From a virus: a DNA stretch of 64,000 bases. How positions within the stretch are numbered: position 1 is the first letter of the stretch; every line of letters starts with the position of its first letter. A model generated the notes under the pieces. The model saw nothing but the letters and a program-made list of their open reading frames with translations, did not search any database and was not told the DNA's origin. The position numbers and the translations under genes are program-made. Shown here in pieces: positions 1 to 64,000 of this stretch. The stretch lies in IMG/VR virus record IMGVR_UViG_3300024265_000043, positions 1 to 64,000 of that record; one strand, 5' to 3'.

Positions 1-3
1 GAG

Positions 4-393
4 GTGAAAGAGATACAAGAAGGGTGGGAGCCGAAGAGAGGGGATCAAGTAAGCGAATTCGCTGGGCCAACGAGTTTCCCTTGGGCATTCCCTCCTCGGT
101 GGAAAGAATCATTTCCTACTACGCACTGGCTTCCCAAAATTGAAGACTTGATGGGAATGATACTGCCCGAGCATATGGCAGCTCTTGTCCCTATTACAAC
201 CATATCAACAACATTTGGCTTTAATAGAATTTTAGCCCTTGAAAGATGGTTAGATTGCGCGCATGAGGGACCGTATAAGCATAATATTAGCCAATTTAAG
301 GCAAATGAGATATGGCTACTATTTGTCATGCATACTCTCTACAAAAAATCATGGAGCGGAAACGCTTGGGAATCCTCGGAGACTAAAAATTGA
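4..393 (+). CDS. hypothetical protein, possibly 5'-truncated by the window edge
   Basis: A 129-residue reading frame opens with GTG at base 4, so the true start may lie outside the window. The protein is rich in Trp and Pro in its first 40 residues, followed by a mixed hydrophobic stretch (about residues 57-75). I recognise no family. It is followed immediately by another frame whose TTG start overlaps its stop (TTGA), the arrangement seen across this operon, which supports it being a real gene. Confidence 0.5.
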   Translation: MKEIQEGWEPKRGDQVSEFAGPTSFPWAFPPRWKESFPTTHWLPKIEDLMGMILPEHMAALVPITTISTTFGFNRILALERWLDCAHEGPYKHNISQFKANEIWLLFVMHTLYKKSWSGNAWESSETKN

Positions 394-620
394 CGCGAAT
401 ATGCTGGGGAGAGCCCGATTATATATACCATCGAGATATTGGAGAAGGTATAGGGGAAAATTCTGGTTATCCTGAATGTGACGCCGTGCTTGTTCCTGAG
501 GAAGACGTTATTGGGCTTGGGGATACTAATGATTACAAATCGGTTCCGATAGGCATTCCCAAATGTCCTAAATGCCTTTGGCTACCTGATAATCCCAATC
601 AAACGGATCTATTCGGATGA
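390..620 (+). CDS. small hypothetical protein
   Basis: A 76-residue frame begins with TTG overlapping the previous stop and ends 4 nt inside the next gene, so it sits in a tightly coupled operon. Near the C-terminus there is one C-P-K-C pair (about residues 58-61), half of a possible zinc knuckle. No function is recognised. The TTG start is supported only by the overlap; there is no strong Shine-Dalgarno sequence. Confidence 0.45.
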   Translation: MTRICWGEPDYIYHRDIGEGIGENSGYPECDAVLVPEEDVIGLGDTNDYKSVPIGIPKCPKCLWLPDNPNQTDLFG

Positions 621-967
621 ACCAAATAGCGAAGATAATTCAATCCTACGAATTTGTGTATCAAAATGAGACAGAACTTCAAGAGCAAATTGAATCTGTA
701 TTGAAGGACAATGATATTCCATTTGAACGGGAATATTCACTTGATAAGGATTCTCGGATAGATTTCTACCTACCTGAATCGAAAACAGGTATTGAGGTGA
801 AAGTGAAAAGCGGTGCTGCTGTTGTATCGAAACAACTCCACAGATATGCGAAAAGCAACCAGATTGATAATCTAATGCTCGTTACTACAAGGATGGATCA
901 TGTTATGCTCGATGGATTTGTGTACGGTGATATTAGGCTGGATGTTGTTTTCATAGGGGGATTTTGA
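617..967 (+). CDS. PD-(D/E)XK family nuclease (VRR-Nuc-like)
   Basis: This 116-residue protein has the core of a PD-(D/E)XK nuclease: an Asp in R-I-D-F (Asp49) followed by E-V-K-V-K (Glu60, Lys62), with hydrophobic strands on both sides. Stand-alone phage nucleases of this size, often called VRR-Nuc, commonly sit next to SNF2 helicases, and here the next gene is one. The likely role is a structure-specific or Holliday-junction-like endonuclease acting with that helicase. The first motif and catalytic triad are seen; the substrate is inferred. Confidence 0.7.
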   Translation: MNQIAKIIQSYEFVYQNETELQEQIESVLKDNDIPFEREYSLDKDSRIDFYLPESKTGIEVKVKSGAAVVSKQLHRYAKSNQIDNLMLVTTRMDHVMLDGFVYGDIRLDVVFIGGF

Positions 968-2646
968 TGCGCAACTATGGCGAGATGAGATTGGACACGG
1001 CAAACAATCAATGGATAATAACTGCTGATCGACATATCATGGCAAGGTTAAAGCGAGTGTTTGAGGGCTTGGCAAAATTCCCAAGAAAAGAAGTGAAGAT
1101 ATCGAATACTCCAGAACACTGCCTTGATCTTGAATGGTTTATGACGCGCTATCCGCTTGAAATTGTTGAAGGCGCGGATCAATTACGGGTTGGCTCACTT
1201 GCTTATAAATCTATGGTCGAAAGGCTTGATGATATGGCAGATCCCAATTATGAGCCGAAATCTCATCCTCTTGCAATTCCATTACGCGGATATCAAAATG
1301 TTGCTGTTGATATGTATCTGGAGCGTGGATCATTATTGCTTGGTGATGATGTGGGTGTCGGGAAAACAGCGGTCGGCATAGGCTCATTTACAGATAAACG
1401 AACTTTACCTGCGCTCGTGGTTACTCATGTGCATTTATTGCACCAGTGGGAAAGAGAGATCAATACCTTCATGCCCGAATTAAATACGCATGTAATTAAG
1501 CAGGGGCCTATCTATGCGTTGCCCGAAATGTTTGGGAAGGGCCCTGATGTTGTGATCACCAACTACCACAAAATTGCTAAATGGGCCACAGTGCTATCAT
1601 CCTACCTGAAATCTATCGTGTGGGATGAAGTTCAAGAATTAAGAAATGATGGTAGCCAAAAATATCAAGCAGCTCGGTCTTTAGTTGAATACGCCAATTT
1701 TGTTCTTGGATTATCGGCAACTCCCGTCTATAATTATGGAGGGGAATTTTTCAATATCATGGAGACGATCACACCAGGAGCGCTTGGGGAAAGATATGAA
1801 TTCAGGAGAGAATGGTGCAGCGGGAGATATGAGAATAAAATAAGTATCGTAGATCCTCCAGCATTCGGCGCGTATTTGCGAGAAAGTCATTTGATGCTCC
1901 GCAGAACCAGAAAAGATGTTGGGCGCGAACTAGAATCTCTCAGTAATGTAACTCATATAATTGATTCGGATTCTCGTGAAATTATTGACGAAGAGGGAAC
2001 TATAGATTCTTTGGCTAAAATACTGGTAAACAGCGAATCAACATCTCAAGAGAAATTTCAAGCAGGCGGTTTATTTGATCAGAAAATGAGAAAGGCCACA
2101 GGATTAGCCAAGGCCGGTTATGTAGCCCATTTCGTCAATATGCTGGTAGAATCGGGCGAAAAAGTTGTATTATTCGGTTGGCATAGAGAAGTTTATGAAA
2201 AATGGCTACACATGTTTTCGCCTATACAATGCAATCCCGTTATGTATACAGGGACAGAATCTCCCGCCAAGAAAGAGGCAGCAAGAGAGGCATTTATCAA
2301 TGGCGACTCCAAAGTTCTGATCATGTCGCTGCGGTCTGGTGCTGGGCTTGATGGTCTCCAATATAGCGGATGCAGAACAGTTGTGTATGGTGAAATGGAT
2401 TGGTCTCCAGGCATTCACGAACAATGCACTGGTCGCGTTTATAGGGACGGGCAAGAAGAGCCTGTAGTGGCATATTATCTGGTATGCGAAGATGGTTGCG
2501 ATCCATTCATGGTTAATGTGCTTGGGATCAAGAAGCAGCAATCCGATGGGATTAAGGACCCCGAGAAACAATTCGGTAAGAAAGAATCAATACAAAAGAA
2601 CATGGCCGACGTAGCCCGTCATTACTTGGAGAGGAAAAAGAATTGA
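967..2646 (+). CDS. SNF2/superfamily 2 DNA helicase
   Basis: A 559-residue SF2 ATPase. Motif I is G-D-D-V-G-V-G-K-T (about residue 127), motif II is W-D-E-V-Q (a DEXQ variant of DEAH), motif III is L-S-A-T-P, and motif VI lies in T-G-R-V-Y-R-D-G-Q. The N-terminal 100 residues precede the helicase core and are not recognised. ATG at 967 overlaps the nuclease stop and follows a purine-rich AGGGGG; a TTG at 964 is an alternative. Pairing with the upstream nuclease suggests a shared role in DNA processing or branch resolution. A second, unrelated SNF2-type gene lies at 46.2 kb. Confidence 0.88.
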   Translation: MRNYGEMRLDTANNQWIITADRHIMARLKRVFEGLAKFPRKEVKISNTPEHCLDLEWFMTRYPLEIVEGADQLRVGSLAYKSMVERLDDMADPNYEPKSHPLAIPLRGYQNVAVDMYLERGSLLLGDDVGVGKTAVGIGSFTDKRTLPALVVTHVHLLHQWEREINTFMPELNTHVIKQGPIYALPEMFGKGPDVVITNYHKIAKWATVLSSYLKSIVWDEVQELRNDGSQKYQAARSLVEYANFVLGLSATPVYNYGGEFFNIMETITPGALGERYEFRREWCSGRYENKISIVDPPAFGAYLRESHLMLRRTRKDVGRELESLSNVTHIIDSDSREIIDEEGTIDSLAKILVNSESTSQEKFQAGGLFDQKMRKATGLAKAGYVAHFVNMLVESGEKVVLFGWHREVYEKWLHMFSPIQCNPVMYTGTESPAKKEAAREAFINGDSKVLIMSLRSGAGLDGLQYSGCRTVVYGEMDWSPGIHEQCTGRVYRDGQEEPVVAYYLVCEDGCDPFMVNVLGIKKQQSDGIKDPEKQFGKKESIQKNMADVARHYLERKKN

Positions 2647-4163
2647 GGAAGAATTTGATAATAAATAAGGATGTCATAGAAGGATTGAAAGGAATTCCTG
2701 ATGAATCCATTCAGTGTTGCGTGACTTCGCCGCCGTATTGGGGCTTGCGCGATTATGGAGTCGACGGCCAGCTAGGATTAGAGCCGACATTGGAAGAATA
2801 TATCGCCAAGATGGTCGAGGTCTTCCAGGAAGTCAAGCGAGTGCTCCGAAAGGATGGTACTTGTTGGGTGAATTTGGGCGATGCTTATGCAGGTGGCGGA
2901 CGTGGGGGCAATCCAGCAGAATCCAAACATCGGAAACAGGCGCCCAATGTGGGGTCTTTGATAAGTCCGTCAAAGATACCGGCCAATCTCAAGGCCAAAG
3001 ACATGATCGGGACGCCCTGGCGCATTGCTTTTGCCTTGCAACAACCGCAATATACCGGAGATATTAAGGACATCAAAGATAGGGTATGGCTAGCTGCTGC
3101 CATTGATGGCGAAGGATGTATGTTTATCCACAAGAGGAAAAAAGGTCAGAGTAACGGCCAGGGATATGTGCGAAAAAATGCTTCCTATGGTGCCGGTTTA
3201 GAAGTGGCAAATACCAATAAAGCGTTCGTCGAAAAATGCATGGAAATAACCGGGAAAGGGAGCATTTGCCATCAGGACTTGGGAAGACGACAGAGAATAT
3301 ATCGCTGGAATCTTCGCTCGAATGAATGCCGAAAAGTTATTGAACAAATCTATCCTCATTTAGTTATCAAACAACATGAAGCGCGATTGCTTATTGGATG
3401 CCCAAGTTCTGGTGAAAAAGCACATGAGGCTCATCAATCTGTTATTGCCCTACATAATGGAGGGGAAGCAACTATTGATTTCGATCCTCCAAATTCTATG
3501 TATGAGCCAGGTTGGTATTTAAGAAGTGATATTATATGGTCAAAGTCGAATCCGATGCCTGAGAGCGTCACCGATAGACCCACTAAAAGCCACGAATATA
3601 TCTTTCTGCTGACCAAATCGGCGCGGTATTACTATGATGCGGAAGCGATAAAAACGGCGCCCGCCGAATCTACCATCAATGACAAGCGTGGTAATGATGA
3701 TGGTACCAGGTCGGACAGAAACTATCCCGGAAGTCCGAGCAACGGTGGGACAAACTTGGGGGGCCCAATCAGGGGCAGTGCCGGTGGGTTCCGACCAAAT
3801 TCAGGGCGCCGACAAAAGTGGCCCGGCATAGGGCCCCAACATGGCGCCCAACGCGACAGGGGCGAGAAATATGAGCCTATGGCTACGCATCAGAGAGTGA
3901 ATCGCCGCACGGTCTGGAATATCCCTGCCCAAGCCTACCCCGAAGCACATTTTGCCACCTTCCCTGAGATGATACCGAAACTTTGCATACTGGCGGGATC
4001 TAAGAGAGGCGACACAATCCTTGACCCCTTCCTTGGATCCGGCACCACCGGCATGGTTGCGCAAAACGAGGGCCGTGAGTGGATAGGCATCGAATTGAAT
4101 CCAGAATATGCCGAAATGGCCCGAAAAAGAACCAAAATCATTCAAACATCCATGAATTTCTAG
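2643..4163 (+). CDS. DNA N4/N6 methyltransferase (beta class) interrupted by a LAGLIDADG domain
   Basis: The ends of this 506-residue protein form a site-specific DNA methyltransferase. The catalytic motif T-S-P-P-Y-W-G lies near residue 30. The SAM-binding motif D-P-F-L-G-S-G-T-T-G lies near residue 460, so the motif order is IV then I (beta class). Between F-A-L-Q-Q-P (about residue 135) and P-G-W-Y-L-R (about residue 289) an extra 154 residues are inserted in frame, carrying a LAGLIDADG endonuclease signature. A Gly/Pro/Arg-rich stretch follows at about 345-400. The start is TTG, overlapping the helicase stop, with GGAGAGG upstream. Probable role: protecting phage DNA from restriction. Whether the interrupted protein is active is unknown. 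Confidence 0.88.
   Translation: MRKNLIINKDVIEGLKGIPDESIQCCVTSPPYWGLRDYGVDGQLGLEPTLEEYIAKMVEVFQEVKRVLRKDGTCWVNLGDAYAGGGRGGNPAESKHRKQAPNVGSLISPSKIPANLKAKDMIGTPWRIAFALQQPQYTGDIKDIKDRVWLAAAIDGEGCMFIHKRKKGQSNGQGYVRKNASYGAGLEVANTNKAFVEKCMEITGKGSICHQDLGRRQRIYRWNLRSNECRKVIEQIYPHLVIKQHEARLLIGCPSSGEKAHEAHQSVIALHNGGEATIDFDPPNSMYEPGWYLRSDIIWSKSNPMPESVTDRPTKSHEYIFLLTKSARYYYDAEAIKTAPAESTINDKRGNDDGTRSDRNYPGSPSNGGTNLGGPIRGSAGGFRPNSGRRQKWPGIGPQHGAQRDRGEKYEPMATHQRVNRRTVWNIPAQAYPEAHFATFPEMIPKLCILAGSKRGDTILDPFLGSGTTGMVAQNEGREWIGIELNPEYAEMARKRTKIIQTSMNF
3048..3509 (+). mobile_element. in-frame LAGLIDADG homing endonuclease domain insertion
   Basis: This 462-nt segment encodes about 154 residues that interrupt the conserved methyltransferase block F-A-L-Q-[Q/x]-P-G-W-Y-L-R-S-D. 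It contains the single-motif form W-L-A-A-A-I-D-G-E-G, then a Y-G-A-G-L-E-V-A-N-T segment and a G-K-G-S-I turn, as in small LAGLIDADG endonucleases. Removing it restores a Pro codon followed by Gly-Trp-Tyr. There is no Cys/Ser at its start and no His-Asn at its end, so it does not look like an intein. The frame stays open throughout, so it is probably not a separately spliced intron. Boundaries are inferred to within a few codons. Confidence 0.72.
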
Positions 4164-4171
4164 GAGATATT

Positions 4172-4528
4172 ATGCTTAAAATATTCAAGAATCTATTCTC
4201 GAAATCCAATGTAATCGCAGATACTGTGAAAATCATTGATCAAGCCGTGGAGGATAAAGACCTTCGCAATACGCTCACCGCTAAACTATTGGAAGCCGAA
4301 CTGACTGGCTCAAGAGCCCAGAGAAATTGGCGACCTCATCTCATGTATGTAATGATGTTCCTGCTGATTTGGATCGTTGTTATAATCCCAATCTCTGAAG
4401 TGTATTTTGGTGTTAAGGTGCCAATTAAGGAATATCTCGCAGCGGTACCCCAACAACTTTGGACATTGCTTACGGTAACTACGACTGGTTATATTGGGTT
4501 GCGCTCATTTATTGATAAGAAAGGTTAA
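4172..4528 (+). CDS. holin-like membrane protein
   Basis: A 118-residue protein with a basic, amphipathic N-terminus, then the pattern R-N-W-R-P-H-L-M-Y followed by a transmembrane segment (about residues 53-70), and a second hydrophobic segment near the C-terminus before the basic end R-S-F-I-D-K-K-G. The W-R-P motif and two to three membrane spans match the three-TM holin family known from gene-transfer agents and phages. The start at 4172 is chosen because TAGGAG precedes it; a longer frame from 4079 lies inside the methyltransferase gene. It is far from the endolysin at 15.6 kb, so the lysis genes are split. Confidence 0.7.
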   Translation: MLKIFKNLFSKSNVIADTVKIIDQAVEDKDLRNTLTAKLLEAELTGSRAQRNWRPHLMYVMMFLLIWIVVIIPISEVYFGVKVPIKEYLAAVPQQLWTLLTVTTTGYIGLRSFIDKKG

Positions 4529-4529
4529 A

Positions 4530-5180
4530 ATGGGATCAAAAATTATAACAAAAGTAGTTCTAGATCGAAGAGTAATCAAACAGCCAATACCGCAACTAAA
4601 TGACGGTGGTGATTGCGGGGCTTGTGTTCTGGGCGGATTGCTTGACCTAGGAGGTGATTCAACGGCACAAATCGGTAAAATTTATGTAGCCTTTTGTGAA
4701 AGCGAAGCCAAGTCGATTAGCCAGCCGAAAATGCTGAGCATTCTTGGTGAAATCAAATCTAGGGGATTGGTAGAGGAATTTATCCATAATGTCCCTATCT
4801 GGCAAAGACCAGATTCAGTATCCCAATTTGGTTCGCCCGGTTGGACTATGGCGTCGCAATGGTATCAATATATCAAAATGGCAATTCGGGCTGGATATTA
4901 TGGGATGGCAATGGTGACGAGCAAAGGCCGAGGGAATCATGCAGAATTGGATCATTGGGTAATGATTTGCGGATTCAGACAACGTGAAATCCCGAATCCT
5001 CACACTCGGAACAGCAAAGACCCAAAAATGCGAGAATCAACAATAATCACACAAGAAATATTAATCTCAAATAGCAGCATAAAAGCAAAAGATGAGCGAT
5101 GGATAGAAACTCGCGATTTTCTAAAACGATTCGGCGGATATAACGCGATTCTTGTGTTGCTTACAAAAAAGGATAAATAG
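4530..5180 (+). CDS. putative papain-like cysteine peptidase
   Basis: A 216-residue protein. The N-terminal P-Q-L-N then D-C-G-A-C (Cys29 or Cys32) followed by a Gly/Leu helix resembles the Gln/Cys active-site start of papain-like and C39-like peptidases. H-A-E-L-D-H-W-V-M-I-C-G (His142) resembles their His strand. ATG at 4530 directly follows the holin stop; a longer frame from 4494 overlaps the holin. The fold and the Gln-Cys-His order are visible; catalytic activity, substrate and stage are not. Possible roles are virion protein maturation, lysis, or cleaving a host protein. Confidence 0.5.
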   Translation: MGSKIITKVVLDRRVIKQPIPQLNDGGDCGACVLGGLLDLGGDSTAQIGKIYVAFCESEAKSISQPKMLSILGEIKSRGLVEEFIHNVPIWQRPDSVSQFGSPGWTMASQWYQYIKMAIRAGYYGMAMVTSKGRGNHAELDHWVMICGFRQREIPNPHTRNSKDPKMRESTIITQEILISNSSIKAKDERWIETRDFLKRFGGYNAILVLLTKKDK

Positions 5181-6184
5181 TGGCCGAATTGATCAAACTT
5201 GAACCAGGTAAATCCAAATTATATTTGGGGGTTGATGATAATGAAGTTGACGATTCACCTCAAGAATTTGAATGGACTTGGATCAAAGCCGCGACAAAAC
5301 TCAGGAAAAAAGGCAGTTTCGTCGAGCATTTGGAAGCAGGTCGTTTTGGAATATATAAGAAGATTGGCATTCATTCATATGAATTTCAAGAAGGGCACAG
5401 AGCAATCTGTAGATTCAACAACGAGAGATTTGAGCATACTCACAATACAATTATAATGTCAATGGACGATTATGAATCTTCTATTTGTGGTAGAGAACTT
5501 GAAAATGGCGTAGTAATCGTTCGAGGGGCTGAATACACAGGGAAGCCTAGTATCGAAAAATTTAATCCAGAAGAATTTTTTGCTCTTCCGAGATATACAA
5601 GCGGTCAATGTAAAATGATGGCAACGGAGCGGGTAGAGCGTGATATTTCCGAGAAAGCGGTTGGCTGGCATGATCTTCCTGTAAAGGGATATGAATTCAA
5701 AACGAAATGGGAAGCAAGATATAGTTTATTCTATGGAACACTCAGAAAAGAAATGGTACTTGTCGCCAAACGCGGCGCTTCACAACAGCAGATAGATGAT
5801 GCAATTGATCTTCCTCCAAGCATCTTAGCCCTTATAGCAAGAAAATTAACTCTTGCTGAATCTGAATATTATATTGCGAGAATGGTGGAATATATTGAGA
5901 CCAATCCCCAAGCCATGTCAAATCCATCCATAAATTATAAAGTTCATCAAGCAACTCTTGAGGAAATCAATATAGAGCGTCTGAGAAACTTGCAAAGATT
6001 ACATGGCGATAATGTGAATCCATCTATCGAGAAAGCACTGAATGATGCTCTGACGCGATATTGGAAATTAGTACCAAAGGATGCAATATCTGACGCAAAG
6101 CCAAAAAACAATTATAATGCCGCTCCACCATCAAAAGAGAATAGTCACCAAGATAATGATCGCAATGATGATGGTATGTTTTAA
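5180..6184 (+). CDS. hypothetical protein upstream of terminase (possible small terminase subunit)
   Basis: A 334-residue protein that starts with GTG overlapping the previous stop (TAGTG) and has AAAGGA upstream. Its stop overlaps the ATG of the large terminase. The last 35 residues are Asn/Asp/Ser-rich and look disordered. I recognise no domain. Its place directly before the terminase fits a packaging role such as DNA recognition, but it is longer than most small terminases and no helix-turn-helix is obvious. Confidence 0.55.
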   Translation: MAELIKLEPGKSKLYLGVDDNEVDDSPQEFEWTWIKAATKLRKKGSFVEHLEAGRFGIYKKIGIHSYEFQEGHRAICRFNNERFEHTHNTIIMSMDDYESSICGRELENGVVIVRGAEYTGKPSIEKFNPEEFFALPRYTSGQCKMMATERVERDISEKAVGWHDLPVKGYEFKTKWEARYSLFYGTLRKEMVLVAKRGASQQQIDDAIDLPPSILALIARKLTLAESEYYIARMVEYIETNPQAMSNPSINYKVHQATLEEINIERLRNLQRLHGDNVNPSIEKALNDALTRYWKLVPKDAISDAKPKNNYNAAPPSKENSHQDNDRNDDGMF

Positions 6185-8325
6185 TGGCTATTTTTGATCA
6201 ATCTAAATATCCAGCCCTTACCTCTATAGGCGAAGAGAGTGTTTCGTGTATTAATCTGCCTATAGGTCATCCAGCATATCTTCATCCTATGCAAATTTAT
6301 ATATGGATGCATAATCCCTATCAAGCTGTTACTGATATTTATGAAACCAAAATGCCAATTGAACAAAGTCGAAGATTCGATCATCTAATCAATTGTAGAT
6401 TCATGGGGGACGATAGCGGTAGATCAACAGGAAAAACGTTTACATATATACAATTCATGGCAATTAGAGGAATTTGCAGTAACTATTATATGAATGTTCT
6501 ATTAGGACAAGATGCAAGTATTGGTGTTGAATTATTCAAAAAGCACTATGGCCCCCAGATGAGGGATAATGATAATTTTAAAAGATTCTTTCATACTGCT
6601 GGCCGCAAAACCCCTAGAGTATCAACAGACGGAATGATTTCTCATATCACTACTTATTCTGGCTCAGTTATACAAGCAATGACTCCTAGCGTTCAGAAGA
6701 AATTCGCAAAAATGCAATCATGGCGAGCGAACGATGGCATATTCAATGAAGTAACCACATGGCCTAACACCAAATTAATTCCAGAAACGATTGAACCTAT
6801 TTTCACAAATGGGACTCCACGTTATGTCAAAACAAAAGCATTTCGGGAAAGAATGGAAGAAATATCTGGGATTGAATTAGGATGGCTTACGAACGAAATA
6901 TTAGAAAAAAGGCATCAAAATCCTGGGTATGTTCCCAGAGAGCACATGATTAATGCCACCCTTCTTAAATGGGAAGATATAAAAGAGAAATTCTTCCTTA
7001 GTTTTGATTATACATATGGTTTTGAATATAAATATGGCATGGATAATGAGCAGATTGGATTTGAAGAAATCAAATCTATGAATGATATCGTTATGTTTTT
7101 CAGAAACTATGACGAAGGCGATCCTGTCTATTTCAATAAGCTTATTTATGACGGCAGTGCAAAAAGGCCATCAGATGATTCATATTGGATCCATAAAGAT
7201 TTCAAAAAAAGGATTAAAGAGGGGAATAGATTATATGCTCAATATTCCATAGGAGTTGATGACATCCCAACAGAATGGGATGGTATCATATATGAATCTG
7301 CCATTGTTGAAAAAGCCCGTGAATCAATGCTTGACGAAGATTTTCAGCGCGTCTGGAACGGCAAATGGACAGAAGGTAGATCCAAGAAGCCCTTCACCCT
7401 TAAAGAAATACTTGACTGCCAAGAGGCGGGCTATTTAGGAAGAATTGGAAGAGAATCGCTAACGGATGAGCATATAAGCGGGATTGATTCGGCTCAGGGC
7501 ACCGACAAGCAGCATTCCACTGAAGAAGGGGTCAAAGATGGTCGTGGCGATGATGGGGCGGAAACAATTTGGAAAGTGGGCGCAGGAACTCCTGAAAGTC
7601 CCCATGAGCTTTGTCTTGTGAGTATTGCTGAAGACGTGAGATCAGAAATATGGGCGCTTGAAATCCAAAAAAATGAACAAGCATTTCAAGGCGAATCAGA
7701 AATAGGCTGTATAATAAATATCGTGGACCCAGGCGGCGGCGGAAAGGCCACTATCGAAAGACTTGCAAAACGTCGGCTTGAGGTGAAAGGCATAGAATAT
7801 GATTTTGATCCGCTTGTTCCATATGATCATCAAGCACCATTAGAAGGATCAAAAAGATCCATTGTAATGTTTAGTCTCTCGAATGAAATGATAAAAACAT
7901 TCCTGATCGCCAGCAAGACTGAAAAAGTAATGATGCAACAACAAGATCAGTTGAATAATTATATGGTTACGAGAGCGCAGAAACTTATTAGAAATAAATG
8001 TATTAAATTCCCCCAATATCTTGATGTATCAATGCTTAATGTTATGCACAACGAGGGGAAGATTGATGATGATGTGTTCATAAATTTGATAAATATTCGG
8101 ACAGCATTGAATCAGTTATTACATCTAGAGTTTGAAACTGACAAAAATGGTAAAAAAGTCAAGACCAAAAACGGCGTATATCGCTATGTCTCTAAGGGGA
8201 ATAAAGATGTCGCTCTCGCAATTTTGTATGGTATATTTGGATGTGATATGTTTGTCAAACTTAATTCTATTGGCGATAAATCAAATCAGCCAACAACCTC
8301 ATCTTACATGCCTGTAATAGGTTAG
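6184..8325 (+). CDS. terL: terminase large subunit
   Basis: This 713-residue protein is the packaging motor. The ATPase half has a Walker A-like G-R-S-T-G-K-T (about residues 79-85) and a Walker B-like I-F-N-E-V (about residue 187). The C-terminal half has nuclease-type motifs: G-I-D-S-A-Q-G (about residue 435) and I-V-D-P-G-G-G-G-K (about residue 514), as in the RNase H-like domain that cuts concatemers. It is larger than typical TerL proteins (450-600 residues), with extra sequence around 240-330. The portal gene follows after 9 nt. Confidence 0.85.
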   Translation: MAIFDQSKYPALTSIGEESVSCINLPIGHPAYLHPMQIYIWMHNPYQAVTDIYETKMPIEQSRRFDHLINCRFMGDDSGRSTGKTFTYIQFMAIRGICSNYYMNVLLGQDASIGVELFKKHYGPQMRDNDNFKRFFHTAGRKTPRVSTDGMISHITTYSGSVIQAMTPSVQKKFAKMQSWRANDGIFNEVTTWPNTKLIPETIEPIFTNGTPRYVKTKAFRERMEEISGIELGWLTNEILEKRHQNPGYVPREHMINATLLKWEDIKEKFFLSFDYTYGFEYKYGMDNEQIGFEEIKSMNDIVMFFRNYDEGDPVYFNKLIYDGSAKRPSDDSYWIHKDFKKRIKEGNRLYAQYSIGVDDIPTEWDGIIYESAIVEKARESMLDEDFQRVWNGKWTEGRSKKPFTLKEILDCQEAGYLGRIGRESLTDEHISGIDSAQGTDKQHSTEEGVKDGRGDDGAETIWKVGAGTPESPHELCLVSIAEDVRSEIWALEIQKNEQAFQGESEIGCIINIVDPGGGGKATIERLAKRRLEVKGIEYDFDPLVPYDHQAPLEGSKRSIVMFSLSNEMIKTFLIASKTEKVMMQQQDQLNNYMVTRAQKLIRNKCIKFPQYLDVSMLNVMHNEGKIDDDVFINLINIRTALNQLLHLEFETDKNGKKVKTKNGVYRYVSKGNKDVALAILYGIFGCDMFVKLNSIGDKSNQPTTSSYMPVIG

Positions 8326-8334
8326 GAGATCAAA

Positions 8335-9990
8335 ATGTCAACCTACAAAGTAGAAGAATTATCCCTCAGAGAAGTCGTTGGGGCTTTAATGGAGAACGAG
8401 GGCATTACTGATGCGGCCAATAGTCTTAGCGTGAAGAAGAACCTTTTGGATGAGAGAATTAACGCCCTTGACGAAAAGTATGAAGGATCTGGTGCGATTG
8501 ACGCTGCAATTGCTGCTCACTTTAACTATAATCGCGGGGCTATTCATACAGGTGATAATTCTGTTTATGGAAATCTGAACCTTCTCATAGATACGACAGT
8601 ACCAAAAGATCTTGAAGCCAAATTCGCAAAAGCTATTAAATACAAATCCACAGATGATTTACTCGGGCCAAGCGTAGCGACAAAGGTTAGTTTCCTGAAG
8701 TCTGGATTCAGGGTGACAGCCAAAGACAAGGAGGCTGAGGCGAAAGCGAATGCATGGCTGAAATCTAGAAAAATAGCCAACTCATTTATCCCACAATGCG
8801 CTGAATCAATATTCCTTAATGATCAAAGTGCGGTTTTGTGGAATAGCAAAGCAAAGTCATTGTCCATATTACCGCTGGCTAATTTGAGAATATTTTCACT
8901 TCATTCGATAAACTCTGATGGTAGCCCCAAGTTCGTGACATACATGAAACTTCCGGCTGAAGTCGTTGCCTTGATTAAAAAATTAAAAGATGGCGCGAAG
9001 GAATTAGAAAATTTCCCAAAAGATTGGATTACCGCCGCTAGGAGAGGTCGCACCCGCAACACGGCAAAACCACTTATGCCCGCAGGTCCGTGGGTTGAAT
9101 TGGGGGAGAAAGGATCTGAGGATAAGGTTTACATTCTTAGCTTGAGTGGAGTGGATTCAAAACTTACTGAGCCAAGTGTGACAACAGTATTCCCGCAACT
9201 TGAATTACGCAGATTCCTTCAGGACGGCGAATTCTCTGCTGCATATCTCTCAAAATATTTCATGCATCAAATTAAAGTTGGTCCAAAAAACGAAGGGACA
9301 ACCCTCAGAGATTTATTGGCGGCAAAAACATCTGGTCCTGTTGAAAAGAAGGCTATATTAGATAAATATGCACAGACTCCCGATAAAGCCATTTGCACCG
9401 TAACTGATCAAGATGAAGAGCATGTTTTTCTATTCCCTGGCAGTGATATACAATTTGAAAAACGATACATATCCGCTGACATGAAGATATTATTCTGGGG
9501 TGGGGTATCCCTTCGCATTATGACAGATGCTGAGGGGGGTAGTTTTTCTGCTGGGCTCATTTATATGAAAGCATTCTCGAAGAAAATAGATGCGGCAAGG
9601 GCGTTGATTTCTGAACTTCTTGAAGATGTCACAGGCAGAATGGGCATCAAGGGGACAAGTTACAAATGGAACCAAAACTACATGAAGGAACCGAAGCAGG
9701 TACTTGCCGAAGTCACCTTTATGACTGGTCGAGGTCAAGACATGGAAATGGCGATAGCGCAACTTGGATATGACTGGGATGAATGGGTTGCAAAGCGTGA
9801 AAAAACGTTATCTCCAGAGGTATTAAAATTTAAAAACGATAAGGAGCAAAAGCATAAATATTGGAAGGCGCTCCAAATCCCATTCTTTGAGGATCATCAA
9901 GGGCAACTGGATGCGGGAGGTCGCCCTGAAGATGATGGGGATCAGACCGATCCAAGCAATACTGAAGATACACCAAGAGCGGGGCAATAA
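8335..9990 (+). CDS. putative portal protein
   Basis: A 551-residue protein called mainly from position: between the large terminase and the protease/scaffold gene, with a length typical of portals. It begins after TAGGAGATCAAA. The C-terminal 30 residues are acidic and rich in Gln, Gly and Asp, as in many portals. I see no diagnostic short motif. In the assembled head it would form the dodecameric ring for DNA entry and exit. Confidence 0.6.
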   Translation: MSTYKVEELSLREVVGALMENEGITDAANSLSVKKNLLDERINALDEKYEGSGAIDAAIAAHFNYNRGAIHTGDNSVYGNLNLLIDTTVPKDLEAKFAKAIKYKSTDDLLGPSVATKVSFLKSGFRVTAKDKEAEAKANAWLKSRKIANSFIPQCAESIFLNDQSAVLWNSKAKSLSILPLANLRIFSLHSINSDGSPKFVTYMKLPAEVVALIKKLKDGAKELENFPKDWITAARRGRTRNTAKPLMPAGPWVELGEKGSEDKVYILSLSGVDSKLTEPSVTTVFPQLELRRFLQDGEFSAAYLSKYFMHQIKVGPKNEGTTLRDLLAAKTSGPVEKKAILDKYAQTPDKAICTVTDQDEEHVFLFPGSDIQFEKRYISADMKILFWGGVSLRIMTDAEGGSFSAGLIYMKAFSKKIDAARALISELLEDVTGRMGIKGTSYKWNQNYMKEPKQVLAEVTFMTGRGQDMEMAIAQLGYDWDEWVAKREKTLSPEVLKFKNDKEQKHKYWKALQIPFFEDHQGQLDAGGRPEDDGDQTDPSNTEDTPRAGQ

Positions 9991-10178
9991 TGACAATCAG
10001 CACGCCACATCGAGACACTTCTATATGTGAGCAAATAAGGTCAATGATGTCCAAGAAATCAAGACGAGGCGTTAAAATGTATAAAGAGTCCTATATATAC
10101 GATTATATAGCGGAACAATACGATCTTGCCGCCAGAACTGTTGAAAATATATGGCGATCAAAGCAATATAGGGAGTAA
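9990..10178 (+). CDS. small putative helix-turn-helix protein
   Basis: A 62-residue basic protein starting at an ATG that overlaps the portal stop (TAATG). The segment Y-I-A-E-Q-Y-D-L-A-A-R-T-V-E-N-I (about residues 38-53) has the spacing of a helix-turn-helix ending in a recognition helix, like those in sigma-factor region 4 or Mor-type activators. Two copies of a short dyad overlap and follow its stop codon, which could be its own binding site. Function is inferred from a short match only. Confidence 0.5.
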   Translation: MTISTPHRDTSICEQIRSMMSKKSRRGVKMYKESYIYDYIAEQYDLAARTVENIWRSKQYRE

Positions 10179-10209
10179 CTATCTCCCAATTAGGGAGCAA
10201 CTTCCTCCC
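10171..10209. promoter_or_regulatory. two tandem 17-bp dyads, 22 bp apart
   Basis: GGGAGtAACtatCTCCC (10171-10187) and GGGAGcAACttcCTCCC (10193-10209) are near-identical inverted repeats whose starts are 22 bp apart, two turns of the DNA helix. That phasing fits side-by-side protein binding. They overlap the end of the small helix-turn-helix gene and lie about 43-80 bp before the protease gene. They could also fold as two weak RNA hairpins, but no T tract follows. Confidence 0.55.
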
Positions 10210-10215
10210 ATATTG

Positions 10216-10242
10216 TTGACTTTGTTTTATTAAGTATATAAC
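10216..10242 (+). promoter_or_regulatory. weak candidate promoter before the protease gene
   Basis: TTGACT at 10216-10221 and TATAAC at 10237-10242 resemble -35 and -10 boxes, but the 15-bp spacer is short; TTGTTG at 10213 gives 18 bp with a poorer box. Transcription would start a few bases before the ATG at 10252, which has no Shine-Dalgarno sequence. This is the only gap of any size in the head operon. Low confidence. Confidence 0.25.
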
Positions 10243-10251
10243 CTCTCCCCC

Positions 10252-11859
10252 ATGTTACGGGGCAGACCAATTAAATATGAAGGCATGGCGCTAGTCAGCA
10301 CTGTCGGCAGTGTTGTCGTTGGTGGTGAAACCCTTGTTTCGGATCTAACCCGCACTTATATAAAATTCAAACTTCTTCATTCCTTTCCTGTTATCAATGG
10401 TAATGGGATGACTTTTACCCCTCAAAATATTGCATTATCAATCGGTACCGCCGTCAATCAGCCTTTAGATCTTAACCATCAATTAGAAGGCAATCCAGTA
10501 GATGGTGAAGACAAAATTTTGGGGTCTATGATAAGAGCGCAGACCGATGCCAAAAGTGATTCCCCATTAATCCCTGAATCTCCATTTGTTGCGGAAGTTA
10601 TCGGTGTTTTGTGGAACCGGACGGAAAGCGCCCGCAAGGTTATTGAATCTCTTGGCACAGAAGAAAAAGAATACAAAGTGAGTATGGAGGCTGTCCGTAA
10701 TTCTGAAAACGATGGATGGTATGTAATGCGTGATGGAGAATGGCATTACGTTGCTTCAATCAGTGCAGAAGAATTTGAAAAATGGGAAGCCAAAAAATAT
10801 GATGAAGTTGGGTTAGCGGTTGGTGGCACTGGAGAAGATGGTACCACTAATTTTTGGGGTGGCGCTTTTACGCTCACTCCTGCCGACGAAAATGCAACAA
10901 TTGATGATGTTTTAATAGCCAGTTTTGATAACTGCGCAATCGCCACTTTGAGCCCTTCTACTGCTGGCGTAAACAAACCCAAGGAGAATAAAATGAAACT
11001 CAAAGAACTTATGGCTGCGATAGCCGCTGGCTTCAAGGCTGCTGTAAGCGGCAATGATTTAAATCTGACGGTCGGAGAAACAGAATACATAAATCCAGAT
11101 TTTTACATGTATAGTTCTGAAGACGGTGATGGCAAGAATACAGTTTATGCGTCATTGGTCACAAAAGTATCTGATTCAGACGGCATGCAGGAGACCAAGA
11201 GATTTGAATATGACGGATCAGTCGATGGCGATGAACTTGTTGCCGTCGAAGCATCAGCCGCAAAAATAAAGATGCCAAAAGAACTTCTTGCGGATATCGC
11301 ATCTCTTGAAGAAGAAAAATCGGAGATTGCGAGCAAATACAAAGATTATGTGTCCAAGGAGGATGCTGATAAAATGGTTACTGAGGCAGTTACGGCTGCA
11401 CTCAAAGCCGAAGAAGGAGATGGTAATATGGGTGACAAAATCACCAAAGACGAAGCTTCTGCTTTGGCGAAAGAAGAAGTTGATAAGGCAATGGCTACTC
11501 GCGATAAAGAAGATGCTGCCCTTGCATCGCGTTCTGAGCAACTTGAGGCTGGCGGCTTCACTTTGACTCCAGAGCGAAAAGAAGTTATTGCTGCAATTCC
11601 TTCCACTGATGAAGGCGATAAGGCCTTCAGTTCATACTTGGAAGGCCTCGTAGCAGGTCGTACAGAGATGAAAAAAGAACTCAAGGGCTCTGGCATTGAT
11701 ATTGAGGACAAGGGCGTTCAAGCTGCCTTGGCGTCAGTTGATAATGCGAAATCCACTGCGTTTTCGGCTGTAAAGGCTGCTCTTAGTTTAGGCGGTGGAG
11801 CGTTCTCCCCGACCCTGAATGCTGATGCTACCACTCAAAACACACCATCAATTGTTTAA
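10252..11859 (+). CDS. prohead protease fused to scaffold
   Basis: A 535-residue protein. The N-terminal half (to about residue 230) contains L-D-L-N-H-Q near residue 79, then S-M-I-R-A-Q, V-I-G-V-L-W and Y-K-V-S-M-E-A, resembling phage prohead protease folds with a His in the first motif and a Ser in the last. The C-terminal half is acidic, Ala/Glu/Lys-rich and predicted coiled coil (about residues 335-510), as in scaffolds. It precedes the decoration and capsid genes. The initial ATG lacks a ribosome site. A strong internal start at 10993 would give the scaffold half alone. Confidence 0.65.
   Translation: MLRGRPIKYEGMALVSTVGSVVVGGETLVSDLTRTYIKFKLLHSFPVINGNGMTFTPQNIALSIGTAVNQPLDLNHQLEGNPVDGEDKILGSMIRAQTDAKSDSPLIPESPFVAEVIGVLWNRTESARKVIESLGTEEKEYKVSMEAVRNSENDGWYVMRDGEWHYVASISAEEFEKWEAKKYDEVGLAVGGTGEDGTTNFWGGAFTLTPADENATIDDVLIASFDNCAIATLSPSTAGVNKPKENKMKLKELMAAIAAGFKAAVSGNDLNLTVGETEYINPDFYMYSSEDGDGKNTVYASLVTKVSDSDGMQETKRFEYDGSVDGDELVAVEASAAKIKMPKELLADIASLEEEKSEIASKYKDYVSKEDADKMVTEAVTAALKAEEGDGNMGDKITKDEASALAKEEVDKAMATRDKEDAALASRSEQLEAGGFTLTPERKEVIAAIPSTDEGDKAFSSYLEGLVAGRTEMKKELKGSGIDIEDKGVQAALASVDNAKSTAFSAVKAALSLGGGAFSPTLNADATTQNTPSIV
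10993..11859 (+). CDS. nested in-frame scaffold protein
   Basis: Inside the protease gene, AAGGAG at 10981-10986 lies 6 nt before an in-frame ATG at 10993. Starting there gives a 288-residue protein that is essentially only the acidic, coiled-coil half. Lambda makes its scaffold Nu3 from inside its protease gene C the same way, so this is a recognised strategy. A second in-frame ATG at 11428 is preceded by AAGGAGA and could give a shorter form. The signals are seen in the sequence; use of the starts is inferred. Confidence 0.6.
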   Translation: MKLKELMAAIAAGFKAAVSGNDLNLTVGETEYINPDFYMYSSEDGDGKNTVYASLVTKVSDSDGMQETKRFEYDGSVDGDELVAVEASAAKIKMPKELLADIASLEEEKSEIASKYKDYVSKEDADKMVTEAVTAALKAEEGDGNMGDKITKDEASALAKEEVDKAMATRDKEDAALASRSEQLEAGGFTLTPERKEVIAAIPSTDEGDKAFSSYLEGLVAGRTEMKKELKGSGIDIEDKGVQAALASVDNAKSTAFSAVKAALSLGGGAFSPTLNADATTQNTPSIV

Positions 11860-11871
11860 GGAGATTGAAAA

Positions 11872-12387
11872 ATGAGCGCTATAGATTCAGGACAGATTTT
11901 CTACAGGGGGGGAACTCCCATCCTCAATGGCAATCTTGCCGCACCTACTGCCGTTATGATAAGGGGAGTATGCGTCGTTAATAGTTCAGGCGCTGTGGCC
12001 CTAAATGGCGCTGCATCTCGACCTCTCGGCTTTTTGCAGAGTGAGGTTGTGCTTGAAGTTGACTACCAAGAACTGTTAAGGATTCCAGAATCCGTAATGT
12101 TTGAAGTGCCAGTTTCTGGTGGCGACGCCAAAATTAAGGTCCAGGTGCTTGAGATTCAAGATGGCATTAGTTATGTGGCCTATGGAGATGTTATTCATGC
12201 ATCAACAACGTTCGCAGTGGGCGATCTAGTATATGCCGTAGCAGCAGGCCAGATTGCAAAGGCGGCTAATGCTGCTGTCGGAGACTTCCCCATTGGCAGA
12301 GTAACAGAAATTGATATTACTGTTGAAAATACTGTTGACGGTGGCGTTGTCTGGAAAGCAGAATCTACATTAACAGCTAAGACTTAA
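11872..12387 (+). CDS. putative head decoration protein
   Basis: A 171-residue, Ala/Gly/Val-rich protein located between scaffold and major capsid, the usual place for a capsid-stabilising decoration protein. The N-terminal 35 residues are Gly/Pro-rich (R-G-G-T-P-I-L-N-G-N) and the rest is predicted mostly beta strand. AAGGAGATTGAAAA precedes its ATG. The call is positional plus composition. Confidence 0.6.
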   Translation: MSAIDSGQIFYRGGTPILNGNLAAPTAVMIRGVCVVNSSGAVALNGAASRPLGFLQSEVVLEVDYQELLRIPESVMFEVPVSGGDAKIKVQVLEIQDGISYVAYGDVIHASTTFAVGDLVYAVAAGQIAKAANAAVGDFPIGRVTEIDITVENTVDGGVVWKAESTLTAKT

Positions 12388-12400
12388 GGAGAAATGAAAA

Positions 12401-13516
12401 ATGATTAATGGACAAGGATATATTGATATCCACCCCCAAGCAGCCTTGCTGATGTCTCCTTCGAGACTGAAACAGTTGGAGGCTTCTGTTGCCGCGCTAA
12501 ACGAGAGAAAAGAGGCGCTTTCAAAGGATGATCGCGTCGCAGCATATCGTGAAGCATTCCGTGCTCTTGGTGATCCTGCAATAAGGCAGGCAGTTCTGGC
12601 TGGTATAGTTGAAACTGTCAACATCAACTATTGGGCTGGCAACCCAATGGACATGATGGCAGATCATAAAGAAATCACTGGCGAAAACAATCTGATTGAA
12701 ATTGTGAATAGAAGTAATCAGATTTGGAATGTCCTAACCGTGAATAGTCATGGCGGAAGTCCCCAGCAACATTTGATAAGAAAAAATACAGTCTCACGGG
12801 TTGAGCCTTATATTATTGATACGGGGCTCATCAAGGTACCATTGTTCAATTCGCTTGTCGGCGTTATTGATGTTGTCAACGAAGTGATGGAAGAAATGAC
12901 GATGTCTTTGAGTCAGCGTCGTAATACCGACCTCCAAACTGTCGTGGACGCGGCATTTGGGACCTATCCCACTGGCTCTGAGAAAACGGATGCCCGCGTT
13001 GCTACTGGCACTCGCCCGACCACAAGTGCAATTGACGATTCAGCAGAAGGTTCGTTTACACTGAAAGCTATGCAGGATGCTATCAATCATTTCATCCTCT
13101 TGAAGAAGACGCTCAGATGGATTGTGATCAATCCTCAAGACATGAGAGACACTTGGACGTGGCAGGAACTTGTTTCTACCGCCTCAAGCAATGGGTCTCA
13201 AGATGGTCGCGAGATGATCACTACGAAGATGCGTCAGGATATCTTTGATAAAGGTATGCCTGCTGGTTTCTACGGCATGACATTTAATTGGGTTCTTGAT
13301 GATACCAAAACAGCAGGCTCAATTGATGTTTATGCCGACGCTCCAATTACGAATTATGGTCGCCCAAGTGTCGATACTTCGTATATTTACGACGCTAAAG
13401 AGATGAATCTAGCAGGGCACGGCCTAAATCAGAATGGCATTCAAATGTATGAACTTATGAAGCCAGTTATTCTGACCAACCAGTTCCGTGACGCTCTCAG
13501 AGTCACATTCCAGTAA
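12401..13516 (+). CDS. major capsid protein (HK97-like fold expected)
   Basis: A 371-residue protein in the canonical slot after decoration and before a strong hairpin. The first 70 residues are helical and charged, as in an N-terminal delta or arm region, and the rest is mixed alpha/beta with the C-terminal I-L-T-N-Q-F-R-D-A-L-R. AAGGAGAAATGAAAA precedes the ATG. No sequence motif proves the fold, but length, order and the terminator after it all fit the most abundant virion protein. Confidence 0.72.
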   Translation: MINGQGYIDIHPQAALLMSPSRLKQLEASVAALNERKEALSKDDRVAAYREAFRALGDPAIRQAVLAGIVETVNINYWAGNPMDMMADHKEITGENNLIEIVNRSNQIWNVLTVNSHGGSPQQHLIRKNTVSRVEPYIIDTGLIKVPLFNSLVGVIDVVNEVMEEMTMSLSQRRNTDLQTVVDAAFGTYPTGSEKTDARVATGTRPTTSAIDDSAEGSFTLKAMQDAINHFILLKKTLRWIVINPQDMRDTWTWQELVSTASSNGSQDGREMITTKMRQDIFDKGMPAGFYGMTFNWVLDDTKTAGSIDVYADAPITNYGRPSVDTSYIYDAKEMNLAGHGLNQNGIQMYELMKPVILTNQFRDALRVTFQ

Positions 13517-13527
13517 ACAATAGCATT

Positions 13528-13561
13528 GGGGTGGCAATCGTATGGTTGTCACCCCTATTTT
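13528..13561 (+). terminator. hairpin after the major capsid gene
   Basis: GGGGTGGCAA (13528-13537) pairs with TTGTCACCCC (13546-13555) as a 10-bp stem with one G-U pair and an 8-nt loop, followed by TATTTT. The T run is short, so it is probably a leaky terminator or an mRNA 3'-end stabiliser that boosts capsid message over downstream genes. Confidence 0.65.
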
Positions 13562-13570
13562 GGAGGAAAG

Positions 13571-14071
13571 ATGAAAGTTTTACCAGCAATTAATCAAAAA
13601 GCAGCGATCTATATTCATGGATTGGCAAACAAACCTGTAGTAATTATGCCGCCAGCATATGGCAAGGCTCCTACCCCCGTCGAAATCAACGAAAAAGACG
13701 AACGGGTGATGAAGTTTATCAAGAAATATTTGGAAGAAGGTAAGATTCGAGAATTTAAGGGCGAGACCGAAACTGCGATTGAAGCCGCAGAGAAAGAGAT
13801 CCCCCGAATCGAAGGCGAACTTGAGAAGGCTCAAGATACTGCTATTAAGGCGAAGGAAAACCATGACGCGCAAGTCATCCGCCTAAACAATGAGACTACT
13901 ACCCTTGAAGGCATGGATAAGCCAACGAAGACGCAGGAGAAAAAGGTAGTGGCGGCACAAACCGCTTTTGACAAAGCGGAACTAGCGCTCAGTGCGGCAG
14001 ATGAAGATGTTGCCAATCTAAGCAATGAACTTGAGGCCGCTAACGATGAACTAGCGCGCTTAACCGAGTAA
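13571..14071 (+). CDS. coiled-coil protein after the capsid gene
   Basis: A 166-residue protein. Residues 1-60 are mixed, with a Pro-rich V-V-I-M-P-P-A-Y. Residues 62-166 are almost all Glu, Lys, Ala and Asp in heptad-like order, predicted as a long coiled coil. The ATG at 13571 is chosen for its strong TGGAGGAAAG; a frame from 13526 would run through the terminator. It may be a minor head protein or a neck component. I recognise no family. Confidence 0.6.
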   Translation: MKVLPAINQKAAIYIHGLANKPVVIMPPAYGKAPTPVEINEKDERVMKFIKKYLEEGKIREFKGETETAIEAAEKEIPRIEGELEKAQDTAIKAKENHDAQVIRLNNETTTLEGMDKPTKTQEKKVVAAQTAFDKAELALSAADEDVANLSNELEAANDELARLTE

Positions 14072-14079
14072 GGGTTATA

Positions 14080-14811
14080 ATGAAACCAGTTTCCACGAGA
14101 GATTTCAGCCCCGACAATTATTCTACGGGGCTGACGCCTATTACAACCCCAAATGCTCAAAATCCTGATGGTTTAAATCCTGATCTTGTTGTTAATGGGG
14201 ATTTTACTGCTGATGAAACTTGGGTTAAAGGCACTGGCTGGACAATTGGAGGTAATGTTGCCACAAAAGTAGCAGGCGTTGCCTCAGATTTAAAGCAGAC
14301 TATTGCTGGGCTTGATCTGAATACCGCATATCTTATGGTAACAACGGCAACTCGAACGGCTGGCAATTTGACTCCAAATATTGGTGGCAATAATGGCGCT
14401 GTTATTACTGGCGATGTAACCCTTCAATATGATATACTTCAGGCTGGTAGCGATGAACTGATCTACACCGCTGACGATACATTTGCTGGTACAGTCGTAT
14501 TATCAAAGGCAATCAAGATACTTGAGGCTGAAGTTCTATTAAAAGGATCAGCGGGAGTGCTCTATAGTCTCTCTGGTCATAATAATAATGCCACTGCGCA
14601 ATATATTATGATTTTCAAATCTGATTCTGCTGTTGATAATGGCGAAGTTCCATTTAGGCAGATACTTGTTGGCCCAAATTCTGATTATGAATTTGAACTC
14701 CCGATATTTGGCGATCATTCTCTTAACGGATGGTATTTATGTGTCAGCACATCAAATCTATATAAAACATTGGGATTGGCAGACTGCACGTTTGTCGCTC
14801 AATATAAATAA
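14080..14811 (+). CDS. virion protein with carbohydrate-binding-like domain
   Basis: A 243-residue protein. L-V-V-N-G-D-F (residues 36-42) followed by W-V-K-G-T-G-W-T-I-G-G-N is the typical entry of jelly-roll carbohydrate-binding-like domains (CBM4/9-like), continuing to about residue 155. The C-terminal 80 residues form a second beta-rich part. Such domains on phage capsids can mediate weak binding to mucus or cell-surface glycans. Its stop overlaps the next start (ATAATGA). The domain call is from motif pattern only. Confidence 0.5.
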   Translation: MKPVSTRDFSPDNYSTGLTPITTPNAQNPDGLNPDLVVNGDFTADETWVKGTGWTIGGNVATKVAGVASDLKQTIAGLDLNTAYLMVTTATRTAGNLTPNIGGNNGAVITGDVTLQYDILQAGSDELIYTADDTFAGTVVLSKAIKILEAEVLLKGSAGVLYSLSGHNNNATAQYIMIFKSDSAVDNGEVPFRQILVGPNSDYEFELPIFGDHSLNGWYLCVSTSNLYKTLGLADCTFVAQYK

Positions 14812-15608
14812 TGACTTCCTCGTTTATATATTCACTTGATGCTGGATTGCAAATTTCTGCCGGATTAATTCCTAATCTTGAGCGGGAATTCAAATACGGG
14901 CGAAATCCTAATATCGCAAGTGGTGTTGTTTCTGATATTTGGGATTATGGCGGTACGGGAAATCAACCGATATATGTCTTCCCAGATTCTGCTGGTGAAG
15001 ATATGACCATTTCTAGCGACCTCGGGACTGATACTTCTGCGGGAGCTGGGGCAAGAACAGCTCAAATATATGGGCTTGATACAAATTTTAATCTATATAA
15101 CGTAGTATTGTCTTTAGACGGGCAAAATGCCGTTGCAATCCCAGAGAAAATGACTAGCGTTCATCGAATCATAATCAGAACTGATGGCAGTAGCGGGCTC
15201 AACGCTAATCTTGGTAATGTATATGTTGGGTCTGGAGCGGTTGCAGTGGGTAAACCTGCCAATGTTTTTGCAATGATTGCAGTAGGCAATGGTCGAACCT
15301 TAATGACTCCGTATATGGTCCCTGCTGGGCGCACTGCATTTATTTATAAATGGAATGCTTCGATTATAAAACCCCCTTCGGATTCGTCTGCGTCATTATT
15401 ATTTAAGATGAAGCCATTCGAGGAAGTATTTCAAGTGCAAGATTCTATTGGGTTGGTGACAGATGGCGATAATAATGAAAATTCAGATTTATGGGAATGT
15501 TCCCCGCTGCCAATATTTGAAAAATCTCAAATAAAGATTGAAGCGACTACGTTGGCGAGCAGTTTTATTATTGACGCGAAATATATTGGTTTTCTGAGGA
15601 AGAATTAA
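14811..15608 (+). CDS. conserved phage structural protein
   Basis: A 265-residue, beta-rich protein. The N-terminal E-F-K-Y-G-R-N-P-N-I-A, I-W-D-Y-G-G-T and the later I-S-S-D-L-G-T-D-T-S pattern resemble a family of virion-associated phage proteins. It is coupled to both neighbours by 1-nt overlaps. The likely role is a capsid fibre or surface protein, since it sits between head genes and the endolysin. I infer virion location from context. Confidence 0.5.
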   Translation: MTSSFIYSLDAGLQISAGLIPNLEREFKYGRNPNIASGVVSDIWDYGGTGNQPIYVFPDSAGEDMTISSDLGTDTSAGAGARTAQIYGLDTNFNLYNVVLSLDGQNAVAIPEKMTSVHRIIIRTDGSSGLNANLGNVYVGSGAVAVGKPANVFAMIAVGNGRTLMTPYMVPAGRTAFIYKWNASIIKPPSDSSASLLFKMKPFEEVFQVQDSIGLVTDGDNNENSDLWECSPLPIFEKSQIKIEATTLASSFIIDAKYIGFLRKN

Positions 15609-16192
15609 TGGCCCTCTTTGACATAGCATTTAAGCGCACAATGGGTATCGAAGGGGCTTATGATAATGATCCCGACGATAAAGGCGGTGAGACTTGTTGG
15701 GGTATTGCCAGGAATTATCACCCTAGATGGAAGGGATGGGGTCGCGTAGATGCATTGAAGGCTGCAAATCCCGATCCAAAGAAATTCAAACATGCTCTAT
15801 CTGAAAATGGGCTACTTTTAAAGGCCGTGAAAGATTTTTACAGAGAAGAATTTTGGGATAAGGTAAGGGGAAATTCTGTTCCAAATCAATTCGTCGCAAA
15901 TGAGCTCTTTGATACAGCAGTCAATATCTACCCAGCCACTGCGATTAAGTTCTTGCAAGAGAGCTTGAACAAATTCAATTATAATCAGAGAGATGATTAT
16001 TACAATGACATGGAAGTTGACGGGATGATAGGTCCAACGACTTTAAGTGCTTTGAAGATATTTTTAATGCGCGATGATGTTGGATTATTATTAAGTTCTC
16101 TTAATGGCTTTCAGTGGCAGTATTATATGGAGCATAGCAACGAAAAGTTTCTTCGAGGTTATTACAATAAGAGGCTCGTAATTGAAGTTTAG
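15608..16192 (+). CDS. endolysin, GH108-type muramidase with peptidoglycan-binding domain
   Basis: A 194-residue enzyme. The N-terminal E-G-A-Y (Glu15 as candidate catalytic acid) followed by D-P-D-D-K-G-G-E-T-C-W-G-I matches the GH108 N-acetylmuramidase signature. The C-terminal half with V-D-G-M-I-G-P-T-T-L is the typical peptidoglycan-binding repeat. It cuts the glycan backbone at lysis. There is no signal peptide, so export needs a holin. Small membrane proteins follow directly, forming a lysis cluster. GH108 enzymes are mostly found with Gram-negative hosts. Confidence 0.88.
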   Translation: MALFDIAFKRTMGIEGAYDNDPDDKGGETCWGIARNYHPRWKGWGRVDALKAANPDPKKFKHALSENGLLLKAVKDFYREEFWDKVRGNSVPNQFVANELFDTAVNIYPATAIKFLQESLNKFNYNQRDDYYNDMEVDGMIGPTTLSALKIFLMRDDVGLLLSSLNGFQWQYYMEHSNEKFLRGYYNKRLVIEV

Positions 16193-16226
16193 TATAAATA
16201 AATTTATTCGAGAGCAGGAGAAGAAT

Positions 16227-16541
16227 GTGAAGATATTTGGATTTGGTATGATGTACTGCTTCTTGATTCTAATGATGTTTTTTGGCGAAGATCTAAGAGC
16301 AAGAGTGTTTGATGGCAATTCTGATTCAAGCAAGTCTGTTGAAAAACTTGATGATCGTGTTCGTGCGGTTGAATATGAAACGAAACTTTACAAAGCCAGT
16401 GCGGTTAGCATAGCGGCCAATACGGAAATTATTCGGCAGATGCAGATAGTCCAAGAGAGGCTGCTTATGATGTCTAAGGCATTGGAATCTGATGTTAAAG
16501 GAATGCGGGATCGTGAATATGCCCGCCTTACCAAGGAATAA
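16227..16541 (+). CDS. membrane-anchored coiled-coil protein (possible inner-membrane spanin)
   Basis: A 104-residue protein with one N-terminal transmembrane segment (F-G-F-G-M-M-Y-C-F-L-I-L-M-M-F-F) and a long charged, predicted coiled-coil region after it. That is the layout of Rz-type inner-membrane spanins or holin-associated proteins, and it follows the endolysin. GTG at 16227 is preferred because CAGGAGAAG precedes it; TTG at 16182 overlaps the endolysin and is an alternative. No separate outer-membrane spanin is seen. Confidence 0.5.
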   Translation: MKIFGFGMMYCFLILMMFFGEDLRARVFDGNSDSSKSVEKLDDRVRAVEYETKLYKASAVSIAANTEIIRQMQIVQERLLMMSKALESDVKGMRDREYARLTKE

Positions 16542-16543
16542 TC

Positions 16544-16834
16544 ATGGAATTTTTGAATAGTCTTGTTGATCTTATAGCGAGCGCTGAGTTTTATGCGCTT
16601 ATTGGTACGTTGACTGCATTGCTTGTGGCTCTAGGGAAAGCCTTTCAGGCTCTTGGCAATCTTCGCGACAGGAAAAATATGGGCTTATCTGGGAAGGCGT
16701 TATGGGCGGCTGGAGAATTAGGTCGATTGGCTGAATGGTTAGCGCCAGGCAATGCCAACGAGAAGAATCATCCCGATACTGTGAAGACCGCGTTATATTG
16801 GGTTAAGAACACATTGGATCGACTGAAGAAGTAA
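16544..16834 (+). CDS. small membrane protein in the lysis cluster
   Basis: A 96-residue protein with one hydrophobic span (about residues 8-35, rich in Leu/Ala) and a basic, Trp-containing C-terminal half ending in D-R-L-K-K. It lies 2 nt after the coiled-coil gene and overlaps the next start by 1 nt (TAATGG). It could be a holin, antiholin or holin partner. The family is not recognised. Confidence 0.5.
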   Translation: MEFLNSLVDLIASAEFYALIGTLTALLVALGKAFQALGNLRDRKNMGLSGKALWAAGELGRLAEWLAPGNANEKNHPDTVKTALYWVKNTLDRLKK

Positions 16835-17292
16835 TGGCTACTTCTTACACAGACCTGTATCCACTTATTCGCGCAGTCGTGGGCGATTTTGGCGTTAAAG
16901 ATAACAATGGCGATACCATCCCGAACAGGAATGATTATGATGACGGCGATGTTGATGCAGTTATTGATCTTACACTTTTAGAGATACCAAATTTTTCAGG
17001 GGATGGAACTGATATAACTCCCACCATCAGTACAGATGACGAAAAGGGTTTGATCATATTTTTGGCGGCATTATATTTGGCACTACCTAATGGTCCCTAT
17101 TCTTTGGAGTTGCCGAATATGTCTTATAGGCAGAGCGCGAACGATAATCTGATTGCCAATATTTACGGGAAGTATCGAAAGTATCTGGATAGCAACGGCG
17201 ATACAAGCGCTTTATTTGGCACCTATAACCTGCTATTCAACGCTAACAGGATAATTTCAAATAGAGTCCAAGAAGTGGTAAATCAGGTTTAA
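16834..17292 (+). CDS. putative head-tail connector protein
   Basis: A 152-residue protein beginning with T-D-L-Y-P-L-I-R-A-V-V-G-D, a form typical of gp6-like connector/adaptor proteins that start with a helical bundle. The central region is Asp/Gly-rich and the rest helical. Its position between the lysis cluster and the tail-tube genes fits. Function is inferred from position and the first helix. Confidence 0.5.
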   Translation: MATSYTDLYPLIRAVVGDFGVKDNNGDTIPNRNDYDDGDVDAVIDLTLLEIPNFSGDGTDITPTISTDDEKGLIIFLAALYLALPNGPYSLELPNMSYRQSANDNLIANIYGKYRKYLDSNGDTSALFGTYNLLFNANRIISNRVQEVVNQV

Positions 17293-17294
17293 TC

Positions 17295-17552
17295 ATGGTT
17301 AAAAAATCAACAAAGAAAAAATCTACTCCTAAGCCAAAGCCTGAGAAAAAAATTATTCCTGAGATATGGAAATGCAAAGTTGAATGGGCCGAATATAAGG
17401 GGCTTAAATACTCCAAGAAACGAGAAATACTTATTATGCCCGGCTCATTGACTGAAGATGATGAAAAGATCCTTAGGAGATATTTTAAAAAGACGGTTAC
17501 AAAAACCGAAACGATAATTTCTGAGCCAATTGAATTGGCGGAAGGAGAATAA
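17295..17552 (+). CDS. small lysine-rich protein
   Basis: An 85-residue protein. Its first 22 residues are almost all Lys, Pro, Ser and Thr, so that end is probably disordered and positively charged. The remainder is a short mixed domain with W-K-C-K-V-E-W. It starts 2 nt after the connector and ends just before the first tail-tube gene. No family recognised; it could be a minor head or neck component. Confidence 0.5.
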   Translation: MVKKSTKKKSTPKPKPEKKIIPEIWKCKVEWAEYKGLKYSKKREILIMPGSLTEDDEKILRRYFKKTVTKTETIISEPIELAEGE

Positions 17553-17553
17553 G

Positions 17554-18321
17554 ATGGTTGCCACAAGAACGAACGTTGTTAAAAATTTAGATGAAGGCTT
17601 TCTGTATATAACCAGAGCCAACGCAAATAGTATTGTCGCATCGCGATCAGTAGGGCAGAGATTTTCCGTTACTGGCGCAACAGCTATTGCCACTCCATTA
17701 ACAGATGCCATTCGTGGCGCTGGATATGTGGGCTCTGGTGGTGCTGCCGCCACGGTTTTGGCATATGCGGTGGCTTTGACGGCAATTAATGATGCAACTG
17801 TCGTTACAGTTGGCGGGGAAACGGCCACATTCGCGGAAGGTGCTCCTCCAGGCACTGCCATACCGTTTTCGGGAGTTATTGATATTCAAGCCGTTCCAAC
17901 TGTTACAAGCGGTGTCGCTGGCGATATGTTCGCCATTGTTGAGCAACCCCCAACTTATTCCACTGGTCGTATTGATTACGTTCAATCAAAGAGTGATGAA
18001 CCCGCCGAATTGAATCGCGATATCCGCGATAAAGGTTCATTGGCACATCGTAAGAAAAATGCTCTTGAAATGGGCGTTTTGAGTCTGACTTCTTTCTATG
18101 AAAACAATCAGGCTGGTGTATCAAAATATGCTGGACAAGAAATTATTGTTGTCCTTGAGCGTGATGATGATCGTGGTAATGTTATATCGGAGAAAGAGAT
18201 TTATTATGGTGCTCGTATCAATGTGACTCCACCGATCAATGAGAGTACGGGAGACACAGATTCTGATACTACTGTCTCAATAAATTATGAGTTAAAAATA
18301 ATTGTTGGTGAATCTGTATAG
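17554..18321 (+). CDS. tail-tube-like protein, paralog 1
   Basis: A 255-residue protein beginning T-R-T-N-V-V-K-N-L-D-E-G-F-L-Y. The next-but-one feature begins with nearly the same residues, and both share a C-terminal block E-R-D-D-D and an N-E-S-x-G-x-D segment. They are therefore paralogs. The slot between connectors and tail chaperone is where the major tail (tube) protein belongs. ATG at 17554 has GGAGAATAAG upstream. Which of the two forms the tube is unclear; this copy is simpler. Confidence 0.58.
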   Translation: MVATRTNVVKNLDEGFLYITRANANSIVASRSVGQRFSVTGATAIATPLTDAIRGAGYVGSGGAAATVLAYAVALTAINDATVVTVGGETATFAEGAPPGTAIPFSGVIDIQAVPTVTSGVAGDMFAIVEQPPTYSTGRIDYVQSKSDEPAELNRDIRDKGSLAHRKKNALEMGVLSLTSFYENNQAGVSKYAGQEIIVVLERDDDRGNVISEKEIYYGARINVTPPINESTGDTDSDTTVSINYELKIIVGESV

Positions 18322-18331
18322 ATTCCTGATT

Positions 18332-18371
18332 CTCACCTTCGTCTGCGATTTCCTCCAAGGGCGAAGGTGAG
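18332..18371 (+). terminator. strong hairpin between the two tail-tube paralogs
   Basis: CTCACCTTCG (18332-18341) pairs perfectly with CGAAGGTGAG (18362-18371) around a 20-nt loop. No T tract follows, so it may work as an attenuator, processing site or mRNA stabiliser, not a strict terminator. The stem ends at the GGGAG used by the next gene, so it could also affect that gene's translation. Confidence 0.6.
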
Positions 18372-18383
18372 GGAGTTTAAAAT

Positions 18384-19553
18384 ATGACACGTACAAATAC
18401 AGTAAAAAATCAAGATGAAGGTTTCTTGTATGCAATCCCGAATCCCTATGTGGGAAATGGATTGATTTCACAAGTTAGCCTCAGCAACATGCAGGTTGAT
18501 TATGACAATCTAGCAGTTGCTAGTTTTGCCGTTGGCGATACAATAACTGGCGTCACTTCTAGCGCTACTGGCATCGTCGTGGATGTTTTCGAGGATGGAA
18601 CTACTGGTTATTTGATCCTTGATAATACATCAAGCAAATTCCAAGATGGCGAACAGATTGGCAATGGGACAGCTACGGCAGATGTCGATGGTATTCCAGC
18701 AGAATTTGCTATCGAAATTACAAGGCGTGCGGAGGATGTTTATACGCCAGCCGATGCAGAAGTGGTTGTGAGAGCCGTTACAGCGGTAGAAGGGTCCGCC
18801 GCTGACACAGTATTGACTGTTGCTCAGGAAATCACCTATACTGGCAAGGCTGGTGGCCCATATACGGTTGGTGAGACTGTCACTGAGAGCGTTTCTGGCG
18901 CAACTGGCGTTGTTGTTGCCGATAGCAATAGTGGTGCCACAGGCGCTGGTGTGCTTACTTTCAGTGGTATTGTAGGCACATTCACTGGCGGACAGACTCT
19001 TACTGGTGGTGGTTCAGGAGCAACTTCGACTGGAGTTGCATATACGGATCGCCAAGCAACATTTACTGAAGCAACTCAGCCAGATGAGGCAGTGCGGGTT
19101 ACTATTGGTGGTATTGCATTATCTCCAGTTATTGCAACTGGCGGCGCTGCGAAAAATACTTTCGAGATATTACGTGGCTTCCCTACATTCGGTAGCTCTG
19201 ATTATGGCATCTATATTACGTCCACGACTAGCGAGGAAGGCGAGCGTACAGTCCCAATTAGGGACAAGAATGGTCCTTTGCAAAGTAGAAAGCGTGTTGC
19301 TGATGTGGTGCGAACGCTATCTATTACGCATAATTATGTGAATGAACAAGCAGCACTACTTGCTATCGCCGGAAAGGATGCCGTCCTTATTTATGAGCGC
19401 GATGACGATCAGGCAGGTATTGCAACCGAAACTCGTGTATTTTTGCAAGCCAGAAACAATATGTTGAAAACGGCAAATGAATCAGAGGGCGCAGATATTT
19501 CTGATATAACCACTGATCTTAGATTTGAACGTTCATATTATTTGACTCCTTAG
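18384..19553 (+). CDS. tail-tube-like protein, paralog 2 with inserted repeats
   Basis: A 389-residue paralog of the gene at 17.6 kb. Both start T-R-T-N-x-V-K-N-x-D-E-G-F-L-Y and both end with the E-R-D-D-D block. This copy carries two related Gly/Thr-rich repeats of about 55 residues (about 48-103 and 156-213), each with the pattern V-G-[DE]-[TE]-[IV]-[TS] followed by S-[SG]-A-T-G-[IV]-V-V. Such repeats occur in surface parts of phage virions. It may be a decorated tail-tube subunit or a terminal tail protein. Confidence 0.58.
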   Translation: MTRTNTVKNQDEGFLYAIPNPYVGNGLISQVSLSNMQVDYDNLAVASFAVGDTITGVTSSATGIVVDVFEDGTTGYLILDNTSSKFQDGEQIGNGTATADVDGIPAEFAIEITRRAEDVYTPADAEVVVRAVTAVEGSAADTVLTVAQEITYTGKAGGPYTVGETVTESVSGATGVVVADSNSGATGAGVLTFSGIVGTFTGGQTLTGGGSGATSTGVAYTDRQATFTEATQPDEAVRVTIGGIALSPVIATGGAAKNTFEILRGFPTFGSSDYGIYITSTTSEEGERTVPIRDKNGPLQSRKRVADVVRTLSITHNYVNEQAALLAIAGKDAVLIYERDDDQAGIATETRVFLQARNNMLKTANESEGADISDITTDLRFERSYYLTP

Positions 19554-19565
19554 CGAGGGCTGGTT

Positions 19566-20006
19566 ATGCCTGAGCGCGTTGAAATCTTTAACCTTGCAGA
19601 TTGTGCAGTAGAAATACGTACAGAAGATGTTGATGGCGCTCCTGATGTCCTACTTACTTCCTACCTAATATATGTCAATAATGCGACACTAGACGATAGA
19701 CCGACTGTAAGGAAAACCGCCCAAGCTGGCAAACGCGGGAACAGATTGACCACTATTGGTCACGACTATATCCTTTCGTTATCAAGACTTCACGCAAAAT
19801 TTTCAGAAGATTTTGGAATTGCTTCAATAAGTCCTGATGCTACCTATCAAATACTTCTTGTATATACCAATACGGAGAACCCAACTTTGACCGAAACACA
19901 CACCCTGAATGGATGTCAATTAGCAGGGCGAGCAATAAGAACAAATCTGTTGGAGAACACAGTTCCTTTATCCTGGGCGGTAGGGGATTATGTTCCACCG
20001 ACATAG
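19566..20006 (+). CDS. hypothetical tail protein
   Basis: A 146-residue protein between the tail-tube paralogs and the tail chaperone. It has Y-L-I-Y-V-N-N early and a basic loop T-A-Q-A-G-K-R-G-N-R near the middle. Predicted beta-rich. No family recognised; position suggests a minor tail or tube-initiator component. Confidence 0.5.
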   Translation: MPERVEIFNLADCAVEIRTEDVDGAPDVLLTSYLIYVNNATLDDRPTVRKTAQAGKRGNRLTTIGHDYILSLSRLHAKFSEDFGIASISPDATYQILLVYTNTENPTLTETHTLNGCQLAGRAIRTNLLENTVPLSWAVGDYVPPT

Positions 20007-20014
20007 GAGGAAAA

Positions 20015-20623
20015 ATGTTAGTGAATACAATTACGGAATTCGTTGAATTCGTCAATCAGCATATTGATGTAGATGGTATGGACGAAGAATCATCGCAAAA
20101 ATTACAAGAATTGAGCGGCAAGGTAATCAAAGAAGCTGAAGACTCAGTAACTGTCAATGCTGAATATGTGATCAAGAAGGTTGAATCATTTGATGACTTG
20201 ACTGCAAAAGTTCACGACACAGTTGAATTTGAGCGTGGCGATTCTATGATTTCAATCCCTGTTCACAGCATCACTGCTGCTGAAATGGCTAAAGTCAGTA
20301 AGACAATGATTGAACTTGAGCCTAAAAAGCCAAAGCCAAGAGACAAAAATGGCGTCCCTGATGAAAATGATCCGCATTATAGTAAAGACTTGGCTGAATA
20401 TCTGACTAAACACCGAGAATATGTTGCGAAGATAAATCTCATAATTTTTAAATTTGGTCTTGACATTAAGATTCCCGAAGGTACAGAGGCAGAGCAATTA
20501 GAACATGTTAATAATCTTGCGGCTGGAGACGGGGATAAGATCGTTGAAAAGATATTTGAGATTTCAAATCTTAATGAAAGCACAGTCGTCCCTTTCGGAA
20601 GTCCCTCACGCCGAGGGAGTTAG
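20015..20623 (+). CDS. tail assembly chaperone, short form (G-like)
   Basis: A 202-residue acidic, mainly helical protein located directly before the tape-measure block, the canonical slot for gpG-like chaperones. ATG at 20015 is chosen for its AGGAGGAAAA; a frame from 19913 overlaps the previous gene. Close to its end is a -1 frameshift signal (20590-20618) that leads into an extension. In lambda-like phages the short and long forms together coat the tape measure protein during tail assembly and are not part of the virion. Confidence 0.72.
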   Translation: MLVNTITEFVEFVNQHIDVDGMDEESSQKLQELSGKVIKEAEDSVTVNAEYVIKKVESFDDLTAKVHDTVEFERGDSMISIPVHSITAAEMAKVSKTMIELEPKKPKPRDKNGVPDENDPHYSKDLAEYLTKHREYVAKINLIIFKFGLDIKIPEGTEAEQLEHVNNLAAGDGDKIVEKIFEISNLNESTVVPFGSPSRRGS

Positions 20624-20817
20624 AAGGATACGAGCCATCTCCAGGTAGAGAAGTCAAATTGCCTTGGAGATTGCTGGAGATGATTACTGCAAAGGCATGG
20701 GGTATCCCGCCTCACAAATGGGACCTTATGCCTTTGAATAGTCGCGCAGAAATGATTGCTGTTAATGATATTGAAGGATTAATAACAAGTTATAGGCAAG
20801 AACCAGAAGAAAAATGA
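20015..20817 (+). CDS. tail assembly chaperone, -1 frameshift long form (GT-like)
   Basis: Reading the first 194 codons of the short form, then slipping back one base at 20590-20596, gives a 267-residue protein. The extension is open to TGA at 20815-20817. It reads R-K-S-L-T-P-R-E-L-E-G-Y, then W-R-L-L-E-M-I-T-A-K-A-W-G-I-P-P and ends E-E-K. A short Trp-rich C-terminal domain is usual for the T part of these chaperones. The extension has no start or ribosome site of its own, and the next gene's ATG overlaps its stop (ATGA). Confidence 0.72.
20590..20618 (+). promoter_or_regulatory. programmed -1 ribosomal frameshift site
   Basis: C CCT TTC at 20590-20596 is an X XXY YYZ heptamer in the zero frame. 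After a 5-nt spacer, TCCCTC (20602-20607) pairs with GAGGGA (20613-20618) around the loop ACGCC. Slippery heptamer, spacer and hairpin have the standard dimensions, and the -1 frame is open downstream for 73 codons. Confidence 0.78.
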
Positions 20818-21476
20818 TTATAAAGTCCCAACATATCAACAAAATGCGAAATATTGAAGCAGCTTCAATTTATGGAGTAGGCTCCCAGTTGGTTCGCCTT
20901 GAGTGGATAACTGAGACTGGAGGGACATTCGTTCCTTCTCGGAATGCTTATGAAGGTTCTACTAAGGTCACGAACGTCCTTGATAATGTTGCTGCGATAT
21001 GGGGGCCAGTACAGAGGGATCAACGCGAAAAGGTGAGCCTCCAAGAACAAGCGATGGCTATTGATCAGCAGGGGTATTGGTATTTTGATAATTCTCTGAA
21101 TCTTACTGGAAAGCCAAATCTAATTATCCTTCATCGAATGATGGATGAATTATATAGTGGCGACGGAACAGATGCATCAGATGTATGGACTCCAGATGAT
21201 GATCCGTCGTGGACAGTTAATCAGTGGCGTGGCTATTGGCTAGTATTCGCCGCATCAAGATTTAAGATTCTTAGCAACGATGCCACTTCTGTTACTGTTG
21301 ATCTTAATGATGGGATATTGCCTGTTGGCAGTACCGCTGGAGAAATCCTCACGTTTGTTAAATGGGATCCTGATAGGGATGATTTGAGCAATCCAGGCGG
21401 ATCACTGTCACCAATCGGTCAGGAAGATGTCTTTCAATCATTATTATGCACCCGCTTGGGTATTATAGGTGTATAA
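20814..21476 (+). CDS. tail protein of unknown function
   Basis: A 220-residue protein starting at an ATG that overlaps the stop of the chaperone extension. It contains W-D-P-D-R-D-D and several Asp/Trp-rich turns and looks beta-rich. It sits between the chaperone and the tail-completion genes, where minor tail or neck components occur. Not recognised further. Confidence 0.5.
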   Translation: MIIKSQHINKMRNIEAASIYGVGSQLVRLEWITETGGTFVPSRNAYEGSTKVTNVLDNVAAIWGPVQRDQREKVSLQEQAMAIDQQGYWYFDNSLNLTGKPNLIILHRMMDELYSGDGTDASDVWTPDDDPSWTVNQWRGYWLVFAASRFKILSNDATSVTVDLNDGILPVGSTAGEILTFVKWDPDRDDLSNPGGSLSPIGQEDVFQSLLCTRLGIIGV

Positions 21477-21973
21477 TGAGTGGAATGACGCTTAAAGGAT
21501 ATACGAGGGTTAATGCTCAATTAATGGGACTTGGCAAGTTCCAGAAGAAAGTTCAAACTGCCGTGAACAGAGAATTGCCCGCAATGGAATCACAGGCAAG
21601 AAGTGATGTGCTTGAAGTCGTTTACAGCGCCCCAGAAAATCCTGACTTTCCAAGATCAGGCAATATGGCCGCAGCAACTGATGTAATTATGACAAGCGAT
21701 CCTGATTCTGTTACTGCTAACGTGATGTTGAATCCTGATAAAGCGAATGAGCCCTTCAATTACACTTATGCAGGGAATGTATCGCCATCAGGTCTTAGAA
21801 GTTTCTACGATTTGACTTCTCGTGGAGGCAAAAAATGGTACCCAATCTATGTTATGCTGGGTATATTCTTTCGTAAAACAGGCGCTCCAAGAGATTATCG
21901 CTTGAAGTGGCGAGAGACGATATATCCTATGTTCAAATCTATTGCAGGGAAGGCAGTAAGGGCTTTTAGATAA
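21476..21973 (+). CDS. tail completion protein, HK97 gp10-like
   Basis: A 165-residue basic protein. The pattern R-S-G-N-M-A-A after a region of Pro/Asp, an internal T-Y-A-G-N and the C-terminal W-R-E-T-I-Y-P resemble HK97 gp10-like neck/tail-completion proteins. ATG at 21476 overlaps the preceding stop (TAATG) and the gene ends overlapping the next ATG. The family assignment is by pattern and gene order. Confidence 0.5.
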   Translation: MSGMTLKGYTRVNAQLMGLGKFQKKVQTAVNRELPAMESQARSDVLEVVYSAPENPDFPRSGNMAAATDVIMTSDPDSVTANVMLNPDKANEPFNYTYAGNVSPSGLRSFYDLTSRGGKKWYPIYVMLGIFFRKTGAPRDYRLKWRETIYPMFKSIAGKAVRAFR

Positions 21974-22449
21974 TGGCTATTACGACTATATTTGATCCAA
22001 CCAAGTTTCGAGTCAGTATTCAAGAAATGATTTTTGAATGGTTGACCGATGCTCTTGGAGATAGTGTATCTGAGATTACTACTAATACCATTAAAGACGA
22101 GGATTTGGAGAAACTCGATAAATCTATTTGTCAATACAAGGTAAGTTCGCCGTCATCTAGAAGCACTGGGGCTGGGGCTCTTAATCGGGAAGCAGTATTC
22201 AAAAACGTTACAGTAACTATTGGATTTAAAGCGAGATCACAAGTCGAGGAACTTGAATTAGATTTGCTGGATGATATACTTCTTGCTTATATGCAAAGCC
22301 CTGATCCAACAAAGGGGCGCAAAGCACTTGGCGTCGCTGGGCTCAGAAGTGGATTGCTGACTGGGCCTATGGATAACAATAGTAAAATCTATTATTTACA
22401 TAGATGGATATTATCTGTTAGGGTCTTAACGCAAGGGGTAGCACCATAA
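21973..22449 (+). CDS. putative tail terminator protein
   Basis: A 158-residue protein with an N-terminal helix (V-S-I-Q-E-M-I-F-E-W-L) and a later strand-rich part with V-T-V-T-I-G-F-K-A. This is the shape of tail terminator proteins of the gpU type, and it comes directly before the tape measure gene. Overlaps of 1 nt on both sides show translational coupling. Positional call. Confidence 0.5.
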   Translation: MAITTIFDPTKFRVSIQEMIFEWLTDALGDSVSEITTNTIKDEDLEKLDKSICQYKVSSPSSRSTGAGALNREAVFKNVTVTIGFKARSQVEELELDLLDDILLAYMQSPDPTKGRKALGVAGLRSGLLTGPMDNNSKIYYLHRWILSVRVLTQGVAP

Positions 22450-25250
22450 TGTCGAATCAATTAGACGACCTGATTCTACAATTAAAGTCCGTTGGATTTA
22501 TTTCAGCGACTAAAGAAGTTAATAATCTACGTGCATCTCTCGCGAAACTTAATACTACTGTTTCAAGAACAAATAAGTCTTTTAAGAAAAGCGAAGCTGC
22601 TCTAAATAGCGCCAATAAAACAATCTCCAAATATGAGAAAAAATTATCTGCCTCTGCCGTTCAAGTTAAAAAACTCAAAACCCAAGTTGATCAATTAAGT
22701 GGCAAAAAAGGACTTGGCGGATTCCTTGGCTTGACCGATTCTATTGGTAAGACCATAGCCAAGGTTGCGCTGTGGAGTTTAGCTACAGGTGTTGTCTTCA
22801 GTACAATAAGAGCATTCAAGGCGGGTATATCCACGATTACTGAGCACGACGCTCAAATGATTGGACTGAGAAAGGTTTATTCTGGAGCAACGGAAGACCT
22901 TGCTGGTGTTGAACGTGGCGTCCTTGAAGTTGCTACCGCCATGAAGTCATTGAATGCGAGTGCTTTTGATGCGGCCATTACAGTGGCTAAAACTGGCCGA
23001 GTGAATCTTGATATTATTGAATTGACCGAAGGCGCATTGATTGCGCAAAATATTGCTGAACTCGAAGCAGCAGATGCTGTCAAATTCCTTAATTCCGCTC
23101 TAATCCAATTCAACATAGAAGCCAATCAAACTATCAGGATATTGGATGAATGGAACGAATTGTCCAATAAGACTCCAGCGACCACGAGAGATTTGGCGCA
23201 AGCAGTTACTGTTGCTGGTAGTGTATTTGATCAAGCTGGCGCAAGTATTCAATTCCTGAATGCGACCACGGCGGCTCTCGTTGAAATCACAGCGAAGTCC
23301 GGTAATATTATTGGTCGTGCCGAGCGCACAATGGCTATTTATGCGCAAAGACAGAAAACAGTTTCAATCCTCGGCAGAATTGGCATTGAAGTCTTTGATA
23401 AGCAGAATCAACAATTCATCGGTATAGATCGTCTCCTATTCTCAGTGGCTGAAAAATGGGAGAATATGACTGATAAGATGAAAACCAATGTTGCTCAGGC
23501 AATTGCAGGTACTAGGCAGCAACAATTCTTTATTGCGTTGATGGAAAATCAAGATATCGTGCTTAAAAATCTTGCCATTCAGTGGAATTCATTTGGATCA
23601 GCAGTCAAGGAAAATGAGAAATTCCTAGAATCAATTATCAAGGAAGCAAATGCCCTTGTTAATGCCCTTGAGAGACTTGCGATTAAGGCTGGGGATGCTG
23701 GGCTTACGGCGGTAATAAAGAATCAAATTCGTGCTCTCACTGATCTTGTTAATGGATTGCAATCAGCGAAAGGCGCTCTTGCGGCATTGGCTACAGGCGT
23801 TAGTATATTCGCATTAGGAATGATTGGTGGGGCAAAGGCTGTTGATGTTATGACGGCATCAATGGCGAGGCTTGGGGTTTCTGTTGGGGCAGTATCAAAA
23901 TTTATCACAAAGTTTTTAGTGTGGTTCGTAGCAATTGAAGCTGGTATTTTCATCTTTAATGAGTTGACTGGTGCAACTGATAGATATGCCAGAGAATTAG
24001 ATAAACTTGCCGATAAGCAAAAGGCCATCGCAGATGCAGGCGCTGCGAATAAAAAACAACTGAAAAGTATGGTGGAAACAGTTGAAGATCTGCTTGCAGC
24101 AGGACGTAAAGATGAACTCTCAGATGTTTTGGAAACTATTGATGATATAACTAAAAGAATGTTTGGCGATACAGTTATCACCAATATCAATAATTATGAA
24201 GGGGCCTTAGAGGATTTACGTAAGAAAATGTTAGAAGTTGGCAATGAAGCCCTTCGTGCTGAAATATCTTTATTGCGTATTTCTCTGGCGAAATTACCCA
24301 AGCCTGAATTCAAACGGCTTCAACCAACAAAGGGAGCGCCTAAAGGGAAACAAGCGGGAGGCGTAGTAGTACCCCGCGAAGGCTTTGTCGCAGAATTAAC
24401 TAGCATGACAAGTGGTCTTATATCTGCAACTACAGCTATTGATAAAACTTTAGCTCAAGGTGCTCGGCAAGTGGCTGGATTTTCAGACGAATTGACCAAG
24501 GAAGGCGAGCGTGTAAAAAAGGAAGCAGAATCAATCCTTGAATTGATTGAAGACCTTGAAAAGAAATTAAGAGATCCTGATAAGCCCAAGGATAGAAAGC
24601 CCTTAATTGCTCTGCCTGACGAAGGTGAACTCAGAAAAATTGAACAGGAAATTCAACGAATATCAAGGATTTTTGAAGGCGGCATTAGCCGTGCAATTGC
24701 TTCTGGATTCGAGGGTGATGAAGTTCGTGCAGCAGCTCGCAATATGGCTGATCAGTTAGGCAATCTTGTCGGGATGAGCATACAAGAATCACTTCAGACT
24801 TCCCTTACGGCATCTGGATTCAGTAAGTTCTTAACTGGCGCTATCAGCGGCGGCGTTGCTGGAATCGCTACTGGTATTATTGGATTCCTAGCCAATCAAT
24901 TATTTGGAGAACAATCAGAATCAGATAAACAATTGAATGCGACTGAAGAGAACACAATTCAACTCAGAGCATTAACGGATACTATGGAGAGTCTATCATC
25001 AACATTTGTCAATGCTCCAACGGGATTTGCATTTCCTGCTGCTAGTGGGGCTGTCTCAAGTGGCGGGACTGCGGCAAGCATCGGGGGATCCCAATCAATA
25101 CAGTCTATTGACCAAAGTATTACCATTGCTAAAGGAGCCATCAATGTTAATGCCGCTCAAAATCAATCCCCAGCAGATATATCTAATCAAATAAGCAAAG
25201 ATTTGACAGATCAATTCAGCAAAGGCGCTCATGTAAGGACAGGATTCTAA
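22449..25250 (+). CDS. tape measure protein
   Basis: A 933-residue protein. Residues 1-95 form coiled coil. Residues about 110-300 resemble a tape-measure core region (T-T-R-D-L-A-Q-A-V-T-V-A). Hydrophobic segments lie near 440-460, 480-505 and 805-830, and Lys/Glu coiled coil lies between them. The Ser/Gly-rich C-terminus follows. Tape measure proteins set tail length at roughly 0.15 nm per residue, suggesting a tail near 140 nm. The central hydrophobic parts are expected to insert in the host membrane during DNA entry. Confidence 0.85.
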   Translation: MSNQLDDLILQLKSVGFISATKEVNNLRASLAKLNTTVSRTNKSFKKSEAALNSANKTISKYEKKLSASAVQVKKLKTQVDQLSGKKGLGGFLGLTDSIGKTIAKVALWSLATGVVFSTIRAFKAGISTITEHDAQMIGLRKVYSGATEDLAGVERGVLEVATAMKSLNASAFDAAITVAKTGRVNLDIIELTEGALIAQNIAELEAADAVKFLNSALIQFNIEANQTIRILDEWNELSNKTPATTRDLAQAVTVAGSVFDQAGASIQFLNATTAALVEITAKSGNIIGRAERTMAIYAQRQKTVSILGRIGIEVFDKQNQQFIGIDRLLFSVAEKWENMTDKMKTNVAQAIAGTRQQQFFIALMENQDIVLKNLAIQWNSFGSAVKENEKFLESIIKEANALVNALERLAIKAGDAGLTAVIKNQIRALTDLVNGLQSAKGALAALATGVSIFALGMIGGAKAVDVMTASMARLGVSVGAVSKFITKFLVWFVAIEAGIFIFNELTGATDRYARELDKLADKQKAIADAGAANKKQLKSMVETVEDLLAAGRKDELSDVLETIDDITKRMFGDTVITNINNYEGALEDLRKKMLEVGNEALRAEISLLRISLAKLPKPEFKRLQPTKGAPKGKQAGGVVVPREGFVAELTSMTSGLISATTAIDKTLAQGARQVAGFSDELTKEGERVKKEAESILELIEDLEKKLRDPDKPKDRKPLIALPDEGELRKIEQEIQRISRIFEGGISRAIASGFEGDEVRAAARNMADQLGNLVGMSIQESLQTSLTASGFSKFLTGAISGGVAGIATGIIGFLANQLFGEQSESDKQLNATEENTIQLRALTDTMESLSSTFVNAPTGFAFPAASGAVSSGGTAASIGGSQSIQSIDQSITIAKGAINVNAAQNQSPADISNQISKDLTDQFSKGAHVRTGF

Positions 25251-25702
25251 TGCCCAGCGTACTCTACCTTGATACGGTAAATACTTTTGACTCAGGGAGC
25301 GAATTTCAACTTCCTATTAACCCCTTGCCGCCTCGGGGGATGGTGGCGAATCAGCCTGCAAAGCCGTTCCAAACTCTTCAAGGTCCAGGCGGGATACAAG
25401 CACCGAAAGAATGGTTTCCTCTAATCATTTTACCGTGGCCCGATATTGTGAAAGGGAATACAAATCACGATGTATTGCTTGCGGCATTTGAATCTAGGCA
25501 GTATGTGAAAACAGGAGTAGATTATTTCATTGGCATTTTGCCCGCTGCATCAATAGATGATGGGTTTCCGTTCCCCACAACTAATAAATATATCAAGATC
25601 CGCATCGTCGAAGTGAAGTCGGCAGAAAATCCAGAAGATAATAATATGGATGCTGTTATATATAATATGGTCGTGAGCGCAATCTGGCTGGATGCTTTCT
25701 AA
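25250..25702 (+). CDS. minor tail protein
   Basis: A 150-residue protein between the tape measure and the large tip protein, with a Pro-rich first third (N-P-L-P-P-R-G) and a W-F-P-L-I-I-L-P-W segment. Both ends overlap neighbours by 1 nt. Phages of this layout usually carry distal tail or hub proteins here. No motif recognised. Confidence 0.5.
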   Translation: MPSVLYLDTVNTFDSGSEFQLPINPLPPRGMVANQPAKPFQTLQGPGGIQAPKEWFPLIILPWPDIVKGNTNHDVLLAAFESRQYVKTGVDYFIGILPAASIDDGFPFPTTNKYIKIRIVEVKSAENPEDNNMDAVIYNMVVSAIWLDAF

Positions 25703-28700
25703 TGCAACCAGTCAACCCATCATTTGAAACTCTTGTAAATAATGCCCAACGCTTCCCTATTGGGCGCGTCTCGGTTTATGAGACAACTAAATCAGTGCCG
25801 TCTCTGGGATTCAATGCGGCATATTATGCTATAGGACAAGAGACTGATATGGATGTCGTTGATTGGTGGTCGGGATTACCAACAACTAATCCAACAGGCG
25901 TTCTTGATGAAGGCACATTCCTCAGTGGATCCAGTATCATTGAAGAATCAACTATTATGGCATTTGATTGGGGTGTTGCTGGCGTTCCCCCTCCTATATC
26001 GGGGAGAAATGATTTATGGGCAATGCGCCAATACGGATTCTTTTTTGCTCGATTCAGCGGTGTTTACACATTCCATATGGATTCATCTCCACACACTCAA
26101 ATGCGGATGGTTTTTGATAGTTCAGTTGCTCAGTTTGAAGATGATGATAGTGTTGTGGTTGATCGTTGGGCAGGGTCCAATTATGAAAAAACACGACAAG
26201 AATTGCATTGGGATAGTCCGTCATTGGTTGCTGGTACGTGGTATCCCATCCAAATAGAATTCCATGTCCCCAAACAATCCGATCCACAGAACGTATCTAC
26301 ATATCTTTGTATGAAATATGAAGAACCTGACGCCACGACTGATCTTGATTTATGGGGCAATAGTGGTGGAGATATCGTTCCTGATTACCAAAGCGATGTG
26401 GGGATCAAGAAAGTATTATCAGCAGGGGTAGTCAATACAACGAATTCATTTCTATCCCCAATTGTCATTCCTTGGGCTTCTGGATTCTCTGGTTCCCGAC
26501 GGCAGGGGCAATCAACAGATTTTAATTTTACTGTCCCAATCCCTGCTACAACAAATATTGAAGTTCAAACGGCAGCGCTTGATACTGAAATTGAAGTAGA
26601 TAGCGTTGATGGATTCCCAACTGAGGGGGCTCTTGGTATCGGGACAAATCCTGATTCTATGGATATTGTTACGTATACAGGATTAGATACCGCCAACAAT
26701 AAATTCACTGGAGTATCAGGAGTTGGAGTAAATGTCGTAGGAGCCCTTGTCAATCAACTGCTAGGTCTTGATAACAATCAATATGTGGCTGGATATGATG
26801 CACTAACAGGAGCATTTGGTCCTATCAAAGGATTTAGATTGATCCAAATCGAAGGCGGTTTATATGACGGAACTTCTACGGATTATTATTCTGACAGAAT
26901 ATGGGGGAATTTATCTCAAAATCCAATAATTGATAGGGATAATAAATCTGTTTCTTGGATCGTGAGAGATTCTTCATGGATGCTGAATAGAAAATACGAT
27001 AAGAATTATCCCAATCAGGCATCATACTCAATGGCGGGGTATTATGAAGCATTCACATCTACCAATCCTGAGGGCGTGGCTCGCCCTATATGCTATGATA
27101 GATGGACTTCTGGCAACGCCGTGCGCGATATCTTCATGTTGGCAGGCGTTGATCCAGTGTTACTATTTCAACGCGAGAGAATCGCCATATCAGCGTCTCC
27201 AGCGTTTGCGTCCGATTATGGCAGGTATTTGGTTAGCGGAGATCTAATCCTTGATGGAAACCCTAGATACGGGCATCCTGAGAGCATTGAACAACTCAGT
27301 CCTGATGATAGATATATGTGGCAATTCGGCTATGGCACAACTCTATTTGAGAATATTGCCGAAATTGTCAGAGTCTTTGCCTATAACTTTGGCTTTACAC
27401 CGAATGGATTTGCCAAATCTCAGCCAATTGGATTGCCCGATAATGAATTAATTATCAGTGATGCTGAAGTTACTTCGGTTGATACTGCACAAACATGGCT
27501 GGATAAAGCATCAACTGGAGCCTTATCAGCATTTAAGGCGAAATATATTGAGCCTGATGGAACGCCTTCTGTAGGAATGAAAGTATTATTAAGTGCTCAA
27601 TTTTTTAATGATCTTGATCTTATCGTAGGAAGACATTCTGGAGCCAGCCAGGTGATCAAATTGAAAGTTGATGGAGTATTCCAAACGAGTTTGATTATTG
27701 ACGGGCAAACAGTTGCTGGTACTGGTGGAGGCGGTGATGAATTTGATATCACGCGATCTGCTGGAGATTGGTTCTTTAATGATGGGGTTGATACTTCTGG
27801 ATTCAATCCTAGTATTATCAAGATAGCCGCTCCAGTTGCTTATACATCGAAGGCCGTGGAACTTGAAGTTGTCAGCGGGGTAATTCGATTCAATGCTTTC
27901 TTCCTATATAGCAATAGTTCAAGGACGACAATAAGAGATATTGATGAAACTGTGATGTCCACTCTCCGGATGGAAAAAGATATTGAAAACCAGAGAAATG
28001 AAATCGCTGTAATTGGAGCGCTTCAAGGCGTTGCAAGAACAGTAGACGGTCAGATTATAAATACAAATAATCCAATCTATATACATGTGGTTAGTAGATC
28101 AACTGACTTGGGATCAATATATGATTCATCATCTAAGAATTATATTGGGCATATCGTATCGACAGAAATTTATGACGAGAGGATTCTTGACCAAGAACGT
28201 GCCGATTATGTTTCTATTTTTGCGCTTAGAGAATATCGAGAACAATTAGCCTCTGGGGCGGCAGAGATCATGTTTGATCCGAGGTTAGACATCTTAGATA
28301 GTATTGGGATGACTGATGTACATAGCAATGTTATGGACGGACGGCAGGTATGGTTATCTTCAATATCTGAAATCTATGCAATTGATGCTGCTGGAATTCC
28401 TTCGTATACGACTAGGATAAATGATGCGACTCAGCGGGAGCCGCTACCAAGTATGCGATTCAAGCCTGAGCCCGATCTTTCAGATTGGGATGGTGAACCA
28501 ATTGTAAACATAAATTTATTCTATCGAGGATATCGAGCTGCGGGGAATGATGCGAGTCAAGTTGCTCAAGTAATAACCATAGCGAATAGTCCTGGCTGGG
28601 TTGTTAATATGTGGGCTGGCTATTTCATATCCGATGAAACAGGGCATTTATATGAAATTGAATCAAATACTGCCGATACTGTAACTCTCGTTGAATTCCC

Positions 28701-30711
28701 GTCTATTTGGGAGGGTATTAATTGGGCGATTACATTTGACCCCTTGGATGCAGAGAATGGCGAACCGATTGATATTAGATACGATCAAATTTCAAATGCC
28801 AAGGTTGAAATACAAATTGTGGGTAAAAATGGAAGACTAATTGCCAATCTGAATGAAGATACGAGAGACACTATTGTTAATTGGGGCCCCAATAAGCGAA
28901 TCCTATGGAATGGTGAAGTACAATTTGGAGCGAGAGAAGGACGGGTAGATTATCTCGTATCCAAATATACTCTATTTGAGTTTAGGGAAAAACTTCCTAT
29001 CGCCATAAGATTTATATCCAAGATTCAAAATCAATCCACAGGGGCTGAAGAAACCGTTTCTATTGTGTCTCATTCTGAGAATATTGACGGCACGACAATT
29101 TATACTGAGCCATTCATACATTCAACAACGAGAGAGGGAGAAGTAACGCTACATAATCCAAATGGAGCGGCCAAGATTATTCCCAGGATATTGGATGGCG
29201 GTTATTATATTGGTGCGCGAGCATCTGGAAATGTATCAGGATCAGATAATACTATAATTGATGCGGGAAGACTCATCGAGGTCATTGATCAAGGAGGTGG
29301 TCTTTATAGATTGATGATTGAAGGAAGAGGATCTGGTGGGTTTAATCCATTTTCGCTGAATGAATTTAATGGCAAATGGGTGATGTCGGGCAAGAGCGGA
29401 GCAGTTTCCGAAATTATTGATACCGGATTCGACGCTGATGATGGATGGATTGAAATTCAGATGCCAAATGCGGTTACTGCGGCAGATTATTTGAAGCATT
29501 CTGGATTTGAGGGCACGTTCAATTTATGGAGAAACGGGGATCTATCAGATACGAGAGACGATGCAGAATATCCTTGGCTTAAAATTGTAGAGAATCAACA
29601 TCAATCTATTGCATTCAAACAATCTGACAATAGTGGCCTTGGGCTCAAATTGAAATTCACCTCTCCTGATTTTTGGGTTGAGAATATCAATGAAAATATG
29701 TTTCTCGATGGGATTAGCATTGTTGCTTCTTCTGGGTCATTAGAAATAATGCTTCAAGCGAAATTCAAAACGATATGTGAAAACGAATTAACAATTAATT
29801 ATGAGGGGAATATTTATACTATTCCTGCTGGCTCTGATATAAAACTTGCGCAAAATGGTGCTGGGGGGAATCAATCTGCGCTCGATCCAGATGATAATAA
29901 TAGATATTCATCAGGCATCTTGGATTCTGGGTTCAAATCATTAAATATTTCTTTTCAGATATATTGGAGTAAATATTACCCAACAAAATTATGGATGTCT
30001 GCTGGGCAATCTCCAGATGCGCATAATCCCACAGAGGGAACATTTGTAATTGCCGATATAATAAATCTAAAACCCAGAGGGAGATCACAACGGTCAGTAT
30101 TCATTCGTTGCCCTAAAATTGCACCAAAGGCAAAATCTTTTGTCATGGCACCATATATGGAGATTCATCAAATAGCCTCAGGAGACATTATAACTCAGGC
30201 TCAAATTGATGCGGGAAGAAGGCCCGTAAATAGAAATACGGCTGGAGAGATCGGCAATATTCTGACAGAAAATTTAGATTTCGAACTTGATTTACCTGCT
30301 TATAATGAATTTACCGCAGCTAGAGATTTATTTGTAACTGTAAATCCTTCTTCTTTGCAGCAATCCGATGGCCCCAGTGAATCTTTATATTTTTGGAGAT
30401 CACTTACCAATGGGAATACACCTGATAGAGTTGTTTGGGAATTTCTGATTAAACAAGTTATATTTGATAGAATTGGGCGCACGCCTTTGAATTTGCCCGA
30501 TTTTGATATATTTGATCAGGAGGATCAAGAGGAAGTGACATCAACAGATTTTACATTCACAGATTGGAATGCGATTGTTGCATTTTGGCACCCAGAATCT
30601 GGATTCACCACCAGACTTATTCAAGGCGGGACGAATTGGGAATTCATTAAATTCAATGCCAGCAACCTAAATCTACAGAGATTATTGCCTATAAGCGAAT
30701 GGATTAAATGA
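25702..30711 (+). CDS. large tail tip protein with PA14-like domain
   Basis: At 1669 residues this is the largest gene of the window. Around residues 100-225 it has the pattern of a PA14 domain: Y-G-F-F-F-A-R-F-S-G-V-Y-T-F-H-M-D-S, then an Asp-rich middle and a W-Y-P-I-Q-I-E strand. PA14 domains bind glycans or cell surfaces. Residues about 290-345 contain a D-T-E-I-E-V-D-S-V-D-G-F-P pattern common in phage tail proteins. The middle carries hub-like regions and the C-terminal 600 residues are beta-rich. It probably forms the tail tip or central fibre that contacts the host. Confidence 0.65.
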   Translation: MQPVNPSFETLVNNAQRFPIGRVSVYETTKSVPSLGFNAAYYAIGQETDMDVVDWWSGLPTTNPTGVLDEGTFLSGSSIIEESTIMAFDWGVAGVPPPISGRNDLWAMRQYGFFFARFSGVYTFHMDSSPHTQMRMVFDSSVAQFEDDDSVVVDRWAGSNYEKTRQELHWDSPSLVAGTWYPIQIEFHVPKQSDPQNVSTYLCMKYEEPDATTDLDLWGNSGGDIVPDYQSDVGIKKVLSAGVVNTTNSFLSPIVIPWASGFSGSRRQGQSTDFNFTVPIPATTNIEVQTAALDTEIEVDSVDGFPTEGALGIGTNPDSMDIVTYTGLDTANNKFTGVSGVGVNVVGALVNQLLGLDNNQYVAGYDALTGAFGPIKGFRLIQIEGGLYDGTSTDYYSDRIWGNLSQNPIIDRDNKSVSWIVRDSSWMLNRKYDKNYPNQASYSMAGYYEAFTSTNPEGVARPICYDRWTSGNAVRDIFMLAGVDPVLLFQRERIAISASPAFASDYGRYLVSGDLILDGNPRYGHPESIEQLSPDDRYMWQFGYGTTLFENIAEIVRVFAYNFGFTPNGFAKSQPIGLPDNELIISDAEVTSVDTAQTWLDKASTGALSAFKAKYIEPDGTPSVGMKVLLSAQFFNDLDLIVGRHSGASQVIKLKVDGVFQTSLIIDGQTVAGTGGGGDEFDITRSAGDWFFNDGVDTSGFNPSIIKIAAPVAYTSKAVELEVVSGVIRFNAFFLYSNSSRTTIRDIDETVMSTLRMEKDIENQRNEIAVIGALQGVARTVDGQIINTNNPIYIHVVSRSTDLGSIYDSSSKNYIGHIVSTEIYDERILDQERADYVSIFALREYREQLASGAAEIMFDPRLDILDSIGMTDVHSNVMDGRQVWLSSISEIYAIDAAGIPSYTTRINDATQREPLPSMRFKPEPDLSDWDGEPIVNINLFYRGYRAAGNDASQVAQVITIANSPGWVVNMWAGYFISDETGHLYEIESNTADTVTLVEFPSIWEGINWAITFDPLDAENGEPIDIRYDQISNAKVEIQIVGKNGRLIANLNEDTRDTIVNWGPNKRILWNGEVQFGAREGRVDYLVSKYTLFEFREKLPIAIRFISKIQNQSTGAEETVSIVSHSENIDGTTIYTEPFIHSTTREGEVTLHNPNGAAKIIPRILDGGYYIGARASGNVSGSDNTIIDAGRLIEVIDQGGGLYRLMIEGRGSGGFNPFSLNEFNGKWVMSGKSGAVSEIIDTGFDADDGWIEIQMPNAVTAADYLKHSGFEGTFNLWRNGDLSDTRDDAEYPWLKIVENQHQSIAFKQSDNSGLGLKLKFTSPDFWVENINENMFLDGISIVASSGSLEIMLQAKFKTICENELTINYEGNIYTIPAGSDIKLAQNGAGGNQSALDPDDNNRYSSGILDSGFKSLNISFQIYWSKYYPTKLWMSAGQSPDAHNPTEGTFVIADIINLKPRGRSQRSVFIRCPKIAPKAKSFVMAPYMEIHQIASGDIITQAQIDAGRRPVNRNTAGEIGNILTENLDFELDLPAYNEFTAARDLFVTVNPSSLQQSDGPSESLYFWRSLTNGNTPDRVVWEFLIKQVIFDRIGRTPLNLPDFDIFDQEDQEEVTSTDFTFTDWNAIVAFWHPESGFTTRLIQGGTNWEFIKFNASNLNLQRLLPISEWIK

Positions 30712-32975
30712 GAGAGACTTTTACTCAGCAAGTCGAAGATCGCATTGAGCGTGAACAGCGTCGAGGCAGAAATGTGCGCATTGGTAAGGGAAAGTCTGTA
30801 CTATTTCAGGTTGGCACTGGGAAACGTCTTCTGGAAAATTTGAGACCAGCACAATTTGAATGGCGATGTGCTTTTCTTCAGGAAACCAAATTTGCACTGA
30901 CGGGAGTGAATACTCAAGTTACTCCTTCGAGCATAATTGTGAACACCGTTGATAGTGGTGTGGCTGGCGTATTTGATATAGATGCCCGAACTTATACTGA
31001 TGGTTCACAAACATGGACAATCAATGAATGGGCCCAATTCTACTTAAAAGTTGATACAGAATATTATCAGATAGTATCAAACACAGTTGATGAATTAACC
31101 CTTGATATAAATATTGGCGTTTCTATTGACGATGGCACATATGATATAGTCCCCTTCGTTCCAAATTCATTAGTGGGGACTTTAATCCAACCAGATGAGA
31201 ATGATGATCAGATTTATGTTGTTCAATCAAATACAGAGACGCAGATATTCATAGAATTTGATCGGGGCGCTGCATTTAGAACTATTGCATCAGGCACCGT
31301 AACAACTGGTGACGCAGGGGCTCCATTTGATACTTTTGACGATCTTGCATTTGGGAGCAATTCTGACGATCAATGGAACGATTATACTATATATTTCTAT
31401 TCAGGAAACAATCAGGGCGAGTCTCGTCTAATATCTGATTTCCAAACATCAACTGGCAGATTTATTTTAAGTACTGGATTCACAAATGCGATTCAGATTG
31501 GCGATACCTTTAGAATAAACAGATCACTTTTATGGGTTGGAACAGGAGCGACTTTTAGAATAGAGACTGGTTATACTCCATCAAATTTAGATTTCGAGAA
31601 TTCATCAACGCCTCCAGTTTTGAGAATATTAGGGTCATCAAAAGAGGGAGCGATTGACGATCAACAAATGCCTACTCCATATCTCGGCATGTATTCTGCT
31701 GAAGTATATGTTGCAGGGCGAAAATCATTCAAATTAGATATTGATTATGTTGGCGCTCTAAGCATTTACACTGTTAATACGTCTACGAATGAAAGATTGC
31801 TGGTGTTTTCATCTCCTGTTAGGGCGAGAGGGAGTGATTCCATTGTATTTTCATTGCCTGGCAGAGTTTATACAAGAATTGAAATTTACAATTATGTACC
31901 AGAGACTCTATATGGTACCTTAAAAGTATCTGGCATTGCACAATTCCTGAATTCATGGAGAGATTTAACATCAAGTGCGCCGATATGGGTAAGCCTAACT
32001 GGTGCAGATTCAAGTGATGTTGACGATCCTGATACCATGCTATCCGATTCGATTGAATTGGAATGGATCAATAATGTCTTTTTGAGGGAAAACGGCAAGA
32101 CAGAAATATATATATCAGATACCGAAGGTGGGACATTCACTTTGAACGCAACGGTTTTAGCCTCAGAGACTAGGAGAGTTGTGCCGTTGGCTCCAGGCAC
32201 TACAAAATGGTTCAAATTGCAACACGTTTCTGCTTCTGGTGTTATTGGCGGGATAACTGATGCACGGAAAGGGGTGACTTCTAATCCAGGTCTTGGCAAT
32301 GTTGATGTTGATATCCAATGGTCAGATAATGGTGGTTCTCAGGTATTCAGAAATGAAAATGGATGGTATAATGATGCCATATTGAGAGCAAAAGTGATAG
32401 TCTCTTCTGATTTGACTATTTCGGATATAAGATATCAGGAGACTGGTCAATCGGAACAATCTATTGGAAGTTCGTCTCCTGCGTTAGCTCCGGCAATTGT
32501 AACTGAAGCAATTAGTACAATCAGAGTGAAGATCATTTTCACAAATGGCATGTCTACTTCATGGCTAATCTTTAATTTCCAATACGATAAGACTGCTCCA
32601 AGCGTCCCTGTATTTGTAGTTGATAGCGGCAAAGCGCAGAATTATGAAATCACTGTTCCAATTGACAGTGGCGGCGTTGATGCATTATCGGGCTTATCGC
32701 ATTGGGAGTGGTTCTTTAATGCTGATGGAACAGATCCAATAAGTAGCGATCCTCCTCTAAGGGTAACAGCATCGGGAGCATTTAGGCTTGGGCTTGCAGA
32801 TTATGAATTGACTTCAAATGAATTTTATCTATGGGCAAGATCAGTTGATGTTGCGGGCAATAAATCAATTTGGGTACAATATAATGGTGCCTCAGGATTT
32901 TTAGATTTGAATCAGTCTGAAGTTAAGGGTAGCTTTGAGATCAGAGATATACATGAATTCGCACAACCAATATAG
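30708..32975 (+). CDS. tail tip/fibre-associated protein
   Basis: A 755-residue beta-rich protein whose ATG overlaps the stop of the previous gene (ATGA). Around residues 190-270 it has an Asp/Gly-rich module (G-T-V-T-T-G-D-A-G-A-P-F and S-G-N-N-Q-G-E-S-R). Near residues 620-730 there is an Ig- or fibronectin-like block: D-K-T-A-P-S-V-P, then L-S-G-L-S-H-W-E-W and V-D-V-A-G-N-K-S. Such blocks are common in exposed tail proteins. It lies between tip and fibre genes. Confidence 0.55.
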   Translation: MRETFTQQVEDRIEREQRRGRNVRIGKGKSVLFQVGTGKRLLENLRPAQFEWRCAFLQETKFALTGVNTQVTPSSIIVNTVDSGVAGVFDIDARTYTDGSQTWTINEWAQFYLKVDTEYYQIVSNTVDELTLDINIGVSIDDGTYDIVPFVPNSLVGTLIQPDENDDQIYVVQSNTETQIFIEFDRGAAFRTIASGTVTTGDAGAPFDTFDDLAFGSNSDDQWNDYTIYFYSGNNQGESRLISDFQTSTGRFILSTGFTNAIQIGDTFRINRSLLWVGTGATFRIETGYTPSNLDFENSSTPPVLRILGSSKEGAIDDQQMPTPYLGMYSAEVYVAGRKSFKLDIDYVGALSIYTVNTSTNERLLVFSSPVRARGSDSIVFSLPGRVYTRIEIYNYVPETLYGTLKVSGIAQFLNSWRDLTSSAPIWVSLTGADSSDVDDPDTMLSDSIELEWINNVFLRENGKTEIYISDTEGGTFTLNATVLASETRRVVPLAPGTTKWFKLQHVSASGVIGGITDARKGVTSNPGLGNVDVDIQWSDNGGSQVFRNENGWYNDAILRAKVIVSSDLTISDIRYQETGQSEQSIGSSSPALAPAIVTEAISTIRVKIIFTNGMSTSWLIFNFQYDKTAPSVPVFVVDSGKAQNYEITVPIDSGGVDALSGLSHWEWFFNADGTDPISSDPPLRVTASGAFRLGLADYELTSNEFYLWARSVDVAGNKSIWVQYNGASGFLDLNQSEVKGSFEIRDIHEFAQPI

Positions 32976-32983
32976 GAAATGAT

Positions 32984-35383
32984 GTGGCAAGAGCAGTAAT
33001 TATAAATGTATCAGGTATAGATTCCGAAAACGGCGTTGCTGATGAAACACTCGTGGCTGGTCCTTGGGATCCTGCAACTATAGGCATTGCGGGTGGCGTG
33101 AATCTTGATTTCTTTCCTGCAATCTATAGTGAGGATTTTACGCCAGGTGGATCAACTGGCTTTTTCTTAGGTCATTGGGCCGATGGCTTTGGGGGTCAAT
33201 TCTCTGCCATTAAAGTGAATATAGGCTTTATCGGAGATTATGTTATACAATCCCCTTATTTGTATAGTTTGTCTTCTGGTACGCCGACAGTATCTCCCAA
33301 TGATGGTATTGTTTTGAGCGCGGTTACGGACCAAGCAGGCTTGACTGTTTATGAAGATGCTAATAAACGGATTGAGATTGGCTATTTGTCTGCTGGTGTA
33401 TTCGGAATAAAGGCAAATAATACTTCAGGGAATCTTCTATTTGAAATTTCTGACACTCGACAAGTGATTGGCAGAATAGAGATTGATGATGAGTCATTAT
33501 TTAGCACTGGGTTTGTTTCTGGGCAACAAGGGTTCAAAATATTTGATGACGGTAGTGCTGAATTTGAAAATATAACAGCTCGGGGCGAATTTAGATCTTC
33601 CATTATAGTCCAAGATGAAATACATGCTTTGGGCGGTCAATTCATGGCAAATACTGCCGGATTATTGCTCAATGATATGATAACAGTAAGTTCCCCAACG
33701 CAATTTTCTATGCGGATTAAAGACCCTCCATCGGGGCATGCTCAATTATTTGCTGTAAATGATCTTGTAAGAGTAAAGGATGGCTCAGGCAAGGATAATT
33801 TCATTAGGGTTGATTCTGTATCAGACTCAGGGGATCATTATTTATATACTTGCACTCTACAAAATGGCACAGCGGGTACATTCTATATTGGTACTGCCAT
33901 AGTTTATTGGGGCAACACAACTGTAGGCAATCTCCTTAATATCGTTGGAGTGGGTGCAGATGCGCCGTATATGGATATTTTCAGCCATACGGGGAGTCCT
34001 TGGTCAAGTACAAGCACAAATCTACGTATAGGCAACCTTGATGGGGTTACAGATGCAGATTTCACGAATCTTGGCGGATATGGTCTATATGCTGATAATA
34101 TCTTCTTAAAAGGCTCATATCAAAGCAGTGCGGGGAGCGGTCAACGGATTACGCTCAATGAAGATGAAGGCAGTGGTGCTAATAATGCGATGATTTTTTA
34201 TGAGGCTGGAGGAACAGAAACAGTAAGAATAGATGATACAATTCACGGATCCGCTGCTGGAATAAGAATAACAGTCGTTCCGGGGATAACCACAGAAATT
34301 ACTGGCGCTCAAATAGAAATAGTATCTAGTATAGGGGCCGCTACTCCTGCTATTCTTGCTACCTTAACTTCTCCTTCTAGTGTAGTTGATACTGGTGTTG
34401 TTAGAGGAGATTATGATAGTTCAGAGGCTGATGCTTTTGGATTACTAAGAGCAGGTATCTGGGGAAGATCTGTAATATCTCATGTAAGCGCTACTTCAGA
34501 TGCAGTCGGTATTTATGGAACAGCCACAAACTCTGGCTCAGGCGCTGCCTATGCTGGCTACTTCGCCGCTGGTGATGTCTATATTGCAGATAATTTGGGG
34601 GTGGGGACGGATTCGCCACAGTTCTTTCTTGATATAGGTGATTCTGTTAGTCAACCTGGGATACGAACTCTTGGGTTCACTTATAATGGCATTCGTATGG
34701 ATACTGATAGTGCTAACGCGGCTGCTAGAAATTATTTTGCAGGGGCGAATTTTACAGTTTTTGGAGATTATGGAATTGTTCAAAGCAATGCTAAAGATGG
34801 AGACCCAGTTGCAGCAGGAACAACACGATTTTATATTGATTCAGCAGGCAACGTCGGCATCGGGACGAGTTCGCCAAGCGAATTATTAGAGGTAGAAAAA
34901 GATCATACTCTACCGACAGGTATACGTGTTGACAATCCTGATACTGGGGCGGGAGTAAATTCGCTCTCAAAATTTGCAGCCGCTTCAAGCACGGCACTTA
35001 TTGAAATAATCTCCCACGGTGGTAGTAGAGTAGTAACAAGGTATGGCGTTACTGTCGCTGACTACGCAGAAGTAGTAGCTACTGCCGGTGATGGCTTATT
35101 AATTGGCACTTTTACAAATGCTACGCCTATCATATTTGGAACAAATAATGCAGAAAGAATGAGAATTGATTCCTCTGGCAGTGTCGGCATCGGTGGTATC
35201 CCAGCCACATCAGCACTTCTTGATCTCCAAAGCACCACGGGCGCATTACTCGTACCAAGGATGACCACTACACAAAGAAACGCATTAACGCCAGTTGACG
35301 GAATGGTGATTTATAATATCACCACAAACGCATTTAATTTTCACGAAAATACCCTATGGCGAACTGGCTCTGGATTAGTATAG
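32984..35383 (+). CDS. tail fibre / receptor-binding protein
   Basis: A 799-residue protein starting with GTG 8 nt after the previous gene. It has several short N-[VL]-G-[IV]-G-[TI]-[SD]-S-P motifs (about residues 535-545 and 622-630), typical of trimeric phage fibres, then the ending T-G-A-L-L-V-P-R-M-T-T-T-Q-R-N-A-L followed by D-G-M-V-I-Y-N, a common fibre C-terminus. There is no intramolecular chaperone domain. It probably recognises the host receptor. It is the last gene of the rightward arm; the strand switches 6 nt later. Confidence 0.75.
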   Translation: MARAVIINVSGIDSENGVADETLVAGPWDPATIGIAGGVNLDFFPAIYSEDFTPGGSTGFFLGHWADGFGGQFSAIKVNIGFIGDYVIQSPYLYSLSSGTPTVSPNDGIVLSAVTDQAGLTVYEDANKRIEIGYLSAGVFGIKANNTSGNLLFEISDTRQVIGRIEIDDESLFSTGFVSGQQGFKIFDDGSAEFENITARGEFRSSIIVQDEIHALGGQFMANTAGLLLNDMITVSSPTQFSMRIKDPPSGHAQLFAVNDLVRVKDGSGKDNFIRVDSVSDSGDHYLYTCTLQNGTAGTFYIGTAIVYWGNTTVGNLLNIVGVGADAPYMDIFSHTGSPWSSTSTNLRIGNLDGVTDADFTNLGGYGLYADNIFLKGSYQSSAGSGQRITLNEDEGSGANNAMIFYEAGGTETVRIDDTIHGSAAGIRITVVPGITTEITGAQIEIVSSIGAATPAILATLTSPSSVVDTGVVRGDYDSSEADAFGLLRAGIWGRSVISHVSATSDAVGIYGTATNSGSGAAYAGYFAAGDVYIADNLGVGTDSPQFFLDIGDSVSQPGIRTLGFTYNGIRMDTDSANAAARNYFAGANFTVFGDYGIVQSNAKDGDPVAAGTTRFYIDSAGNVGIGTSSPSELLEVEKDHTLPTGIRVDNPDTGAGVNSLSKFAAASSTALIEIISHGGSRVVTRYGVTVADYAEVVATAGDGLLIGTFTNATPIIFGTNNAERMRIDSSGSVGIGGIPATSALLDLQSTTGALLVPRMTTTQRNALTPVDGMVIYNITTNAFNFHENTLWRTGSGLV

Positions 35384-35389
35384 CCGAGA

Positions 35390-35974
35390 TTACTTCTTCC
35401 CAATAAGTTTCTCGCATTGTGTTTTTGCTACGAGAATCTTATCATAAAACTCAATTATCCATGTTGCAGTTTCTTGGATTTGTTCCTCGATATAGCGCTC
35501 CATAACGATGAATAACTCAAGCATATCATCCCATTTCGGCTGAATAAGCCCCGCGTGTTGATGGAATTCAATCTTGATTTTCTTCTGTCCCTTAGAAGTC
35601 AATTCCTCTATGTGATTAATTAATCTGTTATGGATTCTCATGGTTGGTAAATCTTTTCCAGCAGTTCTGGGCCCTGATGCGCCACCCATTTGCTGGAATA
35701 TCTCAACCTTTCCGTCAGCATCTCTCTCAAATGCTTTCGCTTGGAGAGCCCTTGTAACCATATCCATTTCATCAAAGGTTGGTTTTTCAATCTTCTCTGT
35801 CATCATAGATTTAAAAGCATTGACTGCATTATCCATGTCAACTTCTGACATTTTTGAACTCACATCAACATCCATGAACATTCTAGTCATGCCATGCCCT
35901 ACAGGTTTAATATCCCTGATTTCAAGTTCCAGATATACTATATCTTGCTCTTCGTTGTTCTTTTTATCAGCCAT
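35390..35974 (-). CDS. hypothetical protein, last gene of the leftward arm
   Basis: A 194-residue acidic, Met-rich protein with an N-terminal charged stretch and a helical C-terminal half. No family recognised. Its 3' end faces the tail-fibre gene with only 6 nt between the two stops, and no terminator hairpin fits there, so the two arms may be transcribed into each other. Confidence 0.55.
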   Translation of the reverse strand: MADKKNNEEQDIVYLELEIRDIKPVGHGMTRMFMDVDVSSKMSEVDMDNAVNAFKSMMTEKIEKPTFDEMDMVTRALQAKAFERDADGKVEIFQQMGGASGPRTAGKDLPTMRIHNRLINHIEELTSKGQKKIKIEFHQHAGLIQPKWDDMLELFIVMERYIEEQIQETATWIIEFYDKILVAKTQCEKLIGKK

Positions 35975-35978
35975 TATT

Positions 35979-36389
35979 TTATCCTTGTGTTAAGTTGATC
36001 TCTGTTATTTTGTGAGCCTTATCACTCAATGGGATTGTCTCACCATCTTTGAATCTTTTCCATGCAGATATTGTGAATATCCAGGCAACACTAATATTAA
36101 CATATCCCATAGCATCCATGCTCTCATTTACAAGCGGAAATGAAAATTCATGTTTTTTGAATATCTTATTCAATCCCTGCCTTCGACCCGAATGTGAATC
36201 CCCAACGATATAAACCGTGACAGTTTCCGGTTCTATATCATCTTTCATTTCCACTCTATTTCCGCACTTTATGCACGAGAACATTTGCCCTTTAAGTTCA
36301 TTCGTTTCAATTTCATTTCCAACTAATATCAAAGTCATAATTGGAATTACCATGAAATTGGTTTCACCGCATTGTGGACATTCTACCAT
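35979..36389 (-). CDS. zinc-ribbon protein
   Basis: A 136-residue protein with C-P-Q-C near residues 4-7 and C-I-K-C near residues 39-42, the two halves of a zinc ribbon separated by a hydrophobic strand. The C-terminal 80 residues contain W-I-F-T-I-S-A-W and show no motif. GGAGAAATT precedes the ATG. It follows DnaB in the operon and may bind nucleic acid or a replication protein. Confidence 0.55.
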   Translation of the reverse strand: MVECPQCGETNFMVIPIMTLILVGNEIETNELKGQMFSCIKCGNRVEMKDDIEPETVTVYIVGDSHSGRRQGLNKIFKKHEFSFPLVNESMDAMGYVNISVAWIFTISAWKRFKDGETIPLSDKAHKITEINLTQG

Positions 36390-36398
36390 AATTTCTCC

Positions 36399-37772
36399 TT
36401 AAAATGGGTTGTCATCACCGAAATTAGCATCCACTTGTTGCGCCTCTCTGCTGAATCCTCGACCAACAAATTGCATCTTGTCCTTAAGGAATGTCATATT
36501 GATTGATCCGGTGGGGCCATTCCTCTGTTTTGCAATTATAATCTCGGCAAGCCCTGCGGTACTCTCACCAGTAATTTCATCAAGTTTGAAACCATAATAT
36601 TCGGGGCGATATAGAAATACGACCGTATCGGCGTCTTGTTCAATTGAACTTGATTCTTTTAGATGCGAAAGAAGTGGTCGTTTTTTGGGAGCCTCTTCAA
36701 CCTTTCTCGACAACTGAGCTAATATAATGACCCCAATATCTAATTCTTTTGCCAATTGCTTTAGCCCATTAGAATATGCGCCAATTTCAATATCTCGCCT
36801 TTCCGCCTTGACGCCAGTCATCAATTGAATATAATCAACAAAAAGAAAATCCAAATTGTATTTTGCTTTTAATCTCCTAGCTCTGCTACATATACTCCTA
36901 AGAGTTTGCCCGCCGCTATCATCAATATGAATTGGAAGCCCCTTAAAATCAATCGCTCTCTGTCTGAAGGACTCTATTGCTTTTTTGGTGATAAGCCCCT
37001 CGCGATGATTAGTTTCGTCATCAGGCTTGGCATGAAGAAGATATCTAGTTCCAACTTCTTTATCGCCGCTCTCAAGCGAATTGAACGCGCATACATGATC
37101 TTTTTTCGCTAGATGTTCCATTAGGTCCATTGCCCAAGCCGTTTTGCCCATAGAAGGTCTACCAGCCAGAATCAATGATTCTTGCTTGTGAACCCCACCA
37201 GTCATGCCATCAAAATCGGACCACCCAGTTGCAGTGCCCGGTATGACCTTATGCTTGTAAATCATCTCCATTACTTCAAGTGCTTTATCAATACCAACGT
37301 CCATGCTTTTGAAGCCGGATACATCCCCTTGGTCGGCGAGCAGGATTAGGGATTCTTGGGCTTCCTCAGCAGTGATTTCTTTACTGTATAGTTTCTCCTC
37401 AGCTTCACGACACGCAAATATCGTCTGCCTTGATTTATAGCATTCAAGAACTATATCTCTATAATATACAATATTTGCGGATGAAGGGCTTACCTCAAGA
37501 AGTTTCGTGACATAAAATGCATCATCAGGATTTTTGAGCAATCCATCTCTCTGCATTCTATCAGTTAGAGTAACAATATCAATGGGCATATTATCATCAA
37601 CCATGCCCATCATGGACCGATAGATCACATCATTATAACCGCTATAGAAGTTGTAATGATGCAGCTCTCCTGATACCTCATAAACAGAATTACCATCAAT
37701 GAGAATGGCACCAAGGATAGATTTTTCGGCCTCAATGTCGTGGGGCAGAATCCTTATTTCTTCCTGCGCCAT
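36399..37772 (-). CDS. dnaB: replicative DNA helicase, DnaB family
   Basis: A 457-residue hexameric helicase. The N-terminal domain begins L-P-H-D-I-E-A-E-K-S-I-L-G-A, the classic DnaB start. Walker A is G-R-P-S-M-G-K-T (about residues 204-211), Walker B is F-V-D-Y-I-Q-L (about residue 315), and L-A-Q-L-S-R-K-V-E lies near residue 355. It unwinds DNA at the fork. The upstream gene overlaps it and probably encodes its loader or an origin-binding protein. No phage primase or polymerase was found, so host partners are likely. Confidence 0.93.
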   Translation of the reverse strand: MAQEEIRILPHDIEAEKSILGAILIDGNSVYEVSGELHHYNFYSGYNDVIYRSMMGMVDDNMPIDIVTLTDRMQRDGLLKNPDDAFYVTKLLEVSPSSANIVYYRDIVLECYKSRQTIFACREAEEKLYSKEITAEEAQESLILLADQGDVSGFKSMDVGIDKALEVMEMIYKHKVIPGTATGWSDFDGMTGGVHKQESLILAGRPSMGKTAWAMDLMEHLAKKDHVCAFNSLESGDKEVGTRYLLHAKPDDETNHREGLITKKAIESFRQRAIDFKGLPIHIDDSGGQTLRSICSRARRLKAKYNLDFLFVDYIQLMTGVKAERRDIEIGAYSNGLKQLAKELDIGVIILAQLSRKVEEAPKKRPLLSHLKESSSIEQDADTVVFLYRPEYYGFKLDEITGESTAGLAEIIIAKQRNGPTGSINMTFLKDKMQFVGRGFSREAQQVDANFGDDNPF

Positions 37773-38581
37773 TGCATCTCCCCATTTTCGCCCTTGCCAG
37801 CAGGCATGAAATCATCGGTGCTCAGTCCTTCTCTACCCACCGTAGCAATCATCTGTGATGGCGACAGTAATCCTTTTTCTTCGGTTATTCCCATAACATC
37901 CATTGCTGACACCGCTTTAATTTTCCCCTTATTCTTATTTAGCAAAGTCCCTAGCTCGGCACCCATTCTTCTCCAGAAACTATCTGTTGGCATCCACGCT
38001 AGTAATGCCTTGATCTGATCCATTCCCCAGCCCATTTCATTATGAAGACGATCTAATACTGATGCCCCATTCAAATTTAAGTTATCTCTATTATTTCGCC
38101 TAAATGCTGGGTCGAATGGCCGCGTTTTTTCGGTCATGGTATGATATGCGGTAGCCATCTCAAGGAATATCTTATCAGGTGCTTTCATAGGATAGTTTGC
38201 TGGAATGATATCCTCCGGGCTCGTAAGATTGGTTGCCCATCCAATATTCTTTATTATCTCATCTAGCATTGAAGATACGGTTTTCACCTTAAATAGTGTT
38301 TTCCTCGAAATGTATTCAGCATCATATCTAACGCCAGCCTTGGTACCATCGACAGTTAGATAACCATCACGATTATCACAAGGCTGCTTTGAGAGCAATA
38401 ATATCAGAGCGTGAAACGCCCCGTAGAGTGCTTCACCATTTTTGCACCCCATAAGATACGCATATCCTGATCCACCTTGTTTATTTGGTACAATACAAGT
38501 AGATCGCTGCCTTTTATCTATAGATTTGGAATCCTCGAATATAGGTTTCCAGTTATTTATCTGTATTAATGGCGCGATCAT
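37754..38581 (-). CDS. putative replication initiator / helicase loader
   Basis: A 275-residue protein directly upstream of dnaB and overlapping it by 19 nt. It contains W-K-P-I-F-E and a mixed alpha/beta N-terminal half, then a helical C-terminal half with W-R-R-M-G-A-E near residue 213. The slot upstream of DnaB usually holds an O-like or DnaD-like initiator. There is no clear ribosome site before its ATG. Called by context. Confidence 0.5.
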   Translation of the reverse strand: MIAPLIQINNWKPIFEDSKSIDKRQRSTCIVPNKQGGSGYAYLMGCKNGEALYGAFHALILLLSKQPCDNRDGYLTVDGTKAGVRYDAEYISRKTLFKVKTVSSMLDEIIKNIGWATNLTSPEDIIPANYPMKAPDKIFLEMATAYHTMTEKTRPFDPAFRRNNRDNLNLNGASVLDRLHNEMGWGMDQIKALLAWMPTDSFWRRMGAELGTLLNKNKGKIKAVSAMDVMGITEEKGLLSPSQMIATVGREGLSTDDFMPAGKGENGEMQWRRKK

Positions 38582-38647
38582 TTACAGAGCCACTGCAAAA
38601 TTGAAGACATATCCCATCCAAGATAGCTTGAGCAAATTAGGAGAAAT

Positions 38648-38666
38648 GGGGCGCTCAACACGCCCC
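38648..38666 (-). terminator. GC-rich hairpin after the annealase gene
   Basis: GGGGCG and CGCCCC form a 6-bp stem with a 7-nt loop between the Bet-family gene and the replication initiator gene. It lacks a T run on the - strand, so it may only attenuate transcription or stop exonucleases. The remainder of this 93-nt gap shows no gene with a ribosome site. Confidence 0.45.
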
Positions 38667-38674
38667 TACAATAT

Positions 38675-39658
38675 TTAGAGTTCCATTTCGCCTTGACTAT
38701 CTTTGGATTGTTTCTCTTTGACTATCTGCTTCCATCCAGCCAGGTGCTCTTCCATATATTCTATGGTTTGATGTTCAGGGTCATCTGCATTTTTGCATTC
38801 CTCGGAATACTCAGCCTCTGTAACCAGTCCAGCCTCTTTGGAATCATGCACAAATGAAATGAGCGCATTCTTGGCATCTGAAAGGGTTGGCTTCTTTTCA
38901 GGTTCGTCGTCTTCTGGCTTTTGATCGGATTCATCACGAGCTTCATCAGGAGTTTCAATCTCCTCAAATTGAGCAACAGATTCATCACTCTTAGCGCCTT
39001 TAAGCCTTTCTTTCAATCCATCAGTTTTAGACTCCGTTGCATCTTTAACTTGATCTCCTGTACTTATGACTTCAGCATTTTGGATTCTACCTGCTTCATC
39101 TGGATCGTACATGTTTGAGAGACTATAGGCAACTCTCGCACATTGGATGATAGATTTATGACGAAGCATTCTTTCAGGCCATTGCTGCCATGCTTTGCTT
39201 TTCGGCATAAAACATTCTGCCAGTCTTTCCGTAATCACAGTCGGATGAGATCTATCTTTTCTGTAGATCGTTGTTGTGCAGGATTCGAGTTCGCCTTCAT
39301 CATCAAAATTGGCTACGCATTCTAATCCATCGTGCTCTGGTCTGGCGTTCATATAACTTAACCATCCATCAATTGGCACTATGATAGAAACAGCGCCATC
39401 TTTCTCGAACGCATATATTTCATTCGTGAATGGATTGAGATTATATTCTTTCGCGACGGCGAGGAACATTATCATTACTTCATTAGTTACGGTTTTACCC
39501 TTAAAACAAGTCGCCCTGATTGTATTCAGAAATTGTTCTTGAGTAACACCAACTTTGCCAGCAAAATAGCCGCTAAGGCCCTTTTGATTTACTTCAGGAT
39601 TTGCTAATGCTGATGATTCTTTTTTTGCAACCGCTGTAGTTTCTTTCTTCTTAGCCAT
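38675..39658 (-). CDS. bet: single-strand annealing protein, RecT/Bet family
   Basis: A 327-residue protein. Residues about 20-185 match the Bet core: Q-F-L-N-T-I-R-A-T-C-F-K, then F-L-A-V-A-K-E-Y-N-L-N-P-F-T-N-E-I-Y-A-F, then V-P-I-D-G-W. The C-terminal 130 residues are acidic and probably disordered, a common feature for contact with SSB or partners. ATG at 39658 has GGAGAAGG upstream; a frame from 39718 overlaps the exonuclease. It anneals complementary strands produced by the exonuclease encoded just upstream. Confidence 0.9.
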   Translation of the reverse strand: MAKKKETTAVAKKESSALANPEVNQKGLSGYFAGKVGVTQEQFLNTIRATCFKGKTVTNEVMIMFLAVAKEYNLNPFTNEIYAFEKDGAVSIIVPIDGWLSYMNARPEHDGLECVANFDDEGELESCTTTIYRKDRSHPTVITERLAECFMPKSKAWQQWPERMLRHKSIIQCARVAYSLSNMYDPDEAGRIQNAEVISTGDQVKDATESKTDGLKERLKGAKSDESVAQFEEIETPDEARDESDQKPEDDEPEKKPTLSDAKNALISFVHDSKEAGLVTEAEYSEECKNADDPEHQTIEYMEEHLAGWKQIVKEKQSKDSQGEMEL

Positions 39659-39669
39659 TTTTCCTTCTC

Positions 39670-40635
39670 CTAGATTGGATATTTTCTGAGTGTTCGTATT
39701 GGAGTAATTTTCGTGCATTCGTCAGCAATATCTGAGTATTTACTTCTCAAAAACTTAGAATCAATGCTCCTTCTAGTTGATTCTCTGAAGTAAATTTTCT
39801 GCCCTCCAGAAATGACTGCCTGATCATCGCCGATTAACTCTTTGACTTTAGCTTTGGCAATTTCATTCATCGCCTTGGCTTCTTTCTCGATTTTGTCTAT
39901 TTCATCCCATTCTCTCACTGCCTCAGCCAAGTCGGGGCGATCAACAAAATCATCTTTGACTGCGTTTTTATCGCCGACCGACAAGAGGTAGTCACCCTTA
40001 CACGTTGACCTGAAGTTGCAATGAAGACAACGCTTATCATCATCTGAGAGACCCTGCTGATCAACTCCGCCTTCAACTTCTTGCCAGAATTCATCGGCTT
40101 TTGCCTCTAACATTTCGCCCATCTCTGGGTCATAATCAACTTCAAAATCAATGAATTCCCATGTCTCTGAGCAGAAGATTACGAATGCGCCCCATTTCCA
40201 ACCCTTAATGTGCATACCCCACTGGAGTTGCAGTATATAGGCATCATAAACACCATCATGTCTAAGTTTATGGAATTGGAATTTTGAGGCCATATTCTTG
40301 ACTTCGAGTACTCCTGGCCCTCTTTCGTCAAAGGCTACGATATGACGATCAATATGCACGCCACAATGAGGTTTATCATTGATGTAAGCCATTTTGTTAA
40401 TCTGGAATAATTTCACGTCATGCTTATCTGCATATTTTTGAGCAGCTATTGGCTCAATATCATGCCCGCGCTCAAAGCGGTTATCGTCGTGAAACTCTTC
40501 ATAATCAGGTTCATGACCTGTTTTCTCAAGCCAAAGTTTCTTTCTGCAACCCCAAGGGAGTAAACTGAGAACTCCCCACCAATCACTGCCACCAATGGCC
40601 CTTGATCTTTCCTGTTTCTGCTGTTCGGTTAGCAT
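39670..40635 (-). CDS. YqaJ-family recombination exonuclease with a predicted iron-sulfur site
   Basis: A 321-residue PD-(D/E)XK exonuclease. It has I-G-G-S-D-W near residue 15, H-D-I-E-P near residue 58, a candidate Asp96, and E-V-K (Glu111, Lys113). One Cys at residue 30 (W-G-C-R-K-K-L-W) and three at 203, 206 and 212 (C-x2-C-x5-C) match the four-cysteine [4Fe-4S] pattern of Cas4 and AddB nucleases. It resects double-stranded ends to feed the annealase. Confidence 0.85.
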   Translation of the reverse strand: MLTEQQKQERSRAIGGSDWWGVLSLLPWGCRKKLWLEKTGHEPDYEEFHDDNRFERGHDIEPIAAQKYADKHDVKLFQINKMAYINDKPHCGVHIDRHIVAFDERGPGVLEVKNMASKFQFHKLRHDGVYDAYILQLQWGMHIKGWKWGAFVIFCSETWEFIDFEVDYDPEMGEMLEAKADEFWQEVEGGVDQQGLSDDDKRCLHCNFRSTCKGDYLLSVGDKNAVKDDFVDRPDLAEAVREWDEIDKIEKEAKAMNEIAKAKVKELIGDDQAVISGGQKIYFRESTRRSIDSKFLRSKYSDIADECTKITPIRTLRKYPI

Positions 40636-40644
40636 GATTCCTCC

Positions 40645-40782
40645 TTAATCTTTATCGAACATTTTGGCGAAAATAAGTATTAACATCATTAGAATCCCGA
40701 CGAGAATATAATTCCCATCATTCGTTTCGAGTCCTATCAGTCCAATTCCCGCAGCCGCAAACGTTAAAATTACATATCCCAT
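40645..40782 (-). CDS. 45-residue membrane protein
   Basis: ATG at 40782 is preceded by AAAGGAGAAACAACAA and opens a 45-residue protein with two hydrophobic segments, M-G-Y-V-I-L-T-F-A-A-A-G-I-G-L and Y-I-L-V-G-I-L-M-M-L-I-L-I-F, ending K-M-F-D-K-D. The stop lies 9 nt before the exonuclease ATG. The strong ribosome site and membrane pattern support a real gene. Function unknown; several similar tiny membrane genes lie in this arm. Confidence 0.6.
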   Translation of the reverse strand: MGYVILTFAAAGIGLIGLETNDGNYILVGILMMLILIFAKMFDKD

Positions 40783-40836
40783 TTGTTGTTTCTCCTTTAA
40801 TTACTGCCAGTGCACCAACTCTCTGATCCGCTGTTT

Positions 40837-40873
40837 GCTAAACTCAGATTTAGAATTTCTTACTCTGTTTAGC
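40837..40873 (-). other. intergenic stem-loop
   Basis: GCTAAAC and GTTTAGC form a 7-bp stem with a 23-nt loop, beginning about 20 nt after the stop of the DUF1643 gene. The flanking CCGCT and AGCGG could pair instead. The rest of this 111-nt gap holds no other feature I can identify. It resembles in position, but not in branching, the elements at 55.6-61.7 kb. Confidence 0.45.
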
Positions 40874-40893
40874 GGTAGAAGATGCACCAGCAA

Positions 40894-41370
40894 TTATATG
40901 TCAAATTTCATCAATTCTAAATTATAGCGCAGATATAAAGGGTGCTGAGGATGCCCTTTTCCAGTCAACGCTAGGCAATAAAGTTGCTTGCCGATTGAAT
41001 ATGCCAAGTCACAAATCTTTTTGGCTCTCCCAATTTTTGCATGAGCACCCCAGGCGACTATTACCTCATGGCAGTCTTTCATAATTTGCAATAAATGCTT
41101 GTCATTGTCGGGCCCTATCGCATCACCAACCAGTTTTAGTTTCTTGGGATCGGTTGATCTGTATGCGTAGGCATTGCCAACAACGATTCCCCCATATCCC
41201 ATTTGCTCTGCTCTCTTCATACAGCGCGATATTGTGGGATCATTGGATTCAGCATCAGCAGTGCTGGGATTCAGCATAATGAATCCGAGAAGCGGTTTAT
41301 CCTCATCCCATATCCTATCAAGGCGGTATCTATAATTAGGTTCCCCAAATATTGCATCTGATCTAATCAT
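40894..41370 (-). CDS. DUF1643 family protein
   Basis: A 158-residue protein matching the DUF1643 pattern: Y-R-Y-R-L-D-R-I-W early, then G-F-I-M-L-N-P-S-T-A-D-A, D-P-T-I-S-R-C, G-N-A-Y-A-Y-R-S, and V-A-W-G-A-H near residue 107. The family is widespread in phages and mobile elements; its biochemistry is unknown to me. ATG at 41370 is preferred over TTG at 41379. It overlaps the end of the acyl carrier protein gene by 8 nt, suggesting they are co-translated. Confidence 0.8.
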   Translation of the reverse strand: MIRSDAIFGEPNYRYRLDRIWDEDKPLLGFIMLNPSTADAESNDPTISRCMKRAEQMGYGGIVVGNAYAYRSTDPKKLKLVGDAIGPDNDKHLLQIMKDCHEVIVAWGAHAKIGRAKKICDLAYSIGKQLYCLALTGKGHPQHPLYLRYNLELMKFDI

Positions 41371-41623
41371 GTTTGGCAATCAAATCTACGAATCCAGCCA
41401 TTGTGTACTCGGTAGATTCCCATTCTTCATCTGTGATGTCTTCGATATCAAATTCATCTTCAATAGTCATCTCTAATTCAACAACATCAAGAGAATCTAA
41501 CCCAATATCATGGATTAAATTTGCTCCCATGACAATTTTGGATTCATCTATGCTAATATCATTGACCCGATCATTTCTCAGCATGATAGTTTTTATCCTG
41601 TCAAATATTTCTTCTTTAGTCAT
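41363..41623 (-). CDS. acpP: acyl carrier protein
   Basis: An 86-residue acidic protein of normal ACP length. It begins with I-F-D-R-I-K-T-I and has the phosphopantetheine site G-L-D-S-L-D (Ser44) followed by V-V-E-L-E-M-T-I-E-D-E-F-D-I. It should be loaded by the host holo-ACP synthase and carry acyl groups, or act as an ACP decoy for host enzymes that bind ACP. No other lipid gene is near. GGAAATATT precedes the ATG. Confidence 0.92.
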   Translation of the reverse strand: MTKEEIFDRIKTIMLRNDRVNDISIDESKIVMGANLIHDIGLDSLDVVELEMTIEDEFDIEDITDEEWESTEYTMAGFVDLIAKHD

Positions 41624-41633
41624 AATATTTCCT

Positions 41634-41873
41634 TTATGCTATTCGTTCAACTTTTGCCCCATTGACTCCATCTTCACATGCTGTAGTCACTCGCAAATTT
41701 ATATCTCTGATACTACACCAGCTATCTTTTGCCTTCCTGACGAATGGCACTTTGACGCCTGGCAGGAAATAAGCCTCTCCAACTTCTGCGTTTAACAATA
41801 TCTCAAATTGATATTTCGTCGGTTTTTCGGCTCTTTTAATATCTGTTGCTTTTTTAATTGTTGGTACGGCCAA
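41634..41873 (-). CDS. small hypothetical protein
   Basis: A 79-residue basic protein starting with TTG at 41873; GGGAG lies about 10 nt upstream and the start overlaps the preceding gene by 20 nt. It has F-L-P-G-V-K-V-P-F-V-R-K and two Cys, C-S and C-E-D. No family recognised. It lies directly before the acyl carrier protein. Confidence 0.5.
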   Translation of the reverse strand: MAVPTIKKATDIKRAEKPTKYQFEILLNAEVGEAYFLPGVKVPFVRKAKDSWCSIRDINLRVTTACEDGVNGAKVERIA

Positions 41874-42123
41874 GAGTTCTGCTCCCTATTCTTTCCCCAA
41901 ATCCACTATTAACAAAATTATCTACCTTCTTTTGAAGCCCTTTTGATACTGTCCCAGGTGTTTCCGTCAACCCCATTTCTAAATATTTATCAAATCGAAC
42001 TATTTGACAAGACTTCAATTTTTCAACCGTTGTTTCATTCCCGCATCCTATACATGCTTTGGCGCAGAAACTAACAAACTTATCTTCATATTCCTGTAGC
42101 GTCATATATTGAGTTAATGTCAT
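41854..42123 (-). CDS. small Cys-rich protein
   Basis: An 89-residue protein with C-A-K-A-C-I-G-C-G near residues 20-28 and a later C-Q, a possible zinc site. The start at 42123 is chosen because its ATG overlaps the recombinase stop (ATGA); a longer frame from 42180 lies inside that gene. It may be a DNA-binding partner of the recombinase, but only adjacency supports this. Confidence 0.5.
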   Translation of the reverse strand: MTLTQYMTLQEYEDKFVSFCAKACIGCGNETTVEKLKSCQIVRFDKYLEMGLTETPGTVSKGLQKKVDNFVNSGFGERIGSRTLGRTNN

Positions 42124-43031
42124 ATAGTGAGCCCGCTTAATATGGCTTTCCCAACAGTTCCCTTTATGGAGGGGTGGCAATAAGTCTTTGCAATAACTTC
42201 TGGAGAGACGCCAAACATCATGCTCAATTCTTTCTCGCGAAATATTGGGGTGATACCATCTTCTCCAGTTTGTTCATAAAATTTTGTAATGCAATAATGC
42301 CTGAATGCATGAGGATGAACCCAGCCCAAATCTATTGACTTTGCAATCTCTTTAATGATCCCCCACATGCGATGTGTTGCGACCTTAAATAATGGATCAC
42401 TGCTGCTCACATCAGCATAATCATTGAAAGCCTCCAACAATCTTGGAGTCAAAGGTACCATCCTTTCACCGCCATAGATGGATTTGCCCTCGGTTTTTGT
42501 TGATCTCAATGTCACAATATTGTTTGGCAAATCGAAATCAGATGCTCTGAGCATTGCAATTTCATGGGCCCTGGCACCGAGACATATCATGCACTCCAGT
42601 AAAAATCTATCTCTGCCGGATGAATTCTCTCTGAATAGTTTAACATCATCTTCGGTGAGAATCTTTTTCGACTTAGCTTTGTCAGAAACGGATTTCCTGA
42701 TTGGTATATTAAATGACGGCGCATTCTTAATCGCTTTAATTTCCACGAGATAATCGTAATATTTCCGAAGTGCCGTCTTGACGTGCTGCCGATACCCAGA
42801 AGGATGCCCGCTATTTAATAATGCATCGAAATATGCCCTGATATTGGCTCCCGAAGCGGCGGCAAGGCAACCATATTTTTTAATTCTATCAGCGTTTCCT
42901 TTTGGAATATCTATATTAGATATTGCCCAACGATTAAACATGCGAAGCCTGCTGACATTCTGACGGATAGTTTCTTCAGAAAGCGTAGATTGTGCAATAA
43001 GAAATTCACTAAATCGGTTTTCCCAAGTCAC
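42120..43031 (-). CDS. tyrosine recombinase / integrase
   Basis: A 303-residue recombinase. The N-terminal half is a SAM-like core-binding domain. The catalytic domain shows G-A-R-A-H-E-I (Arg154), a Lys in R-S-T-K-T-E, H-A-F-R-H-Y (His241, Arg244) and the nucleophile in K-T-Y-C-H-P (Tyr284). All expected residues are present. The start is GTG, overlapping an upstream 52-residue gene (GTGA). It could integrate the phage, resolve dimers or invert DNA. No attachment site or repressor-integrase module was recognised nearby. Confidence 0.9.
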   Translation of the reverse strand: MTWENRFSEFLIAQSTLSEETIRQNVSRLRMFNRWAISNIDIPKGNADRIKKYGCLAAASGANIRAYFDALLNSGHPSGYRQHVKTALRKYYDYLVEIKAIKNAPSFNIPIRKSVSDKAKSKKILTEDDVKLFRENSSGRDRFLLECMICLGARAHEIAMLRASDFDLPNNIVTLRSTKTEGKSIYGGERMVPLTPRLLEAFNDYADVSSSDPLFKVATHRMWGIIKEIAKSIDLGWVHPHAFRHYCITKFYEQTGEDGITPIFREKELSMMFGVSPEVIAKTYCHPSIKGTVGKAILSGLTI

Positions 43032-43186
43032 GATGTTGGCCTCGTTATAAGTTGGTAGTAAGCGCGTTTTATCAATGGATCATTTTCATACTGTTTAAGT
43101 CTTGCAGCAATTCCGTTGCCCGTCCAGTGTCCCTTTGCATAGCAATCATATCCGAAAACTTTTAAAACTTCAATAGGCTTACTCAT
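43028..43186 (-). CDS. 52-residue protein coupled to the recombinase
   Basis: ATG at 43186 opens a 52-residue basic protein (M-S-K-P-I-E-V-L-K-V-F-G-Y ... L-I-T-R-P-T-S) whose TGA overlaps the GTG of the recombinase. The ribosome site is weak (GGGAAA). Small basic proteins next to recombinases are often excisionases or directionality factors, but no such motif is visible, so this is only a possibility. Confidence 0.5.
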   Translation of the reverse strand: MSKPIEVLKVFGYDCYAKGHWTGNGIAARLKQYENDPLIKRAYYQLITRPTS

Positions 43187-43206
43187 CGGTTTTCCCTTAT
43201 ACTAAA

Positions 43207-43461
43207 TCAGTTAATTCTGCGGTCTTTGGTGGTGCGCTTCTCTTCATACTTCATCGCATATTTGATTTGTCCAAGCGATGTAATCGGTTTATCATGGTCT
43301 ATAGGTTTGTACAAACCAGTTATAAATCCGTCTGGGCCATCAATTCGCCTCTCCTCACCTGAGCGACCTTCAATGCCTGCAAGCCTCTTCATCCAATGCG
43401 GCCATGCAGCACATTCATCGCTAACTTCACGTAGGCGCTCAATAAGTTTTCGTTTACTCAT
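43207..43461 (-). CDS. small hypothetical protein
   Basis: An 84-residue charged protein beginning K-R-K-L-I-E-R-L-R-E, with W-P-H-W-M-K-R-L-A and a long basic tail. It overlaps the upstream gene by 4 nt (ATGA). No family recognised. Confidence 0.5.
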   Translation of the reverse strand: MSKRKLIERLREVSDECAAWPHWMKRLAGIEGRSGEERRIDGPDGFITGLYKPIDHDKPITSLGQIKYAMKYEEKRTTKDRRIN

Positions 43462-43739
43462 GGGGACTCCTTGGGTTGGGGTTTAAAATATCCCAGATAC
43501 GAAATTTGTTTCAACGATAGAAAGCCATTACATAACGAATGTTTTGGGATTGTATCTTCATTATGGTGCCACATAGATTTGCCGAGAAATCGCCAACTTA
43601 TCGCCAGCCGTCTTGATGGGAACCCCGTCGTAGATCGCAACGAAAACAACACAACACCCCCACGGCTTTTGTATTCCATTTCATAGAAATACCAATATCG
43701 ATAGCCCATATAAATCAATATCGCTCTTATCCATTTCAT
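43458..43739 (-). CDS. small hypothetical protein
   Basis: A 93-residue, Trp/Tyr/Arg-rich protein with M-G-Y-R-Y-W-Y-F-Y-E near its start. It overlaps both neighbours by ATGA-type junctions, which supports it being translated. Composition is unusual (few acidic residues), so the reading frame is less certain than its neighbours. Confidence 0.45.
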   Translation of the reverse strand: MKWIRAILIYMGYRYWYFYEMEYKSRGGVVLFSLRSTTGFPSRRLAISWRFLGKSMWHHNEDTIPKHSLCNGFLSLKQISYLGYFKPQPKESP

Positions 43740-44116
43740 CCCCTACCCTCCTTGTAAGCCAGGTAAAACGCCATGAGGAGGTCGGTGAGTTCAGAAAAAG
43801 CATAATGAGGTGGTAATAGTTTACCATATCGCTTGGGATATTGTTTACTCAAAATCTCCATTAAGGCTTTATAAAAGTAGAATTCATTCCTCACAAATTT
43901 CCTATCCTTCGTTTCCTCAAGTAATTCGCGGATCCTGGCGCGGGTTATTGTAGGATGAAAATGTCTTGGCTCCCCTTTTTCATTATTCCACTTAAAGGTT
44001 GGCCCGGCTTGATGTTGTTTATATGGTTCTTCCAATACTGTCCATCCGTTTTTATTGCGCCATGCCTCAAGCACAAACTCTCTGGCCTGGATCAATCCAT
44101 CTTTAGATGTTTCCAT
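43736..44116 (-). CDS. hypothetical protein
   Basis: A 126-residue protein with W-R-N-K-N-G-W, a Pro/His stretch F-H-P-T-I-T and helical C-terminal half. It overlaps the end of the HNH endonuclease gene by 25 nt. No family recognised. Confidence 0.5.
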   Translation of the reverse strand: METSKDGLIQAREFVLEAWRNKNGWTVLEEPYKQHQAGPTFKWNNEKGEPRHFHPTITRARIRELLEETKDRKFVRNEFYFYKALMEILSKQYPKRYGKLLPPHYAFSELTDLLMAFYLAYKEGRG

Positions 44117-44571
44117 GATTCCCTCTTTTTAATTTTAAGAACATTGCCGTTTGAAATATTATGAGATAGAGCAATAAGCCCCGTGCGCCTTTTGTCATTC
44201 AATATTTCTATAACTTCATTTGCAGATAATTTTGATTGTGGTGAGCCCTCTCCAACGGCCATTCTGCCTTTACTGAGCGCATCGCGTATGTTATCCTTCT
44301 GCGTTCCTAAAAATAGATGTTCTGGATTGATACATGATCTAACGTCACATTTATGGCAAACAAGCAGCCCGCTAGGAATAGGGCCGTTATGTCTTTCCCA
44401 TGAGAGTCTATGCGCCCTATAATATTTCTTTTTGAATGTTATTTCCCCATATCCGTCAGCCTTAATATGTCCGCCCCATAGCCAGCATCCGGTGTTTGGT
44501 TCGGGATATGTGTAATAATCAAGTTTATCATTAAGGCTCATGCCTCTAGTGGCGCGCCTATCCAAATCCAT
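44092..44571 (-). CDS. HNH endonuclease (homing-type)
   Basis: A 159-residue HNH protein: an N-terminal C-W-L-W-G-G with Y-G, then Y-R-A-H-R-L-S-W-E, a V-C-H-K-C-D motif, C-I-N-P-E-H-L-F-L-G-T and D-N-I-R-D-A. This is the HNH_3 form common in free-standing phage endonucleases, followed by a helix-rich C-terminal DNA-binding part. AAAGGAATAAAAG precedes the ATG. It cuts DNA and could spread by homing into related phages. Confidence 0.85.
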   Translation of the reverse strand: MDLDRRATRGMSLNDKLDYYTYPEPNTGCWLWGGHIKADGYGEITFKKKYYRAHRLSWERHNGPIPSGLLVCHKCDVRSCINPEHLFLGTQKDNIRDALSKGRMAVGEGSPQSKLSANEVIEILNDKRRTGLIALSHNISNGNVLKIKKRESWKHLKMD

Positions 44572-44574
44572 CTT

Positions 44575-44943
44575 TTATTCCTTTATTTTAGTGAGTGATT
44601 CAGCGATAGCAATGATGAGGTCAGAACGGTCAGAGGTATATGTTTTGCTATTGATAAATGCTGGATTTCCAACCATAATATTTACACGATACAACCTGCT
44701 CCCATTAACTGTTAATGGTCGTTTTATCTCCCAATACCTCCCCAGAGTGTTGTCTTGCCACCACTCCAGCAATCCCATGATGATGTTGAGGTCGAGAAAA
44801 TTGACCATCGTTAAAAATGCGTCTTCTGGTTTTGCAAAGCGCATACAACCTTCAATAATATTATACGAGTCAACCCCCTCCTTCTCCGCATACATCTCAG
44901 CTAGGGTATTTAATTGCTCGGTAGTCAATTCTGGCTTATCCAT
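44575..44943 (-). CDS. hypothetical protein
   Basis: A 122-residue protein, helical at first (T-T-E-Q-L-N-T-L-A-E-M-Y-A-E-K), with W-W-Q-D-N near the middle. Its ATG overlaps the end of a tiny membrane protein gene by 8 nt. Function not recognised. Confidence 0.5.
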   Translation of the reverse strand: MDKPELTTEQLNTLAEMYAEKEGVDSYNIIEGCMRFAKPEDAFLTMVNFLDLNIIMGLLEWWQDNTLGRYWEIKRPLTVNGSRLYRVNIMVGNPAFINSKTYTSDRSDLIIAIAESLTKIKE

Positions 44944-45037
44944 CTTGCCAGTCTCCCCATGTTTTATTATACGCCCACCCGATTAAAGAAATGCCTATGA
45001 TTATAAAAATGATGATTCCTGCTAGAATCCACTTCAT
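44936..45037 (-). CDS. 33-residue single-span membrane peptide
   Basis: ATG at 45037, with AAGGAAAAATC before it and overlapping the previous stop (ATGA), opens a peptide with one transmembrane segment: M-K-W-I-L-A-G-I-I-I-F-I-I-I-G, ending W-Q-D-G. Both junctions support translation. Function unknown; small phage membrane peptides may alter the host envelope. Confidence 0.55.
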   Translation of the reverse strand: MKWILAGIIIFIIIGISLIGWAYNKTWGDWQDG

Positions 45038-45333
45038 GATTTTTCCTTAAGAGCTATTCGTATAAGTTCTCCCAGCGATAACATTGCCCCTTCAAGATTT
45101 GGATGCTTTGGGTTAGCAATAATGCTCATTTTTAGTAATGATCCCTTGAGTCGCTCATTCTCAGCAGTTATGGCAACAATCTCATCACCCAATAAGTTCA
45201 CAGAACAATTCGCCATAGCAGATGAAATTTGCTCACTAAACAAGTCTTCAATGCACGACAGCGCCTCTTTTTGCGTTATGCGCAAGGAACTATAATTCAT
45301 AAGTATGTTCTTCAAAACTAACGGTCTATTCAT
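45034..45333 (-). CDS. hypothetical protein
   Basis: A 99-residue mostly helical protein with C-I-E-D-L-F-S-E-Q and A-E-N-E-R-L-K. The ATG at 45333 follows GAGGG and overlaps the previous gene by 8 nt; an upstream start at 45357 is less likely. Not recognised. Confidence 0.5.
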   Translation of the reverse strand: MNRPLVLKNILMNYSSLRITQKEALSCIEDLFSEQISSAMANCSVNLLGDEIVAITAENERLKGSLLKMSIIANPKHPNLEGAMLSLGELIRIALKEKS

Positions 45334-45691
45334 CTTTAAACCCTCTCGCCCTTGCATGGGCTAATATGCGGCGATCGAGGGAGGCGTTGTGGAATGCTTG
45401 TGGATCAGTGTACCTAGTCCCGTCAATAATTTCCTCTAAAGCATATGCGTAAGAACTATGATTGCTCTTCTTCCAATCTTCAATTTCGATAGATGATATG
45501 CATTCATAGGAGTATACACTATCCAAATTATGGCAACAATTCCCCTTCGGAGTATGCCAGTGAGGTGTGAATAATTCCTGTACGCCCTTCTCTCCAGTCT
45601 CTATTTCTTCCACAGAAAGGGAACAATCTGTTACAATCTCGGCATATGTCCAGCCTAAATTCTTCAATAGCCATTTGAATACTTCCATCAC
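45326..45691 (-). CDS. hypothetical protein
   Basis: A 121-residue protein with paired C-C-H and C-I residues and E-I-E-D-W-K-K. A GTG at 45691 overlaps the previous stop (GTGA); an ATG at 45688 is an alternative. Not recognised. Confidence 0.5.
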   Translation of the reverse strand: MMEVFKWLLKNLGWTYAEIVTDCSLSVEEIETGEKGVQELFTPHWHTPKGNCCHNLDSVYSYECISSIEIEDWKKSNHSSYAYALEEIIDGTRYTDPQAFHNASLDRRILAHARARGFKDE

Positions 45692-45867
45692 ATTCCCTCA
45701 TGTAGATACTGATGCACTGCATCAATGATTATCAAAGAGGCCCAAAACCCAAGCCCATAGACAATGCCGTAGACTATGCTGCCGATGAGCCCATGGAAGA
45801 ACATCTCCCATCTTTCATCTGCTGTGGTATTCTTGATGCGTTGCCGCCATTTTGCGAGATTATTCAT
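45688..45867 (-). CDS. 59-residue single-span membrane protein
   Basis: ATG at 45867 overlaps the stop of the HTH regulator gene. The protein has a charged N-terminus (W-R-Q-R-I-K), one hydrophobic span (L-I-G-S-I-V-Y-G-I-V-Y-G-L-G-F-W-A-S-L-I-I-I split by Gly) and a short tail. Its TGA overlaps the next gene's start. Coupling on both sides makes it a likely gene. Function unknown. Confidence 0.55.
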   Translation of the reverse strand: MNNLAKWRQRIKNTTADERWEMFFHGLIGSIVYGIVYGLGFWASLIIIDAVHQYLHEGM

Positions 45868-46097
45868 TCTTCCTCCGCCTTGTATCCCGTTACTACAACT
45901 CCAAATATTCGTTCTATATCAGAGCATACGCTATCCGCATAAGAATCTCGGGCTTTACGATTAAGAAAATTGCTAATGTCAGACGGATCTCTTTCTAGCA
46001 TTGTAGCCAGTCTTCTTTGGGTTGTTATCCCTCTTCCTCGAAAATGTTCAAGTAGATCATCAAGAGGAATATTTATCGTATTTACAATATTTACCAT
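45864..46097 (-). CDS. small helix-turn-helix regulator (Cro/XRE-like)
   Basis: A 77-residue protein with the helix-turn-helix pattern T-T-Q-R-R-L-A-T-M-L-E-R-D-P-S-D-I-S-N-F-L split as helix-turn-recognition helix (about residues 25-45). It follows the only sizeable gap after the helicase gene, where a candidate promoter lies, so it may start a transcript and control it. It heads a set of tiny overlapping genes. Confidence 0.65.
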   Translation of the reverse strand: MVNIVNTINIPLDDLLEHFRGRGITTQRRLATMLERDPSDISNFLNRKARDSYADSVCSDIERIFGVVVTGYKAEEE

Positions 46098-46142
46098 TGG
46101 TTTGTCTTCATTATTTCCATTTGTTCGTGTTCTGGGGTTCCA

Positions 46143-46171
46143 AACCTACATCCCGCTAATCACAATGTCAA
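46143..46171 (-). promoter_or_regulatory. candidate promoter for the HTH regulator gene
   Basis: On the - strand TTGACA (46171-46166) is followed after 17 bp by TAGGTT (46148-46143). The -35 is perfect and the -10 is weak (3 of 6). Transcription would start near 46136, about 40 nt before the regulator's ATG. Confidence 0.4.
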
Positions 46172-46174
46172 ATC

Positions 46175-48100
46175 CTATTTAGTAATTCTTTCTATTAATT
46201 CATCTACAGTGTTGAAATCGTCCCCTTCGCTAATAATTCCATCGGTGGCGGCATTCACTACCTTCCGCTTCGCTTCGATGATATCTTGAATCTCCAAATC
46301 AATAGTCTCTTCTCCGATAAGGTAATATGCTGTGACGGCATTCTCCTGACCAATCCTTAGCGCCCTATCTTCGGCCTGATCGTGCTCTGCTGGTGTCCAT
46401 CCAAGTTCCAAGAATACTAGATTGGAAGCCGCTGTTAAAGTGATGCCAACGCTACCTGCTTTAAGTGAGCATATAATAATTTTGCAGTCAGAATTTTGAA
46501 ATCTATCTACATTAGATGCCCTAGTTGCAGCGTCATCTTCTCCCATGATTCTAGCAGCGTCTGGGTACTTTCCCAAGAGGGCTTTCTGGATTTCGATATG
46601 ATTGGCAAAGACGATCAATTTTTCATCAGTTTCAAGAAAGTTATCAATCCATTCGATTGCTGGATCCATTTTGCCCTTAGCGGATAATCCCTTCAGATGC
46701 TCAATTCTCGTGAGTTGGAGAGCCTTTTCGGCCTTGACTGCCTTTGATGCTCTATGAGTTTTAATAGCAACATCCTTCGCTTCTTGATTCATGTGCTGGA
46801 TAGTATCTAGAAAATTTTGCTCTACCTTGGCATTGTCCTTCAGCCATAGGATCAGATCTTTCTCAGCCGCTTTATATTGGGTTAAATTGGTGATCTGGAT
46901 GGGTATATCAACGCGTTGCTTAGTAGGAAGGTCTGGAAGCACCTCGGCCTTAGTTCTCCGGATAAAACATGTGGCACGTAGTCTCTCATGCAATTCGGCC
47001 AAGTTTGATGATCCAGTTATATCATTCCCGAAGAATCCTTTCTTTCTATCGCAATATCTGCCAGTGAAATCATACCATCCGCCGAAATCTTCAAGCCTTC
47101 CAAGAATTTGAAGCTGAGAGATCAATTCAGATGGTCGGTTCATAATCGGCGTACCTGTGAGGGCAAATCTATATTGAATCTTTTTTGATAATTGAATCAA
47201 TCCCCTTGTGCGTTGGCTTTTACCTGATTTCGCCATTTGAGATTCATCAATAATGAGAGTCTTGGGGAATATGTCCAGCAATCGCTCAATGATGCCGTTG
47301 CTACTGGAGCCGAGCCCCTTCTTTTTGCAATGCTCTTTTACATAAGCTTTGTCATCCGTTTTCCAAGGCTTTGTGGGTTCCTTGATGATAGCGCCAACAT
47401 TTAATTCTTTCCCGTCCATATTCATTGGGTGAATGACTTCCCAAGTGTTGGGTTGCGGCTTGAGAATATCATAATTGAGGATCACGACATCATAAGAGCC
47501 AGGTAAATTGTGTACATCAGGAGCCATATGCATCCTGCCATTGATGATATACGCATGGTAGAATTGCTTTTTCTCCGCTACGGATACTCTCTTGCCCTCT
47601 AGCCATTCTAAGGTCTCTTGGGCCCACTTGTGCTTCATTGACGCAGGCGTTATGACAACGGCTGGATAAGCGCCAAGGTCTTGAATGGTGGCGAGGGCTT
47701 GTATGGTCTTGCCTACCCCCATATCATCGGCCATGAAGGTTCTCTCAGCCTTTATGGCGTATTCAACTCCCGCCTTCTGGAATGGATAGAGAGTTTTGCC
47801 CAATCCATCAACTTCGTATTCAGATGTAATTGCGCGGGACATATTGAGAAGGCTATTTTTATCTTTCCCGATATTGAGTAGCGCATGTTCGGCCTCTGGG
47901 GTGATCGTGAAGCCATGTTTGGCTACGATATCGAATATTGGATTGACATTTTCCTGATTAATGGGAGCCGTCCACCATTTATTATCGCCGTCGTAAGTTC
48001 TAGCGGGGAGAGTCTTCACATCATCTACGACTGTTCTATTGAAGTCAAACAAGATGTATAGGCGTTGATTCTTGAGGAATATTTGACGGCCTTTATTCAA
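46175..48100 (-). CDS. SNF2-family helicase with HARP-like N-terminus
   Basis: A 641-residue helicase. The N-terminal 100 residues (L-Y-I-L-F-D-F-N and W-W-T-A-P) resemble the HARP domain of annealing helicases. Motif I is D-D-M-G-V-G-K-T, motif II D-E-S-Q, then A-L-T-G-T-P, and the C-terminal D-R-A-L-R-I-G-Q carries the arginine finger. It may rewind or reverse forks during replication. TTG at 48100 has AAGGAG 7 nt upstream and overlaps a zinc-ribbon gene; GTG at 48142 (14 codons longer) is the alternative, but its ribosome site is 13 nt away. Confidence 0.88.
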   Translation of the reverse strand: MNKGRQIFLKNQRLYILFDFNRTVVDDVKTLPARTYDGDNKWWTAPINQENVNPIFDIVAKHGFTITPEAEHALLNIGKDKNSLLNMSRAITSEYEVDGLGKTLYPFQKAGVEYAIKAERTFMADDMGVGKTIQALATIQDLGAYPAVVITPASMKHKWAQETLEWLEGKRVSVAEKKQFYHAYIINGRMHMAPDVHNLPGSYDVVILNYDILKPQPNTWEVIHPMNMDGKELNVGAIIKEPTKPWKTDDKAYVKEHCKKKGLGSSSNGIIERLLDIFPKTLIIDESQMAKSGKSQRTRGLIQLSKKIQYRFALTGTPIMNRPSELISQLQILGRLEDFGGWYDFTGRYCDRKKGFFGNDITGSSNLAELHERLRATCFIRRTKAEVLPDLPTKQRVDIPIQITNLTQYKAAEKDLILWLKDNAKVEQNFLDTIQHMNQEAKDVAIKTHRASKAVKAEKALQLTRIEHLKGLSAKGKMDPAIEWIDNFLETDEKLIVFANHIEIQKALLGKYPDAARIMGEDDAATRASNVDRFQNSDCKIIICSLKAGSVGITLTAASNLVFLELGWTPAEHDQAEDRALRIGQENAVTAYYLIGEETIDLEIQDIIEAKRKVVNAATDGIISEGDDFNTVDELIERITK

Positions 48101-48269
48101 TTGAGGTCTCCTTGTTCCGGTGTAATTTATCAGGCCAGCCACTATTGCTCTGGTGTCCTTCGGGTCTGCATCCAGTACATGATTCTTGTTCGTCTTGATC
48201 CTCAGTCCAATAATAATCTGTGGCAGTATTAGCTATAGTCAAACATGTCGGACAAATGAATATTGACAT
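48093..48269 (-). CDS. 58-residue zinc-ribbon protein
   Basis: ATG at 48269, 2 nt after the Thg1-like gene, opens a 58-residue protein with I-C-P-T-C (residues 6-9) and C-T-G-C (31-34), a complete four-Cys zinc site. It ends inside the start region of the helicase, overlapping the preferred TTG start by 8 nt. Small zinc ribbons next to helicases or RNA enzymes often bind nucleic acid. Confidence 0.55.
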   Translation of the reverse strand: MSIFICPTCLTIANTATDYYWTEDQDEQESCTGCRPEGHQSNSGWPDKLHRNKETSIE

Positions 48270-48271
48270 AA

Positions 48272-48973
48272 CTATTCTTCCATATCTATGAACACTAAAT
48301 CTTCAATATATTCTCGTGCTTGAGTAAAAATAGGAATCTCATAATCGGTTGACAAATCCTTCGACGATACGCAGAAACCACGCTTTTCTTTCGTTTGAAG
48401 GTCATTCCAATTCACGCCATGCTCTTCAAATAGCATATCTTGAATTTGATCGTTTTTCAGTCCTTGCATTTTTTTATGGCTGATTAAAGATTGCCCCAAA
48501 GACTGGATGCTGTTCCTGGTGGCATCCTGTTGTCTCCAAATGAAATAGTTTGCAACTTCTTCTTTTGGCAGGATAAAAGCCCTTGAGTCAAACGTTACTA
48601 ATCCTGGGATCGAAAATCCTGTTGATTGTGCGGCGGCATTGAATTGATACGTAGATATGCCAGCACTCACGCTCACGATTTTTTGCAGGGAATTATCAAA
48701 CCAAGAAGAAGTATCTCGTTTCTTGTAATTTATCATCAGAATAGAAATCTCATCGCTCTGCACATAGGCTAGAACGGCATTCTGCATTTCAGATACTAGC
48801 CTTCGAGCCGTTTGCGCCATTAATTCCATCATCCTTGGGTCAAAAGGCTTTTCCATGCCTCTAGTGACTGTATGAAATGCCTTGCCGTCTATGCGAACTA
48901 TTACTGGAGATCGCTCAGGCATCTTTATGGAAAATGCCTTCTCATATTTTTTCATTCTATCGCTTAAATTCAT
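48272..48973 (-). CDS. thg1: Thg1-like 3'-5' RNA polymerase (tRNA-His guanylyltransferase family)
   Basis: A 233-residue protein matching the Thg1 core. It has V-I-V-R-I-D-G-K-A-F-H (Asp29 for metal) and Y-V-Q-S-D-E-I-S (Asp74, Glu75), the palm-domain motifs that hold catalytic metals. Later F-D-S-R-A-F-I-L-P and Y-F-I-W-R-Q-Q-D-A-T-R-N-S-I complete the family signature. Thg1 adds G to the 5' end of tRNA-His; bacterial and phage Thg1-like proteins more often repair 5'-truncated tRNAs by templated 3'-5' addition. Here tRNA repair against host nucleases is a reasonable inference. Confidence 0.92.
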   Translation of the reverse strand: MNLSDRMKKYEKAFSIKMPERSPVIVRIDGKAFHTVTRGMEKPFDPRMMELMAQTARRLVSEMQNAVLAYVQSDEISILMINYKKRDTSSWFDNSLQKIVSVSAGISTYQFNAAAQSTGFSIPGLVTFDSRAFILPKEEVANYFIWRQQDATRNSIQSLGQSLISHKKMQGLKNDQIQDMLFEEHGVNWNDLQTKEKRGFCVSSKDLSTDYEIPIFTQAREYIEDLVFIDMEE

Positions 48974-49927
48974 TTAATCCTCCACTGATTTAGCGATTTT
49001 ATCCAAAACTTTTCTCTCTTTTTCCTGGCTTTTTACTGCCGCTTTATAAATATCTATATCACAATACTCCAGTATGCTATCTTTTGTGACTTGCGCCAAC
49101 ACTTCTGGCTCTAAGGCGTCAAGCTCCCATGAGTTTCTTCCATACTCAGCGATGTAACCTTTGCCGCGAGAATCTGATAATTTTGCGGGGTCTGGCGGTG
49201 GATTGTACTCCTGAATCTGGTGCATATTGAGTGCAACTCGATACACAAGTGGGAATGCCGATTGGCAGAATGTATTCAATCTATCTTGAATATCTCTGGT
49301 CATATCAATACCGGAAGGGTCGTGATCTCCCATGTGAATGATAACTACTTTCTGCCCGTCCACCCGAGTATGATTATCGAATCTTAATGATGCCTTCCAC
49401 ATCTCTGATTGAGACATGTACCCGCGACACGATAGATATGGGATATCAAGCGATTCGCAAACAGGCCCTATTATTCCAGTGAGAGCATCTTTCTCTACCC
49501 AAACTTCAATTCTCGTACCTTGATCAGCCCATAGATCATGGTGGAATGCTTTAACGCAATCCTCAAGAATTTCTTTGGGCGAATCCCAATGGGACAATAT
49601 TTTCTGCCCTCTTGTTCGATCTTCTATGTGATCCCAATCCAAATTCCCTGCCATACGAGCATCGTTTACAATGGATCCCAGCCATTTATAATTTGGGTCG
49701 GCATTTCTCGTGCCATTAATATCCCTGACCCATTTCTTTGTGTGCTCAACATAGCGCCATCGTCGGTCATCAGGAAACATCCCGCGAGCGACAAATTGAT
49801 AATACAATTGCCTTAACGTTAAAGTATAGCCCTGTTCGGCATAATCATCTAATATCATATTGGCTAGTGAAATTATGTACCACGATGCATCACCAAAGTT
49901 TTTTGTGATATATGGGATTTTGGGCAT
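48974..49927 (-). CDS. Toprim-domain protein (topoisomerase VI-A/Spo11-like)
   Basis: A 317-residue protein. L-T-L-R-Q-L-Y-Y-Q-F-V (about 36-46) is a winged-helix segment as in Top6A. W-V-E-K-D-A-L (Glu145) and M-G-D-H-D-P-S-G-I-D (Asp201, Asp203) form a Toprim metal site. There is no visible active tyrosine motif like that of Spo11, so DNA cleavage is uncertain. Phages carry stand-alone proteins of this type; they are usually annotated only by the domain. It ends exactly where the Thg1-like gene starts. Confidence 0.75.
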   Translation of the reverse strand: MPKIPYITKNFGDASWYIISLANMILDDYAEQGYTLTLRQLYYQFVARGMFPDDRRWRYVEHTKKWVRDINGTRNADPNYKWLGSIVNDARMAGNLDWDHIEDRTRGQKILSHWDSPKEILEDCVKAFHHDLWADQGTRIEVWVEKDALTGIIGPVCESLDIPYLSCRGYMSQSEMWKASLRFDNHTRVDGQKVVIIHMGDHDPSGIDMTRDIQDRLNTFCQSAFPLVYRVALNMHQIQEYNPPPDPAKLSDSRGKGYIAEYGRNSWELDALEPEVLAQVTKDSILEYCDIDIYKAAVKSQEKERKVLDKIAKSVED

Positions 49928-50130
49928 TATTTCTTCTCCCGCTTCTTATCATATTCAATCTGAGCAATGACCCGACGACGATCTCTTGCGTTGAGTTTGC
50001 TTTTCTTCTTCATAATCAAGTCATATTCCTTTTTAAGGTCAATGCCAGCGAGAGGATCTTTTATGTTTCCGACTCCAACGGTTCGGCTGTATTGCTTGTC
50101 CATATCTCGTATTTTTTGTGGTCTACTCAT
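49927..50130 (-). CDS. small basic protein
   Basis: A 67-residue, Lys/Arg/Asp-rich helical protein (M-K-K-K-S-K-L-N-A-R-D-R-R-R). GAGGTAAAATC precedes its ATG and the stop overlaps the Toprim gene start by 1 nt. Its charge suggests nucleic-acid contact. No family recognised. Confidence 0.55.
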   Translation of the reverse strand: MSRPQKIRDMDKQYSRTVGVGNIKDPLAGIDLKKEYDLIMKKKSKLNARDRRRVIAQIEYDKKREKK

Positions 50131-50134
50131 GATT

Positions 50135-50371
50135 TTACCTCAAAACTATTTTGTTAATGATTAATCCTTGAAGATCAAGCGATTCTATTTCCGTAGCTGC
50201 TTCTTCATAGGGCCCATCAAGATCGTCAAGCAACGGGTGGTCTTCACCAGAATGTATTACTGCGCTCACGTATTCAGGCTCTATGAATTTCGCTTTAATC
50301 ACTGAGCCACGCCCTGGATCCGATAACCTTACGGCATAATGGCCGTCTGGTGCTTCCCACAGTTGGATCAT
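50135..50371 (-). CDS. small acidic protein
   Basis: A 78-residue acidic protein (D-D-L-D-G-P-Y-E-E-A). Its ATG overlaps the previous stop (ATGA). Not recognised. Confidence 0.5.
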   Translation of the reverse strand: MIQLWEAPDGHYAVRLSDPGRGSVIKAKFIEPEYVSAVIHSGEDHPLLDDLDGPYEEAATEIESLDLQGLIINKIVLR

Positions 50372-50631
50372 CCGTTCAATTCCTTGACGATAACATTGAT
50401 TAGAGATTCTTCATCCTTGATGGCGCATTTAATCTTTGGTAATCCCTCTAGAGTTATCTCTATCTGAACACTCTTACCGCCAATGAATACGACATATTTC
50501 TTTATGTAGAATTTGTCGTTTACTCCCTTGAAGATAGTTTTCGCCGCCAGTTCAATAGTTGTAAAAACTTGGCAGTGATAATTATCCTTGTTGAAGACTT
50601 GAAGGATACATTGAGAATCAGGGCTTTTCAT
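50368..50631 (-). CDS. small hypothetical protein
   Basis: An 87-residue mixed protein with Q-C-I-L-Q-V-F-N-K-D-N-Y near its start. ATG at 50631 is chosen for its GGAGG; a frame from 50664 overlaps the previous small gene. Not recognised. Confidence 0.5.
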   Translation of the reverse strand: MKSPDSQCILQVFNKDNYHCQVFTTIELAAKTIFKGVNDKFYIKKYVVFIGGKSVQIEITLEGLPKIKCAIKDEESLINVIVKELNG

Positions 50632-50797
50632 AATGCCTCCAAACGATTTTTCTATGCGCCCCATATGCTATTTGAAACATGACGACTAAGCAAAACAGCG
50701 AAATCGCGATGTTTTCTTGATTCCAAGCAAAGGAAAATATTATCAACTTGTAGATAAGTATGCCTATGAACATGCATGAGATTGTGTAGAGTTTCAT
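50618..50797 (-). CDS. 59-residue membrane protein
   Basis: ATG at 50797, overlapping the previous stop (ATGA), opens a 59-residue protein with two hydrophobic segments (T-I-S-C-M-F-I-G-I-L-I-Y-K-L-I-I-F and I-A-I-S-L-F-C-L-V-V-M-F) and a basic C-terminus (H-R-K-I-V-W-R). It overlaps the next gene by 14 nt. Function unknown. Confidence 0.5.
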   Translation of the reverse strand: MKLYTISCMFIGILIYKLIIFSFAWNQENIAISLFCLVVMFQIAYGAHRKIVWRHYEKP

Positions 50798-50946
50798 GAT
50801 TTCTCCAATTTATGTGCTATATGGAATAAGAATGTTAATATTACAAATAGTAGCCCAACCAGTGGGTTTGGCCCCTCTATTTCAACCGCATACCAGATTA
50901 TAGTGAATACTCCAGATATATACCAAAATGTTAATATGGTTTTCAT
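50794..50946 (-). CDS. 50-residue membrane protein
   Basis: ATG at 50946 overlaps the previous stop and follows AAGGAGAAACC. The protein has two hydrophobic segments (T-I-L-T-F-W-Y-I-S-G-V-F-T-I-I-W-Y-A and L-V-G-L-L-F-V-I-L-T-F-L-F). Its stop overlaps the next ATG. The ribosome site and double coupling make this a credible gene. Function unknown. Confidence 0.55.
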   Translation of the reverse strand: MKTILTFWYISGVFTIIWYAVEIEGPNPLVGLLFVILTFLFHIAHKLEKS

Positions 50947-51359
50947 GGTTTCTCCTTAATCCAGCGGTGAAACGATACTTTGTAAATAGCCCCATCATCA
51001 TTGCGGCTTACAATTCTATGTCCATTCTGTGCATCAGCAACATAACCAGTCCAGCCGTCTTTTTCGGCATCTGATACCGCTTTCTTAGCTACGGCATCTC
51101 CATCCTTATAATCGTGATTCGGGACGAAAATATCCATTGATTTGCGCTCTTGTTCGCATCCAATGTAGTCTAAGCCCATTACTTCTAAAGATGCAGGTCG
51201 CATGCCAAGTCCCGCAATGCATTGGGCGAATTCAGTAAACGATACTGACGCTTCAACAAATCGTATCCCAGATATTTTATCTTCTATTGCAATTTGTATG
51301 CATCCTTCTCCTACCGTATTGGTAATTCTACTAATTGTGATAAGTCCGTCCAGTTTCAT
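50943..51359 (-). CDS. hypothetical protein
   Basis: A 138-residue protein, beta-rich at first (I-S-G-I-R-F-V-E-A-S-V-S-F), with D-Y-I-G-C-E-Q-E-R in the middle and a C-terminal domain ending F-H-R-W-I-K-E-K-P. GAGGAGAAATC precedes the ATG. Not recognised; the N-terminal half resembles proteins that give a uniform beta layer, but no named family fits. Confidence 0.55.
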   Translation of the reverse strand: MKLDGLITISRITNTVGEGCIQIAIEDKISGIRFVEASVSFTEFAQCIAGLGMRPASLEVMGLDYIGCEQERKSMDIFVPNHDYKDGDAVAKKAVSDAEKDGWTGYVADAQNGHRIVSRNDDGAIYKVSFHRWIKEKP

Positions 51360-51384
51360 GATTTCTCCTCGGTTGATGTGTTAA

Positions 51385-51777
51385 TTAATACTTGTGTTGT
51401 ACTCTAACGGTAAGAATTGTCCTAGACAACTCATCGTTTTGGAACGGTCTTTCAAACCCAATCGTCTTTGAAACAAAATCAATGCTATGAGAAGGAGGGG
51501 CGCATTCAACGGTAGCAGAGTCTTCGGCAACCAATTCCAATCTGCCATCTAGGTCCCGCAAAAACGCTGAGAAGATTATGCTAGGTTTGTCTGTTCCATA
51601 ACCTATTCTGATGACGTTATTAGTTACCAATATAGAGTAGCCGCCAGGGATAGGGCTTGTCATATATCCCATGTTTGTAACGGCAAACTCTGAATGCTCT
51701 ACTTCTGGTCCCTGTTCTGGCTCAAAAGGAGTAGAGCAGCCAACAGCAAATATAATTCCGAGCAGTAAATGTTTCAT
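51385..51777 (-). CDS. lipoprotein
   Basis: A 130-residue protein with a short lipoprotein signal: M-K-H, a hydrophobic run L-L-L-G-I-I-F and the lipobox A-V-G-C (Cys14), followed by Ser/Thr/Pro. The mature part is beta-rich. GAAGGAGATAACC precedes the ATG. Phage lipoproteins expressed from early arms often block superinfection at the envelope, which would fit here, but this is inference. Confidence 0.72.
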   Translation of the reverse strand: MKHLLLGIIFAVGCSTPFEPEQGPEVEHSEFAVTNMGYMTSPIPGGYSILVTNNVIRIGYGTDKPSIIFSAFLRDLDGRLELVAEDSATVECAPPSHSIDFVSKTIGFERPFQNDELSRTILTVRVQHKY

Positions 51778-51779
51778 GG

Positions 51780-52025
51780 TTATCTCCTTCTTTCCTTGAA
51801 CAAATCGGTTAGCGGCTCCATAAGTTTTTGCATAAGCCGTTCTTCGGCTCTCTCCATCGCCAAGATAGGCAAATCTTCATTCCCTGATATGATTTCTTCA
51901 AATCCCTTGATTCGCCAATGGAATGTCCCGTTAATTTTGTCGTGACGAACGCTCAATTTGAATGGTCCCGTGCTCGCATCCCATTTATCTTTGAACTGTT
52001 TCGCTTCCCAATCTAGCCGTGTCAT
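51780..52025 (-). CDS. small hypothetical protein
   Basis: An 81-residue protein with W-D-A-S-T-G-P-F-K-L-S-V and a helical, acidic-then-basic C-terminus (L-F-K-E-R-R-R). TGAGGAGAAACT precedes the ATG, which overlaps the next upstream stop by 4 nt. Not recognised. Confidence 0.5.
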   Translation of the reverse strand: MTRLDWEAKQFKDKWDASTGPFKLSVRHDKINGTFHWRIKGFEEIISGNEDLPILAMERAEERLMQKLMEPLTDLFKERRR

Positions 52026-52267
52026 AGTTTCTCCTCAGGATATCGTGGTTCAAGTACTGCTCGCCTCAGTGTCCTTTCCATAGTCGTCACATTAGCATCA
52101 AGAAAATCGTGATCGCCTCGCAATTTGTTTTGTAAAATGCTGGACGTTTCAATAGCAATGTAAATTAGACTAACACAAATTGTAGTGTAAATGCCTGCTT
52201 CTGAATACACCCCAAATATTAAGAGAACAGTTAAACAAACACGAATTATAGAAGTAATCTTTTTCAT
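52022..52267 (-). CDS. small membrane protein
   Basis: An 81-residue protein with two hydrophobic segments (S-I-I-R-V-C-L-T-V-L-L-I-F-G-V and I-Y-T-T-I-C-V-S-L-I-Y-I-A) and a charged C-terminus. ATG at 52267 is chosen because AAGGAG lies 10-15 nt upstream; TTG at 52276 is an alternative. Function unknown. Confidence 0.5.
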   Translation of the reverse strand: MKKITSIIRVCLTVLLIFGVYSEAGIYTTICVSLIYIAIETSSILQNKLRGDHDFLDANVTTMERTLRRAVLEPRYPEEKL

Positions 52268-52294
52268 TCTATTCAATCTCCTTTTTGACTATCC

Positions 52295-52510
52295 TCATTT
52301 AAATATAAACCTGCCCACCACCGATGCGACGACCAAAAACATCACGATAAAGGCTAGTATGGCGGCGTTCTTTTGCTGTCTAGTGTATGAGCTACCCCGA
52401 TATGCCTCAGCAAGGAAAGCGGCAGCGCAACCGAGGAGAAAGAGCGCCACTAAAAGTGCCTGAAATGCTCTGGATTGTAGCCAGGTTTGTAATGTTTCAA
52501 GATGTTCCAT
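52295..52510 (-). CDS. small membrane protein
   Basis: A 71-residue protein with two transmembrane segments (F-Q-A-L-L-V-A-L-F-L-L-G-C-A-A-A-F and A-A-I-L-A-F-I-V-M-F-L-V-V-A-S-V-V) and positive charges between them. A strong AAAGGAGGAAAGTA precedes the ATG. It could be a holin-like or envelope-modifying protein. Confidence 0.55.
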   Translation of the reverse strand: MEHLETLQTWLQSRAFQALLVALFLLGCAAAFLAEAYRGSSYTRQQKNAAILAFIVMFLVVASVVGRFIFK

Positions 52511-52703
52511 TACTTTCCTCCTTTAAATATTCCATGCGCCAAGTTGGGTGGCACAACAAAATCCTACCACCATCGTCGGGGCGTATTCTCAAATGGGCAT
52601 TTCTGGCGCTCACAATTGTTCCCCCGCGCCCATCGAAAACAACTCTCCCCCCGCGCTTGGCGGGTACGTCGTAAAATTTTCTGATGTACTCCATTCTGTT
52701 CAT
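52497..52703 (-). CDS. small conserved phage protein
   Basis: A 68-residue protein with Y-D-V-P-A-K-R-G-G-R-V and G-T-I-V-S-A-R-N-A-H-L-R-I-R, a pattern seen in small phage and prophage proteins, ending H-P-T-W-R-M-E-Y-L. ATG at 52703 follows AAAGGCAGAA. It lies after a structured gap (52728-52814). Function unknown. Confidence 0.6.
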   Translation of the reverse strand: MNRMEYIRKFYDVPAKRGGRVVFDGRGGTIVSARNAHLRIRPDDGGRILLCHPTWRMEYLKEESNGTS

Positions 52704-52727
52704 TTCTGCCTTTCTGTTCAATGTTTT

Positions 52728-52814
52728 CGCGCCCCCGCTATTCGGTATATCAGCGGATGTTAGGATTCACTATTTCACCTATTGGCGGATCGCCAGTCGT
52801 AGGACGGAGGCGCG
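52728..52814 (-). other. large intergenic structured element
   Basis: In - strand order CGCGCCTCCG (52814-52805) pairs with CGGGGGCGCG (52737-52728) as a 10-bp stem. Inside is a second hairpin: CCTA and TAGG, enclosing TGGCG-ATC-CGCCA. The remaining inner part offers CCGCT/AGCGG, which competes with the main stem. It begins 15 nt after the previous stop and ends 24 nt before the next gene's AAAGGCA box. It looks like a bigger relative of the elements at 55.6-61.7 kb. Confidence 0.6.
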
Positions 52815-52829
52815 ATGTTTAGTTCTGTT

Positions 52830-53165
52830 CTACGAATAATAAAAAGTTCCGCATTTGAAAATCACCTTCAAATCGTATCCTAGAGATTCCAGCAGATCAA
52901 GCAAAAAGTCATCAGCGTAAAGATGCCCGCTTTCGCAATCACTGGAAGCAATTATCATCTCTAATTTTTCTGCTGCCTTTTCTGGTGATATAGGAGCACC
53001 GACTTCTGGTTTTATAGTGCTGTGCACATCTCTAAGGCTCGTGTAAATCGTTGCACCCTCTCCAGGCTCTGAATTATCAGGCGTTGTTGTGTAGATGCGT
53101 TGATAGTTGCGGGTTGCCGCCCAAAATGTGGTCCCGCGAACTGTGGCTACTCTATGCCATTTCAT
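52830..53165 (-). CDS. hypothetical protein
   Basis: A 111-residue protein with W-A-A-T-R-N-Y-Q-R-I-Y and E-K-A-A-E-K-L-E-M-I-I-A-S. Its ATG overlaps the previous stop (ATGA). Not recognised. Confidence 0.5.
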   Translation of the reverse strand: MKWHRVATVRGTTFWAATRNYQRIYTTTPDNSEPGEGATIYTSLRDVHSTIKPEVGAPISPEKAAEKLEMIIASSDCESGHLYADDFLLDLLESLGYDLKVIFKCGTFYYS

Positions 53166-53632
53166 AATTTCACTCTTCTTTCTGCCCGTTCAATCATTTC
53201 GGCGGCAGTGTCTCTTAATAAATCATCCATCATTTTACTTTCAATCTCAATCGCTGATGGGTTGCGATGCCTACTCAAAACCGTTGCCATAAAATCTTTA
53301 GCGGCCAATATGAACGATTTATTCTTGGCGTAAATTTCTGGATTTAGTTGCCTTGCAAGTGATTCTTGGCTGGCGCTCAAATATGCTGTTCCTGTAGCTG
53401 GATGCGGCAGGAGCGCGGGCTTTCTGTGAATTGTGGTAGTATAGCCAATAATATCGCCGCTATCTGCCTTAATGGGAACCTGTTCAATCTTGGCAAATTC
53501 CTTATGCGCCATAACGATTTTTCGCCACCCCTTCACGCTTAATATGACCATTTCACCCTTTCGAGGTTTCTTAAATGGCACAAAGAAAACATCGTTCTTC
53601 ACTAGCGCAAGTTCTTCTTTGGTCAGTTTCAT
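53162..53632 (-). CDS. hypothetical protein
   Basis: A 156-residue protein, helical, with G-Y-T-T-T-I-H-R-K-P-A-L-L-P-H-P near the middle and a charged C-terminus (I-E-R-A-E-R-R-V-K-L). ATG at 53632 is preferred for its GGATGG; a frame from 53668 overlaps the methyltransferase-like gene. Not recognised. Confidence 0.5.
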   Translation of the reverse strand: MKLTKEELALVKNDVFFVPFKKPRKGEMVILSVKGWRKIVMAHKEFAKIEQVPIKADSGDIIGYTTTIHRKPALLPHPATGTAYLSASQESLARQLNPEIYAKNKSFILAAKDFMATVLSRHRNPSAIEIESKMMDDLLRDTAAEMIERAERRVKL

Positions 53633-53648
53633 AATTCCATCCTGAATA

Positions 53649-54266
53649 TTATCCCCATTGTTCTGCAAAGGCGTTGGCGATTCCAGGCAGTATCAATGCC
53701 CGATCTTTCCCGCGATTTGGTCCCGGTGACATTTTATGAATGCGTGCCTCTCTGCCATCTACAATATTCGTCGGTTTAAGTAGTGGGAGTCCCTTAACTT
53801 GCAATTGAGTCGCCTTGGTTTCTCCATGTCCGAACATCCACGGTTGAATTATTTGACACAAAAAATCGTCAAGCGTCCCAATTATTTTTTGGCCCCATCC
53901 ATGCATGATAGGGTTCTCCATGACGATTTTCTCAATCTCTGCATGAGCAATATCACGGTAAAACACCGCGCCATCTATCAAATCTTTCCATCTCTGGGTG
54001 CCTCTTTGCACCTTTGCGATATCTAAGTATTTAGTGCTCGGATATAACCATCTTACTCCAGAATTCGCCAAGTATGTGCATGGGGGGAATGCAATCATCA
54101 TGTCCCATCCATCATTTATAATATCCATCACATCGCCTTGATAGTGTGGCCCCGGCGATTCAGTTGGTAAAATATCGCAACTTGTCGCGTCGTGCCCCTT
54201 CGCAAGGAAAGCATTCCGAACACGCCCTGAATACTCACAAGCGATTAGAATTTTCTTGGGGTTCAT
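53649..54266 (-). CDS. putative DNA methyltransferase (cytosine-C5-like fold)
   Basis: A 205-residue protein. I-A-C-E-Y-S-G-R-V-R-N-A-F near the start resembles the SAM-binding strand-loop of this fold, S-C-D-I-L-P follows as the acidic second strand, and I-A-F-P-P-C-T-Y-L-A matches the P-P-C catalytic motif of cytosine-C5 enzymes. It is shorter than usual C5 methyltransferases, which have over 300 residues, so the target-recognition region is small or missing. These stand-alone proteins are common in phages. Its stop overlaps the next gene. Confidence 0.65.
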   Translation of the reverse strand: MNPKKILIACEYSGRVRNAFLAKGHDATSCDILPTESPGPHYQGDVMDIINDGWDMMIAFPPCTYLANSGVRWLYPSTKYLDIAKVQRGTQRWKDLIDGAVFYRDIAHAEIEKIVMENPIMHGWGQKIIGTLDDFLCQIIQPWMFGHGETKATQLQVKGLPLLKPTNIVDGREARIHKMSPGPNRGKDRALILPGIANAFAEQWG

Positions 54267-54685
54267 AGCCCTAGAACCGAATCTAAAGTTTCATTAATTT
54301 TATCCATAACCGATTCATATTCATTCGTCGTATAGCCTTCTTGTTCAAGCAATGACTTCGCGCTTCTGATTGTTTCTAGCATATCGTTGCCAAAAATCGC
54401 AAATCTGATATCTTGCGCTGGTTCGCTCGCCAAAACTCCCTTTGATTTATGCAATAAATCCTTAAACCATTCTTCATTTTGGATTAATCCCGTCGCCAAA
54501 ACATCATCGGCTATTGCTTCCGCTGTTTTAACCGTGTCCAATATGGACGAGCGCTTGTTATAAAATTCAATTATTGATCTCCCAATATCCTGGCTTTCAC
54601 TATACAGAGATGCTACACGTTGTTCACCCTGCATTATTATCGCCGTTTGAGCTGGCCCGCTACGTTTGATTGTTAAAATATCCAT
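54263..54685 (-). CDS. hypothetical protein
   Basis: A 140-residue helical acidic protein (Y-E-S-V-M-D-K-I-N-E-T-L near the C-terminus). AAAGGAAAATAAA precedes the ATG. It overlaps the next gene by 4 nt. Not recognised. Confidence 0.5.
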   Translation of the reverse strand: MDILTIKRSGPAQTAIIMQGEQRVASLYSESQDIGRSIIEFYNKRSSILDTVKTAEAIADDVLATGLIQNEEWFKDLLHKSKGVLASEPAQDIRFAIFGNDMLETIRSAKSLLEQEGYTTNEYESVMDKINETLDSVLGL

Positions 54686-54728
54686 TTTATTTTCCTTTAA
54701 TTAATTAGCCAAAATCCAATCATTTATT

Positions 54729-54956
54729 CTAGTTCAATACCTGCATTCTGTTCAGGATCGCCCCTATATCGGTAACGGATCCACCAAGGCTAAAGTGCCC
54801 GCAATCTGCGCATAGTTCAATCAGGCCCTGTTCTTTAAAATTGCCTAAAGCCTTTTTCGCTTCGTCGAAGCTGCACCCTGTAATATCCTGGGCATATGCA
54901 AGAAAGCCTATTTCTGCGTTGCTGATATTGGTTGCCAGTTCTTTGAATCTGTTCAT
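54729..54956 (-). CDS. small protein with paired cysteines
   Basis: A 75-residue protein. The first half is helical (F-K-E-L-A-T-N-I-S-N-A-E); L-C-A-D-C-G-H near residue 50 is a half zinc-knuckle. The arrangement of helices resembles a small winged helix, but this is uncertain. It starts 1 nt after the next upstream gene's stop. Confidence 0.5.
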   Translation of the reverse strand: MNRFKELATNISNAEIGFLAYAQDITGCSFDEAKKALGNFKEQGLIELCADCGHFSLGGSVTDIGAILNRMQVLN

Positions 54957-54957
54957 G

Positions 54958-55155
54958 CTATGCCTTTGGGTTTCCGAATGGTGAAAAAGGTCCGCCGTTA
55001 CCGCCTAAAGTATTATCAAAGGGCTGGTCATCATATTCTTCTTCTCCGCAATCATAGCATAAATGTGTGTATTCGGGATGGGTGCATTCATCACAAATCT
55101 GATCATTACATCCGCTACAATTAAACCAATCTCCCCTGCATATGTGATTGCCCAT
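54958..55155 (-). CDS. small cysteine-rich zinc-binding protein
   Basis: A 65-residue protein with eight cysteines in pairs (H-I-C, C-S-G-C, C-D-E-C, C-Y-D-C-G), His residues between them, and a Gly/Pro-rich tail. This fits one or two treble-clef zinc sites, as in FYVE-, B-box- or RING-like small domains. AAAGGGATAAT precedes the ATG. The 102-nt gap upstream (55156-55257) holds no feature I can identify. Confidence 0.55.
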   Translation of the reverse strand: MGNHICRGDWFNCSGCNDQICDECTHPEYTHLCYDCGEEEYDDQPFDNTLGGNGGPFSPFGNPKA

Positions 55156-55257
55156 ATTATCCCTTTGCCAGTATGATGAATAAAGTAACAGCTATCCCGC
55201 GAAATACCAAGCATTGCCAAGGCATCTTATTAAAATAGGCTCTGATCGGTGAGTAGT

Positions 55258-55596
55258 TCACGATTTATCACCTAAGTTTAATTTAGCCCTTGGGTCGCCT
55301 TCTTCCTCGTAAGACTGTTTAATAAGTTCTTCACAAGGCACATATTCACCGTTTATCCACTCGCAAATCCCAAAGTAATCACCCGTATAATAAACATGCA
55401 ATTCTTGACCATTAAGCCATTTCAAAAGGGGCTTTTCTTTGTCGCTCCCCTGTACATCATAAGAAAGCCGTGCCGCATTGTATGCACTGTGATACATGCC
55501 CACAACAGCATTGTCATATAAAATTACAAATTCATAAAGAGACAGCCACAAAACACTTATATGATCATCAATTTTGTTTACTTGCTGGTAGTTCAT
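55258..55596 (-). CDS. hypothetical protein
   Basis: A 112-residue protein with D-H-I-S-V-L-W-L-S-L-Y-E-F-V-I-L and an acidic C-terminal end. ATG at 55596 has the AAAGGCACGAA site shared with other genes here; a frame from 55725 would run through the structured gap and overlap the upstream gene. Not recognised. Confidence 0.5.
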   Translation of the reverse strand: MNYQQVNKIDDHISVLWLSLYEFVILYDNAVVGMYHSAYNAARLSYDVQGSDKEKPLLKWLNGQELHVYYTGDYFGICEWINGEYVPCEELIKQSYEEEGDPRAKLNLGDKS

Positions 55597-55618
55597 TTCG
55601 TGCCTTTCTAAAGTTAGC

Positions 55619-55658
55619 GCCAGCTCCCGAATCGAACGAGAGCAAGTACCATACTGGC
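55619..55658 (-). other. three-way-junction element H (diverged)
   Basis: In - strand order GCCAG and CTGGC pair (P1, 5-6 bp), AGTA-TGG-TACT can pair as P2, then a GC linker, then TCTCG-TTCGATT-CGGGA as P3. P3 looks exactly like a tRNA T arm. The following GCTAAC matches element G. It overlaps the stop codon of the gene at 55658-55930. It is the weakest member of the family. Confidence 0.45.
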
Positions 55659-55930
55659 TAATGACGGTCGTCGTCGAACTCGTGCATATAAACACGCCCT
55701 TTGCCGTCGGTTTCCAGCCCGTCAATGATAGTCCCGTTATCTACGTTTCGGTACATTTGTCCGGTGGTGTACATTGTAACGACCTTGCGGCTCAAACCCC
55801 CAGGATTCCGCGCCAATAGGCACACCTGAGATTTTTTATTCGCGTAGTCGAGCGAATATTCTATTACCGGAACATCTGGCTTTGCTGGCTCTCTGCCAAG
55901 GATTCTGTTAATCACGGATGGCTTAGTCAT
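55658..55930 (-). CDS. small hypothetical protein
   Basis: A 90-residue basic protein, beta-rich, with C-L-L-A-R-N-P-G-G-L-S-R-K and an acidic D-D-D-R-H end. A GGAGAAAAG site precedes the ATG. The gene lies between two of the structured elements. Not recognised. Confidence 0.5.
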   Translation of the reverse strand: MTKPSVINRILGREPAKPDVPVIEYSLDYANKKSQVCLLARNPGGLSRKVVTMYTTGQMYRNVDNGTIIDGLETDGKGRVYMHEFDDDRH

Positions 55931-55953
55931 CTTTTCTCCTTCGGTTAGTTAGC

Positions 55954-55998
55954 GCCGCCGCTGGTAGTCAACCAGGCAATGAGTACACATTCGGCGGC
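55954..55998 (-). other. three-way-junction element G
   Basis: In - strand order: GCCGCCG, then AATG-TGTACT-CATT (P2), GC, CTGGT-TGACT-ACCAG (P3), then CGGCGGC closing P1. Total 45 nt. It begins 10 nt after the stop of the methyltransferase gene and is followed by GCTAACTAACC and GGAG of the next gene. No T tract. Confidence 0.65.
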
Positions 55999-56008
55999 TG
56001 GGTAGAAA

Positions 56009-57667
56009 CTATTTATCTATTGTTACCATCCTTGCATTTACTCCCGTTTGCCTGAATGATTCAGCTCCCTTAAACGAACCTTCTTCCAGTTTTTCAGCGC
56101 ATCCATTGACATCTTCCAGCCATTCCCGAAACTCCACGGCCTTGGCGTCTGTTCTGAAAAATGGGCTTTCACTCATTAGACAGACCACTCGCCCGCCGTC
56201 GTTCAGCATCTCAAAGGCTCTCTTGATGTGGTCAATATCTGCCATTTTCTCAAAGGGCGGATTCATTATGATGCGGTCAAATGGTGAGCAATTCCGCCAG
56301 AAATCCACGTCTAGGAAATCCCACCCGCCTAAATCGTGTCCCTTGGCTTTTAGAATCTTCCGAAGGGTAGAATTTACCTCCACGGTTTTTAAATATGCGT
56401 TGGGCCACAATTCCTTGATAGCGTCGGCAATATCGCCCTTGCCCGCCGATGGCTCTAAAATGGTGTTGCTCTCTTCAATGGCTGCTCTCTCAATCATCAA
56501 ATCAATTACAGGGCGTGGAGTGGGGAAAAATCCGTCTATTTTGCACCCGATTAATTCCCGTTCAAGTTCTGCAATTGTTCGCGCCTTAATCTCCGCTTCT
56601 GTTGGTGGCTTAATATATGCCTCCAGCGCTGCCATGACTTCGGCGGAATTAGATTCCTTCACACCTGCCTTTTTCGTTCTGTCGGTCCCGTACCATTTCC
56701 AACCCTCGGGATGATAAGAGGCACGGGCGGCATTATCTAAAATATCAGCGATAACCGCCTTGGATCTGATAGCCTTTAAACAGTCTGGAAGTGTTCCCGC
56801 TTCGATATCATTAGCAAGACCGTAGAGCACAGATTGAATTTTTTGCAATCGTTCGCCGTCTTTTCGCATGGATTCGGCAATCCTTGCCCGCCTAGCTGTT
56901 GGGTTCTGCTGGCTGACTCCAGAATTAAATTTCCCGTCAATTTGTGCGGTCATCTTGTCGGCCATTGCCCGCAATTTATCGCCGTTCTCTTTTATCAAGG
57001 TTTCCCCCTTCGGCCTGGTGGACTTGGCGGTCTGTTCTACTGCTTGCCCTGCCAGTTCCTCAGCTAATAGCCTTTGCTGTTCGTGGTCCTTGGCATACCA
57101 AAAGCCGTATTTCCGATGCCAACGAAAGCCAGTATTTTTTAAACGATCCCTGATTTCTGCCGAAGGTTTGGCCGTGAATATCAATTCAATACCGTTTTTA
57201 TTTGGATTCTCTCGCAATTCGCAAAGTGCGCTCGTGCTGGTTGCCTGTTCTTTGGGTGCCTGTTCTGGTTTTGCGTCGGTTTTGGGTAGTTGGTTTCCCC
57301 CCTCTTCCATAATAATCAGCGCCAATTGATCCACATAATGAGAGCCTTGCAGGTCATATTTGCGAATTTCCCACCCTGTATCATGTCGATAACCGCCTTT
57401 GAGGAAATAGCCCGCACCCATCGAATACTTTTGGCGGTGTTCTTGCTTTTTGTCGTCGCCTGTTAGGTGTTGAACCTCTTCAAAGCCTGAAGCCTTGGCA
57501 ATTTTCCGCATTTCTGAGAAAATATCGCGATTGTGCCCGCTGAATCCTAACAACACCGCTCGCACTTCACGAGAACCGAAATAATCGCTCTGCATGTCGC
57601 TGGTATCTTCTTTATAGATAGCAACGATTGCCCCTTTGGTGCCTATTGGCATCAGTTCAGCCAGCAA
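56009..57667 (-). CDS. N6-adenine-type DNA methyltransferase, C-terminal part of a split gene
   Basis: A 552-residue frame. Near residues 146-200 it has F-T-A-K-P ... G-F-R-W-H-R-K-Y-G-F-W-Y, a small accessory module. SAM-binding is L-E-P-S-A-G-K-G-D-I-A (about 391-401) and the catalytic motif is I-M-N-P-P-F (about 466-471), so it is an N6-adenine-type enzyme. The TTG start at 57667 has AGGGC upstream. Removing one copy of a 19-bp tandem repeat joins this frame to the upstream gene without a stop, giving one 673-residue protein. It is probably the catalytic part of a broken fused gene; re-initiation may still make it. Confidence 0.7.
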   Translation of the reverse strand: MLAELMPIGTKGAIVAIYKEDTSDMQSDYFGSREVRAVLLGFSGHNRDIFSEMRKIAKASGFEEVQHLTGDDKKQEHRQKYSMGAGYFLKGGYRHDTGWEIRKYDLQGSHYVDQLALIIMEEGGNQLPKTDAKPEQAPKEQATSTSALCELRENPNKNGIELIFTAKPSAEIRDRLKNTGFRWHRKYGFWYAKDHEQQRLLAEELAGQAVEQTAKSTRPKGETLIKENGDKLRAMADKMTAQIDGKFNSGVSQQNPTARRARIAESMRKDGERLQKIQSVLYGLANDIEAGTLPDCLKAIRSKAVIADILDNAARASYHPEGWKWYGTDRTKKAGVKESNSAEVMAALEAYIKPPTEAEIKARTIAELERELIGCKIDGFFPTPRPVIDLMIERAAIEESNTILEPSAGKGDIADAIKELWPNAYLKTVEVNSTLRKILKAKGHDLGGWDFLDVDFWRNCSPFDRIIMNPPFEKMADIDHIKRAFEMLNDGGRVVCLMSESPFFRTDAKAVEFREWLEDVNGCAEKLEEGSFKGAESFRQTGVNARMVTIDK

Positions 57668-58049
57668 TATTTTGCCCTGTTCTCGCTTGGTCTCTCGATC
57701 TTCCAGTGGTCTCTCGATCTTCCAGTGCTCGCTCGTTGTTCTGCTTGCGCTGCTCTTTTGCCCTCATAGCAATATCACGCGCCGCCAAAGCTTCTTCTGC
57801 TGTTCTCATTTCGCCAGTTAGACGGAATCCATAGCGGTTGCCTCCCACTGGCTCAATTTGGCTATGTGCAACTTGTGTGGTGCCAGGCGTGTCGGTCCAG
57901 GCAATGTTTATCATGTTACCCACTTCAAAGATGATACCTTTATCATGGGTGCCCCTGTTCTCATATTGAACGACTGCACCAACTTTAAGGCCTTCGGCGG
58001 TGTTCGGCTGATGCCCGTTGTTCATATCAAAAATACTAATGACTGTCAT
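57657..58049 (-). CDS. N-terminal part of the split methyltransferase gene
   Basis: A 130-residue protein. The first 70 residues have the beta pattern of a small SH3-like DNA or protein-binding domain (V-G-A-V-V-Q-Y-E-N-R-G, I-N-I-A-W-T-D), followed by an Arg/Glu-rich helix. Its last 19 residues (after E-D-R-E-T) arise only because of the tandem duplication; without it the frame continues into the methyltransferase. AAAGGGCAAAAC precedes the ATG. I treat it as the N-terminal domain of the ancestral enzyme. Confidence 0.65.
   Translation of the reverse strand: MTVISIFDMNNGHQPNTAEGLKVGAVVQYENRGTHDKGIIFEVGNMINIAWTDTPGTTQVAHSQIEPVGGNRYGFRLTGEMRTAEEALAARDIAMRAKEQRKQNNERALEDRETTGRSRDQARTGQNIAG
57689..57726. 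repeat. 19-bp tandem duplication that splits a methyltransferase gene
   Basis: GGTCTCTCGATCTTCCAGT occurs twice in a row (57689-57707 and 57708-57726), identical in all 19 bases. Because 19 is not a multiple of 3 it shifts the frame of the upstream gene near its C-terminus and creates a stop 57 codons... of ordinary length later it ends at 57657. Deleting one copy yields a continuous reading frame through both genes. Confidence 0.85.
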
Positions 58050-58059
58050 GTTTTGCCCT

Positions 58060-58662
58060 TTATGCGCCTAGTTTTGCTAGTGTGGTTTTGGTTGCTTCGC
58101 CATTTTCCAGCATGTCCTCTAGTTCGTCACGGTGGCGCGTATCGCCTATCCTGTTATGGCTGTGGTTAATCTCATTCCCTCTATTAAATAACACTGAATG
58201 AGTTATTGCCCCGTCATTGACCGCAATCACTGTAGAACCAATAATATAATATTCCACCGTGTGAAAGATTGCCGTAATATCAGCGGCCAATTCCCGCACG
58301 TTATCAAGTGCCGTTTTTGGAGGTTGCGCCATGTCTGCGCATGCTTCCCTTACTTGTGGGGTTGCTAAATATCTTTCAGCCTGTTCTAAGACATTAACCA
58401 CGTTATTTAATGGATGATGTTCATCAAGTAAGATAAAGACATAACCGCCACCGCATTTTTCGCCACCAATCATGGTCGAACCAAGAAGGCAATATCGCAC
58501 TCGCATTTCTTTGGCCGCTTGTTCGTGACATTCCTCAATCCTTTTGGACATGTCGCGGTCAATTATTACTGTTTCATTATCCCAGGTTGCTTTAATCCTA
58601 GAGCCGTGATAATCATCAGGCCCTAAAAATTCTGTTTGAATCACGTAACTATCCGTTATCAT
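58060..58662 (-). CDS. hypothetical protein
   Basis: A 200-residue protein with C-L-L-G-S-T-M-I-G-G-E-K-C-G-G-G in the middle and H-S-H-N-R-I-G-D-T-R-H-R-D-E near the end. GAGGTTAGACG precedes the ATG. The gene follows element C. Not recognised. Confidence 0.5.
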   Translation of the reverse strand: MITDSYVIQTEFLGPDDYHGSRIKATWDNETVIIDRDMSKRIEECHEQAAKEMRVRYCLLGSTMIGGEKCGGGYVFILLDEHHPLNNVVNVLEQAERYLATPQVREACADMAQPPKTALDNVRELAADITAIFHTVEYYIIGSTVIAVNDGAITHSVLFNRGNEINHSHNRIGDTRHRDELEDMLENGEATKTTLAKLGA

Positions 58663-58699
58663 CGTCTAACCTCATTATTTATTATTTTGTTCTATCCGT

Positions 58700-58747
58700 G
58701 CCGCCGTCGGTATCGCTCCGAATCAAGGGCTAAACCCTTTCGGCGGC
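58700..58747 (-). other. three-way-junction element C
   Basis: In - strand order: GCCGCCG, AAAGGG-TTTA-GCCCTT region (AAGGG/CCCTT as P2), GAT, TCGG-AGCGATA-CCGA (P3), CGGCGGC. Total 48 nt. It begins 11 nt after the stop of the gene at 58759 and is followed, after an A/T-rich spacer, by GAGGTTAGACG at the next start. Confidence 0.62.
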
Positions 58748-58758
58748 TAGCTGTGAGG

Positions 58759-58986
58759 TTAAACAGCCAAATTCGCAAAGTAAATATCTGCATTGTCGCG
58801 TCTATCGGCTGGAAAACTTTGCCCATAATTCACCCCGTCTATTGAGAAGGTGACGGAAATACAGGCCTTGTTTTTGCGCACACCAGCACCAGCAACGACC
58901 AGACCGTCACCAATAGTCACCATTTTTAGTGGATTGCCATTTGCCGTGGTGCCTGTTTTGATTATTTTTCTTGTCGCCATTTCCAT
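58759..58986 (-). CDS. small hypothetical protein
   Basis: A 75-residue beta-rich protein (M-V-T-I-G-D-G-L-V-V-A-G-A-G-V, A-C-I-S-V-T-F-S-I-D-G). ATG at 58986 is chosen for GAGGTTAAAATC; a frame from 59046 would run through element D. Not recognised. Confidence 0.55.
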   Translation of the reverse strand: MEMATRKIIKTGTTANGNPLKMVTIGDGLVVAGAGVRKNKACISVTFSIDGVNYGQSFPADRRDNADIYFANLAV

Positions 58987-59011
58987 GATTTTAACCTCGT
59001 TTTCTGTTAGT

Positions 59012-59053
59012 GCCGCCGTTGGATTTGACTCCGTGCCTCCATGCATCGGCGGC
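59012..59053 (-). other. three-way-junction element D (short arms)
   Basis: In - strand order: GCCGCCG, then TGC-ATGGAG-GCA (P2), GGA-GTCAAA-TCC (P3), CGGCGGC. Total 42 nt. P1 is identical to elements C and G, but the inner arms are only 3 bp, so it is degenerate. It begins 14 nt after the beta-clamp gene's stop. Confidence 0.55.
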
Positions 59054-59067
59054 TGTTCATGTCCCCC

Positions 59068-60150
59068 TTAGATTCTTATGGGCATTAACAGTGCGGTTAT
59101 ATCGACGCCACAAGGTAATTTGTCCTTAATGATCGTGGCACCATAGTTATAAAAATCCCTATCTTCTCGTGGCTGCGTGCGCTTTGAATACTGCACTTCC
59201 ACAATTTCGGACTTAAGACTTTTAAGTACGGTTTCTAAAAGGGCTAAGTCATAAGCCACCGGGGCGTCGTCGCCACACTGTTCTTGTAGCTGCACTGTGT
59301 TTTCCCATTCCGTGCAGCTCTCAATATCTTCAACGAATACCCTTAGATCTTTTGGGGAAAAAGTAAATACACCCTTTTTGGTTTCCTTGTTAGCAAATCC
59401 TAGACCTTCTTTAATCGTGCCGATTAAATCGGTTCTGTTAATATCAGCCAAGCCGCCGAAATCAGAAGGGAAAACCGAGCGAAAATCTGGATAGACTTCA
59501 TCAACAAGATGAGAATATATTTTCATTCCCTCGGTTGTGACTCTCAAATACTTATCTCCAATTTCCACAAATGGGGCCTCCGTCCCTTTCTTGTCGATAA
59601 GTTTTAGCCATTCAGGGCTAATAATTCCCTCAAATTCGCCTGCATCGGCTGTAAATCCTTCACGTAGGCACATTTTGTGCCCATCCGTGGAACACATTTC
59701 CAATAGCCCGTCTATTTGCTTCACATAGACGCCCATCAGCGACGGCTTTAGTTCGTCCTTTGAGATAAATCCAACTTGTACTTGCAGGTTCTCAATAATG
59801 GATCTTGACCACCTGCCAAGGGGTGTAAAAGTATCTTCTGGATGGATTGGGAATTGTTCAGGGTCAGTATTGGGAAATTTCACCTTTTTCCCATCATACC
59901 CCAGGACTACCTTGTCCCCGTCGGTTTCAATCTCAATATTGGCTGGTTTGGTTGCCAGTACCTTTTTTAAGACCTTCAACGGTATTGCATAATTGCCCGC
60001 TATATCTATCGGAATTGTGACGGTTGTATCAAGATTTGTAATTCTTGCAATTCCGCCACTTATGCAGATCATCCCAAGTATTGGATAAGTTGGGTTTGCA
60101 GTCAAGATTTTGGTTGATAGTTTTGTTAGTCGTGTTAGTTCGTTAATCAT
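59068..60150 (-). CDS. dnaN: DNA polymerase sliding clamp (beta subunit) homologue
   Basis: A 360-residue protein, the usual clamp length. Features: T-V-T-I-P-I-D near residue 43; Y-A-I-P-L-K-V-L-K-K-V-L; V-K-F-P-N-T-D-P-E-Q-F-P; L-E-M-C-S-T-D-G-H-K-M-C-L-R near residue 150; and the C-terminal A-L-L-M-P-I-R-I, like the V-M-P-M-R-L end of DnaN. It should form a ring that holds a polymerase on DNA. No phage polymerase is present here, so it may recruit host polymerase III. Its message has the shared leader box. Confidence 0.82.
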   Translation of the reverse strand: MINELTRLTKLSTKILTANPTYPILGMICISGGIARITNLDTTVTIPIDIAGNYAIPLKVLKKVLATKPANIEIETDGDKVVLGYDGKKVKFPNTDPEQFPIHPEDTFTPLGRWSRSIIENLQVQVGFISKDELKPSLMGVYVKQIDGLLEMCSTDGHKMCLREGFTADAGEFEGIISPEWLKLIDKKGTEAPFVEIGDKYLRVTTEGMKIYSHLVDEVYPDFRSVFPSDFGGLADINRTDLIGTIKEGLGFANKETKKGVFTFSPKDLRVFVEDIESCTEWENTVQLQEQCGDDAPVAYDLALLETVLKSLKSEIVEVQYSKRTQPREDRDFYNYGATIIKDKLPCGVDITALLMPIRI

Positions 60151-60155
60151 TTTTC

Positions 60156-60180
60156 TGCCTTTCGATTGTTGTTTAACCTC
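60156..60180 (-). promoter_or_regulatory. shared leader box B (ribosome-site region)
   Basis: GAGGTTAAACAACAATCG followed by AAAGGCA precedes the clamp gene. The same order of boxes is found before the genes at 61614 and 62202. GAGGTT and AAAGGCA could both pair with 16S rRNA, giving a double or alternative ribosome site. Confidence 0.55.
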
Positions 60181-60191
60181 ATTCGTTAGTT

Positions 60192-60236
60192 GCTACCGTA
60201 GGCAATGAGCCTAGTAATGCCGTCGCATTCGGTAGC
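60192..60236 (-). other. three-way-junction element B
   Basis: In - strand order: GCTACCG, AATGC-GACG-GCATT (P2), AC, TAGGC-TCATT-GCCTA (P3), CGGTAGC. Total 45 nt. All three stems are perfectly paired, though their sequences differ from element A at 2, 3 and 2 base pairs. It begins 7 nt after the stop of the gene at 60243. Confidence 0.7.
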
Positions 60237-60242
60237 ATTCCT

Positions 60243-60458
60243 TTATTTCCTTATAAATTCCCCCACTTCATAAAATACATGTCGTGTTATTAAGTCGCCA
60301 TTTTCATCGGTGAAATCCGCCCTTGCACGCTTGCCCCTAGTTTCCAGCAGTTGCCCGCACTGAATCCGTGCCCCTTCGATAATTTGGTCTAGGCTACCGA
60401 TAGCCTTGTATTCCTTAACCGGGACATGAGAAGCACTATAAATAGTTACTGTGGTCAT
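60243..60458 (-). CDS. small hypothetical protein
   Basis: A 71-residue protein with an I-Y-S-A-S-H-V-P start and R-A-R-A-D-F-T-D-E-N-G. GAGGGCAGGACT precedes the ATG. Not recognised. Confidence 0.5.
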   Translation of the reverse strand: MTTVTIYSASHVPVKEYKAIGSLDQIIEGARIQCGQLLETRGKRARADFTDENGDLITRHVFYEVGEFIRK

Positions 60459-60469
60459 AGTCCTGCCCT

Positions 60470-60805
60470 CTAATAATCGTCGTTACGTGATAATTCTAAG
60501 CAGTCAACGCTGCAATAAGTATCATCTAAATCGCTCGGGTGAATCTCACCTCCGCATTGTTCACAAGATCCTTTGGCAGTTTGTGGATCATTAGACAGTT
60601 TTAAATCTGGATCATCAAATGGTGTGCTTTCCTTCTCTCCATACTCATAAAGAATATCGGCAATCTTCTGCATTATTTCCGTGGGCAATGATAGCCAATG
60701 CGTGGAGGTGTCCCCGTGGTGCATTTTTATTTGTCCCTTATATTCTGAATCCTTGCACGAATCCAAAACAGGCTCAATTTGGTTTTTGTGGTAGTTGTAG
60801 CTCAT
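60470..60805 (-). CDS. hypothetical protein with C-terminal zinc ribbon
   Basis: A 111-residue protein. The C-terminal 30 residues contain C-E-Q-C-G-G-E-I-H and Y-C-S-V-D-C, a complete four-Cys zinc site. The front half contains W-L-S-L-P-T-E-I-M-Q-K-I-A-D-I-L. AAGGGGAAATAA precedes the ATG. Function unknown. Confidence 0.55.
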   Translation of the reverse strand: MSYNYHKNQIEPVLDSCKDSEYKGQIKMHHGDTSTHWLSLPTEIMQKIADILYEYGEKESTPFDDPDLKLSNDPQTAKGSCEQCGGEIHPSDLDDTYCSVDCLELSRNDDY

Positions 60806-60985
60806 TTATTTCCCCTTTCCCCGAATGTGCCCAGTAACAACAAACCGCCTAAATGATGCAACGACGCCCGCAACCGTACCTTTATAGGTAGGTCCGAAGG
60901 ATACGCCAGTCCAGCCACAAGGCCTTATTTCTAATGATAGCCACACCCTACTTTTGGATATATTGCCAATGCTGAAATGCTTCAT
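60806..60985 (-). CDS. 59-residue hypothetical protein
   Basis: A basic, beta-rich 59-residue protein with W-L-S-L-E-I-R-P-C-G-W and G-T-V-A-G-V-V-A-S-F-R-R-F. ATG at 60985 has AAGGGGCAACCTA and overlaps the previous stop (TAATG); a frame from 61075 lies inside the neighbour. Not recognised. Confidence 0.55.
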   Translation of the reverse strand: MKHFSIGNISKSRVWLSLEIRPCGWTGVSFGPTYKGTVAGVVASFRRFVVTGHIRGKGK

Positions 60986-61284
60986 TAGGTTGCCCCTTCG
61001 ACTAGGAATTGACCAACAGCGACAAAATATGCAGGGTGATCTTTGGGGAGTCGGTCCCGCAATAGATCGGCACAACAGGCGCTTAACTCGGTGCCGTCTA
61101 TTTCGTCAGATTCGTCACTATAGCGACCATTAAGGGTAAAGTCTACTAGCCCCGTAGAATCGAAAGCAGCCGTAAACCTATTGCCTTGAAGGGTCGAACA
61201 AGGCCAGCCTACGCTTAACCAGTCGTATACATCCCCTTGGCTGGCGTACAGGGTGACAAAATTCTCTGTTATTTCTACTCTCAT
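60985..61284 (-). CDS. hypothetical protein
   Basis: A 99-residue acidic, beta-rich protein (F-V-T-L-Y-A-S-Q-G-D-V-Y-D-W-L, C-C-A-D-L-L). AAAGGGCAATTCCA precedes the ATG. Not recognised. Confidence 0.5.
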   Translation of the reverse strand: MRVEITENFVTLYASQGDVYDWLSVGWPCSTLQGNRFTAAFDSTGLVDFTLNGRYSDESDEIDGTELSACCADLLRDRLPKDHPAYFVAVGQFLVEGAT

Positions 61285-61296
61285 TGGAATTGCCCT

Positions 61297-61614
61297 TTAT
61301 CTTAGGTGTTGATGTGCCGCACAATAAGTATTGTCTGTGAGCGCCATATAAACACGGTGGCAAGTATGGCAATTAAATAATTCATCTGGGTTTACTTCAA
61401 CCGCAACCCCATTAACAATATGCGCTTGGAAATCATCGTCCCAATAATCATCTGGTAAATAAACGTGCTGCGCTTCATCAATTTGGCCCCATTCCCCTTC
61501 ACCGCAGGCACGATCTACGATGCCGTTATTTACGCGCAAGAATATCGTGCTAACGCCACCCTTATCTTTATAAAATGGGTCGTCGTTTTTAATTTCTGTC
61601 TGATAATACCTCAT
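61297..61614 (-). CDS. hypothetical protein with C-terminal cysteines
   Basis: A 105-residue protein with F-N-C-H-T-C-H near residue 82 and Y-C-A-A-H near residue 97, likely a Cys/His zinc site. The front half is acidic. It follows leader box A and element A. Not recognised. Confidence 0.5.
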   Translation of the reverse strand: MRYYQTEIKNDDPFYKDKGGVSTIFLRVNNGIVDRACGEGEWGQIDEAQHVYLPDDYWDDDFQAHIVNGVAVEVNPDELFNCHTCHRVYMALTDNTYCAAHQHLR

Positions 61615-61620
61615 AATTCT

Positions 61621-61643
61621 TGCCTTTCGATGTGTTTAACCTC
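61621..61643 (-). promoter_or_regulatory. shared leader box A
   Basis: GAGGTTAAACACATCG then AAAGGCA precedes the gene starting at 61614. Nearly the same sequence precedes the clamp gene (box B) and the gene at 62202 (box E). Confidence 0.55.
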
Positions 61644-61650
61644 AGTGAGT

Positions 61651-61696
61651 GCCGTCGTAAGTAATGGACTTAGTAAGGGCTGTACCCTTCGACGGC
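61651..61696 (-). other. three-way-junction element A
   Basis: In - strand order: GCCGTCG, AAGGG-TACAG-CCCTT (P2), AC, TAAGT-CCATT-ACTTA (P3), CGACGGC. Total 46 nt, with perfect pairing in all three stems and no unpaired bases except loops and the AC linker. It begins 10 nt after the stop of the gene at 61707. Confidence 0.7.
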
Positions 61697-61706
61697 GGGA
61701 ATTATG

Positions 61707-61922
61707 CTAGAGTATCAATTCTTGCTCGGTTTCAATTATACACGCTTCCCAATATTCAGCCAGCCAGGAAAGATCGTCTGATGCGTCACTAATTGCGCTA
61801 TCAACTTGGTGGCATTCACCATATGTGGGCTGAATAATATCATCAACATAAGACCTCAATTCTTCCACCACCATAATGGCTCTTTTTAAATCGGTGATTT
61901 GCTCGGATGTTGGTTTTGGCAT
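61707..61922 (-). CDS. small hypothetical protein
   Basis: A 71-residue acidic, helical protein (L-R-S-Y-V-D-D-I-I-Q-P-T, E-Y-W-E-A-C-I-I-E). GAAGGACATACTAAA precedes the ATG. It starts 1 nt after the previous stop. Not recognised. Confidence 0.5.
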   Translation of the reverse strand: MPKPTSEQITDLKRAIMVVEELRSYVDDIIQPTYGECHQVDSAISDASDDLSWLAEYWEACIIETEQELIL

Positions 61923-61923
61923 T

Positions 61924-62202
61924 TTAGTATGTCCTTCTGTCAGATAATGGTCGTTTAGTTGCGTATGCCAATTCGTCGCGTAATTGAAATTCGATTTCTT
62001 CTTTTGCGGCTTTCAACGTATCCCAAATGCCAGCATATTGATATAGTGTCCCATCATTATAATGTAATTCAGCATACCAGCCTTGTTTTTCACCATAACG
62101 GGCTTTACGGATCTGACCAAATTTCTCCCCAGCACTATAGCGATAATAGCCCTTTACAGGGTCATTCCGTCGCCATTCGCCTAGTTTGTTGTTGTCGGTC
62201 AT
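61924..62202 (-). CDS. first gene of the leftward arm, hypothetical
   Basis: A 92-residue protein with Y-R-Y-S-A-G-E-K-F-G-Q-I-R-K-A-R-Y-G-E and L-Y-Q-Y-A-G-I-W-D-T-L; charged at both ends. ATG at 62202 is chosen because AAAGGCA lies about 9 nt upstream; ATG at 62220 is within that box. As the promoter-proximal early gene it may act at once on the host. Not recognised. Confidence 0.55.
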   Translation of the reverse strand: MTDNNKLGEWRRNDPVKGYYRYSAGEKFGQIRKARYGEKQGWYAELHYNDGTLYQYAGIWDTLKAAKEEIEFQLRDELAYATKRPLSDRRTY

Positions 62203-62210
62203 TTGATGAT

Positions 62211-62235
62211 TGCCTTTCAACTGTTATTTAACCTC
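62211..62235 (-). promoter_or_regulatory. shared leader box E
   Basis: GAGGTTAAATAACAGTTG then AAAGGCA leads the first gene of the arm. It matches boxes A and B but has no three-way-junction element before it. A TTGACA lies at 62276-62271 on the - strand, but no good -10 follows. Confidence 0.5.
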
Positions 62236-62448
62236 AATTCTAGAATCAATTTCGCCCCTCACTACCTCATTGTCAAGTCTTTTCTTATCTTTTTTATTAT
62301 CTCATTCGTACTCCTTATATATAGGGCATACCACCCCAAACTTTATTTTAAAGCAAATGTGTGAATATTACGTCACATCATCGCCTAGCAACTCTTAATA
62401 TATAAAGTACCCCATAGCGTCCCCTTATATCTCTTGTATATACTCTCT

Positions 62449-62482
62449 ACTCATGCCCTTTTAAAGGACTTACACCATATAT
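62449..62482. repeat. 34-bp direct repeat, copy 1
   Basis: ACTCATGCCCTTTTA starts both copies; 28 of 34 bases match the copy at 62645-62678, which lies 196 bp away. This copy contains CCTTTTAAAGG, a near-palindrome. Likely a binding site or promoter duplicate. Confidence 0.6.
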
Positions 62483-62644
62483 CACACTTATTATATGTTG
62501 CTTATATCTTATATACTGGTAATCATTCAGTAATACTAACCTGCTACTACACCACACCACCTAACTAGAACAGCAACAAGGCACCCCTAAAGTATATATA
62601 TTCTCAATATGATACACTGCACATAGCACAGCACACAACGCCCC

Positions 62645-62678
62645 ACTCATGCCCTTTTACTGAACTTAGCCCATGTAT
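62645..62678. repeat. 34-bp direct repeat, copy 2
   Basis: ACTCATGCCCTTTTA followed by a diverged tail ending CCATGTAT. It matches copy 1 at 28 of 34 bases. A run of alternating TA follows it. Confidence 0.6.
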
Positions 62679-62913
62679 ATATATAAGATAGTGTATGTGA
62701 AGATATACTACATGTATCATAATGAGACATAGAATCATTTAATAGAGGACAAGCAATACTTGTTTTCGTTCGCAGCCCCTTTTGACGATTCGCCCCAAAT
62801 TTTCCACTTACCATATACCCAGCCATACCGCACAATAATCTAGTGTAGATTATTACATTGGATGTGTGCCCCGTCGTGATAGGTATGCTAAGGGATGGGG
62901 GTTAGTTACATTT

Positions 62914-62949
62914 GGGGGAGTCCCACCGCTTGAACCGGGGAGGTCCCCC
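62914..62949. other. GC-rich hairpin in the control region
   Basis: GGGGGA (62914-62919) pairs with TCCCCC (62944-62949), with additional CCC/GGG pairing inside. It stands out in an A/T-rich region and has no T tract on either side. Possible origin structure or boundary. Confidence 0.45.
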
Positions 62950-63077
62950 ACCATTACTACCCATTCCGTGCCTTATTTTTACTTGTAAGGGAAATTATAT
63001 TTAATTGCGGCTAGTGTATTGGTGTTGTGTTCGGTTGTTTATTTCTTGGAGGTATGGCTATATACGTATATAATTAC

Positions 63078-63095
63078 ACCATCCAGAAATGGACC
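63078..63095. repeat. 18-bp repeat with inner dyad, copy 1
   Basis: ACCATCCAGAAATGGACC contains the dyad TCCA-GAAA-TGGA. An identical copy lies 151 bp downstream. It is a candidate operator. Confidence 0.6.
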
Positions 63096-63228
63096 AGTTT
63101 TGTTTGAATCACCTAGACAATTATGTGATATCACACTTTATTATGTTAATTAGAATGATTTGTCTTAATTAGAAGATATTGATTTCATGGGACTTAAGTG
63201 TTATGCTTGTATGTAGTACTATAAACAT

Positions 63229-63246
63229 ACCATCCAGAAATGGACC
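63229..63246. repeat. 18-bp repeat with inner dyad, copy 2
   Basis: Identical to the copy at 63078-63095 over all 18 bases. It lies about 215 bp before the GntR-type regulator gene, so it may be an operator for that regulator. Confidence 0.6.
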
Positions 63247-63411
63247 TTTTGCCCCTGCATATATGTATTCTAGTAAGCTTTGATTCTTAAAGAAAAGAAT
63301 ATATCCCCCCTCCAAAAGTCTATTTCGGGATGCGTGTGTAGGATGATAGCATGTATGTATGTTAGCATGCAACCAAAACGATTTTATTTCTTGTTGTTAT
63401 GCGTAGGTATG

Positions 63412-63440
63412 TTTATATTGTTGCATGTAGATAGTATAAC
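63412..63440 (+). promoter_or_regulatory. candidate promoter for the GntR-type regulator
   Basis: TTTATA (63412-63417) and TATAAC (63435-63440) are 17 bp apart, 4 and 5 of 6 matches to consensus. The start would be near 63447, just before the AAGGAG site. Another TATAAT at 63445 is too close to the ribosome site. Confidence 0.4.
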
Positions 63441-63461
63441 ATAATATAATAAGGAGAGCAA

Positions 63462-63845
63462 ATGTTGTATGATTATTCGCGTGCGGTTTATGTTCAGGTT
63501 GCTGAATTTATTCGTGAGTCAATTCTGAGCGGGGAGTATCCCGAGGGTGAGAAAATCCCATCATCGGGGGAGTTGGCGGAAATCTATGAAACCTCTAGGC
63601 AGACCGTGCTCCTCGCTGTGAAGGAACTTAGGTTTGAAGGATACCTAGATAGCCAAATTGGACACACAATCAACGTCATAGACGGAGCAAGGCTGGGAGT
63701 CAAGGCTTGGATATTAAAACTCCTGAACGAACGAGATGTGCCGAAAATTGTGAAAACGGCAAGGTTGCTCGAAATGACACAGACCGAGTTGATTGGTCTA
63801 CTGAAAGCAGAATTTGAGAAACCAGAGCCTGAAAAATCTTCTTGA
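63462..63845 (+). CDS. GntR-type winged-helix transcription regulator without effector domain
   Basis: A 127-residue protein. The N-terminal 75 residues are a GntR DNA-binding domain: V-Y-V-Q-V-A-E-F-I-R-E-S-I, G-E-Y-P-E-G-E-K-I-P-S and the recognition-helix region Y-E-T-S-R-Q-T-V-L-L-A-V-K-E-L. The C-terminal 50 residues are helical and lack a ligand domain, as in small YtrA-like members. AAGGAGAGCAA precedes the ATG. It probably controls the early promoters in the adjacent control region. Confidence 0.85.
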   Translation: MLYDYSRAVYVQVAEFIRESILSGEYPEGEKIPSSGELAEIYETSRQTVLLAVKELRFEGYLDSQIGHTINVIDGARLGVKAWILKLLNERDVPKIVKTARLLEMTQTELIGLLKAEFEKPEPEKSS

Positions 63846-63878
63846 CTTTTTGATATCTCATGTTTTAAACTTACGCAG

Positions 63879-64000
63879 ATGGTAGATAACTCAAATATCA
63901 AACAATGTTCAGTCCAGGGATGCCAGGGGAAATACTACTGTAAAGGCCATTGCCGGAAACATTATTTGAGAGTTCGCCGAGGAAATTCTAATATGTCGCT
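63879..64000 (+). CDS. start of an HNH endonuclease gene, cut by the window end
   Basis: The last 122 bases open with ATG at 63879 and read C-S-V-Q-G-C, C-K-G-H-C-R-K-H-Y-L-R-V-R-R-G-N. This is the N-terminal zinc finger typical of phage HNH homing endonucleases. The catalytic part lies beyond the window. No strong ribosome site is seen before the ATG. Confidence 0.6.
   Translation, partial: MVDNSNIKQCSVQGCQGKYYCKGHCRKHYLRVRRGNSNMS

Follow-up and report, generated by a model that had tools for sequence, protein, structure and literature searches.

A family of compact, fold-conserving three-way-junction elements repeated between the putative early genes of a tailed phage

Folded elements at gene boundaries have been described in several settings. 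In phage T7, the RNase III sites between the early genes take the form of long, internally bulged hairpins, and integrons carry attC sites, which are folded, larger than the phage elements described here and closed by an outer stem of the form GTTRRRY/RYYYAAC. In SRPS operons, intergenic stem-loops set transcript stability within the operon, which is a known mechanism (PMC8219983). The putL and putR elements of HK022 are approximately 70 nt long and V-shaped, and occur as two copies near early promoters (PMC9378689), and T4-related phages carry RNA hairpins near ribosome sites, including that of seg43(25) in Aeromonas phage 25 (PMC2988022).

The DNA analyzed here comes from an IMG/VR virus record of 83,714 bp, of which bases 1-64000 constitute the window (64,000 nt); the remainder of the record was also read. 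The record is that of a tailed phage containing a tape-measure protein gene, and it further encodes a DnaB-type helicase, a Bet-type annealing protein, a topoisomerase, a sliding clamp (dnaN-like gene), a tyrosine recombinase with integron-integrase-like similarity and a lone TnpB. Sequence motifs and gene order, rather than database matches, suggest that window:6184-8325 is the TerL gene and window:8335-9990 the portal gene. All genes of the arm that contains the elements lie on the minus strand and run leftward. Their content and position suggest that this row is early, and their tight same-strand spacing that it forms one operon. The first-pass annotation had proposed six related elements in the gaps of this row, each with a closing stem (P1) and two arms (P2 and P3):

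61651..61696, minus strand: element A, 7-bp P1, P2 AAGGG/CCCTT (plus a U-G pair), linker AC, P3 TAAGT/ACTTA; MFE -18.4
60192..60236, minus strand: element B, P1 GCTACCG/CGGTAGC, P2 AATGC/GCATT, P3 TAGGC/GCCTA; upstream of the dnaN-like gene
59012..59053, minus strand: element D, a weaker member with a 7-bp P1 and 3-bp inner arms; z -2.52
58700..58747, minus strand: element C, P1 GCCGCCG/CGGCGGC, P2 AAGGGU/GCCCUU, P3 TCGG/CCGA
55954..55998, minus strand: element G, P1 GCCGCCG/CGGCGGC, P2 AATG/CATT, P3 CTGGT/ACCAG
55619..55658, minus strand: H, three-way junction unsupported; gap position and GCTAAC flank in common with the family

When the six given pieces were folded, the three-way junction was both the MFE and the centroid structure of A, B, C and G (z-scores of -4.11, -4.24, -3.36 and -2.77, respectively). 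P1 of element B can be extended by one T-A pair, to 60191-60237, and B as a whole has a window z-score of -5.22. The MFE structure of D was also a three-way junction, with an unstable centroid. These five copies measure 42-48 nt and have a common closing stem and arms of 3-6 bp. The outermost P1 pair is G-C in 5/5, no linker separates P3 from P1 in four copies (A, B, C and G), and the conserved junction letters are CGAA, TT-RC and the inner CG pairs. The MFE structure of H, in turn, was not a three-way junction, its z-score with flanks was -0.55, and a five-copy covariance model scored it at 10.7 bits against a background of 10.1 bits. We demoted H because it has the position and the CTAAC flank in common with the family, but not the fold; it is possibly a decayed copy. 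Five of the six proposed members were thus retained.

When the two strands of the complete genome were scanned symmetrically under a strict geometry (P1 of at least 7 bp, short linkers and an MFE of -18 or lower), 4 places were returned, exactly A, B, C and G, all of them within one 6.1-kb stretch. Shuffled genomes (200 dinucleotide shuffles in 500-nt blocks) contained a mean of 0.02 such places and a maximum of 1, a strong test that is not fully independent because the geometry was chosen after the elements had been seen. A covariance model built from A, B and G alone recovered C blind (26.5 bits, E 0.0063). With filters off over 12 kb, the same model detected D at 16.3 bits, while the next unrelated place scored 7.9 bits and H 6.8 bits (at 55623-55643). 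The compact three-way junction described in the first-pass annotation therefore stands for A, B, C and G, and for D as a recoverable yet weaker copy.

Other branched folds occur in the record. In the right arm, a region of 377 nt that carries no obvious gene (72157-72533) folds more stably than its shuffles (z -3.4) and holds two three-way folds, 72462-72510 (z -7.1 when folded alone) and 72375-72443 (the folded piece has a z-score of -4.4), with sequences unlike those of the A-G family. A branched fold with a T-rich tail, at 70077-70146, resembles a terminator, and another branched fold lies in a left-arm gap at 52727-52815.

The position of the elements between the genes is regular. The 13 junctions at 55.3-62.2 kb, computed from curated starts that were checked by translation except for the first row, measure 1, 92 (A), 12, -1, 0, 11, 92 (B), 81 (D), 96 (C), 10, -11, 78 (G) and 61 (H) nt. 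All junctions longer than 12 nt are occupied, five of them (78-96 nt) by A, B, D, C and G and one (61 nt) by H, so that every wide gap in this region holds one of the listed elements. For the five retained copies, the proposed start of 0-14 nt after a stop codon could be narrowed to 6-14 nt (10 nt for A), and these copies end 23-41 nt upstream of the next start. Four of the listed pieces (B, D, G and H) have CTAAC as their 3' flank; A has CTCAC there and C has CGGAT. A leader motif of the GAGGTTAAA type is found after A, B, D and C, and the first gene of the arm is preceded by one as well:

61645..61650, minus strand: 3' flank of A, ACTCAC (a variant of RCTAAC)
60185..60191, minus strand: 3' flank of B, AACTAAC
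59006..59011, minus strand: 3' flank of D, ACTAAC
55948..55953, minus strand: 3' flank of G, GCTAAC
55613..55618, minus strand: 3' flank of H, GCTAAC
62227..62235, minus strand: GAGGTTAAA in the leader of the arm's first gene, without an element
61635..61643, minus strand: leader motif GAGGTTAAA after A
60172..60180, minus strand: leader motif GAGGTTAAA after B
58990..58998, minus strand: leader motif GAGGTTAAA after D, at Shine-Dalgarno distance (the next gene starts at 58986)
58754..58764, minus strand: GTTTAACCTCA over the stop codon before C, an 11-bp complement of the leader motif
58664..58674, minus strand: leader motif TGAGGTTAGAC after C, at Shine-Dalgarno distance; can pair with 58754-58764

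Exact copies of GAGGTTAAA number 5 in the window, all of them at 58.7-62.3 kb, and one of these is inverted, over the stop codon before C.

To score compensatory changes, A, B, C, D and G were aligned with MAFFT, and the structure used was derived from the same copies. Two-sided changes were found in 8 of the 17 pairs (11 cells), values that 0 of 500 shuffles reached, and 90% of the alignment cells were paired, again higher than in any of 500 shuffles. Sliding the pairing partners along the alignment abolished the signal. P1 was 100% paired despite its three variable middle pairs (CGT/ACG, TAC/GTA and CGC/GCG). Because base pairs are kept while the letters change between copies, the fold is probably under selection, as an mRNA signal, and the compensatory changes pointed out initially were reproduced. 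Since the collections reached yielded no homologues, this covariation is that between five paralogous copies of one genome, a small sample that supports selection for structure.

Relatives were sought by several routes. Among DNA patterns searched against viral contigs, one gave a single chance match inside a coding frame, another gave none, and a further one gave six matches, five of which were the same stretch and 0/6 of which fold as a three-way junction. Comparing element B with phage records returned short chance matches only. With the DnaN, portal and TerL candidates as guides, no relatives were found. The collections used for all of these searches may lack records very near the window. 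Model searches found no element in 83 loci (1.34 Mb) of topoisomerase relatives (up to 52% identity), and no homologue in 49 virus records and one cellular genome. Nor was any found in 96 cellular genomes picked around the closest TnpB relative as a guessed host group; an empty result proves little without a positive control, and for these searches the only positive controls lie within this genome. A literature search of one open-access library, with the terms tried, found no paper that describes such an element.

We then compared the elements with known families. At gathering thresholds, Rfam 15 gave 0 matches in the window, and at E up to 10 over 55500-62500 it gave a single unrelated weak match, in line with the first-pass annotation, which could name no family of this shape. 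That the elements are not normal terminators was also upheld: they have no T tract and receive no minus-strand terminator call, and one weak plus-strand call lies inside B. For an attC site, the P1 3' strands (CGACGGC, CGGTAGC and CGGCGGC) do not match the RYYYAAC needed for a GTTRRRY outer stem. HK022 put-type antiterminators differ in size and closing stem, and promoter-like sites are no commoner than in shuffles. A T7-like RNase III site needs an extended double helix, and the longest coaxial stack here (P1+P3) is 11-12 bp. For the hammerhead and other self-cleaving ribozymes, the junction has only 2-4 unpaired nt, and no Rfam ribozyme matched. As in SRPS-type elements, stable structures here follow stop codons within the putative operon. 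Altogether, these results show that A, B, C, D and G are a real, repeated and structure-conserving family, which is known from one genome and could be assigned to none of the families tested.

Structure, repetition, placement and compensatory changes were all shown for these elements. As the best-supported, though tentative, explanation, to which we give slightly less than an even chance, A, B, C, D and G may be cis-acting RNA boundary elements that affect the stability or processing of an early polycistronic mRNA. They would be paralogous copies of a cassette that multiplied among the leftward-running early genes; besides the three-way-junction RNA, it includes a flank of the RCTAAC type and, for A-D, a leader of the GAGGTTAAA type. 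It counts against this reading that recent duplication explains part of the sequence sharing and that the five copies are known from one genome. The fold would form in the polycistronic mRNA, between the stop codon of the upstream gene and the next ribosome site, and would block exonucleases or mark a processing point, giving neighbouring genes different mRNA stability. Their action as RNA is an inference, and stability or processing as the actual role is suggested by their placement, their stability, the lack of a terminator tail and the analogy with SRPS operons (PMC8219983).

An unlikely alternative is that each element binds a protein of the phage or the host, for example a regulator of the former or a ribosomal protein, and that this protein coordinates downstream translation or elongation, in the manner of nut/put-type or translational-operator sites. 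The conserved junction letters and the CTAAC flank at fixed places would suit such a site, as would the repetition before several genes of one row, and the put RNA of HK022, a phage cis RNA with two stem-loops that acts on early transcription, provides a precedent (PMC9378689). However, each of the two put copies, of approximately 70 nt, lies downstream of an early promoter, whereas here five elements lie within one row; promoter-like sites are at shuffle frequency, and the protein partner is hypothetical.

The placement 6-14 nt after a stop codon is also what would be expected if the fold coupled or insulated translation by juxtaposing the stop codon and the next ribosome site; in some copies, an outer helix would additionally hide the ribosome site until the ribosome terminates. 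In C, the stop region and the leader with its ribosome site can form a helix of 11 bp (-16.1 kcal/mol) that 0 of 1000 shuffles equalled. Elsewhere, however, the outer helix was not significant (p 0.24 for A, 0.86 for B, 0.24 for D, 0.24 for G and 0.17 for H), so that a general outer helix joining the stop and start regions was rejected. The mean unpaired probability from the Shine-Dalgarno sequence to the AUG, scored for A and B only, was 0.41 and 0.66, respectively, which leaves this region of B about two-thirds unpaired. From these results, hiding of the ribosome site may apply to C, and perhaps to A, but is not general, and we regard coupling as quite improbable for the family as a whole.

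We assign an equally low probability to an action at the DNA level, in which a cruciform or single-strand fold would serve as a recombination, replication-priming or cassette site, or would belong to a small mobile repeat that spreads through its fold. In its favour, copies with a common flank recur from gap to gap, the folds of the two strands are similar, and the phage encodes the Bet-type annealing protein, the integron-integrase-like tyrosine recombinase and the lone TnpB. Nevertheless, the attC signature is absent, and when the strands of eight structures were compared (two others in addition to A, B, C, D, G and H), the sense MFE was lower than the antisense one in 8/8. The sense fold contains G-U pairs in 5/8, including A and C, as selection on the RNA would predict. 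This comparison modestly favours the transcript level, an argument limited by the fact that all genes of the arm lie on the minus strand. Since some antisense folds are nearly as stable (in G, sense -19.5 vs antisense -19.4), the fold could also form in DNA. The evidence as a whole favours a transcript-level over a DNA-level role, short of proof. Finally, a tRNA-like top half, cut by RNase P or Z to split the early mRNA between genes, would fit the 7-bp P1 with its outermost G-C pair (5/5), the abutting P1 and P3 of A, B, C and G and the purine then C after P1 (4/5), but is very improbable given that there is no CCA, that the 5-nt arm loops of A, B and G lack the T-loop consensus, that ARAGORN finds no tRNA and that its permissive modes do not single out the elements.

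RNA boundary elements of the early mRNA could also be part of something broader, namely a "punctuation" class of phage RNA in which a minimal three-way junction in every wide early gap is read by a specific factor. This extension, together with the proposal that the factor cuts, protects or couples neighbours, is doubtful, and it is similarly doubtful that the three-way folds of the other arm would be of this kind. Fold-keeping RNA families multiplied in one phage genome are a natural experiment, since each copy tests which pairs matter. If the elements do act at the transcript level, they would add to the boundary elements of polycistronic mRNA one that is small and portable, and would point to a recognition factor in a phage that has no known close relatives.

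The family resembles each of the described systems in part. As with attC sites, a folded element with a 7-bp outer stem lies right after a stop codon, but the phage stem lacks GTTRRRY/RYYYAAC and the phage element is smaller. T4-related hairpins are likewise stable structures just upstream of a ribosome site that they do not cover; they are single hairpins at individual genes, in contrast to a repeated branched element. The HK022 put elements are early-region phage cis RNAs with two stem-loops, whereas the phage elements described here, of 42-48 nt, have a common closing stem and lie in five copies between genes. The T7 RNase III sites, too, are structures that lie between early genes on a polycistronic phage transcript, but with a 7-bp P1 and 3-6-bp arms our elements are shorter than a typical RNase III substrate. 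Finally, SRPS elements and these have in common that stable intergenic structures follow the stop codon of a gene inside an operon; the former are stem-loops at selected genes, and the latter are repeats of one related three-way junction with conserved flanks.

Other features of interest lie in the right arm (L002, the remainder of the same phage record) and in the window. They are as follows (genome coordinates; z, folding stability relative to shuffled sequence):

72157-72533 (L002:8357-8733), + strand: 377-nt stretch lying between the principal open frames and predicted to fold strongly (z -3.4)
70077-70146 (L002 about 6277-6346), + strand: branched fold, base stem over two hairpins, then a T-rich stretch
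52722-52829, - strand: 108-nt gap with a branched fold closed by a 12-bp G+C-rich stem (z -3.5)
58754-58764: inverted copy of the leader motif, covering the stop codon that precedes element C, one of the compact three-way junctions
62221-62865: long A+T-rich gap separating the leftward and rightward gene rows
82008-83159 (L002:18208-19359): gene for a TnpB-family RNA-guided nuclease

The 377-nt stretch contains two additional three-way folds, at 72375-72443 and 72462-72510 (the latter with z -7.1), and is possibly a noncoding RNA locus; it had no match in Rfam and no meaningful match among phage sequences. The fold at 70077-70146, whose 7-bp base stem (AGAAACA/TGTTTCT) carries the two hairpins, resembles an intrinsic terminator whose base is a three-way junction. 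The gap between the gene rows harbors diverged direct repeats (62442-62482 and 62638-62678) and is a candidate control region or origin.

On the - strand, two tandem copies of the 19-nt unit actggaagatcgagagacc (about 57670-57730) sit at the overlap between 130-aa and 552-aa frames, and the repeated unit may have divided a single gene through a frameshift, or may be an assembly error.

The closest match to the phage TnpB (54% identity) is encoded in a Rhodospirillaceae MAG contig (L087).

Follow-up and report, generated by a model that had tools for sequence, protein, structure and literature searches.

Layout of the locus and the tandem duplication

The locus was studied in a window of 64,000 nucleotides, positions 1-64000 of an IMG/VR phage record of 83,714 bases (83.7 kb), whose remaining 19.7 kb was examined too. 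Two reading frames lie end to end on the minus strand. The upstream frame, ORF1 (57657..58049, 130 aa), carries an N-terminal domain and the first half of a charged linker, as assigned from the ORF list, a pairwise match and codon usage; its last ~16 residues form an out-of-frame tail that ends at a TGA (57657..57659). The downstream frame, ORF2 (56009..57667, 552 aa), comprises the end of the linker, an FPEMRK-type domain, a WYAK/WYSR-type module, a helical-looking region and a C-terminal N6-adenine methyltransferase, according to the ORF list, PHROG and alignments. The two frames exist as the earlier note had described them, and the odd overlap that it pointed out amounts to 11 nt.

Two candidate starts of ORF2 are found at this junction. 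A TTG (57665..57667) overlaps the end of ORF1 and is preceded by the Shine-Dalgarno (SD)-like sequence CAGGGCAAAATA, which resembles the SD-like AAAGGGCAAAAC in front of the ORF1 ATG. An in-frame ATG (57650..57652, MPIGTK...) follows 15 nt downstream of the TTG and 4 nt past the ORF1 stop, with the spacing TGA-ACTG-ATG; it sits exactly at the start of the conserved FPEMRK-type domain and is a candidate re-initiation start by a published distance rule (PMC10666635). The SD-like pairing is -3.6 kcal/mol for the TTG and -2.0 for the ATG, versus -4.4 for ORF1, and the signals of ORF2 are thus weak.

The sequence contains an exact, unstranded tandem array of 19 bp in 2.1 copies at 57688..57727, over the whole of which the period-19 match extends. 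It consists of two identical abutting copies (57688-57706 and 57707-57725) followed by two more matching bases, and the duplication placed earlier at 57689-57726 is the same array read in another register. It is the single exact tandem duplication of at least 8 bp in the 64-kb window, and no other with a period of at least 8 was found there or in the 19.7 kb of the record beyond it. In 20 first-order Markov shuffles of the window the tandem period never exceeded 10; the duplication is beyond chance. The lag-19 match goes on imperfectly for ~11 bases past the exact array, a pre-existing similarity of a sort that can seed slippage. Tandem repeats that are short and imperfect, of 18-23 bp with 81-89% matches, also occur at 10164-10210 and 46088-46132, both outside large ORFs, and at 7001-7037, where the 18-bp unit, a multiple of three, lies within a 713-aa ORF.

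The position and length of the duplication match the change of frame. Counted from the ORF1 ATG, the first ATG of the conserved domain (57652) comes after 397 nt, or 3x132+1, and 19 is likewise 6x3+1, so the duplication by itself accounts for the offset between ORF1 and ORF2. Without the extra copy, 126 and 547 residues join into one frame of 673 residues, the length that had been predicted for the fused product. A codon-usage score trained on other genes of the window switches its preference from the ORF1 frame to the ORF2 frame at the duplication. The break falls in the charged linker, which is probably a coiled coil there, outside any domain, and a second lesion is absent from the 552 + 130 codons. 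A programmed +1 ribosomal frameshift was also considered and rejected: neither a slippery heptamer nor an RF2-like site was obvious by eye at the junction, and the homologs need no shift.

The methyltransferase and its family

The designation of the protein as an N6-adenine methyltransferase, made earlier from the letters alone, is borne out by several comparisons. The C-terminal part of ORF2 matches the PHROG 'DNA methyltransferase' family (1.6e-74), and profile matches were obtained to 7vru (1e-7), TaqI (2ibs, 6e-5) and HsdM (3lkd, 9e-5). A TP motif N-terminal to the methyltransferase core (FFPTPRP) aligns with the FPTP of most relatives, and the catalytic NPP(Y/F) motif is present as MNPPFEKM, its PPF being invariant in the longer alignment of relatives, A3; invariant methyltransferase columns beyond these two motifs are also kept in the window protein. 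TP and NPP(Y/F) motifs mark the polyvalent-protein adenine methyltransferases, the archetype of which is DarB of phage P1 (Iyer and colleagues, PMC5512222). These enzymes are usually, though not universally, fused to a SWI2/SNF2 helicase, coupling by gene neighbourhood has been described as well, and a helical LPD36 domain with GXG(G/A/S) can precede the methyltransferase (PMC5512222).

The window protein resembles this DarB-type group (EcoKI/TaqI-like gamma class) in its C-terminal methyltransferase with TP and NPPF, in the helical-looking region ahead of it, in its profile matches to M.TaqI and type I HsdM, and in the presence of an SNF2 helicase gene in the same phage. On these motifs and matches, the predicted enzyme belongs to the polyvalent-protein (DarB-type, gamma class) adenine methyltransferases. 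It differs from that group in size (~550-670 aa), in being unfused to SNF2 and in its N-terminal FPEMRK-type domain. The conserved region before the methyltransferase is helical-looking, GXG(G/A/S) is not clear in it by eye, and LPD36 was not returned by Pfam. No SNF2 domain was found in ORF2; a stand-alone SNF2/SWI2 helicase of 655 aa, assigned by domain match, is encoded at 46175..48142 on the minus strand and may be linked to the ORF2 methyltransferase. A second SNF2-type helicase domain lies within 964-2646 (+). A second putative DNA methyltransferase is found a few genes off at 53649-54266 (-) (phrog_757, E 1e-49), and the phage may thus carry two DNA-modifying enzymes.

The FPEMRK-type domain (57347..57652, minus strand; FPEMRK...EHREKYSMGAGYYLK) was delimited by alignment to ~105 residues, residues 6-107 of ORF2. 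It occurs widely, in plasmids, in proviruses and in the genomes of Bacteroidales and Proteobacteria, with N-terminal domains that vary. No Pfam, PHROG or NCBIfam model matched ORF1 or this domain.

One gene in the relatives

When the first 150 residues of ORF2 were used as the query, plasmid proteins were retrieved in which an N-terminal domain and then a charged linker lead, without a change of frame, into the ~105-residue conserved domain. A set of 124 relatives was then compiled from IMG/VR and GTDB genome scans with the domain alignment and from an IMG/VR scan with alignment A3. The long frame is open across the equivalent point in 118 of the 124; four are naturally short (L024, L031, L099 and L126), and two, in draft or metagenome contigs, are apparently broken by frameshifts of their own (L080 and L128). 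These last two frameshifts, at ~900-1088 of a Vibrio owensii draft contig and ~1700-1850 of a metagenomic virus contig, appear independent and lie near the border of linker and domain without a tandem duplication, and sequencing error is possible in both.

Of the 24 methyltransferase-bearing relatives, 23 carry an unbroken N-terminal extension in the same frame, mostly 113-143 aa in length versus 126 here, and their total length is mostly 634-675 aa versus the 673 implied here; the other is L099. The fused gene that the earlier note had proposed to look for in related phages is present in every methyltransferase relative of the same layout (23/23), and a search among the relatives for a split at the same point that lacks the duplication, which would have spoken for two genes, found none. 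Neither the break of the window nor its 19-bp repeat occurs in any of the 124; on the sequences compared, the insertion is private to the phage of the window.

Full-length relatives in proviruses and bacterial genomes include those of two IMG/VR records (3300005347_000207, L020, and 2903506739_000001, L016), of Pseudovibrio (L040) and of Roseibium (L043). They share with the window the order of N-terminal extension, linker, FPEMRK domain and methyltransferase, at 634-675 aa, and are ~32-34% identical to it across the C-terminal 550 residues, but their frame is uninterrupted and the sequence of their N-terminal domain differs from that of the window. In Leisingera and Tritonibacter conjugative plasmids, annotated as a hypothetical protein and a DUF4942 protein, a one-frame extended FPEMRK protein is followed closely by a methyltransferase gene. 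The two are separate genes there, whereas they are fused in the window, which has its break upstream of both; the module thus occurs divided at another point too.

Evidence that the coding sequence once ran through the junction also comes from each half. The ORF2-frame alignment to a Desulfovibrio ferrophilus protein reaches upstream of the TTG and into the linker. The N-terminus of ORF1 resembles that of a one-piece Desulfovibrio plasmid protein (MT-I--FD--NG--P-T; pairwise E 2e-4). The profile of the N-terminal extension from the methyltransferase relatives matches ORF1 weakly (E 0.02), and homology of the ORF1 N-terminal domain is for this reason argued from the one pairwise match, its position and its length.

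L099 (IMG/VR 3300032116_000318, 4432-6156) begins 23 residues ahead of the conserved domain; the N-terminal domain and the greater part of the linker are naturally missing from it, and its methyltransferase is intact. It presents the conserved domain and the methyltransferase as a stand-alone phage gene of 574 aa, upstream of which no gene for the N-terminal domain was seen; a phage can thus carry the domain and the methyltransferase without the N-terminal domain.

Of 76 non-redundant linkers of relatives, 4 contain an exact tandem duplication of 8-10 bp, where the rate elsewhere in the same loci would predict 1.3 (p = 0.04), which hints that the linker may be repeat-prone. In all four the gene stays open and the units differ from that of the window. 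One of them, the full-length L036, keeps an open frame although 10 bp are exactly duplicated in tandem in its linker, ~50 nt ahead of position 4016.

Origin and consequences of the split

If the assembly is right, ORF1 and ORF2 almost certainly descend from a single gene that the duplication split: the relatives are whole and none has the same break, as the claim of one methyltransferase gene cut by a repeat had required. The opposite reading, that the two were always separate genes which merely overlap, could appeal to the four short forms that start near the conserved domain, but the linker is in frame in 118 of 124 relatives, alignment and coding signal cross the junction, and the frame offset equals that produced by an exact 19-bp duplication; this reading was rejected.

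A duplication introduced by assembly or sequencing, with a single copy in the real genome, is unlikely. A 40-bp array is well within the span of short reads, and the usual errors are indels of one base or in homopolymers rather than exact 19-bp duplications; both points count against an artefact, as does the lack of any further such duplication in 83.7 kb. The record is an IMG/VR virus record, and a lone frameshift among whole homologs is often an error (PMC3711429), which leaves the artefact some weight. The reversible ON/OFF slip suggested earlier, in which a 19-bp copy, lost and later regained, would toggle the protein between a one-piece and a split form and so evade host restriction, is improbable. 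Phase-variable mod genes offer a likeness, being methyltransferase genes with an internal tandem repeat of a unit length not divisible by three, and the repeat tract of the window (19 bp x 2.1, exact) coincides with the frame transition, as in slipped-strand phase-variable genes; a 19-bp unit would shift the frame at each change of copy number, and the modest enrichment of exact repeats in the relatives' linkers points the same way. However, mod carries more than 30 copies of the short unit AGTC (PMC3711429), whereas the window has two 19-bp copies. The array is in no relative, the repeats of relatives are of other units and leave the gene open, and no variant was seen in IMG/VR. A pattern common to the one- and two-copy forms gave 0 matches in IMG/VR, with even the record of the window unmatched, and no close relative of the phage was found by megablast, the exact junction pattern, ORF1 or the sliding-clamp gene, and near-identical records may be absent from these collections. 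It is very improbable that both forms persist in phage populations as a selectable split/fuse switch, by which slippage would set the tethering of the methyltransferase to its N-terminal domain; if true, the specificity or timing of anti-restriction methylation would be tuned and the enzyme would never be off. The split is an ordinary mutation, and probably a one-off.

A null allele, in which the duplication inactivates the protein since the N-terminal domain must be attached or ORF2 is untranslated, and decay is beginning, is possible but the less favoured outcome. It would agree with a frameshift private to this contig, with the attachment of the N-terminal extension in nearly all relatives and with the weak ribosome-binding signals of ORF2. 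Against it stand the absence of a second lesion, the retention of all methyltransferase motifs, the natural short form with a methyltransferase in L099 and the favourable stop-restart spacing. The loss of function proposed earlier does not necessarily follow, since both parts are domain-complete with intact motifs and ORF2 has two plausible starts.

Split expression by termination-reinitiation is favoured over the null allele, with a probability of roughly 0.5, and there is about an even chance that the second half is still made and functional. A distance of -8 to +10 nt between stop and start is treated as predictive of reinitiation, which as measured in E. coli and Haloferax is strongest at overlaps or very short distances and largely lost by ~20-40 nt (PMC10666635). 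The +4 spacing of the ATG lies within this range and counts for reinitiation; the junction has the geometry of a coupled pair, with a start no more than ~10 nt from the stop (the ATG at 4 nt, the TTG in an overlap of 11 nt). This arrangement is not conserved, the homologs being one-piece. In the GeneTack classification, a singleton frameshift with whole homologs mostly reflects an indel or an error of sequencing and not a functional arrangement (PMC3711429), a pattern that, together with the weak SD-like pairing, counts against split expression.

The proposed course of events begins with a single phage gene for a polyvalent-type N6-adenine methyltransferase of ~673 residues. A 19-bp duplication arose in its charged linker, likely by slippage seeded by the imperfect repeat, and the resulting +1 shift ends the N-terminal domain at the TGA. 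The ATG 4 nt further on could then open the conserved domain and methyltransferase in the other frame, with the SD-like TTG overlapping the stop as a second possible entry. Most likely, one message would give two polypeptides through termination-reinitiation or internal initiation, and both halves of the split gene may still be made. The methyltransferase would remain, its level lowered or altered, uncoupled from the N-terminal domain.

No functional test of the FPEMRK-methyltransferase family as an anti-restriction factor was found in the literature. Members of the family, which combine an N-terminal extension with an FPEMRK-type domain and with an adenine methyltransferase of the polyvalent kind, are spread across proviruses, plasmids and genomes, and annotators should take care to treat ORF1 and ORF2 as one ancestral gene. 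The locus is a clear case of a phage gene seen shortly after a tandem duplication shifted its frame, at a position where division into two parts may be tolerated by the protein.
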